Assembly: GCA_026706385.1 (NCBI GenBank)
Contig: JAPOYV010000042.1
Location: 1-51,319, forward strand
DNA length: 51,319 nucleotides
Source of the DNA: Gammaproteobacteria bacterium
Lineage (GTDB): Bacteria > Pseudomonadota > Gammaproteobacteria > Pseudomonadales > Azotimanducaceae
Direction: 5' to 3'
Under the pieces are notes generated by a model, which saw only the letters and a program-made list of their open reading frames with translations, searched no databases and was not told the DNA's origin. This document shows, one piece after another, positions 1 to 51,319 of this stretch. How positions within the stretch are numbered: position 1 is the stretch's first letter; each line of letters begins with the position of its first letter. The position numbers and the translations under genes are program-made.

Positions 1-174
1 GATGCCGTGGGACTCGCAGCCGCGCAGGTCGCTCGTGATGAGGACGTCGGCACACAACGCGGCATCGTCGTCCGGCATTCCCATGGCCTCGAACAGCGCC
101 TGGGTGCCGCTACGCGCGGTCTGTTCGGAAACCAGAACCTGGTCGGCCTCGGGGACGAGGAAGTGCTTGAGCAT
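1..174 (-). CDS. Ldh family oxidoreductase (malate/L-lactate dehydrogenase type), N-terminal part
   Basis: Only the first 58 codons are in the window; the rest lies beyond its left edge. Reading from an ATG at 174, the peptide begins MLKHFLVPEADQ, continues with LFEAMGMPDDDAALCADVLI and reaches DLRGCESHGI. The DLRG-x-x-SHG stretch is the N-terminal hallmark of the Ldh2/malate-L-lactate dehydrogenase family, NAD(P)-dependent 2-hydroxyacid dehydrogenases with their own fold; the histidine is the expected catalytic residue. The gene diverges from the molybdopterin oxidoreductase, with 123 nt between the two starts. The family call rests on this motif alone, so the substrate cannot be given. Confidence 0.75.
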   Translation of the reverse strand, partial: MLKHFLVPEADQVLVSEQTARSGTQALFEAMGMPDDDAALCADVLITSDLRGCESHGI

Positions 175-297
175 CGAGCGGAGTTCACCGGGCGGACAAG
201 AAAATCGAGCCTATCCAATCGCTTCAGGCATGTCACTTCGCGTTTCAGCGCCGCAGACATCGGCTAAGATCGGTGCTTTCCTCCGTCGGCGCCCTCG

Positions 298-2640
298 ATG
301 CCAAGCCAGCCCGCCACCATCACCAAGTCCGTCGTCTGCCATAGCTGCGACTGCTTCTGCCCCCTCGCCGCCAAGGTAGACACCGCCACCGGGCGGATAA
401 CCAAAGTGACCACGCGCGACCATCCCTTCTTCAAGGACGTGATCTGCATGAAGGGCGCCTACGCGCCGAAGTCCTTCGCGCACCCGGACCGGCTCATGCA
501 GCCGCAGAAACGGATCGGCGAGCGTGGCGAGGGAAGGTGGTCCCCGGTGTCCTGGGACGAAGCCCTGGACGACATCGCCGAACGCCTGCGCGCGGTCATG
601 GACCGCTACGGTCCGAAAGCACTCGCAATCGCCGGGAGCAACGCCAACATCGGGCTCGACAACGGCCTGACCCGCCGCTTCATGAACCTCGTCGGCACCC
701 CGAACTTCATCAGCGGCATCGCCTACTGCATGGGCAACACCGCCGCGGTCAGCCGCATGGTCTACGGCTGGTATCCGCGCGGCGACCTGCTCAACACCCA
801 GTGCATCGTGCTTTTCGGCCACGACCCCAGGCGGCACAGTTGGACCATCGAATACAAGACGATCCGCACCGCGCAGGCGGGCGGCGCCAAGCTCATCGTG
901 CTCGATCCGCGCAAGAGCGAGAACGCCGAGGCCGCCGACATCTGGCTGCCGCTGCGCGCCGGCACCGACGCCGCGATGACCTTCGGCTGGCTGAACGTCA
1001 TCATCGAAGAGGGGCTGTACGACGAAGACTTCGTGCGCGACTGGACGGTCGGCTTCGACGCCTTCGCCGAACGCGTTCGCGAGTATCCCCTCGACCGCGT
1101 GGCCGACATCACCGGCGTCGATGCCGAACTGATCCAGCGCGCAGCACGCATGTACGCCACCGCCAAGCCCGCCGCGATCCCGTGGTCGCCGATCACCGAT
1201 CAGCAGGTTTCGAGCACATCGGCGATCCGGTTGCAGTGCGCCTTGCGGGCGATCACCGGCAACCTCGACATCAAGGGCGGGGAGATGTTCGCGGGCTTCA
1301 ATCCGAGCGTGCGCTCCGACACCGAGGTCGAGATGCACCATCGGCTGCCGCTAGAGCAGCAGGCCAAGCAGCTCGGGGCCGACGAGTTCCCCGTCTTCAC
1401 CTATCGCGGCATGGAACCGCTCGGCGACGCGACCGAACGCGTCTGGGGGCATCGCTACGCCAACCTCGTCGGCGGCTGCTACATGGCCAATCCAGCGGCC
1501 GTGTTCAAGGCCATGGCGGACGGCAAGCCCTATCCCGTGAAGGCGTTCTTCGCGCTCGCCAACAACACGCTGATGTCGTTCGCCAACACCGACCGCATCT
1601 ACAAGGCGCTTCTGAACCAGGACCTGATCGTCGCCTACGAGCACATGCTGACGCCGACGGCACAACTGGCCGATTACGTCCTGCCCGGCGATGCCTGGCT
1701 GGAACGGCCGGGCATGATGGCCGGGATCAGCGACCGGGCCATGGACGCGCCCGGCGAGTGCAAGAGCATCGTCTACTTCTGGTGCGAACTGGCACGGCGC
1801 TTAGGCTTGGGCGACCACTTCCCGTGGCGTACCGAGGAGGAACTCCTCGACTACCGTCTGGAACCGGCGGGGACGACCTGGGCCGAGGTGGTCGCCAAGG
1901 GCTCGCTGCCGAGGGCCGACAACCCGGAGCGCAAGTACGAGAAGGCCGGTTTCGCAACGCCGTCGGGCAAGGTGGAACTGCACTCCTCCGTGCTCGAAGG
2001 TTTCGGCTTCGACGCCCTGCCCTACTACCGGGAGCCGCCGGGGTCCGATGCGCGCTTTCCGCTCAAGATGTTCATTGGGCTCCCCGACGACGAGTACTAC
2101 AGGACCGGCCACCGCCACATCCCGGAGATGCGCAAGCGCGCCCAGGATCCCGCTTTCTACGTCAGCGAAGCGGATCGCGAAGCCTTGGGCCTCCAGGAAG
2201 GCGACTGGGCCCGCGTCGCCACCGCGACCGGCGCCATGGTCGGGCGGGCCTTCGTCCGGACCGGGATGCCTGCCGGCCTGGTACGGGTGCCGCATGGGTG
2301 GTGGAAGCCGGAGTCAAGGCGCGGGTTGCCGCACCTGTCGGGGGCGTGGGCGTTCTCGGATGCGCAGATCACGCCCGACGACGACCCCGACTTCATCGAC
2401 CGCGAGCAGGGGATTCCGCACATGAAAGGCGTGCCGTGCTCTCTTGCGAAGCTGACGGCCACCGAAGTTCAGGAGCTTGAAACGGTCTACGGTGCGACGA
2501 TGCCGATGCCGAACGCACTCGAGAAGCACGCGAAGAAGCGCTCCGCGCGCAATCCCGACTTCATGCACGACGTGGAGTTCGGCGAGGACGTGGAGTTCGA
2601 GGCCGTGGAACTCTCGCTCTACGGACGCAGTTCGGCCTGA
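298..2640 (+). CDS. Molybdopterin-dependent oxidoreductase (DMSO reductase family), single-chain
   Basis: The 780-residue protein has the three expected parts: an N-terminal 4Fe-4S domain, a large molybdopterin-binding domain and a C-terminal dinucleotide-binding beta domain (about 640-750). The cluster ligands are visible as C14-x2-C17-x3-C21 and C50. C144 in AYCMGNT is in a plausible place for the molybdenum ligand, which would make it a Cys-ligated enzyme rather than Sec- or Ser-ligated. There is no twin-arginine signal, so it should act in the cytoplasm. No iron-sulfur or membrane-anchor subunit gene lies beside it, so it probably works alone or with a soluble partner. The substrate cannot be told from sequence. 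No clear Shine-Dalgarno precedes the ATG, but the Fe-S motif begins right after it. Its 3' end faces the PhyH-like gene, 7 nt away. Confidence 0.85.
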   Translation: MPSQPATITKSVVCHSCDCFCPLAAKVDTATGRITKVTTRDHPFFKDVICMKGAYAPKSFAHPDRLMQPQKRIGERGEGRWSPVSWDEALDDIAERLRAVMDRYGPKALAIAGSNANIGLDNGLTRRFMNLVGTPNFISGIAYCMGNTAAVSRMVYGWYPRGDLLNTQCIVLFGHDPRRHSWTIEYKTIRTAQAGGAKLIVLDPRKSENAEAADIWLPLRAGTDAAMTFGWLNVIIEEGLYDEDFVRDWTVGFDAFAERVREYPLDRVADITGVDAELIQRAARMYATAKPAAIPWSPITDQQVSSTSAIRLQCALRAITGNLDIKGGEMFAGFNPSVRSDTEVEMHHRLPLEQQAKQLGADEFPVFTYRGMEPLGDATERVWGHRYANLVGGCYMANPAAVFKAMADGKPYPVKAFFALANNTLMSFANTDRIYKALLNQDLIVAYEHMLTPTAQLADYVLPGDAWLERPGMMAGISDRAMDAPGECKSIVYFWCELARRLGLGDHFPWRTEEELLDYRLEPAGTTWAEVVAKGSLPRADNPERKYEKAGFATPSGKVELHSSVLEGFGFDALPYYREPPGSDARFPLKMFIGLPDDEYYRTGHRHIPEMRKRAQDPAFYVSEADREALGLQEGDWARVATATGAMVGRAFVRTGMPAGLVRVPHGWWKPESRRGLPHLSGAWAFSDAQITPDDDPDFIDREQGIPHMKGVPCSLAKLTATEVQELETVYGATMPMPNALEKHAKKRSARNPDFMHDVEFGEDVEFEAVELSLYGRSSA

Positions 2641-2647
2641 CGGACGT

Positions 2648-3490
2648 TTACGCCGGCCGTGGGGGTATCTCGTGCCCGGTCGGCCGCGGGTGGTTGGCCC
2701 AGTGGCCACTGCCGTCGACGCCCCGGCAAACAACCGAGTGCGCGTTCCAGCCGTTGAAGGCGCGCACGTCGGACGACAGGTAGCGCAGCGCCAGCCCGCA
2801 CCGCCGCGTGTCCGAGTCGTTGGGCTCGGAGCCGTGCAGGATCCAATCGCTGTGCAGCGAGATCTGGCCGGCCTGCAATTCCAGTGACACCGGCGCGTCC
2901 CCGTGCGCGGTCGGGTCGCTCACGGTCTGGTTGAGCACGTTCTTCTCCGTCGGCGCCGAGTCGACGAACGGAACTTGGGCCCGGCGATGCGAGCGCGGGA
3001 TGACACGCATTGCCCCGTTGGCCGGCGTCGAGTCGTCGATGGCGAGCCATATCGACACGACCTTGCTCGGCGACAAGGGCCAGTACGAGGCATCCTGGTG
3101 CCAACTCACGCGCTTGCCGTCGCCCGGCAGCTTGCAGAAGAAGTGGCTGTGTCGGCAGATCACCGTGTCACCCAAGAGATCGCTCGCGAAGGCGACGAGC
3201 CTGGGATGGGTCACCAGGTCCCAGACCACCCGGCACGTCTTGTGCCAATTGGTCATCTCGTAGCTGTCCCAACCGGCGTCCAACGCCCTCGCCAGGAGAT
3301 CGTCGAAGTCCGCACGGATCGCGCCGATCTCGTCGGCGTCGAAGACGTCAAACGGAAACAGGAATCCTTGGGCGTTGTAGCGGTCGATGTCGGCGCGCGT
3401 GAGTACCTTCGGCTCGTCCACGCCAAGCGGGAAGAAGCGAAGGTCCCGATCCAGATCGGGATAGGCGTCTGTTCGCGCGGTCGCTGTCAA
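2648..3490 (-). CDS. Phytanoyl-CoA dioxygenase (PhyH) family Fe(II)/2-oxoglutarate oxygenase
   Basis: A 280-residue protein with the double-stranded beta-helix oxygenase signature: H131-x-D133 in SWHQDASYW, the distal histidine H219 in ILHGSEPN, and R230 downstream as a likely 2-oxoglutarate contact. The family hydroxylates branched fatty acyl-CoAs or small molecules; the substrate here is unknown. The start is taken as TTG, whose last two bases overlap the TGA stop of the upstream peroxiredoxin frame (TTGA), an arrangement typical of translational coupling. No good ATG exists before the conserved region. It therefore looks like the second gene of a two-gene operon with the UGA-containing peroxiredoxin, so oxygenase and peroxide-defence functions would be co-expressed. 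Confidence 0.82.
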   Translation of the reverse strand: MTATARTDAYPDLDRDLRFFPLGVDEPKVLTRADIDRYNAQGFLFPFDVFDADEIGAIRADFDDLLARALDAGWDSYEMTNWHKTCRVVWDLVTHPRLVAFASDLLGDTVICRHSHFFCKLPGDGKRVSWHQDASYWPLSPSKVVSIWLAIDDSTPANGAMRVIPRSHRRAQVPFVDSAPTEKNVLNQTVSDPTAHGDAPVSLELQAGQISLHSDWILHGSEPNDSDTRRCGLALRYLSSDVRAFNGWNAHSVVCRGVDGSGHWANHPRPTGHEIPPRPA

Positions 3491-3945
3491 CCTTGGAGGG
3501 CAGCCAGCCGAGCCAGCGCGTCGTCCGGATCCGGCAACGTCGAGGTGTGCATTTCGCTGTGCCGGACCACACCGTCGGGATCGATGATGAACAGGGTCCG
3601 CATCGCCATGCCCACCTGATCGTTGAAGATGCCCAAGGACTGGGACACCGCCCCATGCGGCCAGAAGTCGCCCAGCAGGGGATGGCGGATCCCGCCCATG
3701 GCGGTCGCCCAGGATTTCAACGAGAACGTGGAGTCGCAGCTCAGGCCGAGGAGCTTGGCGCCAGCATCGTCAAACTGCTTCAACGCACGGTTGAAGGTCG
3801 AGGTCTGGTTGCTTCAGCCGCCGGTGAACGCGAACGGGAAGGAGTGCAGCACGACCCAGTTGCCCTTGAGCTCGTCGAGGGAGATCGACTTGCCGTCGTG
3901 GCTTCTGAGCGTGAACGAAGGAACGGAATCGCCAGCGCCCAGCAT
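3487..3945 (-). CDS. AhpE-like peroxiredoxin, predicted selenoprotein (in-frame UGA at codon 44)
   Basis: From an ATG at 3945, preceded by GAGG six bases upstream, the frame reads MLGAGDSVPSFTLRSHDG, then LHSFPFAFTGG, then UGA (3814-3816), then SNQTSTFNRALKQFDDAGAK, and stays open to 3487, giving 152 residues. Peroxiredoxins carry the peroxidatic residue in P-x-x-x-T-x-x-C; here P37, T41 and the UGA codon at 44 fit that spacing exactly, so the UGA replaces the catalytic cysteine. After it the protein matches AhpE-type enzymes closely: FWPHGAVSQSLGIFNDQ, the arginine in AMRTLFIIDPDG, and a total length like mycobacterial AhpE. A second cysteine, C70, is present. Both sides of the UGA are well conserved and undamaged, which favours selenocysteine over a pseudogene. 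The product would reduce peroxides in the cytoplasm. A point mutation from TGC or TGT cannot be excluded from one sequence. Confidence 0.8.
3778..3796 (-). promoter_or_regulatory. Candidate bacterial SECIS hairpin of the peroxiredoxin mRNA
   Basis: On the minus-strand mRNA, 17 nt after the in-frame UGA, CUUCAAC pairs perfectly with GUUGAAG around the loop CGUGC. A 7-bp stem with a 5-nt apical loop that starts 24 nt after the UGA and has G among its first two bases agrees with the published description of bacterial SECIS elements, the SelB-binding hairpins lying inside the coding region just after the Sec codon. The hairpin is within the open frame and encodes ordinary residues (TFNRALK). Binding by SelB is inferred. 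Confidence 0.6.
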
Positions 3946-3998
3946 GCGAAACCTCGGAATTGGCTATTGATCGCCAACTAGAGTAGCAGATGCGCAGT

Positions 3999-4082
3999 GG
4001 TGCGCGCGGACCGGTAGGTCCGCCGCGTCCACGTCCGCATCCCATTGGCGCGATAGGCATGCGGGCCGGGCGGCCCACGCAC
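3999..4082 (+). repeat. Dispersed palindromic intergenic repeat, copy 1
   Basis: This stretch holds GCGGACC-GGTA-GGTCCGC (4006-4023), a perfect 7-bp stem, and about 30 bp further a second imperfect palindrome built on GGGCC/GGCCC. Nearly the same order of sequence returns, inverted, at 46958-47040. It starts 7 nt beyond the stop codon of the transketolase-like gene. Read in that gene's direction, the order of the two palindromes is the same as in copy 2 relative to its own upstream gene. It resembles a REP-type element or a 3'-end processing/termination structure. It does not appear to code. Confidence 0.6.
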
Positions 4083-4088
4083 CCCCTC

Positions 4089-6632
4089 TTACAGCGCCGC
4101 GAGCGCCTCCCTCTGACGACTAAGACGCGAATCCCGCTCCGCCGCAAAACGCTCGACGCCGGCGCGGACCGACGCCTCGTCGAGGTGCGCCTCGGCGATC
4201 ACGTCCGGTTCCAGGCCGCCCGTCAGCCAGCGGTCGTGCCAATCGGACACCAGCGAATACTCGGTGGTCAGGGGGCCCACGTCGCGCACCGGCCACATGC
4301 GCCGCGTGCCCGTGGTGACGATCATCATGTCCTGCTTCGCTTCGGCCGGAAGCACGCTGTCGCGGTAGGCCTGCGGTTGGCGGTCGAAGAGCTCCTCGCT
4401 GATGGCGGCGACCACCTTGACGTTGATACCTGCGGCTTCGAGGTCCGGCAGCGCGCTCACCAGGTTGACCGTGGAGCTCGACCCTTGCGCGACGACGTAG
4501 CCGTGCCGCGGCTGGTCGGGCGCGAAGTCGCGAATGACGTAGAAGCCCTTGGCGGCGGCCTTGAGGTCGTCGTCGGCGAACGTCGAGCGGTCGGCCACCG
4601 GGAAGTCCGGCCGCGCGACCTCGATGACGATGACGCCCACCAGCGGATCGCGCGCCGCGATTTCCGCAGCGGCGAAGTACCCGGGGGCGACGTCGTTGTA
4701 GTCCCAGAAGTTGAGCACGATCGCCTGGCCGCGCGGGAACAGCTTCCACACCTGCGGCGCGAAGATGCCGAAGTGCGTGCGGGCATCGGCCGCCGTCTCC
4801 GGACCGGAGTGCCCGGCCAGGATGTTGAGGACGCCGAGGCGGAAAGGGCTGTCCTGGTTCTGCTGGCTCCAGACGCGTGCCGGCAGGTACATGAACGGCG
4901 TGAAGGCGCCGTAGCTGCCGGACATCGCCCACACGCCGCTGTGCACGGCCGGGTCGAGCGACGCGCTCTGCCCGACGAGGCCCACGGCCGAGGACGCGTT
5001 GCCGGCTTCCTGGATCGCTGCTTTGAAGCGCGTCCCCGATTGGTTGTCGCGCGGGTCGTAGTGGCCGGTCAACGAACCCTTCTCGACGTTGATCGAACCC
5101 GACAGGTCCGCCGACAGGGTGATGAACCGGTTGTCGGTGACGTGGTTCATCCACTTGACCACTTCGGAGATGGCCCGCCGCGTGCCGGCGACTTCACCCG
5201 GTTCCTTGAAGAGTTCGATACCGACGGTCTGCTCGGTGCCGTCCATGCGCGTGCTGACGGTCTGCGGCAGCACGGGGAGCGCGTCCACCCGCAGCCGGTC
5301 GTCGTGGAACGGATCCTTGCTGTTGTCGACGCGCAGGCTCACGTCGTCGCGGACGCCGTCGCCGATGGCCACCAGTCGGTCGGCGAGCCACGCCCCGAGA
5401 CCGTCCTGGTCGAGAACCGACATGACCACGTCGATGTTGGTCTTGAACTGCCGCAACCGTTCAGCCTCGTCGCCGACGGCACCATCGCGAATGCCCTCGA
5501 AGGTGACGCCGAAGCGGTTCTCGAAGGTCTCGGCCAGGGCGACGAAGTACGGCACGTTCATCTTCATGTCGTACGGGTGGCTGTGGTAGCTCACGACCTG
5601 CTCGCCGAATCCGGGAATGGTCCCGTTCTCGGCGGCCGGCCACCAGCCCTTCACGGTCCGGCCGACCACGATCATGGGCCGCCGGTCGTCCGGATCCCAG
5701 TCCTCCATGGTCTTGAGCACGCCGAGGACCTGGTCGTAGTCGTTGCCGTTGTCGAGCGAGAGCACGTTCCAGCCGTACGACGCCCATTGATCGGCGATCC
5801 GGTACCCGTCCAGCGTGTCGGGCACCACCCCGCCGATCAACGCGTCGTCGATCCCGGCGTTGTTGAACGACAGCATGATGCGCAGCCGCTTGCCGACGCG
5901 CTGGGCAACGGCTTGCGTCTTGAACTCCTGCGAATGCCCGGAGGTCATGGCGAACTCGCCTTCGAGCGCCACGATCTTCGGCGAGTCGCCGGCACCCATG
6001 AAGTCCCAGAAGGCCGCCTTCCCTGCGGCGGTGGCGATGCCGATCCCCGACGGCCCGCCGTTGACGTCGTTGATCAGGTCGGTGGTCTCCGAGTGTCCCG
6101 CGAGCGAGCGGATGCCGCGCAGCCGGGCTTGCGCGAAGAGCGGGTCGTTCGCCAAGCCGTTGTCCTCGAGCAACGACTCCAGGACGCCCGCCCCGCGGCG
6201 AAAACCGAGGCAATCGATGGGCAGCATCGCGATCTCCGGATCGACGTGGAAGCGCGCGTCGCCCGTGGTCGCATGCCGGCGCGCCATGGCCTCGCCCATG
6301 ACCATCCACAGCGCGTAGAGCGTCGGGATGTTGTGGCCGCCCGCGAGCAGGAGCTTGTCGCCGAACGGATGCTTCGGGCGGCGGTAGTCGTAGCTCAGAC
6401 CGCCGTTCTCGGGACCCGCCAGGTGCAAGGCGATGTTGTAGGGCGTATACGCCAACGGCCCGCCGAAGTGACCGGTCTGCTGGTAGTTGCCGAGCAACGT
6501 CAAGGTCATGGCAGTCAAAAAGCCCACGTCCTCGAAGCGTTGGCGGTCGTAGTCGGGAACGTCGACCTGCGTCTCAATGGCTTCGCCGCGCTTGCCGGCG
6601 GTGCGAACTAGGACTGATCCGTTGGCGCCCAT
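4089..6632 (-). CDS. Transketolase-like thiamine-diphosphate enzyme (pyruvate dehydrogenase E1-like)
   Basis: The ATG at 6632 lies ten bases after an AGGAGAG Shine-Dalgarno and gives 847 residues, longer than a normal transketolase (about 660) and near the size of homodimeric PDH E1. The N-terminal third has AGGHNIPTLYALWM and NGGPSGIGIATAAGKA, matching the cofactor-binding part of transketolase. A ThDP motif follows (EGEFAMTSGHSQEF ... SFNNAGID). The middle third is pyrimidine-domain-like (SGSYGAFTPFMYLPARVW). The end is a transketolase C-domain (GINVKVVAAISEELFDRQ). No E2 or E3 gene is nearby, so a classical PDH complex is not supported; the reaction could be a ketol transfer or a phosphoketolase-like step on an unknown substrate. 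The 178-bp gap to the divergent CMD-family gene carries a perfect inverted repeat. Confidence 0.75.
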   Translation of the reverse strand: MGANGSVLVRTAGKRGEAIETQVDVPDYDRQRFEDVGFLTAMTLTLLGNYQQTGHFGGPLAYTPYNIALHLAGPENGGLSYDYRRPKHPFGDKLLLAGGHNIPTLYALWMVMGEAMARRHATTGDARFHVDPEIAMLPIDCLGFRRGAGVLESLLEDNGLANDPLFAQARLRGIRSLAGHSETTDLINDVNGGPSGIGIATAAGKAAFWDFMGAGDSPKIVALEGEFAMTSGHSQEFKTQAVAQRVGKRLRIMLSFNNAGIDDALIGGVVPDTLDGYRIADQWASYGWNVLSLDNGNDYDQVLGVLKTMEDWDPDDRRPMIVVGRTVKGWWPAAENGTIPGFGEQVVSYHSHPYDMKMNVPYFVALAETFENRFGVTFEGIRDGAVGDEAERLRQFKTNIDVVMSVLDQDGLGAWLADRLVAIGDGVRDDVSLRVDNSKDPFHDDRLRVDALPVLPQTVSTRMDGTEQTVGIELFKEPGEVAGTRRAISEVVKWMNHVTDNRFITLSADLSGSINVEKGSLTGHYDPRDNQSGTRFKAAIQEAGNASSAVGLVGQSASLDPAVHSGVWAMSGSYGAFTPFMYLPARVWSQQNQDSPFRLGVLNILAGHSGPETAADARTHFGIFAPQVWKLFPRGQAIVLNFWDYNDVAPGYFAAAEIAARDPLVGVIVIEVARPDFPVADRSTFADDDLKAAAKGFYVIRDFAPDQPRHGYVVAQGSSSTVNLVSALPDLEAAGINVKVVAAISEELFDRQPQAYRDSVLPAEAKQDMMIVTTGTRRMWPVRDVGPLTTEYSLVSDWHDRWLTGGLEPDVIAEAHLDEASVRAGVERFAAERDSRLSRQREALAAL

Positions 6633-6702
6633 GGAATTGCTCTCTCCTAACGACACCGGAGCGAGACGCCTCTCGCCGCGGCACATTCTGCTATGAAGGA
6701 AA

Positions 6703-6721
6703 CGCCGTTGATGCAACGGCG
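6703..6721. promoter_or_regulatory. Perfect inverted repeat, candidate operator between divergent genes
   Basis: CGCCGTTG-ATG-CAACGGCG has 8-bp arms with a 3-bp centre and lies in the 178-bp divergent region between the transketolase-like gene and the CMD-family gene. It is 71 bp upstream of the first gene's start codon and 90 bp upstream of the second's. Length and symmetry fit a dimeric repressor site. A -10-like TATAGT lies further toward the CMD gene (about 6779-6784). No matching regulator gene sits nearby. Confidence 0.45.
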
Positions 6722-6810
6722 GACAAGTCAGCCTACCGCACGGCTGCGTATCTGTCATCCGCGCGGGTACGGACGTTTATAGTACGCGCTCGCCAAATCA
6801 GGAGGCCACG

Positions 6811-7365
6811 ATGCCCCGCCTTGACAAGCCGCGAGTCGACCCGGTCGCCATCGACGACTTCGACGAAGCCCAACGCGAGATCATGAAGCCCTTCGTCGCC
6901 CAGGGGCGGACGTTCAACGTGTTCACGACGATGGTGAACCATCCCGACCTGTTCCGGCGCTGGCTGGTGTTCGCCAACCACATCCTGTTCAAGTCCACGC
7001 TCGGCATGCGCGACCGCGAGATCCTGATCCTGCGCATCGGACACCTCGCCGACTGCGAGTACGAGTGGCGCCAGCACGTGCAGATCGCCCGCGAAGCCGA
7101 CATGACCGACGCGGAGATCGGCGCGGTTCGCGAGGGGGCCGCCGCCTCCTGCTGGTCCGACAACGAACGTGCCCTCATCAACGCCACCGACGAACTCAAG
7201 CACGATACGCACCTTTCGGACGCCGCCTGGGCCGCGCTGGCCGCGCACTACGATACGCGGCAGATCATGGACATCGTGTTCACGGTCGGCCAGTACAACA
7301 TGCTGGCGATGGCCTTGAATTCGCTGGGCGTCCAAGCCGACGAAGGCTTGCCCGAGACGCCGTAA
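6811..7365 (+). CDS. Carboxymuconolactone decarboxylase (AhpD-like) family protein
   Basis: An AGGAGG sequence stands six bases before the ATG. The 184-residue protein is all-helical and carries the family core: GMRDREILILRIGHLADCEYEWRQH, with C82 and H89 spaced as in CMD/AhpD proteins, but only one cysteine rather than the CxxC redox pair of AhpD. It is therefore more likely a gamma-carboxymuconolactone-decarboxylase-type or uncharacterised CMD protein than a peroxidase partner. The gene ends 17 nt before a carboxylesterase on the same strand, so the two probably form an operon. Confidence 0.85.
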   Translation: MPRLDKPRVDPVAIDDFDEAQREIMKPFVAQGRTFNVFTTMVNHPDLFRRWLVFANHILFKSTLGMRDREILILRIGHLADCEYEWRQHVQIAREADMTDAEIGAVREGAAASCWSDNERALINATDELKHDTHLSDAAWAALAAHYDTRQIMDIVFTVGQYNMLAMALNSLGVQADEGLPETP

Positions 7366-7382
7366 ACAAGAAGGAAGAGTAA

Positions 7383-8882
7383 GTGGCCATTGTCGAAACG
7401 CCGCTGGGACAGGTCCGCGGAAACCAAGGCGCCGACTGCCTCGAGTTCTTAGGGCTCCGCTACGCCCGCGCCCCCGTCGGACCGCTGCGCTTCCAGCCAC
7501 CCGAACCGGTCCCGCCTTGGACCGAGCCCTACGATGCAACCGCCCTCGGTCCGTCGGCGCCGCAACCGCAGATGACGAGCGGCGACGCCGCCTTGCAGAT
7601 GCCGGTGGAGCCGACCGACGAGGACTGCCTCTTCCTCAACGTCTATACCCCCGGGACCGACGACGGCGCGCGGCCGGTGATGTTCTGGATCCACGGCGGC
7701 GGCTATGTCGCGGGTTCCGGGCGCGCCTATCACGGCGGCCGGCTGGCCCACGACCACGACGTCGTCGTGGTCACCATCAACTACCGCATGGGCGCCCTTG
7801 GCTTTATGCACGTCGGGCATCTCGACCCGGCGCTCGGCGAGTCCGTCAACAACGGCATCCTCGACCAGATCGCGGCCCTCGAGTGGACCCGGGACAACAT
7901 CCGCGCGTTCGGCGGCGACCCGGACAACGTGATGATCTTCGGCGAGTCCGCCGGGGGTACGTCGACGGCGATGCTGCTCGGCTGTCCACGCGCCGAGGGC
8001 TTGTTCCACAAGGCCTGCGTGCACAGTCCGCATGTCGACCTGATTCCCGTTGGCGACGGCCACATCGCGTTCACCAACCGGTGCATCGAGCGCTTGGGCG
8101 GCGATCCGGAGAGCAATGGCCTGGCGACGCTCATGGGCGCGAGCACCGACGAACTCGTCGCGCTATCCGACCCGGATCCAAGTGTCGTCCCGCAACCCAA
8201 CCTGGCTTTCCGTCGCGCCGACAACGTGTCCTTCTCCCCCGCCATCGACGGAACACTGATTCCGCGGCCCATCGCCGATACCGTCCGCCAACGCGGCGCG
8301 GCCAACGTCCCGTTCCTCGGCGGCGGTTGCCGCCACGAGGGCACGCTGTTCGCCGCCATCGTCGGCGGCGAGTGCTCCGAGGACGAGGCGCGGGCCCTGT
8401 TCGATCGCGAAGGCGTCGCCGGTGGTCGCGCCATGGCCGTCTACGAGGAGTTCGCCCCTGGCTCCTCACCACGCGAGAAGCTGGTCTACGCTCTGACCGA
8501 CACCATGTTCCGCAACTCCATGGTGCGCATCCTGGATGCCGCCGCCGAGTCGGGCGCGACGTGCTGGTCGTGGATGTGCACCTACGAGAGCGACGCCTTC
8601 GGCGGCGCCTTACGCGCCACCCACGCCATCGAGCTGCCGTTCTTTTGGGAGTTCGCGGCGGCCGGGCTGCGCGCCTTCGCGGGCTCCAAGGCCCCGGACG
8701 ACTTAGGCCCCGCGATGCGCGCGTACTGGGCGAACTTCGCCCGCACGGGCACGCCGTTCGCCGAGGGCGAGCCGGACTGGCCGGTCTACACCGTGCCGGA
8801 ACGGCCCGTGCTGGCGCTCGATGCCGAGCGGCGCATCGCGTACGACCTCGATGCGGAGGTCCGGCGGTTCTGGTTCGCGTAG
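7383..8882 (+). CDS. Type B carboxylesterase/lipase
   Basis: This 499-residue alpha/beta hydrolase starts at a GTG preceded by AAGGAAGAG. It has the type B signatures: EDCLFLNVYTP at 80-90, the oxyanion loop HGGGY (about 104-108) and the nucleophile elbow FGESAGG with S189. A histidine in the THAIELPFFWEF region is the likely catalytic one. Length is normal for the family. No signal peptide is seen, so it should be cytoplasmic and hydrolyse carboxylic esters of undetermined structure. It follows the CMD-family gene closely. Its last 97 bases overlap the convergent monooxygenase gene. Confidence 0.9.
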   Translation: MAIVETPLGQVRGNQGADCLEFLGLRYARAPVGPLRFQPPEPVPPWTEPYDATALGPSAPQPQMTSGDAALQMPVEPTDEDCLFLNVYTPGTDDGARPVMFWIHGGGYVAGSGRAYHGGRLAHDHDVVVVTINYRMGALGFMHVGHLDPALGESVNNGILDQIAALEWTRDNIRAFGGDPDNVMIFGESAGGTSTAMLLGCPRAEGLFHKACVHSPHVDLIPVGDGHIAFTNRCIERLGGDPESNGLATLMGASTDELVALSDPDPSVVPQPNLAFRRADNVSFSPAIDGTLIPRPIADTVRQRGAANVPFLGGGCRHEGTLFAAIVGGECSEDEARALFDREGVAGGRAMAVYEEFAPGSSPREKLVYALTDTMFRNSMVRILDAAAESGATCWSWMCTYESDAFGGALRATHAIELPFFWEFAAAGLRAFAGSKAPDDLGPAMRAYWANFARTGTPFAEGEPDWPVYTVPERPVLALDAERRIAYDLDAEVRRFWFA

Positions 8883-10348
8883 TCCGACGCGCCGAGCGGA
8901 TTGTCGAAACTGAGCACGCCGTCCTCGAGCGGCTCGCTGGCAATGGACTTGCGCTCCCGAGCGTAATCCTGCGGGTTGATCCACGGCGGCCGGTCGCCCT
9001 GTTTCGGGAGACGATCCAAGGCGCGTCGGAAGTAGCCCGGCGAGAAGTCGTGGACCCAAGGGAGAGCTGGCATGTCCCCGTCCTCCGGACGCAGCCGCGG
9101 CGTGCATTGCCGCACGCCCACCGCGTCCATCCGCTTGAGGAGCCGGCACACGTAATGGGCGATCAGATCGGCCCGCAGGGTCCACGAGGCGTTGATGTAG
9201 CCGAAGGTCTGCACGAGATTCGGAACGCCCGAGAGCATCATGCCCTTGTAGGTGTAGCAATCCGCGGGGTCGACGGCCTTCCCGTCGACGTCGAGGCGCA
9301 CGCCGCTCAAGCTCTCGAGTTCGAGGCCCGTGGCCGTCACCACGGCGTCAGCCGGGACCTCGTGGCCGGACGCGAGGCGCACGCCAGCCGTGGTGAAGCA
9401 CTCGATTTGGTCAGTCACCATGGTCAGCGCGCCCGAACGGATCGCGCGGAACAGGTCGGCATTCGGCACTAGGCATAGGCGTTGGTCCCAGGGCGCATAC
9501 GACGGCGTGAAGTGACGGACGGTGTCCTCCATGCCGAGCTGCCGGCATACGCGTTTGAGCAGGAACTTCCTGACCCGTTGCGGTCGCCGCCGCGCCCAAC
9601 GGTAGAACAGGCTCTGCAGGGCGATGTTCCGGCGGCGCGTCAGCGCATGGGCCCACATGCCGGGCAACCAGCGCCGCAAGGCTTCGGTCAACGGATCCGG
9701 GTCCGGCGCCGAGACCACGTAGGTCGGTGAGCGTTGCACGATCGTCACCCGCGCGCCCCGCTGGACGAGGGCCGGGGCGAGGGTCATCGCCGTCGCACCG
9801 CTGCCGATGACCACGACCTGCTTGTCCGTGCAGTCCAGTCCCTCGGGCCAATGCTGCGGATGCACGATGTCGCCGGCGAAGTCGGCCATGCCGGGGAAGT
9901 CGGGCTGGTAGCCCCGGTCGTAGCGGTAGTAGCCGCCGCACAGGTGCAGGAAGCCGGCCGTCAGCCGCGTCGGGCCGTCTGCGGATTCAACGTCGAGCGT
10001 CCAACGTGCCGTCGGCGTATCCCAACTTGCGCCGAGGGCCCGATGACCGAACCGGATGTGTCGCTCGATGTCGTATTCGCGGACCGTGTCGCCGAGGTAG
10101 TCGCGGATCGCTTCGCCTTCCGCGATGGCCTTCGCGCCCCGCCAAGGCTTGAAGTCGAAGGCCAGGGTGTACATGTCGCTGTCGGAGCGGACACCGGGGT
10201 AGCGGAACAGGTCCCACGTTCCACCGATCGCCTGGCGGGCCTCGAGCAGAAGAAACGACTTGTCGGGGCACTCCCGGCTCAGGTGGCAGGCGGCGCCGAT
10301 GCCGGACAGCCCGGCACCGACGATGATCACATCGAAGTGATCGCTCAC
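8786..10348 (-). CDS. Flavin-containing (Baeyer-Villiger type) monooxygenase
   Basis: The 520-residue protein opens with an FAD-binding GAGLSG (11-16), then has the Baeyer-Villiger fingerprint F-x-G-x3-H-x3-W as F157AGDIVHPQHW167, and a second Rossmann motif GSGATA (182-187) for NADPH. Such enzymes insert oxygen next to ketones or oxygenate N and S compounds. The start is GTG, two bases from the TGA stop of the upstream TauD gene, so translation is probably coupled. The final ~30 residues are arginine- and serine-rich, unlike the family, and are encoded opposite the end of the carboxylesterase; the original stop may have been lost and the tail may be non-functional. Confidence 0.87.
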   Translation of the reverse strand: MSDHFDVIIVGAGLSGIGAACHLSRECPDKSFLLLEARQAIGGTWDLFRYPGVRSDSDMYTLAFDFKPWRGAKAIAEGEAIRDYLGDTVREYDIERHIRFGHRALGASWDTPTARWTLDVESADGPTRLTAGFLHLCGGYYRYDRGYQPDFPGMADFAGDIVHPQHWPEGLDCTDKQVVVIGSGATAMTLAPALVQRGARVTIVQRSPTYVVSAPDPDPLTEALRRWLPGMWAHALTRRRNIALQSLFYRWARRRPQRVRKFLLKRVCRQLGMEDTVRHFTPSYAPWDQRLCLVPNADLFRAIRSGALTMVTDQIECFTTAGVRLASGHEVPADAVVTATGLELESLSGVRLDVDGKAVDPADCYTYKGMMLSGVPNLVQTFGYINASWTLRADLIAHYVCRLLKRMDAVGVRQCTPRLRPEDGDMPALPWVHDFSPGYFRRALDRLPKQGDRPPWINPQDYARERKSIASEPLEDGVLSFDNPLGASDYANQNRRTSASRSYAMRRSASSASTGRSGTV

Positions 10349-10349
10349 A

Positions 10350-11186
10350 TCAGGCTTCGTATGCGGCGAGGGGCCCGCCGTCCACCGTCACCCGGTGCAT
10401 CAACCGGCGCTCGCCCGGATAGTCGTTCAGCGCGTAGTGCCAGGTGGCCCGGTTGTCCCAGAACGCCGCGCTGCCGACCTCCCAATGGAATCGGCACGTG
10501 TGCTCCGGGCGGGCCGCGACCCGGTACAGGTAGTCCAGCAAGGGGCGCGACTCCAGGTCCGTCCAGCCGTCGATGCGCACGGTGAATCCCGGGTTGACGT
10601 ACAGCGCAGGACGACCCGAGCGCGGGTGCCGGATCACCATGGGGTGGACGGCATCCTGCGTCGCGGCTTCCGCGTTGTGGTAGCGGTCGTCCTTGCGCCC
10701 CGCGTGGTAGCCGGTCCGGCCGAATACGTGGCGGCTCGAGTGCACGGCACGCAGCCCTTCAAGCGTGCGCCTAAGCCCAGGCGACAGGGCGTCGTAGGCG
10801 TTGTACATGTTGGCGAACATCGTGTCCCCGCCCCGGCTTGGAACCTCCAGGGCGTATAGCAACGAGCCGAGCGCGGGCGCATCGTCGTAGGAATGGTCGG
10901 TGTGCCAGCCGCCGCCGACGTTGGTCTCGTGCTGCGGTTCCTTGAGCACCATCGCGACGCTCGGCTGCGCTGGCACGGGCGTGAAGAAGCGGTTGACGTT
11001 GATCGCACCGAACCGGCGGGCCGCAGCCAACTGGCCGTCCGGCGTCAGCTCCTGGTCGCGGAAGAACACCACGCCATGCTCCGCCTGTGCCGTGGCCACG
11101 GCATCCACCTCGGCATCGGAAAGCGCGTTGAGGTCGACGTCGACCACCAAAGCACCGCAACCGCCGTTGACCGGTTCGACTTTCAC
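10350..11186 (-). CDS. TauD/TfdA family Fe(II)/2-oxoglutarate dioxygenase
   Basis: From a GTG at 11186 the protein has 278 residues and begins VKVEPVNGGCGALV, as family members do (a short strand followed by GA-x-V). The iron ligands are H95 and D97 in GWHTDHSYDD and H250 in FWDNRATWHYA. The GDTMFANMYNAYDAL and HPRSGRPALYVNP stretches are typical of taurine/2,4-D-type dioxygenases, but the real substrate cannot be given. Upstream in-frame TTG/GTG codons would add about 15 residues outside the conserved start. It is the first gene of a two-gene operon with the monooxygenase and diverges from the PMI-like gene. Confidence 0.88.
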   Translation of the reverse strand: MKVEPVNGGCGALVVDVDLNALSDAEVDAVATAQAEHGVVFFRDQELTPDGQLAAARRFGAINVNRFFTPVPAQPSVAMVLKEPQHETNVGGGWHTDHSYDDAPALGSLLYALEVPSRGGDTMFANMYNAYDALSPGLRRTLEGLRAVHSSRHVFGRTGYHAGRKDDRYHNAEAATQDAVHPMVIRHPRSGRPALYVNPGFTVRIDGWTDLESRPLLDYLYRVAARPEHTCRFHWEVGSAAFWDNRATWHYALNDYPGERRLMHRVTVDGGPLAAYEA

Positions 11187-11244
11187 CTTGACACCCCTGC
11201 CGTAACTGCGTGGCGAACAAGGATGCCACAACGCTGGCGCCGAC

Positions 11245-11250
11245 TATAAT
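11245..11250 (+). promoter_or_regulatory. Consensus -10 box upstream of the PMI-like gene
   Basis: A perfect TATAAT lies 30 bp before the ATG of the PMI-like gene, in the 93-bp divergent region shared with the TauD gene. No good -35 hexamer is found at the usual spacing (GATGCC is there), so it may need an activator or be fortuitous. Confidence 0.35.
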
Positions 11251-11279
11251 CCGGCGCAACGCCAACCACCCGCTTGTCC

Positions 11280-12140
11280 ATGCCCACTCCGCCCGCGCTG
11301 TTAGAGCCGGTGACCGTACGCAAACCCTGGGGTCGGGAGGTCTGGTATAGCGGGGTCGAGGAACGTGGCGAGAGCCGCGTCCACCACGGCGGCGAGCGCA
11401 TTCCGCTCAGCCGTTTCCTGGCGACGCAAGGCCGCGGCAGGCCGGTCACTCTCTTGAAGACCCTGCATCCCGACGCGGGCAACCTCTACGTGGAAGTGCA
11501 CGAGCGCAAGCACGAGGTGTACATCGTCGACACGGTGGATGCGGAGCGGTGGCCCGACGCTGGTCGGATGCTGCTTGGCGCGAGCATCGAGCGCAGCGGC
11601 TTGGACGAGGTGGCCTTCCGCGAACACCTGCTGGCCAAGGCCCTCGCTGCCGAGGCGTCCTGCCGAGTCGATGGCGTGGCCGCCTTGATGCGGGCGGTGC
11701 CGCTCCAGGTCGGCGACGCCGTGGCCATCGCGCCCCGCGTCCCGCACAGCCTGCTGCGCGGTGTCAACGTCGTCGAGTTCCAAACGCCGGTATTCGAGCG
11801 CAAGATTCTCGCGGCCAGCCAACGCGTCGCCACACAGACCGGCTGGGACAGCGCCGAGGCCGTGGACCTGATCGACCTCAAGGCCAAGCCGCGCGTGACG
11901 TCCCCCAACGGCGAAGCGACGCAAACGCTCGGCTCGAGCGACACGTTCACCGTCACGCGGCACCGGCTCGCTGCCGGAGCGACGCTTTCCGTGGCGCCCT
12001 GGTCGGTCGGCTGGGTCGTGGACGGCGAACTGCGCCACGACGCTGTCGCATTCGGCACACGCAGCGCCTGGATCACACCCGAGGCCGCCGAACTGTGCGC
12101 GGATGGCGCCTGCGAGACGTTGGTTGCCCACGAGCGCTGA
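11280..12140 (+). CDS. Class I mannose-6-phosphate isomerase-like cupin protein
   Basis: The 286-residue protein begins with VRKPWGREVWYSG, the K-P-W-G motif of class I phosphomannose isomerase-like proteins. It continues with a metal-binding cupin section (LLKTLHPDAGNLYVEVHERK) and a second half (VGDAVAIAPRVPHSLLRGVNVVEFQTP) containing the PHSL histidine. It is shorter than true ManA (about 390) and may be a sugar-phosphate isomerase of other specificity or a binding protein. The ATG at 11280 is chosen; a TTG two codons earlier is possible. It is followed 52 nt later by an MBL hydrolase on the same strand. Confidence 0.72.
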   Translation: MPTPPALLEPVTVRKPWGREVWYSGVEERGESRVHHGGERIPLSRFLATQGRGRPVTLLKTLHPDAGNLYVEVHERKHEVYIVDTVDAERWPDAGRMLLGASIERSGLDEVAFREHLLAKALAAEASCRVDGVAALMRAVPLQVGDAVAIAPRVPHSLLRGVNVVEFQTPVFERKILAASQRVATQTGWDSAEAVDLIDLKAKPRVTSPNGEATQTLGSSDTFTVTRHRLAAGATLSVAPWSVGWVVDGELRHDAVAFGTRSAWITPEAAELCADGACETLVAHER

Positions 12141-12192
12141 TCGTTCACAACCGTTCGTGTTCAAATAGCGCAACGCGCCCGCGGGAGCCGTC

Positions 12193-12879
12193 ATGGCAAT
12201 GGACAACGAACTGATCGTCGAGCAGATCCAGATCGGTCCCATGCTCAATTTCACCTACCTGGTCGGGTCCCGCTCCACCCGCGAGGTGGTCGTCGTCGAC
12301 CCGGCCTGGGACATCGATGGGCTCCTGAACCACATCGCCGAACGGGACTACACGCTGACCGCCGCGCTGGCCACGCACTACCACCCCGACCACATCGGCG
12401 GTGGCATGGGCAGCCGCAACATCGCCGGTGTCACGGAACTCCTCGAGCGCAACCCCGTCAAGGTCTACGCGCACCGGGACGAGGCCGACGGCGTGCGCAA
12501 GGTCACGACAATCTCCGAGTCGGACATGGTCAAGGTCGACTCGGGCGACACCCTAAGCGTCGGCCCGATCGAGATCGAGTTCCTGCACACCCCGGGGCAC
12601 ACGCCCGGGTCGCAGTGCTTCCGGATCAAGAACACCCTGGTCTCGGGCGATACGCTGTTCGTCGACGGCTGCGGCCGGGTCGACCTGCCCGGCTCGGACA
12701 CCGAGCAGATGTACCACAGCCTGCAGAAGCTCAAGGCGCTTCCCGACGACACGCTGCTGCTCCCCGGACACAACTACAGCGCGGTACCGAATGCCACGAT
12801 GGGCGAGACCAAGCGCATGAACGCCTACCTCGCGGTCAAGGACCTCCCGACCTGGAAGCAGGTGATGGGCGGCGCGTAA
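12193..12879 (+). CDS. Metallo-beta-lactamase fold hydrolase (glyoxalase II-like)
   Basis: The 228-residue protein has a complete binuclear metal site: THYHPDH (H62, H64, D66, H67), HTPGHTPGS, SGDTLFVDGCGR and LLPGHNY. This order and spacing match hydroxyacylglutathione hydrolase-like and persulfide-dioxygenase-like proteins. The protein is shorter than classical glyoxalase II and lacks its C-terminal glutathione-binding helices, so a thioesterase or persulfide role is possible. It should be cytoplasmic. It is followed 20 nt later by an enoyl-CoA hydratase, which suggests a role in acyl-thioester metabolism. Confidence 0.87.
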   Translation: MAMDNELIVEQIQIGPMLNFTYLVGSRSTREVVVVDPAWDIDGLLNHIAERDYTLTAALATHYHPDHIGGGMGSRNIAGVTELLERNPVKVYAHRDEADGVRKVTTISESDMVKVDSGDTLSVGPIEIEFLHTPGHTPGSQCFRIKNTLVSGDTLFVDGCGRVDLPGSDTEQMYHSLQKLKALPDDTLLLPGHNYSAVPNATMGETKRMNAYLAVKDLPTWKQVMGGA

Positions 12880-12899
12880 CACATTCACGAAGGAACAAC

Positions 12900-13745
12900 A
12901 TGGACACCGGCGAATTCAGAGGTTTCAACGTCACGCTACGCGATCCCGGCATCGCGTGGTTCCAGTTCTCGACGCCCGAGCGGCTGAACGGCATGACCGC
13001 CACCATCAAGCGCGACCTCGTCGAGGCGGTGACGCAAGCGCAGATGGACAACGGTGTGCGCGTACTGGTGTTCACCGGCTCGGGTCGCGCCTTCTGTGCC
13101 GGCGACGATCTCAAAGGCTACGGCGCCAAGATTCCCGGCGAAGCCCTGGTCCCGGAGATCAGTCACGGCCACGACAGCGGAATCGGCACCTACAACGGCC
13201 TGCGCACCATCTCGCAACGCGTCAACACGGCCATACGCGGGCTCGACAAGCTCACCATCGCGGCCATCAACGGGGTGGCCATCCAGACTGGGTTCTCGCT
13301 GGCGCTTTCCTGCGACTTCCGCATCGCCGCGCAGGGTGCGCGAATGGGCAGCGCCACGCTCCGCTTCGGGCTGCTCCCGGACGAGGGCGGGCAGTACCTG
13401 CTCGTGCAGTTGATGGGGGTGGCGCGGACCATGGACTTCCTGATGAAGAAGAAGATCGTCGAGGCCGACGAGGCACTCACCCTCGGCCTCGTCAACGAGG
13501 TCGTGGCTGCCGACCAACTCGAGGCGAGAGCCATGGAACTCGCCACGGAGTTCGCCAACGGGCCGCAGGTGTCCATGCGGCTCCTGAAGCGCTCGGTCTA
13601 CAACGCCGCCGAGATGAACTGGGAGCAAAGCCTGGACGAGATCGCCGCCAAGACGGGCATCTCGGATCACCATCCCGACGCCCGAGAAGGCGTGCGTGCC
13701 TTCCACGAGAAGCGACAGGCCAAGTTCAACGACTGGTTGGGCTAG
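12900..13745 (+). CDS. Enoyl-CoA hydratase/isomerase family protein
   Basis: The 281-residue crotonase-fold protein starts at an ATG with AAGGA eight bases upstream. It contains the acyl-CoA oxyanion-hole segments LVFTGSGRAFCAGDDLKGYG and AAINGVAIQTGFSLALSCDFRIAA, followed by ATLRFGLLPDEGGQYLL, where a glutamate occupies the position of a catalytic acid, and a typical C-terminal trimerisation helix (VSMRLLKRSVYNA). It is expected to hydrate or isomerise enoyl-CoA esters in the cytoplasm; chain length or ring specificity is unknown. It is the last gene of a plus-strand run (PMI-like, MBL, ECH) and converges on mdh. Confidence 0.9.
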   Translation: MDTGEFRGFNVTLRDPGIAWFQFSTPERLNGMTATIKRDLVEAVTQAQMDNGVRVLVFTGSGRAFCAGDDLKGYGAKIPGEALVPEISHGHDSGIGTYNGLRTISQRVNTAIRGLDKLTIAAINGVAIQTGFSLALSCDFRIAAQGARMGSATLRFGLLPDEGGQYLLVQLMGVARTMDFLMKKKIVEADEALTLGLVNEVVAADQLEARAMELATEFANGPQVSMRLLKRSVYNAAEMNWEQSLDEIAAKTGISDHHPDAREGVRAFHEKRQAKFNDWLG

Positions 13746-13761
13746 CCGAGGCGCGAACCCG

Positions 13762-14736
13762 TTATCCGAGAAGTCCGGCCACCTCGTCGCGCTCCTCGAC
13801 CAGTTCCGCCTCCGTGATGTCGAGCTTGCTGCGGCTGAAATCGTCGACGCTGAGGCCGTCGACGATGCGCCAGTCGCCGTTCGCGCACGTCACCGGGTAG
13901 GAGAAGATCAGACCCTCGGCGATGCCGTAGCGGCCGTCGGACACGACCCCCATGCTGACGATGCCCTCCGTGCCGCCGACCCAGTCGCGAACGTGGTCGA
14001 CCGCCGCGTTGGCCGCGGAGGCCGCGCTCGATGCGCCCCGGGCTTCGATGATCGCCGCGCCGCGTTTCTGAATCGTCGGCATGAACTCGTTCTCGACCCA
14101 GTCCATGTCGACCTGCTCGAGGGCCGGTCGTCCGCCGACCGTGGCGTGCGTCAGGTCCGGATACATGGTCGGGGAGTGATTGCCCCACACCGCGAGCCCC
14201 GCGATGTCAGCTACCGTAGCACCGGTCTTCGCAGCGAGCTGGCCGAGCGCGCGGTTGTGGTCGAGGCGCGTCATCGCCGTGAAGTTCCGCGGATCGAGAT
14301 CCGGCGCATTGCTCTGTGCGATCAGGCAGTTCGTGTTCGCCGGGTTTCCGACGACGAGCACTTTGACGTCGCGCGACGCGTGGTCGTTGAGGGCCTTGCC
14401 CTGCACCGAGAAGATCGCGGCGTTGGCTTCCAGCAGGTCGCTGCGCTCCATGCCCGCGGTCCGCGGCCTTGAGCCGACCAGGAGCGCCAGATCGGCGCCC
14501 TTGAACGCGACGTTCGGATCATCCGTCGGCACCATGCCACGCAACAGCGGAAATGCGCAGTCGTCGAGTTCCATGGTCACGCCGCGCAGCGCGTCCATCG
14601 CCGGCGGGATCTCCAGGAGTTGCAGGATGACCGGCTGATCCGGCCCCAGCATCGCCCCGGAGGCGATCCTGAACACCAGGGCGTAGCCGATCTGTCCGGC
14701 CGCACCGGTCACCGTGACGCGCACGGGTTCGGTCAT
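13762..14736 (-). CDS. mdh: Malate dehydrogenase
   Basis: The 324-residue protein is a close match to cytosolic-type NAD-dependent malate dehydrogenase: the Rossmann start [19 protein letters not shown], the substrate loop [15 protein letters not shown] with paired arginines, [26 protein letters not shown] and the catalytic histidine in [12 protein letters not shown]. It interconverts malate and oxaloacetate in the TCA cycle. The ATG at 14736 is preceded by GAGGA eight bases upstream. It is the last gene of a minus-strand run after a TauD protein and a Nudix hydrolase (38 nt gap). Confidence 0.95.
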
Positions 14737-14774
14737 GGGTAAGTCCTCATCCTGACAGCAAACGGCGGCGCATC

Positions 14775-15227
14775 TTACTCGAACTCGCGATACCAGACGC
14801 CGTTGCCGCGGCATTCGAGCGCCGCCTTCACGAAACGGGTCGTCGGTTCCGGCAGCGCATCGAGCGCCGCGAACGTCAGCGCGTCGCACTTGTCCGGTTC
14901 GCCAATCGACGGCGTGCCGGACCACCGCGTGGCCTCGAAGATGAAGTCCACGCCCCCGGCGTACGGCATCACCACCACCGGTTCGATCTGCTCGACGGTG
15001 ACGCAAGCCTCCTCGACGCACTCCCGGCGGGCGGCCTCCACGACACTCTCGCCCCTATCGCGATGGCCGCCCGGCAACGAGTACCAGCCGTCCATGAACC
15101 CGGTGTTGCTTCGCCGCAGCAGCAGCAGCCGATCGGCGTCGTCGAAGACCAGCGTCTGGACGATGATGACAAAGCGCGCCCTCTGGGCGCGTCCCGCCCT
15201 TTGGCCACGTTCGAGAACGCTTGGCAT
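14775..15227 (-). CDS. Nudix hydrolase
   Basis: The 150-residue protein has a full Nudix box (G-x5-E-x7-REUxEExGU form) in [20 protein letters not shown], preceded by [20 protein letters not shown]. Nudix enzymes cleave nucleoside diphosphates linked to another group; the substrate is not evident. I chose the ATG at 15227 because the fold starts shortly after; a TTG at 15266 would add 13 residues and overlap the stop of the upstream TauD gene. No clear Shine-Dalgarno supports either. It lies between a TauD gene and mdh on the same strand. Confidence 0.85.
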
Positions 15228-15255
15228 TCTCGAACCGTCATCGCGGACGTGCGAG

Positions 15256-16113
15256 TCAGGCGTCAACGCGAGTTCCCAACATCGGCGGGTAGCCGCGCAG
15301 GCTGATGCGGTGGATCAGCCGCGTGTCATCGGGGCCCGTCGCTTGGCCGATCGGCGAGGCGCTATGCATCGTGGTCGGGTTGTCCCACATCAGCAAGTCG
15401 TGGACGCGGTGCGCATGGGCCGCGATGAAGCGCTCCTGGAAGGCGTGGTCGCCCAGTTCCGTCAGGAGGTCCCTGGCCGCCTTGCGGTCCATGCCTCGGA
15501 CCCCCTGGCTCGTGCCGGTGACCGCGTACAAGGTCCTCTCGCCGGTGACCGGATGACTGCGAACCAGCGGGTGGTAGACCGTGCGGTAGTCCCAGCCCCT
15601 CGGCGGGATGGGCGTGTGGTCCTCGCGCCGCGCCGCGATGGAGACGCCGTGGCGGTGCTCGACCATGAGGTCGGCGATCTCGCGTTTGCTGGCATCCGGC
15701 AGCGCCCGGTACGCCGCCGCCATGTCGCAGAAGCGGGTCTCGCCACCGCGCTTCGGCGCCTGCAACGAGTACAGCATCGTCACGGAGGACAACTCCTCCC
15801 GGAACGACTGGTCGGTGTGCCAATGCGCCGCGCCCTTGCGGGTCGAGAGCGTGTCAGAGCCCATGTTGGTGATGCGCGCAATCTCCGGAAACTTTTCGTG
15901 CCCGCTGAGCCGGATCGGCTCCCCGACGCGCCGCGCGAATGCGACGAACTCGCGGGGGTCCAGCCCGCCGGTTTCGACGACGACGAACCGGTTCTGGTAG
16001 AGCGCGAGCAGAAGGTTCTTGAGCCCGGCGTCCGACAGCGCCGGCAGGTCGATGTCCCGGGCGAGAAGCCCAAAGTTGCCGTCGAGCGGCGCCAGCGTGA
16101 ACTCCGAACCCAT
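15256..16113 (-). CDS. TauD/TfdA family Fe(II)/2-oxoglutarate dioxygenase (second paralog)
   Basis: The 285-residue protein has the iron triad in AAHWHTDQSF (H99, D101) and in LLMWDNPTTMHSAS near the end, with RGGETRFCDMAAAYRAL and HPVTGERTLYAVTG as in taurine dioxygenase relatives. The late IHRISLRG arginine should bind 2-oxoglutarate. It is clearly a different paralog from the TauD protein at 10350-11186. Start at the ATG 16113; an ATG four codons earlier (16125) is equally usable and neither has a strong ribosome site. It opens the minus-strand run with the Nudix hydrolase and mdh, and diverges from the GNAT gene. Confidence 0.87.
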   Translation of the reverse strand: MGSEFTLAPLDGNFGLLARDIDLPALSDAGLKNLLLALYQNRFVVVETGGLDPREFVAFARRVGEPIRLSGHEKFPEIARITNMGSDTLSTRKGAAHWHTDQSFREELSSVTMLYSLQAPKRGGETRFCDMAAAYRALPDASKREIADLMVEHRHGVSIAARREDHTPIPPRGWDYRTVYHPLVRSHPVTGERTLYAVTGTSQGVRGMDRKAARDLLTELGDHAFQERFIAAHAHRVHDLLMWDNPTTMHSASPIGQATGPDDTRLIHRISLRGYPPMLGTRVDA

Positions 16114-16231
16114 GGCATCGAGCATACCGCAGTCGCAGTGGAACAACGTGTCGACACGGTTGGAAACAGGTTCGAAGGAATCCGCAATGCGGCGTTCACG
16201 GAGCCTGTGGCACACTCTGCCGCCCTTCGAG

Positions 16232-17062
16232 ATGCGGCCGACAGTGGCGGAAGTTCTACAAGACCTGCGCGAGACGACCCCGGACGGCGCCCTTCCACGG
16301 CGCGTCGAAGAGGCGTCTCTGAACGCCTGGCCCGCTTTGCAGCAAGTGCTGCTCGACGGCTGGGTGTTGCGCTTCTCCAAGGGCTTCACGCGGCGCGCGA
16401 ACTCGGTGACGGCGATCTATCCGTCGACCCAACCGGTGCTCGACAAGATCCGCTACTGCGAGAATCTCTACGCGCGCGAAGGCCTGCCGACGTACTTCCG
16501 GCTGACGACGCTGCGGGACGCCGACGGGCTCGACGAAGCCCTCGCCGAGCGCGGCTATGTGCAACAGGAAAGCGCCCGCGTCCTGCACCGAGACCTCGCC
16601 ACCGGAACGTTGGCGCCCGGTCCCGGTTTCGCCCTGGCACCGCTCGGCTCGTTCCTCACGACCTATACCGAGCTGACCGGGCTCAAGGGGCACCTCGAGA
16701 ACAGCGGACTCGACGGCCAAGCCGCGGCGAGCCTGCACGGCAGCGTGCTGCGCGCCATTCGCGGCGAAACGGTGTTCGGGCTGCTGGCCGACGGCGGCCA
16801 GCCCGTGGCCTGCGGCATGGCCGTGGTCGAAGGCGAACTCGCCGGCTTGTTCGACATCGTCACCCACCCGGACTGTCGCCGTCGCGGCTACGGGCGCATC
16901 CTCGTGCAAAGCCTGCTCGCCCACGCCACCGCGATGGGCGCAAGCCACGCCTACCTCCAGGTGTTGGCGGACAACGCCCCCGCGTTGGCGCTCTACGACG
17001 GACTCGGCTTCAGCACCCTGTACGAGTACTGGTACCGCTTCTCCCAACGACCCTTGCCATGA
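16232..17062 (+). CDS. GNAT family N-acetyltransferase
   Basis: This 276-residue protein has an N-terminal half typical of one GNAT subgroup (WVLRFSKGFTRRANSV, then YCENLYAREGLPTYFRLT) and a C-terminal catalytic half with the acetyl-CoA loop DIVTHPDCRRRGYGRILVQS and the closing YDGLGFSTLYEYWYR. It transfers an acetyl group to an unidentified amine. An in-frame ATG at 16187 would add 15 residues; the ATG at 16232 is closer to the conserved part. It is transcribed away from the TauD gene and ends about 150 bp before gltB. Confidence 0.85.
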   Translation: MRPTVAEVLQDLRETTPDGALPRRVEEASLNAWPALQQVLLDGWVLRFSKGFTRRANSVTAIYPSTQPVLDKIRYCENLYAREGLPTYFRLTTLRDADGLDEALAERGYVQQESARVLHRDLATGTLAPGPGFALAPLGSFLTTYTELTGLKGHLENSGLDGQAAASLHGSVLRAIRGETVFGLLADGGQPVACGMAVVEGELAGLFDIVTHPDCRRRGYGRILVQSLLAHATAMGASHAYLQVLADNAPALALYDGLGFSTLYEYWYRFSQRPLP

Positions 17063-17215
17063 CGGTGCGCGAACGTCCACGCCGCATAGCCACTTGATAG
17101 ACCGGGGCATTTCTGCCATTTTTGCGGGCTTGCACTGAGAAGTGGATCGGGACCGCGCGCCGCGCCGCATGGCCGCGCTGGCCTTACGCGGTGCGCCCCC
17201 GACGAAAACAGGCCA

Positions 17216-21836
<4,621 letters not shown>

Positions 21837-21844
<8 letters not shown>

Positions 21845-23303
21845 GCCGACCGGTTTCAAGGAGTACGCGCGCCAAGCCGCACCCTACCGCAACGCGGTCG
21901 AGCGGATCGTCGACTTCAAGGAGATCTACACCGAGCACGACGAGGCGCGGCTCACCACCCAGGCGTCGCGGTGCATGGACTGCGGCGTACCGTTCTGCCA
22001 ATCGCCGGACATGATCCACGGCCGCAGCGGCTGTCCGATCCACAACCTGATCCCGGAGTGGAACGACCTGGTCTACCGCGGCCATTGGCGCGACGCCCTC
22101 GACCGGCTGCACAAGACCAACAACTTCCCGGAGTTCACGGGACGCGTCTGTCCCGCGCCGTGCGAAGGTTCCTGCGTCCTCGGCATCACCGACCCGGCGG
22201 TCACCATCAAGAACATCGAGATGGCGATCGTCGACCGGGGTTTCGCCGAAGGCTGGGTCCTCCCCATGCCGCCGACCGTCCGATCCGGCAAGTCGGTGGC
22301 CGTGGTCGGCTCCGGACCGGCCGGGCTGGCCGCCGCCGCGCAACTCAACAAGGCCGGCCACCAGGTCACCGTGTACGAGCGCGCCGACCGCATCGGTGGC
22401 CTGCTGATGTACGGGATTCCGAACATGAAGCTCGACAAGGACATCGTAGAGCGTCGCGTCGACCTGATGCGCCAGGAAGGCGTCACCTTCGTGACGAGCG
22501 CCGACGTGGGCGACGGCACCAACGGCACGGTGTCCGTCACGGACCTCATCGATGACGTCGATGCGTTGCTGCTGACCACGGGCGCCACGGTCCCCAACAA
22601 CCTGCCCATTCCCGGCCGGGAACTCGACGGCGTGCACTTCGCGATGGAGTTCCTGACCCAGAACACCAAGAGCCTGCTCGACAGCAACCACGCCGACGGC
22701 AACTACATCTCCGCCCGCGACAAGAACGTCATCGTGATCGGCGGCGGCGACACCGGCACAGACTGCATCGGCACGGCCATGCGCCACGGCTGCAAGACGC
22801 TGACCAATTTCGAGATCGTCCCCGAGCCTTTCCCCGACCGCGCCGAGAACAACCCCTGGCCGACCTGGCCGTTCATCTACCGCGTGGACTATGGTCACGA
22901 GGAAGCGGCCGCCAAGTTCAACCGCGACCCTCGCCAGTACCGGACATCGGCGGTGGAGTTCCATGACGACGGCAACGGCAAGGTCGAGTCGCTGACCGCC
23001 GCCGAGTACGAGAACTTCCAGAAGATCGACGGCACCGAACAGACCTTCGAGGCGGACCTGGTGCTACTCGCCATGGGCTTCCGCGGCCCGGAGCCGTACG
23101 TCAGCGAGCCTTTGGGCCTAGAACTCGATCAGCGCTCCAACTACCTCGCCGAGAAAGGCGACTACCGGACCAGCAACCCGAAAGTGTTCGCCGCCGGCGA
23201 CTGCCGCAGCGGGCAGTCGCTTGTCGTCCGCGCCATCAACGAAGGGCGCGAGGCGGCGCGCGAGGTGGATCGGTTCCTGACGGGATCGACGGAGTTGCCG
23301 TGA
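21837..23303 (+). CDS. gltD: Glutamate synthase small chain
   Basis: The 488-residue protein begins at a GTG inside the last codons of gltB ([11 protein letters not shown]), so the two subunits are translationally coupled. It has the cysteine-rich N-terminal region for two 4Fe-4S clusters ([34 protein letters not shown]). Two Rossmann folds follow: [15 protein letters not shown] for FAD and [15 protein letters not shown] for NADPH. Further family marks are [17 protein letters not shown] and [15 protein letters not shown]. It feeds NADPH electrons to GltB. Length and order are normal. The stop is followed by a 200-bp convergent gap to the TetR gene, which holds a weak hairpin (TAGCGA/TCGCTA, near 23331-23349) and nothing else I recognise. 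Confidence 0.96.
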
Positions 23304-23505
23304 CGCCGGTGACTTGAGAGCAGTCTACCGTAGCGAGATTTCGTCGCTAGCCGCCCTTGAGATTCTGGCGGATCTCGCGCGTCCGTCGGCGTCCCCAGCC
23401 CACAACGTATTGGACCTCGACGTGCCGGACGGGCGATCGCGTTCGCGTCCCTGTCCACACCTGACACACCAACCGTTCGCCTTCGACCACGGCTGGAGTA
23501 GAACG

Positions 23506-24198
23506 CTACCTGTCCCGGTCAAACAAACGTTCGACCGTCGAACCAGTGTTTGGCGGAGTTTCAGCCGCTGACGGCCTACCGGCCCCCGCATCGGTCACGA
23601 TCAGCGACGGCACCACGAAATCCTTGAGCATCTCGCGCAGGCCGAACTCGTTCGCCGCGAACGGGAAATTCACCGTGTGCAAGGACATCACGACGAACAT
23701 GCACCACTCCACGTACTTGTGCAGGGTGACCCCCTCCCGCAGCCGCCCCTGTCGCCGCGCACGTTCGTAGCTCGGTCGCGAACACGCGAGCGCGGCCCGG
23801 AAACCGCCGGCGAGCGCCTCGTCGATGCGCTCGTAGAGTTGACGGCTGTTGTTGGCGAACAGGAGCTTCAACGCCGGTCGCCGGCGAAACTGCCGGATGA
23901 ACCAGATCATGTCCTCGATGAGCTGCTCGTCGAGACCGGCGTGCTCGTAGCGCTGCGTCTCGAAGTCGGCCATCAGTGACTCGAAATCGCGTATGACCGC
24001 CTGGTTCAGGACATCGTCGGCGTCCTTGAAGTACCGATAGAAGGTCGTGCGACCGACGCGGGCGCCCCGGATGATCGCGCTGACCGTGGTGTTCTCGGCA
24101 CCCCGGCTCAGATACAGCGCCACGGCCGAGTCGAGGATGGTCTGGCGCGTGTCTTCCGCACGCGCCTGCAAGGGTGCTGGCGTACGCGTGGCGTCCAT
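23506..24198 (-). CDS. TetR/AcrR family transcriptional regulator
   Basis: The 230-residue protein has a TetR helix-turn-helix at about 18-62 (RQTILDSAVALYLSRGAENT, then GARVGRTTFYRYFKDADDV) and a helical ligand-binding C-terminal part without close resemblance to a named member. It is transcribed away from the Rieske oxygenase gene, and the 208-bp divergent region holds a symmetric AT-flanked palindrome, a natural place for its operator. It therefore probably represses the oxygenase and itself until a substrate-like ligand binds; this is inferred from position only. Confidence 0.88.
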   Translation of the reverse strand: MDATRTPAPLQARAEDTRQTILDSAVALYLSRGAENTTVSAIIRGARVGRTTFYRYFKDADDVLNQAVIRDFESLMADFETQRYEHAGLDEQLIEDMIWFIRQFRRRPALKLLFANNSRQLYERIDEALAGGFRAALACSRPSYERARRQGRLREGVTLHKYVEWCMFVVMSLHTVNFPFAANEFGLREMLKDFVVPSLIVTDAGAGRPSAAETPPNTGSTVERLFDRDR

Positions 24199-24291
24199 GA
24201 GCCGAAACTAGCAGAAACGGCTCAACAGGCAAAGTTGGGCGCCGCCACGAAAGAGGCATTTCGGAACAAAAAAGACCAAATAGGCCTTTAC

Positions 24292-24307
24292 TTCCCCATT
24301 TGGGGAA
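24292..24307. promoter_or_regulatory. Perfect inverted repeat, candidate TetR operator
   Basis: TTCCCCA-TT-TGGGGAA has 7-bp arms and lies in the divergent region between the tetR-like gene and the Rieske gene, 94 bp before the tetR start and 100 bp before the Rieske start. The surrounding 60 bp are clearly AT-richer than the neighbouring genes. Assignment to this TetR protein is inferred. Confidence 0.45.
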
Positions 24308-24406
24308 CAAATAATCAACGAATGTTCCGCAATCGGTGACCGTTGGGTCGACTGGGGATCGTTGGAGCACCAAGCAAGTTCGCCGTGGCGATGAAAGAGA
24401 TACGAC

Positions 24407-25495
24407 ATGTCGATTGATGCACGCCCCGGGCCAGGCTACGCCCCGGGTCAAGAAGAGGTGGTGGACCTGCCAATCCCCTTCGGCTGGTTCGCCCTGGCCT
24501 TCAGTTCGGACCTCGAACCGGGAGACGTGCAGCCGCTGTACGTCTTCGACGAGCACCTCGTTCTGTTCCGCACCGAAGACGGCGTGGCGCATGCCACCGC
24601 TGCGTTCTGTCCGCACCTGGGTGCCCACCTCGGGCACGGCGGTCGGGTCGAGGGTGATCACATCGTCTGCCCGTTCCACGGCTGGCGCTTCGACGGCGAC
24701 GGCGTATGCGTCGACATCCCGTATGCCTCGGTGATGCCCCGCCGTGCCGCCGACGGCGCGTGCCTCTTCAGCTACCCGGTGCAGGAACGCAGCGGCATGG
24801 TCTGGGCTTGGCACCATCCACGCAGACGGCCGCCGCTCTTCGACCTCGACGAGGTGGCGGAGCTCTCCGATCCCGAGTGGGGTGAACCGGACCGCTACGA
24901 GTGGGAGGTCGGCGCCCCGATCCAGGAGACCGGGGAGAACGCGGTCGACATCGCGCACTTCGTGACCGTCCACGGGGTTCCCGAAATGCCCCGCGCCAAA
25001 ATCACTCTCGACGGCCATCGCCGCGCCACGCATCTGACGTGCACCGCCCCGGCCATAGACGATCGCGGCAATGTGGACCTCACGCGGATGGCCCCCCTGG
25101 AACTGGTGACCAGCAGTTGCGGCCCCGGCATGAGCACGCAGACCTTCAGCCTCGGCTCCAAGACCGTGATGCTCGGCACGGTGACGCCGATCACGGCCGC
25201 GCGGATGAAGCTGCGCTTCGCCTTCACCAAGCCGAAGGCGATCAGTCCTCAGTTCACGATGCTGATCGACGCCCTGATCGCCGAGATCGTCCGACAAGTG
25301 CAACAGGACATTCCCATCTGGGAACACAAGATCTGCCGATCGACGCCGATCCTCTGCGACGGCGACGGCCCGATCGCCAAGTACCGGCGCTGGTTCAGCC
25401 AGTTCTACGACGACGGCAGGAACCCGGCGTCCGTCCGGTGGTCGCCGAGAGCGTCTCGTAGGACCGCGCGCCTAAGAGCGCGCGGCGTTCCGTGA
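24407..25495 (+). CDS. Rieske [2Fe-2S] oxygenase alpha subunit (KshA-like type)
   Basis: The protein carries a Rieske centre C68-P-H70 and C88-P-F-H91 (CPHLGAHLGHGG, CPFHGWRF), then the mononuclear iron site in GENAVDIAHFVTVHG (N178, D181, H184, H189). The overall plan resembles 3-ketosteroid 9-alpha-hydroxylase oxygenase and related cholesterol/sterol oxygenases, with the late CDGDGPIAKYRRWFSQFY segment usual in that group. A reductase partner is not in the window. The last ~15 residues as read are arginine-rich and pass through a GC hairpin; a +1 frame near 25435 would end PASVPVVAESVS at 25461, directly before that hairpin, so a single-base deletion close to the 3' end is likely. The catalytic domain would not be affected. 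Confidence 0.85.
   Translation: MSIDARPGPGYAPGQEEVVDLPIPFGWFALAFSSDLEPGDVQPLYVFDEHLVLFRTEDGVAHATAAFCPHLGAHLGHGGRVEGDHIVCPFHGWRFDGDGVCVDIPYASVMPRRAADGACLFSYPVQERSGMVWAWHHPRRRPPLFDLDEVAELSDPEWGEPDRYEWEVGAPIQETGENAVDIAHFVTVHGVPEMPRAKITLDGHRRATHLTCTAPAIDDRGNVDLTRMAPLELVTSSCGPGMSTQTFSLGSKTVMLGTVTPITAARMKLRFAFTKPKAISPQFTMLIDALIAEIVRQVQQDIPIWEHKICRSTPILCDGDGPIAKYRRWFSQFYDDGRNPASVRWSPRASRRTARLRARGVP
25464..25485 (+). terminator. GC-only hairpin at the 3' end of the Rieske gene
   Basis: CCGCGCGC-CTAAGA-GCGCGCGG forms a perfect 8-bp stem with a 6-nt loop. No T-run follows, so it is not a textbook intrinsic terminator, but its place (2 nt after the alternative stop at 25461) suits a 3'-end structure. 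As currently read it lies inside the coding frame. Confidence 0.45.
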
Positions 25496-25555
25496 CGGGA
25501 CATTCCCCCATTTTCCGGCACGCGACGCCGCGCGCCATAAGCGCTGAGGGACGAT

Positions 25556-27463
25556 CTAGGGGCTGGGCCCTCGAACGAACGTGCCCGAGCCCGCGACAGG
25601 CGCGTCGCCGAATCGATCCGGTTGCCAGTGCAGGGCCGCGCCGCTCGAGCCGCGCGCATCCCAGGGAATCTCGTTCGTGATCTCGCCCTCGTCCCAGTCG
25701 ACGGCCGTCACCGCGATGCGCAGGACGTCCCAGCGGCCGTCGGCCTGGGCGTCCAGGAACGAACCCGGGATCTTGGCCTCTACGCTGTAGCCGCGTTCGG
25801 TGCGCCTTGCCCGCCAGCGCACGTCCGCCTGGGACGCCCGCAGGTAATCGTCGGGCGGCTCTGGGCGGGCCGCCACGACCGTCAGGTGGGCGCGCGCCAT
25901 GCGCGCGACATGACCGTCCCGGGTCGCGGGGTACAGCGGCACATTGGCGGACCGCTGGGGTTCCGGCCGCGAGTCCACGTTGATGACTAAGGCGTCCTGG
26001 ACTCGTGGTCCGAGCACGTCGGATGCGACGACGCTGTCGTCCACCACGCTCGCCGCGAGGTACAGGTCGCCACCGGCCTCCCGCAAGGCGAACGCGAACG
26101 AAACGTCCGTGGCCGCCGTGGCCGGCGAAGCCACGTCTCCTTGCGCGTCTGCCCGGAAGGGGAGTTCGTCCCAGTCGTCGAGCACACCGTCGAGGGTCGG
26201 CGCATCGCCCCGCGGAATCGCCGGTGTGCCGACTGGCAGGAGACCCGCCACCGTCTTGACCGTGACCGGATCCTCGCCCGTGGACAGCGACCAGATCACG
26301 CGCCCGGGCGCGATTGCGGTGTAGGCGACGGGCGCGCCGCTGGCCACGCGAAGCTCGACGCGTTCCCGGGCGCCCGGCGCCACGGTCAACATCCGCGGCC
26401 GGCCTGCGTAAACCAGGTCGTGGCCGGGTGCGACGGCATACGACGCCTGCAGGTCCATGGGGCCGCGGTTGACGATTTCGAACGCCACCGTGCCGTCTTC
26501 GAAGGTGTCGCCGTCACCGATTACGGGAAGCGAACGCACCGCGCCGGAGAGCGTGCGGATGGCATCGCGGCGCGTCCGGGTGACCACGTCCTCGCCGTGG
26601 ATGCCGTCGAGTAGGAGGTTGGCGATGCGTGGCCCCGACGCGGTCATCGTCACCCAGGCCACGTGGTCGAACTCGCCGTACTGCGTGCCGCGCAGGCTGC
26701 TGCCGCCACCCGTGGTCGACAATGTGATGTAGCGGCGGTCGTTGCGCACGAGCTTCACGTAGCGGTGGAAGTGTCCGGCGAACACCGTGTAATCCCTGGA
26801 CCCGAGCATGCGTTCGATTTCCGGCCAGTCCCCGCGCGGGCCGCTCGCGTAGTCCCACAGCGGCTGATGGACGACCACGATCGTCCAACGCGGATCGGGG
26901 AAACGCTCGAGCGTCCGTTCGACGAAGGCAAGCTGCTCAGCCTGCGTCCATGGCCCCGGCACAGGCGTGTCCGGCTTGCTCACCATGCCGAACAGTTCCG
27001 AGTTGAGGACGAGGAAGAGCACGTCCTTGTAGACGAAGTGGTAGTACGACGGTCCGAAGCGCGCCCGCCAGGTCTCGGCCATCACGGCGTTGTCCATGTC
27101 GTGGTTGCCGGCCACGTAGAAGAACGGGACGGTGAGCTGATCGACAAAGCCCTCGAACTCGTCCCACTCGGCGTCGATCTGGGCTTGATCGTCGGTGTAG
27201 CCCTCGATGAGATCGCCGACGCTGACCACGAAGGCGGGCTCGAGGAGGTTCACCTTGGGCAAGGCCGACTCGAATACGCCCGGGCGCTCACCACCAGTGC
27301 GGTCGCTGACGATGACGAAATGGAAGTCCTCGGCGGCGTCGTTGGCCGCCAAGGAAGTCCACGGCGTCCGGGCCTCCGACGTCTCGGCGTCGATCTGCCC
27401 GCCGATTGCGGATGTGGCCACCAAGCTCAACGTGGCGTACGAGAGGAGATTGCGCATGGGCAT
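25556..27463 (-). CDS. Secreted metallophosphoesterase with C-terminal CBM9-like beta domain
   Basis: AAGGAAA stands before the ATG at 27463. The 635-residue protein starts with a probable signal peptide (MPMRNLLSYATLSLVATSAIGG). A calcineurin-type phosphoesterase domain follows with VVSVGDLIEG, AGNHDMDN, VVVHQPLWDY and the FAGHFHRY histidines. The usual first D-x-H motif is SDRTGG here, so one metal-binding histidine appears replaced. Residues about 420-630 look like a carbohydrate-binding/DOMON-like beta sandwich (LDGVLDDWDELPF, LYLAASVVDDSVV, GYSVEAKIPGS), as in CBM9-type modules. The protein should be exported and may act on phosphate esters or pyrophosphates at the cell surface. It converges on the Rieske gene. 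Confidence 0.8.
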   Translation of the reverse strand: MPMRNLLSYATLSLVATSAIGGQIDAETSEARTPWTSLAANDAAEDFHFVIVSDRTGGERPGVFESALPKVNLLEPAFVVSVGDLIEGYTDDQAQIDAEWDEFEGFVDQLTVPFFYVAGNHDMDNAVMAETWRARFGPSYYHFVYKDVLFLVLNSELFGMVSKPDTPVPGPWTQAEQLAFVERTLERFPDPRWTIVVVHQPLWDYASGPRGDWPEIERMLGSRDYTVFAGHFHRYVKLVRNDRRYITLSTTGGGSSLRGTQYGEFDHVAWVTMTASGPRIANLLLDGIHGEDVVTRTRRDAIRTLSGAVRSLPVIGDGDTFEDGTVAFEIVNRGPMDLQASYAVAPGHDLVYAGRPRMLTVAPGARERVELRVASGAPVAYTAIAPGRVIWSLSTGEDPVTVKTVAGLLPVGTPAIPRGDAPTLDGVLDDWDELPFRADAQGDVASPATAATDVSFAFALREAGGDLYLAASVVDDSVVASDVLGPRVQDALVINVDSRPEPQRSANVPLYPATRDGHVARMARAHLTVVAARPEPPDDYLRASQADVRWRARRTERGYSVEAKIPGSFLDAQADGRWDVLRIAVTAVDWDEGEITNEIPWDARGSSGAALHWQPDRFGDAPVAGSGTFVRGPSP

Positions 27464-27580
27464 GCCAGTTTCCTTACGGGAGCGCGACATTCTAGCGGGG
27501 CTGGCAAGACGGTTACGAAACCGGCCCGTTAGTGGCAAACTGACTTGGAGTGGTCCGTGCCGGACTCGAGGGAGGACATG

Positions 27581-28663
27581 ATGAAGGCAGCCGTATTCCG
27601 CGCAGTCAACACCCCGATGGACGTCGAGGAGGTCGAGATCGACAAGCCGGGGCCTCGCGAAGTGCTTGTACGCACGGCCGCCGCCGGCGTCTGCCACTCC
27701 GACATGCACTTCTTCAACGGCACATACCCGGGTGCCGTGCCGTGCGTACTCGGACACGAATCGGCAGGCATCGTTGAACAGGTGGGCGAGTTGGTGACCT
27801 ACGTCAAGCCGGGCGACCACGTCATCACCTGCCTGTCGGTGTTCTGCGGCCACTGCGAATACTGCCTGACAGGGCACATGTCGCTATGTCAGGAACCTGA
27901 AGTGCGGCGCGGCCGCGACGACGCACCGCGGCTCTCCAAGGGCGGCGACAGCCTCACCCAGTTCGCGAACCTCGGCTCCTTCGCCGAGCAGATGCTGGTC
28001 CATGAACACGCCGTGGTGAAGGTCCGCAAGGACATGCCGCTCGACCGGGCCGCGCTGATCGGCTGCGGGGTCACCACCGGCGTCGGCGCGGTGATCCACA
28101 CCGCGGCCGTGGAGCCCGGCGCCACCGTCGCCGTGATCGGCTGCGGCGGCGTGGGCCTCTCCGCCGTCAACGGCGCCGCGATCGCTGGCGCCTCCAAGGT
28201 CATCGCCGTCGATATGGTCGCCTCCAAGCTCGATCTCGCCCGCAAATTCGGCGCCACGGACACGGTGGACGCCAGCGCCGGCGACGCGGTCGAGCAGGTC
28301 CGCGAGTTGACGGACGGCGGCGTGCACTACTCGTTCGAGGCGATCGGGCTCAAGGTCACCGCCGAGCAGGCGTTCCGGATGATCCGCCGCGGCGGCACCG
28401 CAACCATCATCGGCATGATCCCGCCGGGCGAGATGGTGCAATTGCACGGTCCGGACTTCCTGTCTGAGAAGAAGATCCAAGGCTCGATGATGGGTTCCAA
28501 CCGGTTCCGCGTGGACATGCCCCGCTTCGTGGACTTCTACCTGCAGGGCAAGCTGCATCTCGACGACATGATCTCGAGCCGCATCAAGCTCGCGGACGTC
28601 ACCGACGCCCTGCTCGCACTCGACAAGGGCGAGGTCGCCCGCAGCGTCATCGTCTTCGACTAG
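27581..28663 (+). CDS. Zinc-dependent alcohol dehydrogenase (class III-like MDR)
   Basis: The 360-residue medium-chain dehydrogenase has the catalytic zinc ligands C38 (GVCHSD) and H59 (GHESAG), the structural zinc cysteines in CGHCEYCLTGHMSLC, and the NAD-binding loop VIGCGGVGLSAVNGA. It resembles the Mycobacterium-type and formaldehyde-dehydrogenase-like class of zinc alcohol dehydrogenases and should oxidise alcohols with NAD. Two ATGs in tandem occur; the second, at 27581, has the better distance to GGAGG. Its stop is followed within 10 nt by the remains of an FAH-family gene, so a two-gene catabolic operon may have existed. Confidence 0.92.
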   Translation: MKAAVFRAVNTPMDVEEVEIDKPGPREVLVRTAAAGVCHSDMHFFNGTYPGAVPCVLGHESAGIVEQVGELVTYVKPGDHVITCLSVFCGHCEYCLTGHMSLCQEPEVRRGRDDAPRLSKGGDSLTQFANLGSFAEQMLVHEHAVVKVRKDMPLDRAALIGCGVTTGVGAVIHTAAVEPGATVAVIGCGGVGLSAVNGAAIAGASKVIAVDMVASKLDLARKFGATDTVDASAGDAVEQVRELTDGGVHYSFEAIGLKVTAEQAFRMIRRGGTATIIGMIPPGEMVQLHGPDFLSEKKIQGSMMGSNRFRVDMPRFVDFYLQGKLHLDDMISSRIKLADVTDALLALDKGEVARSVIVFD

Positions 28664-28671
28664 TCTCCCTG

Positions 28672-29035
28672 ACCGCGGTCACCAACCCGGACAAGATCCT
28701 CCGCGTGGCCTCAACTACCGGGAGCACCAGGAGGAGACCGGGCGCGGCGGCGAGGACAACCCGACCATCTTCGTTCGTTTCGGCGCGGCGCAAGTGGGCC
28801 ACGAGGGCACGATGTTGCGCCCCCACGAGTCCAATTCGCTGGACTACGAGGGCGAGATCGCGCTGATCATCGGCCAGCCGGGCCGGCGCATTGGCAAGGA
28901 CGACTGGCTCGATCACATCGCCGGCTTCAGTTGCTACAACGACGGCAGCGTGCGCGAGTACCAACGGCACACCAGCCAGTTCACGCCGGCGAAGAACTTC
29001 GCGGCGACCGGCGGCTTCGGCCCCTGGATGGTCAG
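28672..29035 (+). pseudogene. Fumarylacetoacetate hydrolase family fragment, frameshifted and truncated
   Basis: About 120 codons of an FAH-family protein remain. One frame reads TAVTNPDKILRV, then the reading continues in another frame with LNYREHQEETGR, NPTIFVRFGAAQVGHEG, LDYEGEIALIIGQPGRRIG, CYNDGSVREYQRHTSQF and ends at AATGGFGPWMV. The two parts join if one G is restored near 28708 (GTGGCCTC for GTGGGCCTC). The N-terminal ~100 residues and the C-terminal third are missing; the right end runs straight into an antiparallel DUF4870 fragment. The metal-binding glutamates of the LDYEGEIALI segment survive, but the gene cannot make a working enzyme. Confidence 0.75.
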
Positions 29036-29245
29036 CCCTTCGCGCATCGGACGATCAACCAGACGGCGGTCGCGATCAGTACGAGGATTCCGATCATCAC
29101 CATGGTCAGCAGGATGCCGATGACGGTAAACAGTACCAGCAGCCAGAAAGTGCGAATCTAACCGGTAGTGACTGGCGAGCCAATTCGGCGCATCGTCACG
29201 CGCAAGGTACGCGAGGACCACGCCGACGATCGCCGTCACGCCGTC
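29033..29245 (-). pseudogene. DUF4870-family membrane protein fragment, frameshifted
   Basis: Minus strand: GVTAIVGVVLAYLARDDAPN, then WLASHYR, a frame break, then IRTFWLLVLFTVIGILLTMV and the hydrophobic run ending AVWLIVRCAKG and a stop. This is the order of the small DUF4870 membrane protein family (helix, SHY-x-FQIRTFW, helix, V-x-C-x-KG). Restoring two bases (TTCCAG for TTAG near 29157) joins the halves. The N-terminal helix is missing and the C-terminus is cut at the FAH fragment. It is a remnant; function is unknown even for intact members. Confidence 0.65.
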
Positions 29246-29317
29246 CCCTGATGGATTCCAATGAGTACCTTCGCCTTCCGGCCGGAACGTTGCACCGAAA
29301 GCCGCGAAGTCCCCCAC

Positions 29318-29397
29318 TTCCCGTTAAGGGGTTTCCCTTTCATTCTCCCTTTTCACTCCCCTTTTGCCCCTTTTATTCACCCCTGTTTTCCCGTTAA
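29318..29397. repeat. Pyrimidine-rich tract flanked by a 10-bp direct repeat
   Basis: TTCCCGTTAA occurs at 29318-29327 and again at 29388-29397, 70 bp apart. Between them the plus strand is almost all C and T in short runs of C4 and T3-T4, far from the local base composition. On the other strand it reads as spaced AAAGGGG units. It lies just before the MurA-like gene. It may be the edge of a lost mobile element; I recall similar G-rich spaced repeats beside IS200-like (Y1) transposases, but that is memory and not shown here. Confidence 0.45.
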
Positions 29398-29406
29398 ATC
29401 ACGCAC

Positions 29407-30789
29407 TTGTTCCCGACCGACGTCGAATCGGTGTCCGACGCCAATCTCAACGTGTACCGAATCCGCGGACATCGTCCGCTGGTTGGGCGCATTCGCGCCC
29501 AGGCGGCCAAGAACGCGGTCGCCAAGCAACTCGTCGCATCCCTTCTCACGAGAGAACCCTGCCGGCTGTACGACGTGCCGGACATCACCGAAATCGATGT
29601 CGTCCTCGACATGCTGGCGGAAATCGGCGCGGCCTGTGACCGGCTCGAGGACGGCTCCGTCGACATAGCGACGCCACGGATCGCATCGACCACCGTCGGC
29701 GAGCGCTATTCCGGGTTCAACCGGATTCCCATCCTGCTGGTCGCTCCCCTGCTCCACAGGGCCGGCACAGCCCGCGTACCCGTCGTGGGCGGCTGCAACA
29801 TCGGCGAACGTCCCATCGACTTCCACATCGACCTGCTGCGGAAGATGGGTGCGGAGATCGACGAGGACGACGAAGGCTACACCGCCCGAGCCGACCGGCT
29901 TCGGGGCACCGTGATCGCGCTCCCCTACCCCAGTGTCGGCGCCACCGAGAACGCGATCTTCGCCGCGTGTCTCGCGCGAGGGACCACCGTGATCAACAAC
30001 GCCGCTGTGGAGCCGGAGATCGTCGACACGGTGCTGTTCCTGCAGAAGATGGGCGCGCTGATCCAGATCGATACCGACCGGAAAATCGTGATCGAGGGCG
30101 TGGACCGGCTCTCGGGCGCGCGCCACGACCCGGTCCGGGACCGTATCGAAGTGGCATCCTTCGCCATGGCGGCTGTCGCGACCGGAGGCCGGCTTCGCAT
30201 CGAAGGGGCGGATCAGACAGCCATGATCACGTTCCTCAATACCCTGCGCAAGATCGGCGGCGGATTCGAAGTCGACCCAGGCGCCATCACCTTCTTCCGG
30301 GACCGCGACCCGCTTGACCCCATCCACATCGAAACCGATGTGCACCCGGGTTTCATGACCGACTGGCAGCAACCGATGGTGACGCTCCTGACCCAGGCCC
30401 ACGGCGTATCCGTCGTGCACGAGACCGTCTACGAACAGCGATTCGGCTACACCAGCACGCTGAACGACATGGGGGCCAACATCACCCTGACCAACGATTG
30501 CCTTGGCGGTAAGGATTGCCGTTTCACCGACCGCAACTTCCCCCACAGCGCCATTGTCCAGGGAGCCACGCCGCTCACCGGACGGGAAATCGAAATTCCC
30601 GATCTGCGCGCCGGATTCGCCTACCTGCTGGCGGCGCTGATCGCCGATGGCGAGAGCACGATCTTCGGCACACGATTCATCGAACGTGGCTACGTGAACG
30701 TACCGGAACGCCTCGCGAGCGTCGGCGCGGACATCGATGTGCCGGCGCAACTTCTTGCGAGGGATCGCCCCGTCGCGGTCCCCGGCTGA
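29407..30789 (+). CDS. UDP-N-acetylglucosamine 1-carboxyvinyltransferase-like protein (MurA paralog)
   Basis: The 460-residue protein has the EPSP-synthase/MurA fold signatures: AAKNAVAK near the start (K35, N36), the catalytic cysteine C130 in VVGGCNIGERPIDFH, and late TLNDMGANI and IPDLRAGFAYLLAALIADG. MurA adds enolpyruvate from PEP to UDP-GlcNAc as the first step of peptidoglycan synthesis. This copy is about 40 residues longer than normal MurA and quite divergent at the N-terminus (LVASLLTREPCR), so it may be a second, specialised enolpyruvyl transferase. The TTG start at 29407 follows the pyrimidine tract and has no Shine-Dalgarno; a GTG at 29431 is possible. A broken piece of a more canonical MurA follows. 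Confidence 0.78.
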   Translation: MFPTDVESVSDANLNVYRIRGHRPLVGRIRAQAAKNAVAKQLVASLLTREPCRLYDVPDITEIDVVLDMLAEIGAACDRLEDGSVDIATPRIASTTVGERYSGFNRIPILLVAPLLHRAGTARVPVVGGCNIGERPIDFHIDLLRKMGAEIDEDDEGYTARADRLRGTVIALPYPSVGATENAIFAACLARGTTVINNAAVEPEIVDTVLFLQKMGALIQIDTDRKIVIEGVDRLSGARHDPVRDRIEVASFAMAAVATGGRLRIEGADQTAMITFLNTLRKIGGGFEVDPGAITFFRDRDPLDPIHIETDVHPGFMTDWQQPMVTLLTQAHGVSVVHETVYEQRFGYTSTLNDMGANITLTNDCLGGKDCRFTDRNFPHSAIVQGATPLTGREIEIPDLRAGFAYLLAALIADGESTIFGTRFIERGYVNVPERLASVGADIDVPAQLLARDRPVAVPG

Positions 30790-30979
30790 AGGCGTAGGCA
30801 GCAATCACGATTCGGCCAAAGGGATCATCCGCGGGGAGTCGAAGCAGGATTGGGTGCAAGGCTCGAATTCGAGAATGCCGCTCGCCGAGTTGATGCCGGC
30901 GAACCGGTCAACGCCGTAGACGCGCTCCGTCAGGGCGAAAGCGAAGGGAGAATGCGAGTGGCCGCAACGTCGGGTCCCG

Positions 30980-31232
30980 TGCAGCGCGTCGACGCCTTTG
31001 ATGGTCAGGTCGTGGGTGCCGATCCCTTCGATTCGCGATGGGGCCGACCCGCCTGCGCGGCGCCCGTCTGGCGTCGCCCGACATCCGCGCCGGCATGGCG
31101 TTGGTCATCGCGGCGCTGTGTGCGTCCGGAGAAAGCACGATCCACAATATCGGCCAAATCGACCGCGGCTACGAACGGCTCGATGCCCGTTTGGCGACCC
31201 TGGGCGCGGCGATCAAGCGCGTAGAAGACTGA
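30980..31232 (+). pseudogene. MurA C-terminal remnant, frameshifted
   Basis: One frame gives [19 protein letters not shown]; the next continues [40 protein letters not shown] and [17 protein letters not shown] to a stop at 31232. The pieces join if one C is restored near 31044 (GGGCCCGACC for GGGCCGACC). The second part is the standard C-terminus of MurA and is more canonical than the same region of the intact gene upstream, so it derives from a different paralog and is not a tail of that gene. The 190 bp between the intact gene and this piece hold no gene I recognise; the minus strand there (30805 to about 31000) stays open and protein-like but I cannot name it. Confidence 0.65.
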
Positions 31233-31249
31233 CCTTTGGAGGGATAACG

Positions 31250-31882
31250 ATGGAAGAACTGTTCGCTGGCGTGTACCGCATCGAGCCAACCAAGGTCACA
31301 CCGTCGAAGTACATCAGCCTCTTTGCCGAGCGGGCCGAGGGCAACCTGTTGTTCTCCTGCTTCGGCGGGCACAGCAGCATCGAAGGCAGCTTCGATGCCA
31401 TCGACGCCTGCGGTGGCGTCGCCATGCACCTCCTCGGGGACATGCACTTCGCGGCGCGCTACAGCGACGACGTGTTCGACCGTTTCGGCGTGCCGACCCA
31501 GTGCAGCGAGGTCGAAGGCCCGGACGTCAAGCGCAAGGTGAAGAACGTGGCGACGTTCCCCTTCGAGCGCCATGAACTGGCGACCGGGGTCGAGGTCATC
31601 CCGACGCCAGGCCACCGACCGGGGGCGGTCAGCTACCTGGTGCCCATGGGCGAGCGTCGCTGCCTCTTCGCCGGCGACTCGATTTACCACGACGGGACTA
31701 ACTGGCGGGCACTGGCGTCGAAGCGGAATCGGCCGATCATGCTCGCGACCCTGGACCTGCTCTCCGGCGTCGATTTCGACGTGCTGCTCGCGAACACCAG
31801 CGTCACGAACCCGGTGTGCCACGTCGAATTCGACGGCGACGACAAGGACGCCTTCCTGGACAGGCTTCGCGCGGCGCTCTAG
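31250..31882 (+). CDS. Metallo-beta-lactamase fold protein with degenerate metal site
   Basis: TTGGAGGGATAACG precedes the ATG, a strong ribosome site. The 210-residue protein keeps the MBL layout: ISLFAERAEGNLLFSCFGG at the front, VIPTPGHRPGAVSYLVP in the middle and CLFAGDSIYHDGTNW after it. However, the H-x-H-x-D-H motif is replaced by HLLGDMHFAARYSDD, so two of the usual zinc ligands are missing. It may bind one metal or serve a non-hydrolytic role. The gene stands alone on the plus strand, right after the MurA remnant, and its end faces the AAC(3)-like gene. Confidence 0.72.
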   Translation: MEELFAGVYRIEPTKVTPSKYISLFAERAEGNLLFSCFGGHSSIEGSFDAIDACGGVAMHLLGDMHFAARYSDDVFDRFGVPTQCSEVEGPDVKRKVKNVATFPFERHELATGVEVIPTPGHRPGAVSYLVPMGERRCLFAGDSIYHDGTNWRALASKRNRPIMLATLDLLSGVDFDVLLANTSVTNPVCHVEFDGDDKDAFLDRLRAAL

Positions 31883-31925
31883 CACCTTGTCACAGGCCCG
31901 GTTGGCGACGTGGACGCCCGCACAG

Positions 31926-32750
31926 TCAGCGACGATGGGTCGCGAGCCACGATTGCGCGAAGTCGACGATCTCGCGAACCCGCATCAGGCGTCCTTCGCC
32001 CCAACCCAAAGGACCGCGCCGCTCGCGCCCCGTAAGCGCGAAGTCCTCGCCGAGGTCGCCGAAATCGTCATCGACGGGCCGCAGCTCCTCGAACGTGACC
32101 CAGCGCCGCTTGCCGTCGACGACCATGGGCGCGCCCTCCTCGACTCTTTGCTTGGTCGGAAACTCGGCGCGCGTCTCGCCGAGGTGGATGCACGTGTTGT
32201 TGGCATGGGTGACGCCGGCGAGCAGCACGTGCGCGTCGAGATCGTATAGGCGGGCCAAGGGCGAACGTTCGCCTAACATGCTGCCCAGCGGATGCTCGCC
32301 GACGATCCGCTCCGCGTTCGGGCCGAGTGCCGCGAACGAGACGTGCGGGTGGCCGCTGCGGCGGGCGCGCGGGTGTTTGCGGAACGTCTCGGCGACGACC
32401 CCCATCTGCCGGGTCGGCGTCAGCGCCGGGTCGTAGGCCGGCATCTCCTTGCGGATGGTCTTCCACCACCCCTTGGGCACCGGCGGCGCCACCCAGCTCG
32501 ACGGATCGGTGAGATGGCCGGTGTGGGCCGGCATCACCAACGTCCCCTCGTCGGTGAGCACCCAGAGCAGCGCTTCGATCACGCCCTGGGCTCCGCCCGG
32601 CACCCAGCCGAGGCGGCTGAGCGACGTGTGCACGATCACCGTCATGCCGGGCCGCAACCCCAGCTTGCGCAGATCGCGCGACAGCACGGAAGGCGTCACC
32701 GGCTTTCGGCCGGCGACGTTCGCCCCGTCGAGGACGTCGCCCTCCGACAC
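31926..32750 (-). CDS. AAC(3)-like antibiotic N-acetyltransferase family protein
   Basis: The 274-residue protein has the AAC(3) order of motifs: VIVHTSLSRLGWVPGGAQGV, LTDEGTLVMPAHTGHLTDP, a PTRQMGVVAETFRKHP segment, SGHPHVSFAALGPNA and LLAGVTHANNTCIHLGE with the conserved histidine. The family acetylates the 3-amino group of aminoglycosides using acetyl-CoA, but many chromosomal members act on other amines, so resistance should not be assumed. The GTG start lies 6 nt after the VOC gene's stop, so the two form an operon. Confidence 0.82.
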   Translation of the reverse strand: MSEGDVLDGANVAGRKPVTPSVLSRDLRKLGLRPGMTVIVHTSLSRLGWVPGGAQGVIEALLWVLTDEGTLVMPAHTGHLTDPSSWVAPPVPKGWWKTIRKEMPAYDPALTPTRQMGVVAETFRKHPRARRSGHPHVSFAALGPNAERIVGEHPLGSMLGERSPLARLYDLDAHVLLAGVTHANNTCIHLGETRAEFPTKQRVEEGAPMVVDGKRRWVTFEELRPVDDDFGDLGEDFALTGRERRGPLGWGEGRLMRVREIVDFAQSWLATHRR

Positions 32751-32756
32751 GGGGAC

Positions 32757-33533
32757 TCAAGCGTCCAATAGGCGGAATCGTACCCCGCAGATGTCGACCT
32801 GCTCGTCCGAGACGTAGGCATTGCGCTCCTTGGCCTTGGCCAAGATCCGATCCCGGTCCGCCACCTTGAGGTCCAGCCCGCCGAGGCCGTAGCCCCGGCC
32901 ATCCGTCGCTTCGACGAAGCGGATGTCGACGTTGTTGAGCGCCATGTTGAGTACGGCGCCGTCGCGCCGCACCGGGAGGCCGGCCACCTTGCCCCAGAGC
33001 TCCGCGAGGCCCACCGGGTCGGGTCCCTGGAGTTCAACCGCCGCGTAGTCCACCGTAACGGACTGGTCCACCTTGTCCTCCCACTGCAGGCCCCCGGCCG
33101 GTTCCCAGTTGCCGTTGAAGTCGTTCACCTCGTCCCAGTCGATCTCGAAGAACGCGGCGCGCATGTCGCCGGGATGGATCTGGCAGATGTTCCAGTTGCC
33201 GCGGTCCACCTCCCAGGCGATGCGCACGCCGTTGTCCAAGGCGCGCTGGCGAACGGCACGCTGGTTGTCCTTCGAGTCGGCCTGGCAGATCACCATGTAC
33301 CCGCCGTCGCCATTGCGCCGGTCGAGATACCGCCCCGCAGCGGTGTTCTCCGCCACGGGGACGACGACTTCCAGCATGTTGCGCCCTATGGGTAGCAGCG
33401 TGTTGACGAGGCCAAAACGGCCAACGCCCGGGTCGACGAAACAGCGGTTGATGCCGAGGATCTGCTCCAGGTCGTCGATGGTGCCGTCGAGTTCGCGGGC
33501 GACCAGGCAGATCTGGCGGAGTTGGATGGTCAT
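32757..33533 (-). CDS. VOC superfamily (glyoxalase-like) protein
   Basis: The 258-residue protein has two beta-alpha-beta-beta-beta halves. The N-terminal half starts IQLRQICLVARELDGTIDDL and has PIGRNMLEVVVPV and a GGYMVICQAD strand; the C-terminal half starts TVDYAAVELQGPDPVGLAEL and ends RFLRLLDA-like. A conserved glutamate in NMLEVVVP and histidine in CQIHPGDM could be metal ligands. Known relatives include dioxygenases and isomerases, but no specific activity can be assigned. It leads a two-gene operon with the AAC(3)-like gene and diverges from a barrel-type protein. Confidence 0.72.
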   Translation of the reverse strand: MTIQLRQICLVARELDGTIDDLEQILGINRCFVDPGVGRFGLVNTLLPIGRNMLEVVVPVAENTAAGRYLDRRNGDGGYMVICQADSKDNQRAVRQRALDNGVRIAWEVDRGNWNICQIHPGDMRAAFFEIDWDEVNDFNGNWEPAGGLQWEDKVDQSVTVDYAAVELQGPDPVGLAELWGKVAGLPVRRDGAVLNMALNNVDIRFVEATDGRGYGLGGLDLKVADRDRILAKAKERNAYVSDEQVDICGVRFRLLDA

Positions 33534-33582
33534 AAGCGTTCAGTGCCTTCCCAAGCTGGATTCGGTGGCTATGATCGATTGA

Positions 33583-34368
33583 ATGGGACGACAAAGCCAG
33601 ATGCTGCTCCTGACGACGCTCGCCTGCGCTTGGGCGGGGGCCGAGGACCCTCTCGACCGACATTTCGCATTCGAGGCGGGGATGGGCCTGCTCTCACACG
33701 ACGGCTTCCTGCAGACCCCCGCCGGGGGCGAGCCAGGCACGGCCACCGCGGGGAGGCCAACCGTGGACGAACTGGCCGTGGGCGACGGCGCCTACCGCTG
33801 GGTTGCGGGCACCGTGGGCTTCGGACGGTATTGGCTGGACATCCGCTACACGACGATCAGCGACTCCGGCCGTGCGACACTGGCCAATGCGCTCGTCAGC
33901 CAAGGCAACGCCTTCGACGCGGGTAGCGCCGTGCGCTCCGCGCTGGGCCTGGACGGGCTGTCCCTGGCGTTCACCCGATCCTTCGCATTCGGCGAGGACA
34001 CGAGGTTGAGGGTCGGACCGTGGGTCGGCTGGACGGCCTTCGACTTGGACGTGGACGGGGCGCGCGCGGACGTCGACCGCAGCTACCGGGTCTACGCCCT
34101 CGGCGCCAAGGCGGCGCTCGACAAAGCCCTCGGAAAACGTTGGCGCATGGGTGCCGAAGCCATCGTCGCGCCCGCCTTTGACGGTGCCGCCGCGCGCTAC
34201 ACCATCGAACCGTCGCTCAGCTACGGGTTGAGCGATCGTGTCGAGATCCGCTTAGCGACCCGCCTCGCGGCGTTCCGCTACGACGACGCCCATAAGCAGG
34301 TCTGGCCGAACCGGTTGCGCATCGACCGACGAGTGGTGCCGGCGATCTCGGTCCGTTGGGTTCCTTAG
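33583..34368 (+). CDS. Probable outer-membrane beta-barrel protein
   Basis: The 261-residue product starts with a short hydrophobic signal (MLLLTTLACAWAGA) and then alternates polar and hydrophobic residues in strands, for example RYWLDIRYTTISDSG, LSLAFTRSFAFGED, TRLRVGPWVGWTAFDLDV and VEIRLATRLAAFRYDD. It ends in a strand closing with an aromatic residue near the C-terminus (ISVRWVP). This fits an 8- to 10-strand outer-membrane barrel of the OmpA/OmpW-like size class. I do not recognise a family. The start could also be the ATG at 33601. Confidence 0.6.
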   Translation: MGRQSQMLLLTTLACAWAGAEDPLDRHFAFEAGMGLLSHDGFLQTPAGGEPGTATAGRPTVDELAVGDGAYRWVAGTVGFGRYWLDIRYTTISDSGRATLANALVSQGNAFDAGSAVRSALGLDGLSLAFTRSFAFGEDTRLRVGPWVGWTAFDLDVDGARADVDRSYRVYALGAKAALDKALGKRWRMGAEAIVAPAFDGAAARYTIEPSLSYGLSDRVEIRLATRLAAFRYDDAHKQVWPNRLRIDRRVVPAISVRWVP

Positions 34369-34372
34369 GCGC

Positions 34373-34939
34373 TCAACGCAGTTCGCGGATATCCAGCATC
34401 GCGTATACGCGTGTGTCCGATAGGCGGCCCTGGTTGTCCCGGCGGTCGCACCGGTGCACGGCTTCCAGCTCGAAGCCGGTGCGTTCCGCGACGGCCCAAC
34501 TGCGGCGGTTGCGGTCGTCCATGGTGACTTCCACGCGCTTCGCGCCGAGTTGCTCGAACGCGAACCGCGTCAGGCCTCGCACGGCCTCCGAGCAATACCC
34601 GTGGCCGACATAGTGCGTATGCACCCAGTAGCCGATCTCGAACCTCGGTACGTCCCACTTGGCGTCGAGCAGACCCATGCAGCCGATGATCCGGCCGTCG
34701 TCCCGATGGACCAGCACGGTGGAGTACTCTCGCTCCGCCGCCAAGGCCTCGAGCGAGGCGTCGCAGAACGCCTGCGCATTGTCGGTGCCGTAGGGCCCGC
34801 GTGCCCAGGGCATCCACTCGTTGAGTTCCGCGTAGGACGCGTTGACGGCCGCCACGATGTCCGGGACATCCGCCGTCGTGGGCGGGCGCAGGATCAGCCT
34901 GGCGGTCTCGATCTTCTCCGGAAACCGGGCGCTCGTCAC
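34373..34939 (-). CDS. RimJ/RimL-type GNAT N-acetyltransferase
   Basis: From a GTG at 34939 the protein has 188 residues with the full RimJ/RimL order: TARLILRPPTTADVPDI, IIGCMGLLDAKWDVPRFEIG, YWVHTHYVGHGYCSEAVRGL with the acetyl-CoA loop, RVEVTMDDRNRRSWAVAERT and GFELEA. Members acetylate ribosomal-protein N-termini or small amines. The start codon follows a pair of 13-bp repeats and lies 23 nt after the stop of the upstream unknown gene, so it is the last gene of a four-gene minus-strand operon. Confidence 0.85.
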   Translation of the reverse strand: MTSARFPEKIETARLILRPPTTADVPDIVAAVNASYAELNEWMPWARGPYGTDNAQAFCDASLEALAAEREYSTVLVHRDDGRIIGCMGLLDAKWDVPRFEIGYWVHTHYVGHGYCSEAVRGLTRFAFEQLGAKRVEVTMDDRNRRSWAVAERTGFELEAVHRCDRRDNQGRLSDTRVYAMLDIRELR

Positions 34940-34943
34940 CCCA

Positions 34944-34974
34944 CCTACCGGCGGGCACCCGCCTACCGGCGGGC
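34944..34974. repeat. Short tandem repeat (2 x 13 bp)
   Basis: CCTACCGGCGGGC occurs at 34944-34956 and 34962-34974, 18 bp apart, spanning the junction between the GNAT gene and the upstream gene. The second copy supplies the TAG stop of the upstream gene. It may be a local duplication that created the present stop. Confidence 0.5.
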
Positions 34975-36075
34975 GTTGCCGTAGATGTCGACTTCGTCGT
35001 AGTTGAGCCAGGAAGGATCGTAGTCGGGACGGCGGTCGAAGTGCTGCGGGGTTGCCCATTCGTCTCTGATGCTCTCGTCGAAGTCCGCCGGCAACTCGCC
35101 GGACGTGCGCTTGGACAGTTCGTCGTGCAGGGGTAGGAAGACACGGCCCAAGTCATCCGGCATGGGCCCTCGGCCGGAAGGCGACGTCTGCTGCACGGGG
35201 AACGCCCCCGACGCGGAGTCGCGCCGGAAGGCGGCCTTGCTGTAGGTCGCCTGTTCGGCCTTGTCGGCGTCCGTCACGGCGGCGTTCACTGTCCGGCCCA
35301 CGGGCACGACGGGCGTGTAGACGCCTTTGGTGAGATGGTCGGCCGGTTCGTGCTCGGTCGGCAGCGGGCCCGCGCCAACCGTGATCTGGCCGTGGTTGAC
35401 GTGCACCCAGAAGCCTCCGTGGCTGCCGTCGGGAAACGCGTATTCCGGCGTGTCGGTGAACTCCTCGGAGAACGTGTACACCACCTCCTTGATGCCGTCC
35501 GCGTACTTTGCCGAGGTGGCGCGCGCGGTCAGGATCTCCCGGGCCGAACTGACCCACTCCGGCGTCATGAACACGAAACGCGGCATCGTTCGGGGGGCCA
35601 TGGCGTCGTGCAAGTCGCGCAACACGACGCCGAGCACCGGGTGACTCGGCAACTCGCCGTGCATCTCGATCCGGGTCAGCTTCATCAGCCTCTGACGAGC
35701 GGCCGCGACGACCACGGGGTTGCGACCCTGGTACTCGAGACGGGCGAGATTGCTCATGATCGAGTGGTCGGCCTCGACCTTGAGATCGCAGGCGTTCGCG
35801 GCGAGTTCCCCGGTGGCGACCGTGACCTCGGCGCCTTCGAACCGCGCATGCCAGGCGAGGGGTCCGCCAACGGCGAGATAGGCGGGCGGATTGTGCGCCA
35901 CCTCGCAGAAGGTGAAAGCGTCCAGGTCCGCCAAGCCGCTTCCGTGCTTCTCGACGGCGACCGCCAGCGCATCGCCCGCATGGCGCACCCACTCCGCTGA
36001 CGCGAAGGTGAGATCTCCAACGCCGTCGGCCATTGCGGCCAGTAAGAGAGAATGATGGCCTACGCCAATCGACAT
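34963..36075 (-). CDS. Unknown protein (370 residues), possible SCP2-like N-terminal half
   Basis: The ATG at 36075 has AAGGG just upstream. I do not recognise the family with confidence. The N-terminal 130 residues (LTFASAEWVRHAGDALAVAV, HARFEGAEVTVATGEL, EADHSIMSNLARLEYQGRNP) read like a lipid- or sterol-carrier-type domain: a strand-helix start, a central sheet and a tail that would cover a pocket. The C-terminal half (SHPVLGVVLRDLHDAMAPRT, FWVHVNHGQITVGAGPLPTE, then a polar tail rich in D, E and S) gives no clue. No signal peptide or membrane segment is seen. It sits in an operon between a GST-like protein and a GNAT protein. Confidence 0.6.
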   Translation of the reverse strand: MSIGVGHHSLLLAAMADGVGDLTFASAEWVRHAGDALAVAVEKHGSGLADLDAFTFCEVAHNPPAYLAVGGPLAWHARFEGAEVTVATGELAANACDLKVEADHSIMSNLARLEYQGRNPVVVAAARQRLMKLTRIEMHGELPSHPVLGVVLRDLHDAMAPRTMPRFVFMTPEWVSSAREILTARATSAKYADGIKEVVYTFSEEFTDTPEYAFPDGSHGGFWVHVNHGQITVGAGPLPTEHEPADHLTKGVYTPVVPVGRTVNAAVTDADKAEQATYSKAAFRRDSASGAFPVQQTSPSGRGPMPDDLGRVFLPLHDELSKRTSGELPADFDESIRDEWATPQHFDRRPDYDPSWLNYDEVDIYGNARR

Positions 36076-36104
36076 GCCCTTCCACTCCGTTGTGATTCGC
36101 GCTC

Positions 36105-37085
36105 TCAGGCGGCCAGATGCTCCCGGCAACCGGTCGCGGTGAGCAAGGCGTCAAGCTCCGCGTCGTCCGCGACTTCCGCGTACTTCGCGCGCAAAACGCC
36201 CAAGGATCGGGCGTGGTACTTCTGCGGCTTCTGCATCCAGCGCCTACCTTTGAGCGTAACGTCGAACTCGTCCTCGCCAGCCGCGATCGCCCGGGCATTG
36301 GCGGCGCTCCAGGGCAGGAACATCGCCCCGACCTGCTCGGCAAGCAGCGGGGTCAATGTCGGTGCCAGAGCGGCCCAGTCCTCGAAATCGCCGTCGTTCG
36401 TCGGCTCGAGCATCCGCTGCGTCCACGCAACGACGTGCGGGTGGCCCTGAAGAACCGCGCCCGCCGTGGGGTCGCGGCCAGCCTCGTAGATCTGGCCCCA
36501 GAGCCCGAAGTCCGCGAACGCCGGGCGGGCACCGAAGAGGTATGGGCGGTTCGCCAGATGCGCCTCCAAGATCTCCACCACATCGGCATAGCTCTGCTCG
36601 ATCTGCGGGGCCGTTAAGTCGTTGGAGCCGACGAACCACACCCGCGGAACCATGCGCTCGCGGATTTCCAAGGCCCTGGCTTCGCGTTGCTCGGCCGGTG
36701 CCCGGGCCGCGAACCGGCGGGAAACCGCCAGTTGATCGACTTCGCGCCACCAACGCATATGGAACATCCACTTGTTGCCCCACTCATCGCCGAACTCTTC
36801 GAGGAGGGCCGACACGAAGCGCGCCACCCGGCCCCGCGGATGGATGCCGGGTTCGGGGAAGGCCGCCTCCATCGCCTCGATGATCGGCGTCGAGTCCTGG
36901 ATTCCCGTGTCCTCCGGCGTCACAACCAAGGGGACCAGCGGCAGCCGGGCGTGCTTGGCGAAGAGTTCGGCCGCCTGCGAGCGGTCCTGCCATGCATGGG
37001 GAATGCCCTTGTACCGGAAGTACGAGCGCACCTTCACCGAATACGGCGACTCCTCCGAACCGATGACCACATAGTTGTCCGCCAT
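36105..37085 (-). CDS. Glutathione S-transferase family protein (extended)
   Basis: The 326-residue protein starts with a thioredoxin-fold GST N-terminal domain (VVIGSEESPYSVKVRSYFRY, then RLPLVPLVVTPEDTGIQDST with the cis-proline region and the DST glutathione contact). A helical C-terminal domain follows (AHLANRPYLFGARPAFADFGLWGQIY). An extra ~90 residues at the end (FLPWSAANARAIAAGEDEFD, KGRRWMQKPQKY) go beyond normal GSTs of about 220. The thiol-contacting residue in the first helix would be S13 or Y15, not cysteine. It is 3 nt downstream of a 100-residue beta-rich protein and 29 nt upstream of the unknown 370-residue protein. Confidence 0.8.
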   Translation of the reverse strand: MADNYVVIGSEESPYSVKVRSYFRYKGIPHAWQDRSQAAELFAKHARLPLVPLVVTPEDTGIQDSTPIIEAMEAAFPEPGIHPRGRVARFVSALLEEFGDEWGNKWMFHMRWWREVDQLAVSRRFAARAPAEQREARALEIRERMVPRVWFVGSNDLTAPQIEQSYADVVEILEAHLANRPYLFGARPAFADFGLWGQIYEAGRDPTAGAVLQGHPHVVAWTQRMLEPTNDGDFEDWAALAPTLTPLLAEQVGAMFLPWSAANARAIAAGEDEFDVTLKGRRWMQKPQKYHARSLGVLRAKYAEVADDAELDALLTATGCREHLAA

Positions 37086-37088
37086 CAG

Positions 37089-37391
37089 CTATCCGGCACG
37101 CGTGCCCTTGAAGGTCGCGGTGCCGAAAGCGCCGAGCTGGACACTGCCGCTCATCTCATCCCCGTCCACGTTGGCGGAAAACTCGAGCGTCAGCGGCATC
37201 GGTTGGGTGATGTCCAGCTTCCACGATACGGCGTTGCCGTCCACCTTGCCGTTCTGGATCTCGACCGTGCCTTGCGCGCCGGACAACGTGCCGGTCAGCG
37301 TGTCGCCGTCGGCCTTGAGTGTCGCCGTGCCCTTCTGCTGTCCCATCGGGGTATCGGTGACCGTGTCCCAGACGCCGTCCACATCGCTCAT
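37089..37391 (-). CDS. Small beta-rich conserved hypothetical protein (100 residues)
   Basis: AAGGAAA stands before the ATG. The whole protein is short strands and turns: VDGVWDTVTDTPMGQQKGTA, ATLKADGDTLTGTLSGAQGT, QNGKVDGNAVSWKLDI, PMPLTLEFSANVDGDEMSGS and GAFGTATFKGTRAG. This alternation is like a small lipocalin-like or half-barrel fold seen in many proteobacterial hypotheticals next to catabolic genes. It has no cysteine and no signal peptide, so it is cytoplasmic, and may bind a small ligand. It leads a four-gene operon with the GST-like, unknown and GNAT genes. Confidence 0.75.
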   Translation of the reverse strand: MSDVDGVWDTVTDTPMGQQKGTATLKADGDTLTGTLSGAQGTVEIQNGKVDGNAVSWKLDITQPMPLTLEFSANVDGDEMSGSVQLGAFGTATFKGTRAG

Positions 37392-37430
37392 AGGGGTTTC
37401 CTTGTGTTGGGAGGTGCGTGAAAAAAGAGT

Positions 37431-39317
37431 ATGACAGAGCGCCCGCACAAGGAACAACGGCCAACGGGCCAACGGGAGCGCAGAGTCGGTTACCGGTTAG
37501 TATCGGCAGCCTATTGGCATGACCGCATTCGCGTGGACGCACCACGGAGAGGACGTCGACCGGGCCGTCGAACGGAAGGCGCGGGCTTGCGCTGGTTGCT
37601 CGTTGCCGGCCTGGTCGTGTTCGTCGCGGCAGCGGACTGGTTCGCCGGGGGCATCGGTCCCCGGATGGTCCTGGGCTCGGCGACGATTCACGTCACGTCC
37701 ACGCCCCCCGGCGCCGACGTGCTGCTCGACGGCGAGCGGGTCGGCGGGACGCCGCTGCGCCACGACGATACGCGCCCGGGCGAAGTCGTCGTTCGCGTCG
37801 AACACCGCTACCACGAAGCCGTCGCCCAACGCATTCACCTCGCCCGCGACGAGAGCCGCGTTATCCACGTCGACTTGGCGGCAGCAAGCGGCACTTTGGA
37901 GGTCGTGAGCAATCCGCGGGGCGCGGCGATCGTGATCGACGAGCGGCTACTCGACGACGTGGCACCCGTACTCCTCGCGCCCTATCCCGCCGGCGCCTAC
38001 GAGGTCTCCGCATCGATCGACGGCTGGCATCCGCAGACGCGAACCATCGAAGTGCTGCCCAATGCACGCACGGAGGTCGCGTTCGAACTCGAACGGTTGC
38101 CCGTCGGCGAGGTGTTTCTCGACCTCAGCCCATCGGACGCCCGGGTCGACATCGTCGGTTTCGACGAGCCCTATCGCCGCGGGGTCCGGCTGCCGCGCGG
38201 CACCTACGTGTTCCGCGTCGAGCGAGACGGCTATGCCAGCGAGGCCTTCGAACTGCCGGTTTTGCGCGGGCGCAACGAGCGGACCGTGAGGCTCATACGA
38301 CTCAAGGCCCGGCTGACCATCGCGTCGAACCCACCCGATGCGGTCGTCCACGTGTCCTATCGGGCCGGACAGGGTTGGCGCGACCTCCGCTACACCGAGC
38401 CACTGACACTGCCTGCGGGCGAGGTCACCATCGAGGCGCGCGCCTTGGGCTACCGCAACTACGCTCGACGGCTTGCGCTTCCCGGCAGGCCGCATGTGCA
38501 CACCATCCACATGCAGGCCTTCGACGTTGAGCCTGGACGCCGATTCCGCGACGCCTTGGCGTCGGGTGGCCATGGACCGCACCTCGTCGTCATTCCGGCC
38601 GGTGTTTTCCGCATGGGCTCGGCGGACGGCTCGCACGACGAGCGCCCGGTCCACGAAGTCGCCATCACGCAGCCGTTTGCGGTCAGCGTCTTCGAGGTGA
38701 CACACGCCGAGTTCGATCGTCATCGTGGCAAGGCTCCGGGGCTGAAGCAGCCGGTTCACGGCGAGCCTGCCCTGCCGGTTCCCGCCGAGACCCTCGCCGA
38801 CCACCCGGTGACCGGAGTGTCCTGGTCCGAGGCCGCGGCGTACGCAGCCTGGCTCGGGCGCGAGGCCGGCTATCCCTACCGCCTACCGAGCGAGGCCGAG
38901 TGGGAATACGTGGCCCGGGCGGGCAGCCAGACACGGTATCCGTTCGGCGACGATCCGCGCGAGCTGTGCCGCCACGCCAATGTCGCCGACCAGACGCTGG
39001 CCGCGCGGTACCGCAAGTACAGCACCGCCGAGTGCGACGACGGTGTCCTCGGCGTAGGTCCCGTCGGTCGCCTGGAAGCCAGCGCATTCGGCGTTCACGA
39101 CATGCTCGGCAACGCCGAGGAGTGGGTCGCGGACTGCTGGCGTCGCAACTACAGCGGCGCCGACGGCACGGCGCGGCCCTACGAGGCAAACTGCAGCGCG
39201 TACGCCGTTCGTGGCGGCGCGTGGGACTCCGCGCCGGAGGAAGCCACGGTGAGTTTCCGGTCGTTCAGCACGGGAACCAACCCGGCGCGCGGATTCCGCG
39301 TCGTGCGGGATCTCTAG
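37431..39317 (+). CDS. Membrane-anchored PEGA-repeat protein with FGE-sulfatase domain
   Basis: The 628-residue protein has a basic cytoplasmic N-terminus and one membrane helix at about 54-72 (WLLVAGLVVFVAAADWF). Several PEGA-type beta repeats follow over 83-375, each with a phrase such as STPPGADVLLDGERVGGTPL, SNPRGAAIVIDERLLD and SNPPDAVVHVSYRAG. A formylglycine-generating-enzyme-type domain ends the protein (VVIPAGVFRMGSADGSHDER, GVSWSEAAAYAAWLGREAGY, YRLPSEAEWEYVARAG, MLGNAEEWVADCW, RGGAWDS). Such proteins are usually surface or periplasmic; the FGE fold may bind or modify a partner and need not generate formylglycine. The ATG at 37431 is a possible start; a GTG at 37542 would give a shorter, still membrane-anchored product. 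Confidence 0.85.
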   Translation: MTERPHKEQRPTGQRERRVGYRLVSAAYWHDRIRVDAPRRGRRPGRRTEGAGLRWLLVAGLVVFVAAADWFAGGIGPRMVLGSATIHVTSTPPGADVLLDGERVGGTPLRHDDTRPGEVVVRVEHRYHEAVAQRIHLARDESRVIHVDLAAASGTLEVVSNPRGAAIVIDERLLDDVAPVLLAPYPAGAYEVSASIDGWHPQTRTIEVLPNARTEVAFELERLPVGEVFLDLSPSDARVDIVGFDEPYRRGVRLPRGTYVFRVERDGYASEAFELPVLRGRNERTVRLIRLKARLTIASNPPDAVVHVSYRAGQGWRDLRYTEPLTLPAGEVTIEARALGYRNYARRLALPGRPHVHTIHMQAFDVEPGRRFRDALASGGHGPHLVVIPAGVFRMGSADGSHDERPVHEVAITQPFAVSVFEVTHAEFDRHRGKAPGLKQPVHGEPALPVPAETLADHPVTGVSWSEAAAYAAWLGREAGYPYRLPSEAEWEYVARAGSQTRYPFGDDPRELCRHANVADQTLAARYRKYSTAECDDGVLGVGPVGRLEASAFGVHDMLGNAEEWVADCWRRNYSGADGTARPYEANCSAYAVRGGAWDSAPEEATVSFRSFSTGTNPARGFRVVRDL

Positions 39318-39354
39318 CGGTCGTCGTGAGCGGCGGCGACGGGCCGTGTGCCCG

Positions 39355-41700
39355 TTAGGCGGGTGGTTTCAGACCGGGAATCGCCACCTTCACGGCGTCC
39401 TCCAGGCAATCCACCAACGTCAATTCCATGTCGTCGCGCACGGCCTGCGGCAACTTGGCGAAATCCGACTCGTTGTCTCGCGGCAGGATGACGTGTCGGA
39501 TCCCGGTGCGGTGCGCAGCTAGCACCTTCTCGCGGATGCCGCCGACCGGCAATACCAAGCCCGACAGGGTCAGCTCGCCGGTCATGGCGACATCGTCGCG
39601 CACGCGCTTGTTGCTGTACAGGGACGCCAGGGCTGTCGCCATCGTGATACCGGCTGAAGGCCCGTCCTTCGGCACCGCACCCGCGGGGACGTGGACGTGG
39701 ATGCCGTTCTCCTCGATCGTGCTGCGGTCGATGTTGAGCCGCTCCGCCACCGACCAGATGTACGAGCGTGCGGCCTGTATGGACTCCTGCATCACCTTGC
39801 CCAAGTGGCCCGTGGTGATGGTCTTGTCGTCCTTGTGGGTCAGGGTCGCTTCGACGTAGAGCACATCTCCGCCGACCTCGGTGTACGCCAAGCCTGGCGC
39901 GACACCAGGGGCCATGTTCTCGCGTTGCCGGTCGGTCTTGAACTTATCCGGCCCGAGCAGTTCCGGCAGGTCGTCCACCGTAACCGTCGCCGGCGGTGCT
40001 TCAGCCTGGACGATCTGCCGCGCGCGCTTGCTGGCGACCCGGCCGACGACGCGGTCGAGTTCGCGAACGCCCGCTTCGCGCGTATGTCGGCGAATGCCCC
40101 ACGACAAGGCCTCGTCGGTGAAGCCGAGTTGGTCGTCGGCAAGGCCCGCGTTCTCGCGCTGGCGCGGGATCAGGTAGCGTCGGGCGATTTCGAGCTTCTC
40201 CATCTCGCTGTAGCCGGTCAACTCGAGCACCTCCATGCGATCGAGCAACGGTCTCGGAATGCCGTCAAAGTGGTTCGCCGTGGTGATGAAGATCACCTTG
40301 GAGAGGTCGAACGGCAGGTTCAGATAGTTGTCGCGGAACTCGCGGTTCTGCGCCGGGTCCAGGATCTCCATCAACGCCGCTGCAGGATCGCCCCGGAAAT
40401 CGCGGCCGAGCTTGTCGACTTCGTCGAGCATGAGTACCGGGTTGCGCACGCCCGCACGGCGGACGGCCTGCAGGATGCGACCCGGCATGGCACCGATGTA
40501 GGTCCGTCGATGGCCACGCAGTTCCGACTCGTCGTGCAGTCCGCCCAAGCTCATGCGCTCGAACTTCCGCCCCATGGCCCGTGCAATGGACTGGCCCAAC
40601 GAGGTCTTGCCGACGCCCGGCGGACCCACGAAACACAGGATCGACGCCTTTGCGTCCGGGTTGAGCCGCAGCACGGCAAGGGATTCTAGAATCCGCTCCT
40701 TGACTTCCTCCAGACCGTAGTGGTCCTCATCGAGAACCGTCTGGGCGTTGGCGAGGTCCAGGGTGTCCTCGGTGATCACGTTCCAGGGCAGTTCGGCCAC
40801 GAGTTCGAGGTAGCCTCGCGAGACCTGGTAGTCAGCCGCGTTGGCGGACATCCGCGACAGCCGCTTGAGTTCGCGGTCGACCTCCTTGCGCACATCGTCT
40901 GGCAGGTTGACATTGCGCAGTTGCTTGCGGAGTTCCGCGATGTCCTCATCGTCGCCGTCCTCGCCGAGCGCTTCTTCGATGACCCGCTTCTGCTGGCGAA
41001 GCAGGTGCTCGCGCTGGCCGTGCTCGGCCTCCTCGCGTGCCTGGGACTGCAGGTCGCGTTGCATCTCCACGACCGCCAGTTCCTGGCGTAGCAGACGATG
41101 GATGGCCTCCAGGAACGGCTGGATGTCGTCGATCTCGAGGATGCGCTGCTTGTCGTTCTGCTCGATGTTCCGGGCCAGCTCGACGAGCCGGTACATCTGC
41201 GTGACAGGATCCTCTATTGACCCGACCATCTGCTGGAAGAGCTGGTCCGGGTTCTGGGACATCATGTGGGCGACCTGGCGGGCGATGTCCAGGTTCTCAC
41301 GGATCAGTGCGGTGGCCTTGGCACGCTCCTCCCCGCCTTCCGGGAGAACCGGCGTCGGCAATTCCACCACCTCCACCTCGGCAGGCGCCTCTTCGTCCGT
41401 CGGCGCGCTCAGACCTTCGACCCGGACGCGGCGGACACCGCGGACGATGACTTGCGCGCCGCCGTCCCGCTGCTCGACCCGCGTCACGGTCGCCAGGGTG
41501 CCGATGTCGAACAACCCTTCGCGGTCCGGGTTCTCCTGGTCCCGGTCCTTCTGCAGGACGGTCACCAGCTTGCGGTCGTGATCGATGGCGACCTTCACCG
41601 CCGCCAGGGATGCGGGCCGACCGACGATGAGCGCCTGGATCAACTCCGGGAAGATCGCGACGTTCTTGAGCGGCAAAAGGGGCAGCGTCTGCGTTGTCAA
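39355..41700 (-). CDS. lon: ATP-dependent protease Lon
   Basis: The start is a TTG at 41700 with AAGGAG nine bases before it, giving LTTQTLPLLPLKNVAIFPEL, the usual Lon N-terminus; total 781 residues. Domains are in order: the N-terminal substrate domain, a coiled helical linker, the AAA+ module with Walker A GPPGVGKTS (about 359-367) and Walker B-like LMLDEVDKLG, and the protease domain with the catalytic serine in PKDGPSAGI (about 680) and lysine in GGIREKVLAA. Lon degrades misfolded and regulatory proteins in the cytoplasm. No ClpX gene is beside it, unlike the common clpPX-lon order. No heat-shock promoter was recognised in the 239 bp upstream; that stretch contains a short CGCCGC/GCGGCG hairpin near the RRM gene end. 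Confidence 0.96.
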   Translation of the reverse strand: MTTQTLPLLPLKNVAIFPELIQALIVGRPASLAAVKVAIDHDRKLVTVLQKDRDQENPDREGLFDIGTLATVTRVEQRDGGAQVIVRGVRRVRVEGLSAPTDEEAPAEVEVVELPTPVLPEGGEERAKATALIRENLDIARQVAHMMSQNPDQLFQQMVGSIEDPVTQMYRLVELARNIEQNDKQRILEIDDIQPFLEAIHRLLRQELAVVEMQRDLQSQAREEAEHGQREHLLRQQKRVIEEALGEDGDDEDIAELRKQLRNVNLPDDVRKEVDRELKRLSRMSANAADYQVSRGYLELVAELPWNVITEDTLDLANAQTVLDEDHYGLEEVKERILESLAVLRLNPDAKASILCFVGPPGVGKTSLGQSIARAMGRKFERMSLGGLHDESELRGHRRTYIGAMPGRILQAVRRAGVRNPVLMLDEVDKLGRDFRGDPAAALMEILDPAQNREFRDNYLNLPFDLSKVIFITTANHFDGIPRPLLDRMEVLELTGYSEMEKLEIARRYLIPRQRENAGLADDQLGFTDEALSWGIRRHTREAGVRELDRVVGRVASKRARQIVQAEAPPATVTVDDLPELLGPDKFKTDRQRENMAPGVAPGLAYTEVGGDVLYVEATLTHKDDKTITTGHLGKVMQESIQAARSYIWSVAERLNIDRSTIEENGIHVHVPAGAVPKDGPSAGITMATALASLYSNKRVRDDVAMTGELTLSGLVLPVGGIREKVLAAHRTGIRHVILPRDNESDFAKLPQAVRDDMELTLVDCLEDAVKVAIPGLKPPA

Positions 41701-41938
41701 GGCTCGGACTCCTTGAGCGCGGATTGGTTGACGACGAGTGTAGGTCTTCACACGAAACCGTGCGACGACCGTTCCCCGGCTGTCGCGCTCGCTAAAGCAA
41801 TGTGGGTCCCGGCGCGGTGTTTTCAAGGCCAACCCGCACGCGGGTGGCGCCCTGCTAACTCGCGCTATGTCGGTCCGGATGGTTGCGGCAAGTCGCAGTC
41901 AAGCGTGTCGCCGCTTGCGGCGCTGACTCGCAATCGCC

Positions 41939-42244
41939 TCAGCGCCAGCCGCGGTCGCGGCCTGGACGGCCACGGCCACCATCGCGTCCGCCGCCCCGGT
42001 CGGCCCTCGGTCGAGCTTCGCTGACACGCAAGGTGCGCCCCTGCATCTGGCTCGAGTTCAAGGCATCCACCGCTTCCGACGCTTCGGTCTGGTTGGGCAT
42101 GTCCACGAAGCCGAAACCCTTGGAGCGGCCAGTCTCTCTGTCCATGATGACGTTGGCCTCTGCGACGTGCCCGTACTGTCGGAACAGTTCGGACAGATCT
42201 TCGGACGTCGCGCCATAGGGCATGTTCCCAACGTAAATCTTCAA
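41939..42244 (-). CDS. Single-RRM RNA-binding protein
   Basis: The 101-residue protein has one RNA recognition motif with both RNP sequences: RNP2 IYVGNM (3-8) and RNP1 KGFGFVDM (42-49), followed by an arginine/glycine-rich tail (RADRGGGRDGGRGRPGRD). This layout is that of bacterial and cyanobacterial Rbp proteins, which bind RNA and are often cold-induced. The start is read as TTG with AGGAG six bases before it. It diverges from the dUTPase-like gene. Confidence 0.93.
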   Translation of the reverse strand: MKIYVGNMPYGATSEDLSELFRQYGHVAEANVIMDRETGRSKGFGFVDMPNQTEASEAVDALNSSQMQGRTLRVSEARPRADRGGGRDGGRGRPGRDRGWR

Positions 42245-42439
42245 TGCGTTCTCCTAGCGCTGGCCGGACCGCGGGGGCCGATCCTGCTCGCCGCGCGAAT
42301 ACCGCGACGATACGCCCTTGCCGCCCTCTTCACCATCGTTTTTTTCACCTACGGCCTCGCCATCGACTTGTCGCATGGCACCGGCGTAGCCGCTCGCGTA
42401 CGCTGCCCACTCGTAGAACACAGCGACCAGGAGCCCCGG

Positions 42440-43087
42440 ATGGATGTGGCCAGGATCTGGCGGCAACTTGGCGTCATGGCCCAGATGCAGGACGACCACA
42501 ACCGCCTGGTGCATCCACGCTGGCGCCAGCAAGGCCACGACTACTACCGCGCCGTGTGGGTCGAGTGCGCCGAACTCCTCGACCACTACGGCTGGAAATG
42601 GTGGAAGCGGCAGCACGCCGACCTCGAGCAAGTCAAGCTCGAAATCATCGACATCTGGCACTTCGGCCTGTCGGAGCTGCTGCGCGCGGACCAGTTGGAC
42701 CAGGGGCTGGCCGAGCGCCTGGCGAGCACCCTGGCGCGCGACGATGCGGTCGGCTTCCACGCGGGCGTCGAGAACCTGGCGCTTCAGAGCCTGACCACGC
42801 AGCGGTTCGATCTCGAGGCGTTCGTCGCCGTCATGCGCGCGCTGCCCATGACTTTCGACGAGCTGTATCGCGGCTACGTCGCCAAGAACATCCTGAACGC
42901 GTTTCGCCAGGAGCATGGCTACCAGGACGGCAGCTACCGCAAGCGCTGGCACGATGGCCGGGAGGACAACGAGCACTTGGTCGAGATCGTCGCGCAGCTC
43001 GATGCCGATGCCGACTCGTTCGTCGCCGACCTCGGCGCGGCCCTCGCGGCTCGCTACGCGCTGGCGACACCGGCCGCAGGAACCTGA
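42440..43087 (+). CDS. Dimeric (all-alpha, MazG-like) dUTPase family protein
   Basis: The ATG at 42440 follows CAGGAG, and 215 residues follow. The motif order is that of dimeric dUTP diphosphatases: MDVARIWRQLGVMAQMQDD, then VECAELLDHYGWKWWK with an E-x-x-E pair and the KWWK signature, then EIIDIWHF with the second acidic pair (E-x-x-D). These enzymes cleave dUTP or related nucleotides to the monophosphate with Mg2+. A possible longer reading upstream would run into the divergent promoter region and is not used. It is followed 7 nt later by a small membrane protein gene. Confidence 0.87.
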   Translation: MDVARIWRQLGVMAQMQDDHNRLVHPRWRQQGHDYYRAVWVECAELLDHYGWKWWKRQHADLEQVKLEIIDIWHFGLSELLRADQLDQGLAERLASTLARDDAVGFHAGVENLALQSLTTQRFDLEAFVAVMRALPMTFDELYRGYVAKNILNAFRQEHGYQDGSYRKRWHDGREDNEHLVEIVAQLDADADSFVADLGAALAARYALATPAAGT

Positions 43088-43094
43088 CGCGGCC

Positions 43095-43685
43095 GTGCCC
43101 CATGCGACCGCCACGCCTACGGACTCGCCGCCGGTTACGCTCGTCGGCGTCGTGGCCGCTTGCTGGGCCACGGTCGGTCTTTGCGGGCTGTTGCTGTTCG
43201 CCATTGTCCGGCTGGCCATGGTGGTCGCCGAGGGCGCGGAGTTCTCATGGGACTGGCGGCACTGGGCCGTCGCGGCCGCCAATGCCGCGTTCATGGCCTG
43301 GTCGGAAGGCTACCGGGGCTTCCAGTTGAAGTTTTCGCCACGCTCGGCCGCACGCGTGAAGTGGCTCGTGCACAACGCCTCGGGCCTATCAACGCTACTC
43401 GCCCCGGTCTTCGCCATGGGCTATTTCAACGCCACGCGGCGGCGGATGGTGGGCGTCTACGGGCTGACCGTGTTCGTCGTCGGGGCCATCGTCGTCGTGC
43501 ACGCGCTGCCGCAACCGTGGCGCGCAGCTCTAGACATTGGCGTCGTCATCGGCCTGGCCTGGGGTGTCGCGAGCTTCCTTTGGTCGCTCAAGCGGACGTT
43601 CGCGACCCCGGGCTTCCCGGTGTCCCCGGAGTTGGCCGATGCCGCCGCGCCGCTCCGTGCCGCCCGCGTCAAGGCGGCGCCATAG
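43095..43685 (+). CDS. Small multi-pass membrane protein of unknown function
   Basis: From a GTG at 43095 the protein has 196 residues and about four hydrophobic segments: VVAACWATVGLCGLLLFAIV, LSTLLAPVFAMGYF, YGLTVFVVGAIVVVHAL and LDIGVVIGLAWGVASFLWSL. A conserved-looking cytosolic loop (AWSEGYRGFQLKFSPRSAAR) lies after the first helix. It belongs to no family I can name. It is probably in an operon with the dUTPase-like gene. Its last 156 bases overlap the convergent CysZ-like gene. Confidence 0.65.
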   Translation: MPHATATPTDSPPVTLVGVVAACWATVGLCGLLLFAIVRLAMVVAEGAEFSWDWRHWAVAAANAAFMAWSEGYRGFQLKFSPRSAARVKWLVHNASGLSTLLAPVFAMGYFNATRRRMVGVYGLTVFVVGAIVVVHALPQPWRAALDIGVVIGLAWGVASFLWSLKRTFATPGFPVSPELADAAAPLRAARVKAAP

Positions 43686-44393
43686 CAGCGCACCGCCGCA
43701 AACGGCGGCCGGGATCACCACGAGCGCCGCGAACGGAATCGCCAGCAACGCCCCGGCGACGGCACCGAACCCGAGCGCGGCGGCACGGTTGGCGCGCAGC
43801 ACGGCCAACGTCTCGGCGAAGTCCAAGCCCCGGTTTTCCGCAGCGTAGTCGACGAACTGCACCGCGAGCATCCACGCCGCGAACACGAACCAGAAGAACG
43901 GTGCCCCGACATTCACCACGGGAATCAGTGTGAGCACGAATAGGCCGATAAGCCGCGGGAGGTGATAGCGCAACTTGCGCGCTTCGCGGCGCAACGCGTC
44001 CGAGACGGCGGCCGCCACGCTCGGCGCGTGGCTCGGCGACGTGCCGAACTGCTCCCGCTCCGCGCCCGCGGACAGGGCTCCGAGAAAGGGGCTGGCAACC
44101 AGCACGGCAATCAGGCCGACAAGCCAGCCCGCAACGATGAGCCCGAGGACATAGAGCAATGCCGCAACGAGGTGGCCGAGCCAATCGAGCCAGGCCGGCG
44201 TGGCCGCCACCACCCAACCCGAGGCGTCGGCAACCCAGGTGTAGCCGACGCCGAGCAGGAGCGCGACGCACACCAGGCTCGCCAGCAGCGGCGCCCACAC
44301 GAACCGCCGCAATGGCTTGCTACGGGCGAGCTTCGCGCCGTCGACGAAGCACGACGCGCCCAGGGCGAGTGTCGACCGCCGGGCGACGGTCAT
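43530..44393 (-). CDS. CysZ-like membrane protein
   Basis: The 287-residue protein has the CysZ (EI24) plan: two paired hydrophobic regions near the N-terminus (FVWAPLLASLVCVALLLGVG, AALLYVLGLIVAGWLVGLIA) and a late helical hairpin (LIGLFVLTLIPVVNVGAPFF, FGAVAGALLAIPFAALVVIP) with the FDYAAENRGLDF-type segment. CysZ passes sulfate across the inner membrane for cysteine synthesis, though many relatives are only annotated by similarity. The last ~45 residues (GGTERRGGIGQLRGHREARG) are unlike the family and are encoded opposite the neighbouring gene. The ATG overlaps the stop of the aminotransferase gene (ATGA), so the two are coupled. Confidence 0.8.
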   Translation of the reverse strand: MTVARRSTLALGASCFVDGAKLARSKPLRRFVWAPLLASLVCVALLLGVGYTWVADASGWVVAATPAWLDWLGHLVAALLYVLGLIVAGWLVGLIAVLVASPFLGALSAGAEREQFGTSPSHAPSVAAAVSDALRREARKLRYHLPRLIGLFVLTLIPVVNVGAPFFWFVFAAWMLAVQFVDYAAENRGLDFAETLAVLRANRAAALGFGAVAGALLAIPFAALVVIPAAVCGGALLWRRLDAGGTERRGGIGQLRGHREARGRERPLERPKEARDTPGQADDDANV

Positions 44394-45697
44394 CGACCTG
44401 CGGCCTCGACGGCTGCGTCGACAGCAGCGGCGAGGGTCGTGACGATGCGGTCCACATCGCCCTCCGTGATGGTGAACGGCGGACCCATGACCACGACGTC
44501 GCGGACCTCGCCGTTGCCGCCGGGGTAGAACGACACGCCGCGCGCGAAGGCTTCGCCGAGCACGCGTCCGGAGACTCTCGCGGCGGCTGGGAAACGCGCG
44601 AGCGTCGCACGGTCGGCGACGATCTCGATCGCGAGCAGCAGGCCCTCGCCGCGCACCTCGGCGACGTGGGGATGTTGACCGAACGCCTCTTCGAGGTCGG
44701 CCTTCAGCAAGCTCCCGGTTGCCGCCGCGCGGCGTACCAGGTCCTCGTCGGTCAGGATGGTCATCACTTTGTCCGCCGCCGCGCACGCCGCCGGTTGGGC
44801 GGCGAAGGTGTGAAACATGACGTCCAGGCCGGCCGCCGCGATGGCACTGCCGATCACCTCGGTCGCGAACACGCCCGTGATCGGCGCGTAGCCGCCCGCC
44901 ATGCCCTTGCCCGCGACCATCACGTCGGCGGTGACGCCGGGGAAGTGATCGAGGGCGAACGTGGCGCCGGTTCGCCCGAAGCCCGTCATCACCTCGTCGG
45001 TGACCAGCAGGATGTCGTGACGGTCGCAAAGAGCCCGGACTTCTGGCCAATAGTCCGGCGGCGGGACGAGTGCGCCACCGCTCGAGCCGACGATGGGTTC
45101 CGCGAGCAGGGCCGCCACGGTTTCGGCCCCCTCGCCGGCGATCGTCTCCTCTATGGCCGCGACGTAACCCGCGACGCCGTCGCCCCCGGGGTCGCGTAAC
45201 GGGTACGGTGCCGGGACGCGCGGCGCGTCCACAAGCACATGACGAAGACCGGCCTTACGGGACTCGTGGCCACCGATCCCCAGCGTGGCAAGAGTGACGC
45301 CGTGGTACGACGGAGTGCGAGCGATGACCTTCGTTTTGGACGGCAGACCTCGAGCCGCCTGGTAGGCGGCGACGATCTTGAGCGCCGCCTCAACGCCTTC
45401 GGAGCCGCTACAGGTCAGGTGTATGCGGGTCAGGTTCGCGGGCAGCCAGTCGGTGGCCAAGCGCTCGAGAAGCCGCTCACGCTCCGGAGTCAGCCAAGGT
45501 GGCACAGCGTACGAGCAACGCAAGAGGGCATCGCGCATGGCGTCGGCGACCTCGCGCCGGCCGTGGCCCACGTTCGCGACGATCGCGCCGCCAGCGGCAT
45601 CGAGGATGCGCCGACCGTCCTCGAGAACGAGTTCGACGCCGTCCGCCGCGACGATGCGTGTCGGCTGCATGGCCTTGAATGCGAACGGCCACTTCAT
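44390..45697 (-). CDS. Class III (PLP) aminotransferase
   Basis: The 435-residue protein has the class III omega-aminotransferase features: AAGGAIVANVGHGRREVADA, HLTCSGSEGVEAALKIV, RTPSYHGVTLATLGIGG, LLVTDEVMTGFGRTG with the PLP aspartate and VMVAGKGMAGGYAPI with the Schiff-base lysine. The family moves an amino group from omega-amino acids or amines to pyruvate or 2-oxoglutarate. The ATG at 45697 has a weak GGAAA upstream. It diverges from the kinase-like gene and is coupled to the CysZ-like gene. Confidence 0.92.
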   Translation of the reverse strand: MKWPFAFKAMQPTRIVAADGVELVLEDGRRILDAAGGAIVANVGHGRREVADAMRDALLRCSYAVPPWLTPERERLLERLATDWLPANLTRIHLTCSGSEGVEAALKIVAAYQAARGLPSKTKVIARTPSYHGVTLATLGIGGHESRKAGLRHVLVDAPRVPAPYPLRDPGGDGVAGYVAAIEETIAGEGAETVAALLAEPIVGSSGGALVPPPDYWPEVRALCDRHDILLVTDEVMTGFGRTGATFALDHFPGVTADVMVAGKGMAGGYAPITGVFATEVIGSAIAAAGLDVMFHTFAAQPAACAAADKVMTILTDEDLVRRAAATGSLLKADLEEAFGQHPHVAEVRGEGLLLAIEIVADRATLARFPAAARVSGRVLGEAFARGVSFYPGGNGEVRDVVVMGPPFTITEGDVDRIVTTLAAAVDAAVEAAGR

Positions 45698-45795
45698 GTT
45701 CGTTTCCACACGTGCTGACCTCAAAGGGTGCGCCCGCTAGTCTGCGTGACCGCGGTTTAGCTTCACAGTGGTTGCACCTGTCTCGGAGGCCGGTG

Positions 45796-45825
45796 TTGAC
45801 GCCACGCCGCCCAAACGGGTATCAA
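45796..45825 (+). promoter_or_regulatory. Sigma-70-like promoter of the kinase-like gene
   Basis: TTGACG (45796-45801) and TATCAA (45820-45825) are separated by 18 bp, a good match to -35 and -10 boxes, and lie 74 bp before the ATG at 45899. A perfect inverted repeat CGTCGCT-TG-AGCGACG (45837-45852) follows about 12 bp after the -10 box, where it could act as an operator. Confidence 0.45.
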
Positions 45826-45898
45826 AACACAAGGCGCGTCGCTTGAGCGACGTGGGACGACATCCGCGCGGACGGGCGCATCGGACAAGGAGTTGCCA

Positions 45899-46924
45899 AT
45901 GGCAGCGGCAGACGCAGTGGAAGGCATCGACGCGCCCAAGGTCACCGCGTGGGTGGCGGACCGTATCGACGGGTTGCAGCCCCCGCTCACGTTCACCCTG
46001 ATCGCAGGCGGCCACTCCAACCTCACCTACAAGTTCACGGACGCGGTGGGCGAGGCCTACGTGCTCCGGCGACCTCCGCTCGGACACGTTCTCGAAAGCG
46101 CCCACGATATGGGGCGGGAGCACCGCATCATCTCCGCCTTGGCGGACACCGATGTGCCGGTGCCGAAGACCTACGGGCTATGCGAAGACCCCGACGTGAA
46201 CGGCGCCCCGTTCTTTCTCATGAAGTTCGTGGAAGGCACCGTGCCGCACGAACCCGAGGTCTCCGCGACGATCCCGATTGCCGAACGCGCCTCCGCCGGC
46301 GAGCACATCATCGACGTACTGGCCACGTTGCACCTCATCGACCCGGACGACGTCGGTCTTGGCACGCTCGCGCGCAAGGAGGGCTACATCGCCCGGCAAC
46401 TGAAACGCTGGACCGCCCAGTGGAAGGCCACGAAGACCCACGAGATTCCCGAGATGGAGGAGAGCGAGCGGCTGCTCCATGAGGACATGCCGGACCAGAT
46501 CGGTGCCGGCATCGTCCACGGCGACTACCGCATCGGCAACATGATGATCCGAGACGGCCGCATGGTGGCGCTCTTGGACTGGGAACTGTGCACCCTGGGC
46601 GATCCGCTGGCCGACGTCGGCTACCTGCTCAACAACTGGGTGCTGCCCGGCGAGAGCGGTGCCGATGGCAGCCCCGTTGGCGTCGGCGGCTTTCCCGACC
46701 GCGATCACATCTCGGAAGTCTACGAAAGCCGAACCGGGCGGAGCTTGAGCCGCATCAACTACTACCGCGCGTTCTCGCACTGGCGACTCGGGGCCATCAC
46801 GCAGGGCGTCTACAAGCGCTACCTGGTGGGCGCGATGGGCAAGAACCGCGACTTCGACCTCGAGAAGTACAAGCTCGGCATCCACCAACGCGCCGAGTCC
46901 GCGCTGCGACTGCTGACCGAATAG
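45899..46924 (+). CDS. Aminoglycoside phosphotransferase-fold kinase (ACAD10-like)
   Basis: AGGAG precedes the ATG by eight bases. The 341-residue protein has the APH/choline-kinase fold: FTLIAGGHSNLTYKFTD for the nucleotide loop, VLRRPPLGHVLESAHDMGRE, VPVPKTYGLCEDP, the catalytic loop IVHGDYRIGNMM and the metal-binding VALLDWELCTLGDPLADVGY. This is the group linked to acyl-CoA dehydrogenase ACAD10/11, thought to phosphorylate 4-hydroxy acyl chains during their degradation; drug resistance is unlikely. The stop codon overlaps the first bases of a perfect hairpin. Confidence 0.88.
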   Translation: MAAADAVEGIDAPKVTAWVADRIDGLQPPLTFTLIAGGHSNLTYKFTDAVGEAYVLRRPPLGHVLESAHDMGREHRIISALADTDVPVPKTYGLCEDPDVNGAPFFLMKFVEGTVPHEPEVSATIPIAERASAGEHIIDVLATLHLIDPDDVGLGTLARKEGYIARQLKRWTAQWKATKTHEIPEMEESERLLHEDMPDQIGAGIVHGDYRIGNMMIRDGRMVALLDWELCTLGDPLADVGYLLNNWVLPGESGADGSPVGVGGFPDRDHISEVYESRTGRSLSRINYYRAFSHWRLGAITQGVYKRYLVGAMGKNRDFDLEKYKLGIHQRAESALRLLTE

Positions 46925-46945
46925 GCGCGTCGCTTCTGACGCGCC
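46924..46945 (+). terminator. Perfect hairpin at the end of the kinase-like gene
   Basis: GGCGCGTC-GCTTCT-GACGCGCC has 8-bp arms and begins on the last base of the stop codon. There is no T-run, so termination would need Rho or the downstream repeat element, but the position suits an RNA 3'-end structure. Confidence 0.5.
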
Positions 46946-46957
46946 GAGTCCGCGACT

Positions 46958-47040
46958 GTGCGCGGGCCTCCGGCCTGCACAGCCTCGTATGAATGCCCGA
47001 ATGCGGACGGACGTGGCGGACCTACTGGTCCGCGCGCACC
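46958..47040 (-). repeat. Dispersed palindromic intergenic repeat, copy 2
   Basis: On the minus strand this reads GGTGCGCGCGGACC, AGTA, GGTCCGCC, then ACGTCC-like sequence and a second palindrome built on GGCC. It matches copy 1 (3999-4082) almost base for base over the first ~40 bp and again at the far end, with a less similar centre. The 7-bp GCGGACC/GGTCCGC stem (47016-47033) is unchanged while the loop differs. It lies 33 nt past the kinase-like gene's stop and has the same orientation relative to that gene as copy 1 has to its own. Confidence 0.6.
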
Positions 47041-47078
47041 GTTAGAAGTGTGTTGCTCGGGGCCGCTTGAAAAAAAAT

Positions 47079-47169
47079 GGGCGTGCCAGCGGTCAGACAA
47101 CCGCTGGCAGCAACTCAACCCCGTAGGGGGAAGGGTCGATGGGAGGAGGAAGTTGCTGTGGTCACGCCC
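47079..47169 (+). ncRNA. Candidate structured RNA with a three-way junction
   Basis: Three perfect helices nest without unpaired bases between them: P1 GGGCGTG (47079-47085) with CACGCCC (47163-47169); P2 CCAGCGGT (47086-47093) with ACCGCTGG (47100-47107), loop CAGACA; P3 CAGCAACT (47108-47115) with AGTTGCTG (47151-47158). P3 encloses a short CCCC-GTA-GGGG hairpin and a purine-rich stretch with AGGAGG. Only TGGT (47159-47162) joins P3 back to P1. A run of eight A precedes P1. I compared it by eye with tRNA-Sec, SRP, hammerhead and the common riboswitch cores and found no match. It could be a riboswitch-like leader for the 35-codon frame that starts inside it, or a free small RNA ended by the hairpin at 47182. 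Confidence 0.5.
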
Positions 47170-47265
47170 GAATACCGGTTCGGCGACGCTTCCTTACGTC
47201 GCCCTTTGCTGTTTGTAGAGGTACTGTACAGGACAATTCGGGTCTGTCAACAACTTTTTGTCTAA
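47158..47265 (+). CDS. Possible 35-residue peptide with strong ribosome site
   Basis: AGGAGG (47144-47149) stands eight bases before a GTG that opens MVTPEYRFGDASLRRPLLFV, continuing EVLYRTIRVCQQLFV to a TAA. The distance is optimal. The start codon and the bases just before it are paired in helices P3 and P1 of the RNA candidate, so folding would hide them. Against it: the frame runs through a terminator-like hairpin and ends 8 nt before the convergent merR stop. Function unknown. Confidence 0.25.
   Translation: MVTPEYRFGDASLRRPLLFVEVLYRTIRVCQQLFV
47182..47203 (+). terminator. Intrinsic terminator-like hairpin
   Basis: GGCGACG-CTTCCTTA-CGTCGCC has a perfect 7-bp GC-rich stem and is followed by CTTTGCTGTTT, moderately T-rich. 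It would end transcripts of the structured RNA. Confidence 0.5.
47222..47230. promoter_or_regulatory. TACTGTACA motif downstream of merR
   Basis: The 9-mer TACTGTACA lies 43 bp beyond the stop codon of the MerR gene. The same 9-mer in the same orientation occurs at 48188-48196 upstream of that gene. It contains the palindrome TGTACA, which from memory resembles sites of the CarH/LitR branch of MerR proteins; binding is not shown. Confidence 0.35.
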
Positions 47266-47272
47266 TTTTTGT

Positions 47273-48175
47273 TCAATTTGCGGTCACGAGGAGGCCATGC
47301 TCCTCGACCTGATCCTCTAGGGCTCGCTCGAGGTGCGCACGCGCCACCTCGACCTCGCGTCCAATCACGTCGTGACGGTCGTCGCCCCGGCAACGGGCGG
47401 CATGAGCGGCGTAGTCGTTCAACTCGCCGATGAGCACTGCCAAGTGACGTGGACAGTCGCACGCGGCTCTCGACGCGGCCTGCGAAACATGCAGCAACTC
47501 CTCGTCGCTGAAGCGTCGCGCCGTATCGTCGATCTCGCGCACACCACCGGCCACCACCAGCGCCTCGAGCCGGTCCCAGTCCGCGGGCCAGCGGAGCATT
47601 GGATAGCCACCGTCTCGACACGCCGCCAGATCCGCTGCCGTGGCGTACTTGAAGGCGACGACGATGTGCGGTCCCTGTAGAAAATGTCTAATTTTTTCAA
47701 TCTGTTCTGCGTCAAGGGAAGGCAGGTAGACCACGACGCAGTCCAATTGCGAGGGGACAGCGTCGCGGTACAGGTCGGCAACGCCCGCCCACTCGGCAAC
47801 CACGTCGAACCGCGCGCGGTCTCGACGCGCATGCTCGGCATCTCGGCAGGCCCGGACCAGCGCCGCGCCGACCAAGGCCACCTTCGGCGTTGCCGATGGC
47901 GCAAGCGTCGATGCCCGTCCGGGAGACAGGCGGCGCGACAACGCTTCGGCCGGCAAATGGATGACCTGGCTGATCGGATGCCCTTGGTCGAGCAACGCCT
48001 TGATGACCGTCAGCCGCTCGATCTGGGCAGGATCGTAGAACCGCGTCTTGCCGGCCCGTTCCGCCGGTTCGAGGCCGTACCGGCGCTCCCACGCGCGCAG
48101 GCACTCCGGCGAGATGCCCGTCCGCTTGGCTACGGCACCGATCCTGTAGAGATCCTCGGTCACGTCACGTCTCAC
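47273..48175 (-). CDS. MerR-family regulator with a C-terminal CxCPxH module
   Basis: The 300-residue protein begins with a MerR winged helix (YRIGAVAKRTGISPECLRAW, ERRYGLEPAERAGKTRFYDP). Residues about 98-210 look like a Rossmann-type effector domain (KVALVGAALVRACRDAEHAR, DCVVVYLPSLDAEQIEKIRH, HIVVAFKYATAADLA). This recalls the B12-binding domain of CarH/LitR regulators but has no visible E/D-x-H-x-x-G cobalamin motif. A C-terminal helical part contains C239-D-C241-P-R-H244, a possible metal or redox site. It starts with GTG at 48175 (a second GTG four codons later is possible) and diverges from the phosphotriesterase-like gene, which it probably controls together with itself. Confidence 0.82.
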   Translation of the reverse strand: MRRDVTEDLYRIGAVAKRTGISPECLRAWERRYGLEPAERAGKTRFYDPAQIERLTVIKALLDQGHPISQVIHLPAEALSRRLSPGRASTLAPSATPKVALVGAALVRACRDAEHARRDRARFDVVAEWAGVADLYRDAVPSQLDCVVVYLPSLDAEQIEKIRHFLQGPHIVVAFKYATAADLAACRDGGYPMLRWPADWDRLEALVVAGGVREIDDTARRFSDEELLHVSQAASRAACDCPRHLAVLIGELNDYAAHAARCRGDDRHDVIGREVEVARAHLERALEDQVEEHGLLVTAN

Positions 48176-48187
48176 AACGCGGCCAGA

Positions 48188-48196
48188 TACTGTACA
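48188..48196. promoter_or_regulatory. TACTGTACA motif upstream of merR
   Basis: This is the second copy of the 9-mer, 13 bp before the merR start codon, in the region shared with the phosphotriesterase-like gene. Just beside it lie two near-direct repeats, ATTGGACGTC and ATTTGGACATC (about 48199-48218), which could be further binding units. Confidence 0.4.
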
Positions 48197-48317
48197 CCAT
48201 TGGACGTCATTTGGACATCACTTCGGCGTTCGCCTGTTGAACAGCGTCCGTTGGGCTGGGTAACCTCCAATGGTCGAAACGGCCCGTTCTGCGCCGGCAG
48301 CCATCGAGGGAAGCGCC

Positions 48318-49265
48318 ATGATCAATTCCGTCACCGGTCCCATCTCCGAGGACGACCTCGGCTTCACGCTCATGCACGAACACGTCATGGTGAGCGCAAG
48401 CGGCATGTACCGCAGCTACCCGGATCTGCTCGGCCCGAATCGCGAACAGCGCGCCATCGAGCGACTGAAGGAGGCCAAGGCCGCAGGGATCGACACCTTC
48501 GTCGACGCCACGACCTTCGACCTCGGCCGCGACCCCGAGCTGCTACGCACCGTATCGGAAGCGTCCGGCGTCAACATCGTCAACGTCACCGGCTGGTGGC
48601 TGGACGTGCCGCGGTTCATACGCAACGTCTCGCCCAACCAGATGGCGCGTGAATTCGTCCGCGACATCGAAGAGGGATTCCGGGGCACCGACATCAAGGC
48701 CGGCGTGCTGAAGTGCGCGGCCGACTTCGAGGGCGTCACGCCGGACCTCGAAATCATGGCGCGTGGCGTAGCCCGGGCACACAACGAGACCGGCGTGCCG
48801 ATCATGGTGCACTCCTATCCGACGGGTCACGTGGCGCGTCGGCAGATCGCCATCTTCAAGGAAGAAGGCGTGGACCTCGAGCGCGTGAAGATCGACCACT
48901 CCAACGACACCACGGACACCGAATACCTGAAGTGGATCCTCGACCAGGGCTGTTTCCTCGGCCTCGACCGGTATCCCGGGCACCTCGTGAGCCCGCACAT
49001 GCGCACGGTGACGATGAAGGCGCTGATCGATTCAGGCTACGCCGAGCGCCTATGCCCGGCGCACGACTGCATCTGCCTGCACATCCTCAACGAGCGGGCC
49101 GACGGCACCCTGCCGGAGGAGCACGCGCTGGCGCTGCGCAACCCGGACGGCTACCTCTACATGCACCGCCACGTGATTCCCGACCTCAAGTCCATGGGCG
49201 TCGGCGAGGACACCATCGACACGCTGTTCGTCGACAACCCGAAACGGTTCTTCAGCGGCGCGTAA
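48318..49265 (+). CDS. Phosphotriesterase-like amidohydrolase-fold protein
   Basis: The ATG at 48318 has GAGGGAAGC upstream; an ATG at 48270 would add 16 residues outside the fold. The 315-residue protein has the binuclear metal set of the PTE family: H20 and H22 in LMHEHVMV, the carbamylated-lysine candidate K132 in AGVLKCAADF, H165 in MVHSYPTGH, H194 in KIDHSNDT and D250 in CPAHDCIC. Relatives include lactonases and phosphotriesterase homology proteins; the natural substrate cannot be told. It has no signal peptide. It diverges from the MerR gene. Confidence 0.9.
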   Translation: MINSVTGPISEDDLGFTLMHEHVMVSASGMYRSYPDLLGPNREQRAIERLKEAKAAGIDTFVDATTFDLGRDPELLRTVSEASGVNIVNVTGWWLDVPRFIRNVSPNQMAREFVRDIEEGFRGTDIKAGVLKCAADFEGVTPDLEIMARGVARAHNETGVPIMVHSYPTGHVARRQIAIFKEEGVDLERVKIDHSNDTTDTEYLKWILDQGCFLGLDRYPGHLVSPHMRTVTMKALIDSGYAERLCPAHDCICLHILNERADGTLPEEHALALRNPDGYLYMHRHVIPDLKSMGVGEDTIDTLFVDNPKRFFSGA

Positions 49266-49302
49266 ACCCTCCCACTCAGCCGGGCACGGAGCGCTAGCGG
49301 GA

Positions 49303-49440
49303 CTACGCCGTACGCAAGAAGCAGGCGTGCCTAATGTCGCCCGGGCAGTCGTCATCGTCGCACGCACTGGTAGTGCAGCGGTCGATGTTCGAACACTCCC
49401 CGGGCGAGTCGTCGCATAGGCAATCGCTGAAGTCCAGAGT
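49303..49440 (-). other. Cysteine-rich reading frame following the SEL1-like gene (possible frameshifted C-terminus)
   Basis: The minus strand reads TLDFSDCLCDDSPGECSNID, then RCTTSACDDDDCPGDIRHAC, then FLRTA and a stop: seven cysteines in 45 residues, acidic, with repeated C-x-C-DD and C-DDDD-C patterns. There is no start codon of its own, and the frame stays open upstream across the stop of the SEL1-like gene. A slip in that gene's GCC-GCC-GCC-GCT run would join the two. It could be a lost or programmed extension of a secreted protein, or chance; the composition is too structured to ignore. Confidence 0.4.
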
Positions 49441-49456
49441 TTTTGTGGCGTGCTCT

Positions 49457-50071
49457 CTAGGGCGACGATCCCGCAGCGGCGGCGGCGTCCATGAGTGAGC
49501 CGCCGAAAAGCCGGTTGTAGTCGATCTCGCGCTCGTAGCGGCAGCGTAGGCGCTTTATGTGCGTTCTGGCGTGGGCCGCCATGTCGCACCACACGCCTAG
49601 GTCGCGGGCCGCGTAGTGCGCCACGTACCAGGCGACCACCTCCCGCGCCCTGGGCTGCGATTGGTCCGGTATCTGGCGCAACACGTCGTGATACCAGGCC
49701 CGAATCCAGGGCGCGCTAGAGCCGTGCGCCGCGACACCGAACCAACCCACCGCGCGCTCAAGGTCTTGCGCAACTGGGGCCATGCCCGAAAGGTAGTAGT
49801 ACGCGATGCGTGCTTGCGCGCCCTTGAATCCCCGTTCGGCGTTGCGCAGCAGGTACGGGAACGCCTCGGCGTAACGCTTCACGCGGTAGAGCCTCGATCC
49901 TTGCTCGCCGTCGTGGTAGGCGTTGTGCATCCTTTGGATTTCCACCGCGATCCCGGTGTTCGCGGGGGGCGCGTTGACGATGATTTCATCGTCAACCGCC
50001 GCCGTCTCCGATTGCGACCACGCCGTTGCCGCGAGCAACACGGCGGTCGCCACGCTCAACGAAAGGCGCAT
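49457..50071 (-). CDS. Secreted SEL1/TPR-like small protein
   Basis: AAGGA precedes the ATG at 50071. The 204-residue protein has a signal peptide (MRLSLSVATAVLLAATAWSQ) and then short paired helices with the SEL1 feel (RVKRYAEAFPYLLRNAERGF, KGAQARIAYYYLSGMAPVAQ, DLERAVGWFGVAAHGSS). Two cysteines follow in the part that is rich in H, R and Y. SEL1-type repeats serve as protein-binding scaffolds, here in the periplasm. The end MDAAAAAGSSP is low-complexity and may be a frameshift product (see the Cys-rich frame downstream). Family membership is by pattern only. Confidence 0.65.
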   Translation of the reverse strand: MRLSLSVATAVLLAATAWSQSETAAVDDEIIVNAPPANTGIAVEIQRMHNAYHDGEQGSRLYRVKRYAEAFPYLLRNAERGFKGAQARIAYYYLSGMAPVAQDLERAVGWFGVAAHGSSAPWIRAWYHDVLRQIPDQSQPRAREVVAWYVAHYAARDLGVWCDMAAHARTHIKRLRCRYEREIDYNRLFGGSLMDAAAAAGSSP

Positions 50072-50166
50072 CGGTTTCCTTCCGCCTCGAAACCGATCGC
50101 ATTGGCAGTATCCGGCCGGGTCCGCCGTCGAATCATCGGGGCAGTTGGTCGCACGACGCGTCCAGG

Positions 50167-50889
50167 CTAGTTCGGCGTATGCCCCTTCAGGAACTCGACG
50201 ACGGTGGCCACCGTGCCGTCTTCGTCGGCGTTCTTCCACTGCTCGACCAGGCGCGCGTTCGGCGCGAGATCCGCGATCTCTCGGGACGTGACTTCCGGGT
50301 GGTAGGGATCGCTGCCCATCAGCACCAGGAGCGGCGTTCCGCAGCCGGCAACGAACTCCCGCGAGACGTTGTAGACGAACTCGTGGTCGAACATGTTGCT
50401 GCGGAAACTGGTCCAGTCGGCCTCCGGCACCTCCGGCTTGGCGGCCTTCACGTCATCGGCCCACTGGTCGAACATGGCGTGGAACAGCTCCCGGTTCTCC
50501 CCGCTGTCGCCGATCGACTGCTGCAGCACGGCGGCGGCTACCCGGTCCGGCGCGTCGTGCATAACGCCGAAGCAGTAGGGACCGCCGATACAACCACCTA
50601 GGAGGTGGGTCTTCTCGATCCCGAGGTGGTCGAGAAGCGCGATGTGATCCGCCGTGTAGGTATGCCAGCCGTCGTCGCCGGATACCGGCGCGGTGGATTG
50701 GCCGGCGTTGCGCTGGTCCATGGCGATCACTTGGAAGTGCGGCGAGAGAGTTTCAATGGGATCCCATTCCGAGCCGCGCCAGAACGGGATCGCAGAACGC
50801 ATGCCGCCCGGCGCGAACAGCAGGATGGGGAATCCCTCGCCGTGGATCTCGTAGTACAGGCTGACGTCGCCGCGATCGAATCGCGCCAT
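50167..50889 (-). CDS. Alpha/beta hydrolase with cysteine in the nucleophile elbow
   Basis: GAGGAGA stands before the ATG. The 240-residue protein is a standard alpha/beta hydrolase (YYEIHGEGFPILLFAPGGMR, VIAMDQRNAGQSTAP, late LLVLMGSDPYHPEVTSREIA). The nucleophile elbow is LLGGCIGGPY, so C100 replaces the usual serine, as in dienelactone hydrolase and some carbon-carbon hydrolases. The late histidine (KGHTPN, end) is at the catalytic place. It follows the thiolase-like gene by 11 nt in the same direction, so it may act on a product of acyl-CoA chemistry. Confidence 0.85.
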   Translation of the reverse strand: MARFDRGDVSLYYEIHGEGFPILLFAPGGMRSAIPFWRGSEWDPIETLSPHFQVIAMDQRNAGQSTAPVSGDDGWHTYTADHIALLDHLGIEKTHLLGGCIGGPYCFGVMHDAPDRVAAAVLQQSIGDSGENRELFHAMFDQWADDVKAAKPEVPEADWTSFRSNMFDHEFVYNVSREFVAGCGTPLLVLMGSDPYHPEVTSREIADLAPNARLVEQWKNADEDGTVATVVEFLKGHTPN

Positions 50890-50900
50890 TGGGGTCTCCT

Positions 50901-51319
50901 CTAGTTCGTGACTGTCAATTCGCCGCCGCGAAGCCGTGCCGAACGGCCGCAGAACTCCTCGCTGACCATGGCCCGCACGAGGTCGCCATCCTCGGTGTTG
51001 ACCCAGGTACGCGACCCGCCCGGGGTCAGGCACGAGACGTGACCGATCCGCGGCTCGTCGTTCTCAAACATGACGGTATACGACTCAATGGTCGCATCGC
51101 CATCGTGCTCGGGCAGGCATTCGCGGGACGGCAGCGCGGCGATTTCCGCCTTGACGTCGTCCTTCCGGAAGTCCCGTTCCGGCGGTTGGCCCGAGTAGAT
51201 GCCGTGGGCATGCTTGTAGAGGTTGCCGCCGTTGGCGGTGACCAGCGCGTAGCCCTCGGGCTTTTCGCGCAGCAGTTCGACGGTGCGCGCGATGCTGTGC
51301 ATGACGTAGTTGTTGAGCG
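50901..51319 (-). CDS. Thiolase-like acetyl-CoA acetyltransferase, C-terminal part
   Basis: The right edge of the window cuts this gene; 138 residues of its end are seen. It begins LNNYVMHSIARTVELLREKP, EGYALVTANGGNLYKHAHGI, which is the final catalytic-domain region of a thiolase subgroup (NNY-x-MH, TANGG-x-L-KH). A C-terminal OB-like domain follows (ESYTVMFENDEPRIGHVSCL, LVRAMVSEEFCGRSARLRGG). Such proteins make or split beta-ketoacyl-CoA or act as SCP2-thiolase-like enzymes; the catalytic cysteine is outside the window. Confidence 0.8.
   Translation of the reverse strand, partial: LNNYVMHSIARTVELLREKPEGYALVTANGGNLYKHAHGIYSGQPPERDFRKDDVKAEIAALPSRECLPEHDGDATIESYTVMFENDEPRIGHVSCLTPGGSRTWVNTEDGDLVRAMVSEEFCGRSARLRGGELTVTN

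Follow-up and report, generated by a model that had tools for sequence, protein, structure and literature searches.

The window, that is, the whole 51,319-nucleotide stretch of gammaproteobacterial DNA analysed here, almost certainly encodes an AhpE-type peroxiredoxin (Prx) whose peroxidatic residue is a selenocysteine (Sec), decoded by means of a hairpin lying 3' of an in-frame UGA. Translation of the predicted gene (coordinates in Table 1) gave 152 residues interrupted only at codon 44, by an in-frame TGA, and the AhpC-TSA domain (PF00578) matched residues 5 to 129, thus spanning the TGA, with 113.5 bits (cut-off 26), which bears out the description, in an earlier note on this DNA, of a frame open on both sides of a single in-frame UGA. 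That note had also placed the UGA at the peroxidatic position and, indeed, it falls exactly there, in P37-x3-T41-x2-U44, aligned with the Cys of the AhpE motif FTGIC; both P37 and T41 are present in all the 35 genes compared (the window gene and those of 34 related loci). Mechanical ORF calling recovered just a 98-residue piece, 3783-3487, starting from a TTG, in line with the warning that standard calling would yield a truncated 98-residue protein devoid of its active site. Twelve NCBIfam models matched the window protein and none reached its own cut-off. Since gene calling drops the active site and no such model reaches its cut-off, annotations of the family probably show a truncated protein. 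Where the end of the gene could be seen (33 of the 35), the stop codons were TGA (17, one of them in the frameshifted locus L074), TAG (13) and TAA (3).

Table 1 Features of the predicted selenoprotein locus and its neighbour in the window
Feature	Position	Strand	Remarks
AhpE-like selenoprotein peroxiredoxin gene (predicted)	3487..3945	-	152 codons plus TGA stop; ATG at 3945
In-frame UGA, codon 44, predicted peroxidatic selenocysteine	3814..3816	-	TGA in 34 of 34 related loci
Terminal TGA, true terminator of the predicted Sec-Prx gene	3487..3489	-	Translation
Putative bacterial SECIS hairpin	3778..3796	-	Stem CTTCAAC/GTTGAAG; conservation and fold
Apical loop CGTGC of the putative SECIS	3789-3785	-	Loop starts 24 nt after the UGA
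PhyH-family gene	2648..3490	-	PF05721, 118.5 bits; possible TTG start overlaps the Prx stop

By sequence and predicted structure the window Prx is nearest to mycobacterial AhpE, as the earlier note had suspected. Its predicted monomer, on which the structure comparison rests, has the same fold as the 1-Cys AhpE of Mycobacterium tuberculosis (PDB 1xxu, 4x0x, 5id2), with 151 residues superposed at 1.4 Å and 38-39% identity. The active site reads FTGxU instead of the FTGxC of AhpE, Sec replacing Cys, and in both proteins the active-site Pro is preceded by Phe and residue 116 is Arg, the PDB titles naming the mutants F37H and R116A. In the AhpE type, according to PMC12697902, a Phe or Tyr replaces the active-site His of the Prx6 type; if the residue before the Pro is meant, as we read it, the 35 genes fit, with F in 25 and Y in 10 before P37. 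According to passages of PMC6155587, the AhpE type allows 2-Cys members too, and AhpE is placed in Actinomycetales, whereas the record titles of the window clade name Proteobacteria and Chloroflexi. Among the 35 genes no resolving Cys is conserved: the commonest additional Cys, residue 70, occurs in 12 (Val in 21 and Ala in 2 of the others), and no other position has Cys in more than 3. The window Prx is, therefore, probably a 1-Sec peroxidase.

The machinery required to decode UGA as Sec, on which the earlier note had made its prediction depend, was found in the same genome (5.1 Mb, 134 contigs, 98% complete). The genes selA (536.7 bits, cut-off 267.9) and selB (374.2 bits, cut-off 242.25), which overlap by four bases, lie side by side with a tRNA-Sec (68.8 bits, gathering threshold 47; called tRNA-SeC by ARAGORN, anticodon tca, i.e. 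UCA) on a single contig; a second contig carries selD (250 bits, cut-off 125). ARAGORN detected no tRNA in the window and an Rfam search of it returned 0 families, so the Sec machinery is encoded elsewhere in the genome. The selD sequence constitutes the C-terminal part of a 752-residue frame (L022 3660-1402, contig C3 of the genome) with an N-terminal pyridine-nucleotide oxidoreductase domain, and it contains the stretch RCGGCGAKLG, presumably its active-site position, with Cys and no in-frame UGA. The fusion resembles the Ndh-SelD fusions named in PMC2398784. At E 1e-60, selA was matched in 25 of the 26 genomes of the bacterial family that carry a TGA-containing Prx, the sole exception being G1228, a genome 71% complete; since the background is 166 of 200 family genomes, this co-occurrence is weak evidence.

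Seventeen bases separate the UGA from the hairpin CTTCAAC-CGTGC-GTTGAAG. In its 17-base core, TTCAAC-CGTGC-GTTGAA, 16 bases are invariant in all 35 genes, the fifth base of the loop being C in 33 and G in 2, and the outermost pair of the hairpin is standard in 31 of 35. Because the inner stem is invariant, covariation cannot be shown in the ortholog set. Genome-wide, a single occurrence of the core pattern was found, after the codon-44 UGA. Codon use was compared from codon -15 to codon +74, aligned by distance from the UGA, at degenerate columns holding one residue in at least 30 of the 35 genes. There were 41 such columns; the five at +7 to +11 use one codon each and none of the 36 others does so, an arrangement with a probability of 1.3e-6 under random placement, kinship ignored. 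These single-codon columns include a Leu written as TTG and an Arg written as CGT, the GC content of the window being 67%, and Leu and Arg columns elsewhere in the alignment use four to six codons each.

The bacterial SECIS model, as set out in section 5 of PMC13188914, calls for an apical loop of 3-9 nt, a stem of 4-16 bp, a G at the first or second position of the loop (or at both), a UGA-to-loop distance of 16-37 nt and a minimum free energy (MFE) of at most -7.5 kcal/mol. The hairpin, here regarded as a putative SECIS, resembles this model: it has a 5-nt loop on a 7-bp stem at a spacing within the allowed interval, and the loop CGUGC carries its G second, followed by U, without forming the commoner N1-N2 pairing. 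The MFE was -9.0 kcal/mol for the 51 nt from the UGA and -6.7 kcal/mol for the 26-nt hairpin alone, the length to which the limit applies not being specified in that text. Compared with shuffled sequences, the 51 nt folded no better (z -0.65, 43 of 200 as good) and the 26-nt hairpin stood out modestly (z -2.06, 9 of 200 as good).

Could UGA instead be reassigned throughout the genome to another amino acid, or be read by a near-cognate suppressor tRNA? Genetic codes with TGA as a sense codon do exist, but TGA terminates both the Prx gene and the molybdopterin oxidoreductase gene nearby (298-2640), codon 44 lines up with AhpE's catalytic Cys, the Sec machinery including tRNA-Sec is present and the hairpin core is confined to this UGA. 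We consider such a reading very improbable, and hold to Sec as the residue at codon 44.

The conservation of the TGA was examined by scanning one genome per species (84,980 species) with two peptide patterns that favour close relatives. These patterns adjoin codon 44 rather than cover it, and so the scan does not select for TGA. It returned 34 related loci in separate records, all of which have TGA at codon 44 and none of which has Cys there, a conservation far beyond chance. Their record titles, which are labels of metagenome-assembled genomes (MAGs), name Gammaproteobacteria/Pseudomonadales, Alpha- and Betaproteobacteria, two Chloroflexi bins and a single bin of 'Deltaproteobacteria' (L046, almost identical to L047 from Gammaproteobacteria); a 'Bordetella parapertussis' label is doubtful. 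A sample of 200 genomes of the bacterial family (E 1e-15), which overlaps with the scan records, produced 30 matches, 26 of them with one TGA: 22 at 60% identity or more, own gene included, and 4 at 37-40%. All the 22 matches of at least 60% identity reaching codon 44 have the TGA. The four remaining matches are three Cys paralogs, each 34% identical, and a C-terminal fragment. The gene is patchy even within the genus, being found in 12 of 16 genomes, own included.

Farther afield, no second ortholog appeared in the class (369 genomes, own included) or phylum (398 genomes, own included) samples at E 1e-16; each of the other matches there is at most 39% identical and has no internal stop, and those read have Cys, mostly in motifs that we take to be AhpC-like. 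The order sample (390 genomes, E 1e-19) contained the window gene, two known orthologs, a C-terminal fragment and one match at 31%. Plasmid records gave 250 matches, every one below 60% identity; six of the 250 were read and all are Cys forms, the nearest of these six being an AhpE-like protein from Nonomuraea (43.7% by tblastn, 41% in our own alignment). A scan of viral contigs found no relative. As to whether homologs show Cys at this place, a check that the earlier note had proposed, no Cys ortholog was found among the 34 scan loci or in the genome samples examined, and among the relatives seen Cys occupies the position only at about 44% identity or less. Two further observations concern the integrity of the copies. 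L074 (about 4001-4434) and L037 represent the same ortholog, with a frame break about 65 residues after the UGA in one MAG, due either to error or to decay; in a genome with a full Sec copy, a second match (L041, G021 contig C45) is C-terminal only, covering residues 71-151 at 62% identity.

An ordinary Cys-peroxiredoxin hit by a sequencing error or by a recent nonsense mutation would look much like this gene, with one in-frame stop and an otherwise intact sequence. Such an origin is nevertheless scarcely credible given the same TGA in 34 of 34 separate records, the lack of any Cys ortholog among those found and the purifying selection acting downstream of the TGA. In each of the four comparisons made (with L042, L043, L044 and L045), synonymous exceeded nonsynonymous divergence (pS > pN) on both sides of the TGA; for L044, pS was 0.83 and pN 0.25 upstream, and 0.84 and 0.17 downstream. 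The excess after the TGA indicates that the downstream frame is kept as protein. The 98-residue ORF with its TTG start, or else a truncated product, has an equally slight chance of being the main product with Sec insertion as a minor event, as neither the active site nor the initial strands of the predicted fold would be present in the piece, the 43 codons before the TGA are conserved under the selection just described, and the TTG at 3783 is conserved because it is the Leu codon +11 within the hairpin stem. The earlier proposal of a selenoprotein is strengthened by the sel machinery, the invariant TGA, the conserved hairpin and the selection on both sides of the TGA.

From the frame, the UGA, the machinery, the hairpin, the conservation and the predicted fold seen in the sequence we infer Sec incorporation, as well as a likely substrate and reductant. 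SelB carrying Sec-tRNA-Sec would recognise the conserved hairpin downstream of the UGA, and Sec would be inserted at codon 44. The substrates may be H2O2, organic hydroperoxides or peroxynitrite, handled by the 1-Cys peroxiredoxin route with Se replacing S: the selenolate would attack ROOH to give a selenenic acid near T41 and R116 and, because no resolving Cys is conserved, this acid would be reduced by an external thiol, either glutathione/glutaredoxin or thioredoxin. AhpE itself is reduced by mycothiol/mycoredoxin. Mycothiol is described as an actinobacterial thiol.

A tree of 54 rows gathered the 33 TGGU rows, all Sec, in one clade (100/97), within which no Cys form was found, apart from both a second Sec clade (TPNU) and L002. 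The TPNU group comprises L038, L129, L130 and L131, from the same bacterial family. It has the TGA at the same codon and a CTTCA.../...TGAAG hairpin at a similar distance, in another reading frame, but only 37-40% identity to the window Prx. In its extended stem two of the four sequences have C-G and the other two T-A, a pair swap that, in four sequences, is only suggestive of covariation. L002 (2076-1480, contig C88 of the window's own genome) is a second Sec peroxiredoxin, with FTGGU, an N-terminal signal-like stretch and 30% identity to the window Prx. No hairpin of the CTTCA/TGAAG kind follows its UGA, its relatives in the family (L040, L132, L133) have Cys at the Sec place (TGGC), and it groups in the tree with the Cys forms L040 and L133. 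Around the TGGU clade, gains or losses of Sec seem to have occurred on more than one occasion (three changes counted, two of them forced); the count of Cys/Sec switches among the deeper groups is not firm because the tree warns of long-branch joins.

The PhyH-family gene starts at or just past the Prx stop, and the adjacency reported by the earlier note holds in the window. The partnership does not extend to the family: PhyH adjoins Prx in 5 of the 34 related loci, and we accordingly rejected a family-wide Prx-PhyH operon. In two of the 34 (L051 and L070) the record ends without DNA downstream of Prx, so that a PhyH neighbour could not show up there. Those five are all gammaproteobacterial bins with a Prx identity of 68-93%, and no cluster among 130 neighbouring ORFs, picked by length, exceeds 5 members. 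As judged from gene order, PhyH is a lineage-specific neighbour, and we see no reason to link its function to that of Prx. Models of chlorinating enzymes and ectoine hydroxylases also match the PhyH-family gene product, with scores short of their cut-offs.

Membership in NF040737, the NCBIfam model that we take to be the PrxU of Eubacterium acidaminophilum, was rejected for the window protein (68.2 bits, cut-off 270); the profile is longer (233 positions) and represents another subfamily. Likewise rejected was the thiol peroxidase Prx-SUH (NF045827; 35.5 bits, cut-off 298). PrxU, cited as a selenoprotein peroxiredoxin of E. acidaminophilum in PMC13188914, does share with the window Prx the Sec, the PxxxTxxU motif and PF00578, and the same paper lists a Sec-containing peroxiredoxin with TxxU as experimentally verified. 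Sec peroxiredoxins are also common in the Sargasso Sea and GOS sets (43 and 253 sequences, respectively; passages of PMC1088965 and PMC2398784), in marine microbes and likewise with TxxU and PF00578/COG1225; these passages give no split by Prx subfamily, and some of the sequences may belong to the window clade. The window Prx fits this class in its PF00578 domain, its PxxxTxxU with in-frame UGA and the sel machinery of its genome. The earlier note was right that Sec peroxiredoxins are already known but, since those with PxxxTxxU are an established class (PMC13188914, PMC1088965 and PMC2398784), the finding is less new than it implied. Among the literature matches listed, no paper on a Sec-containing AhpE was found. 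What is new within the known class is, on sequence grounds, an apparently Sec-only AhpE-like clade with a rigid SECIS.

The prediction brings Sec into the AhpE-type peroxidases of uncultured Gammaproteobacteria, in a gene whose active site is lost by standard gene calling, and the Sec AhpE-like enzyme and Cys AhpE make a pair for asking why a peroxidase keeps Sec. It also supplies a natural SECIS in which conservation by itself reveals the bases that matter, the 17-base core being fixed while the synonymous sites around it vary freely. The chances are about even that we are dealing with a Sec-obligate AhpE-type family, spread across Proteobacteria and Chloroflexi and with no surviving Cys form, whose unusually rigid SECIS freezes five codons and thereby the peptide Phe-Asn-Arg-Ala-Leu. 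If so, the RNA signal, and not the enzyme, would dictate part of the protein.
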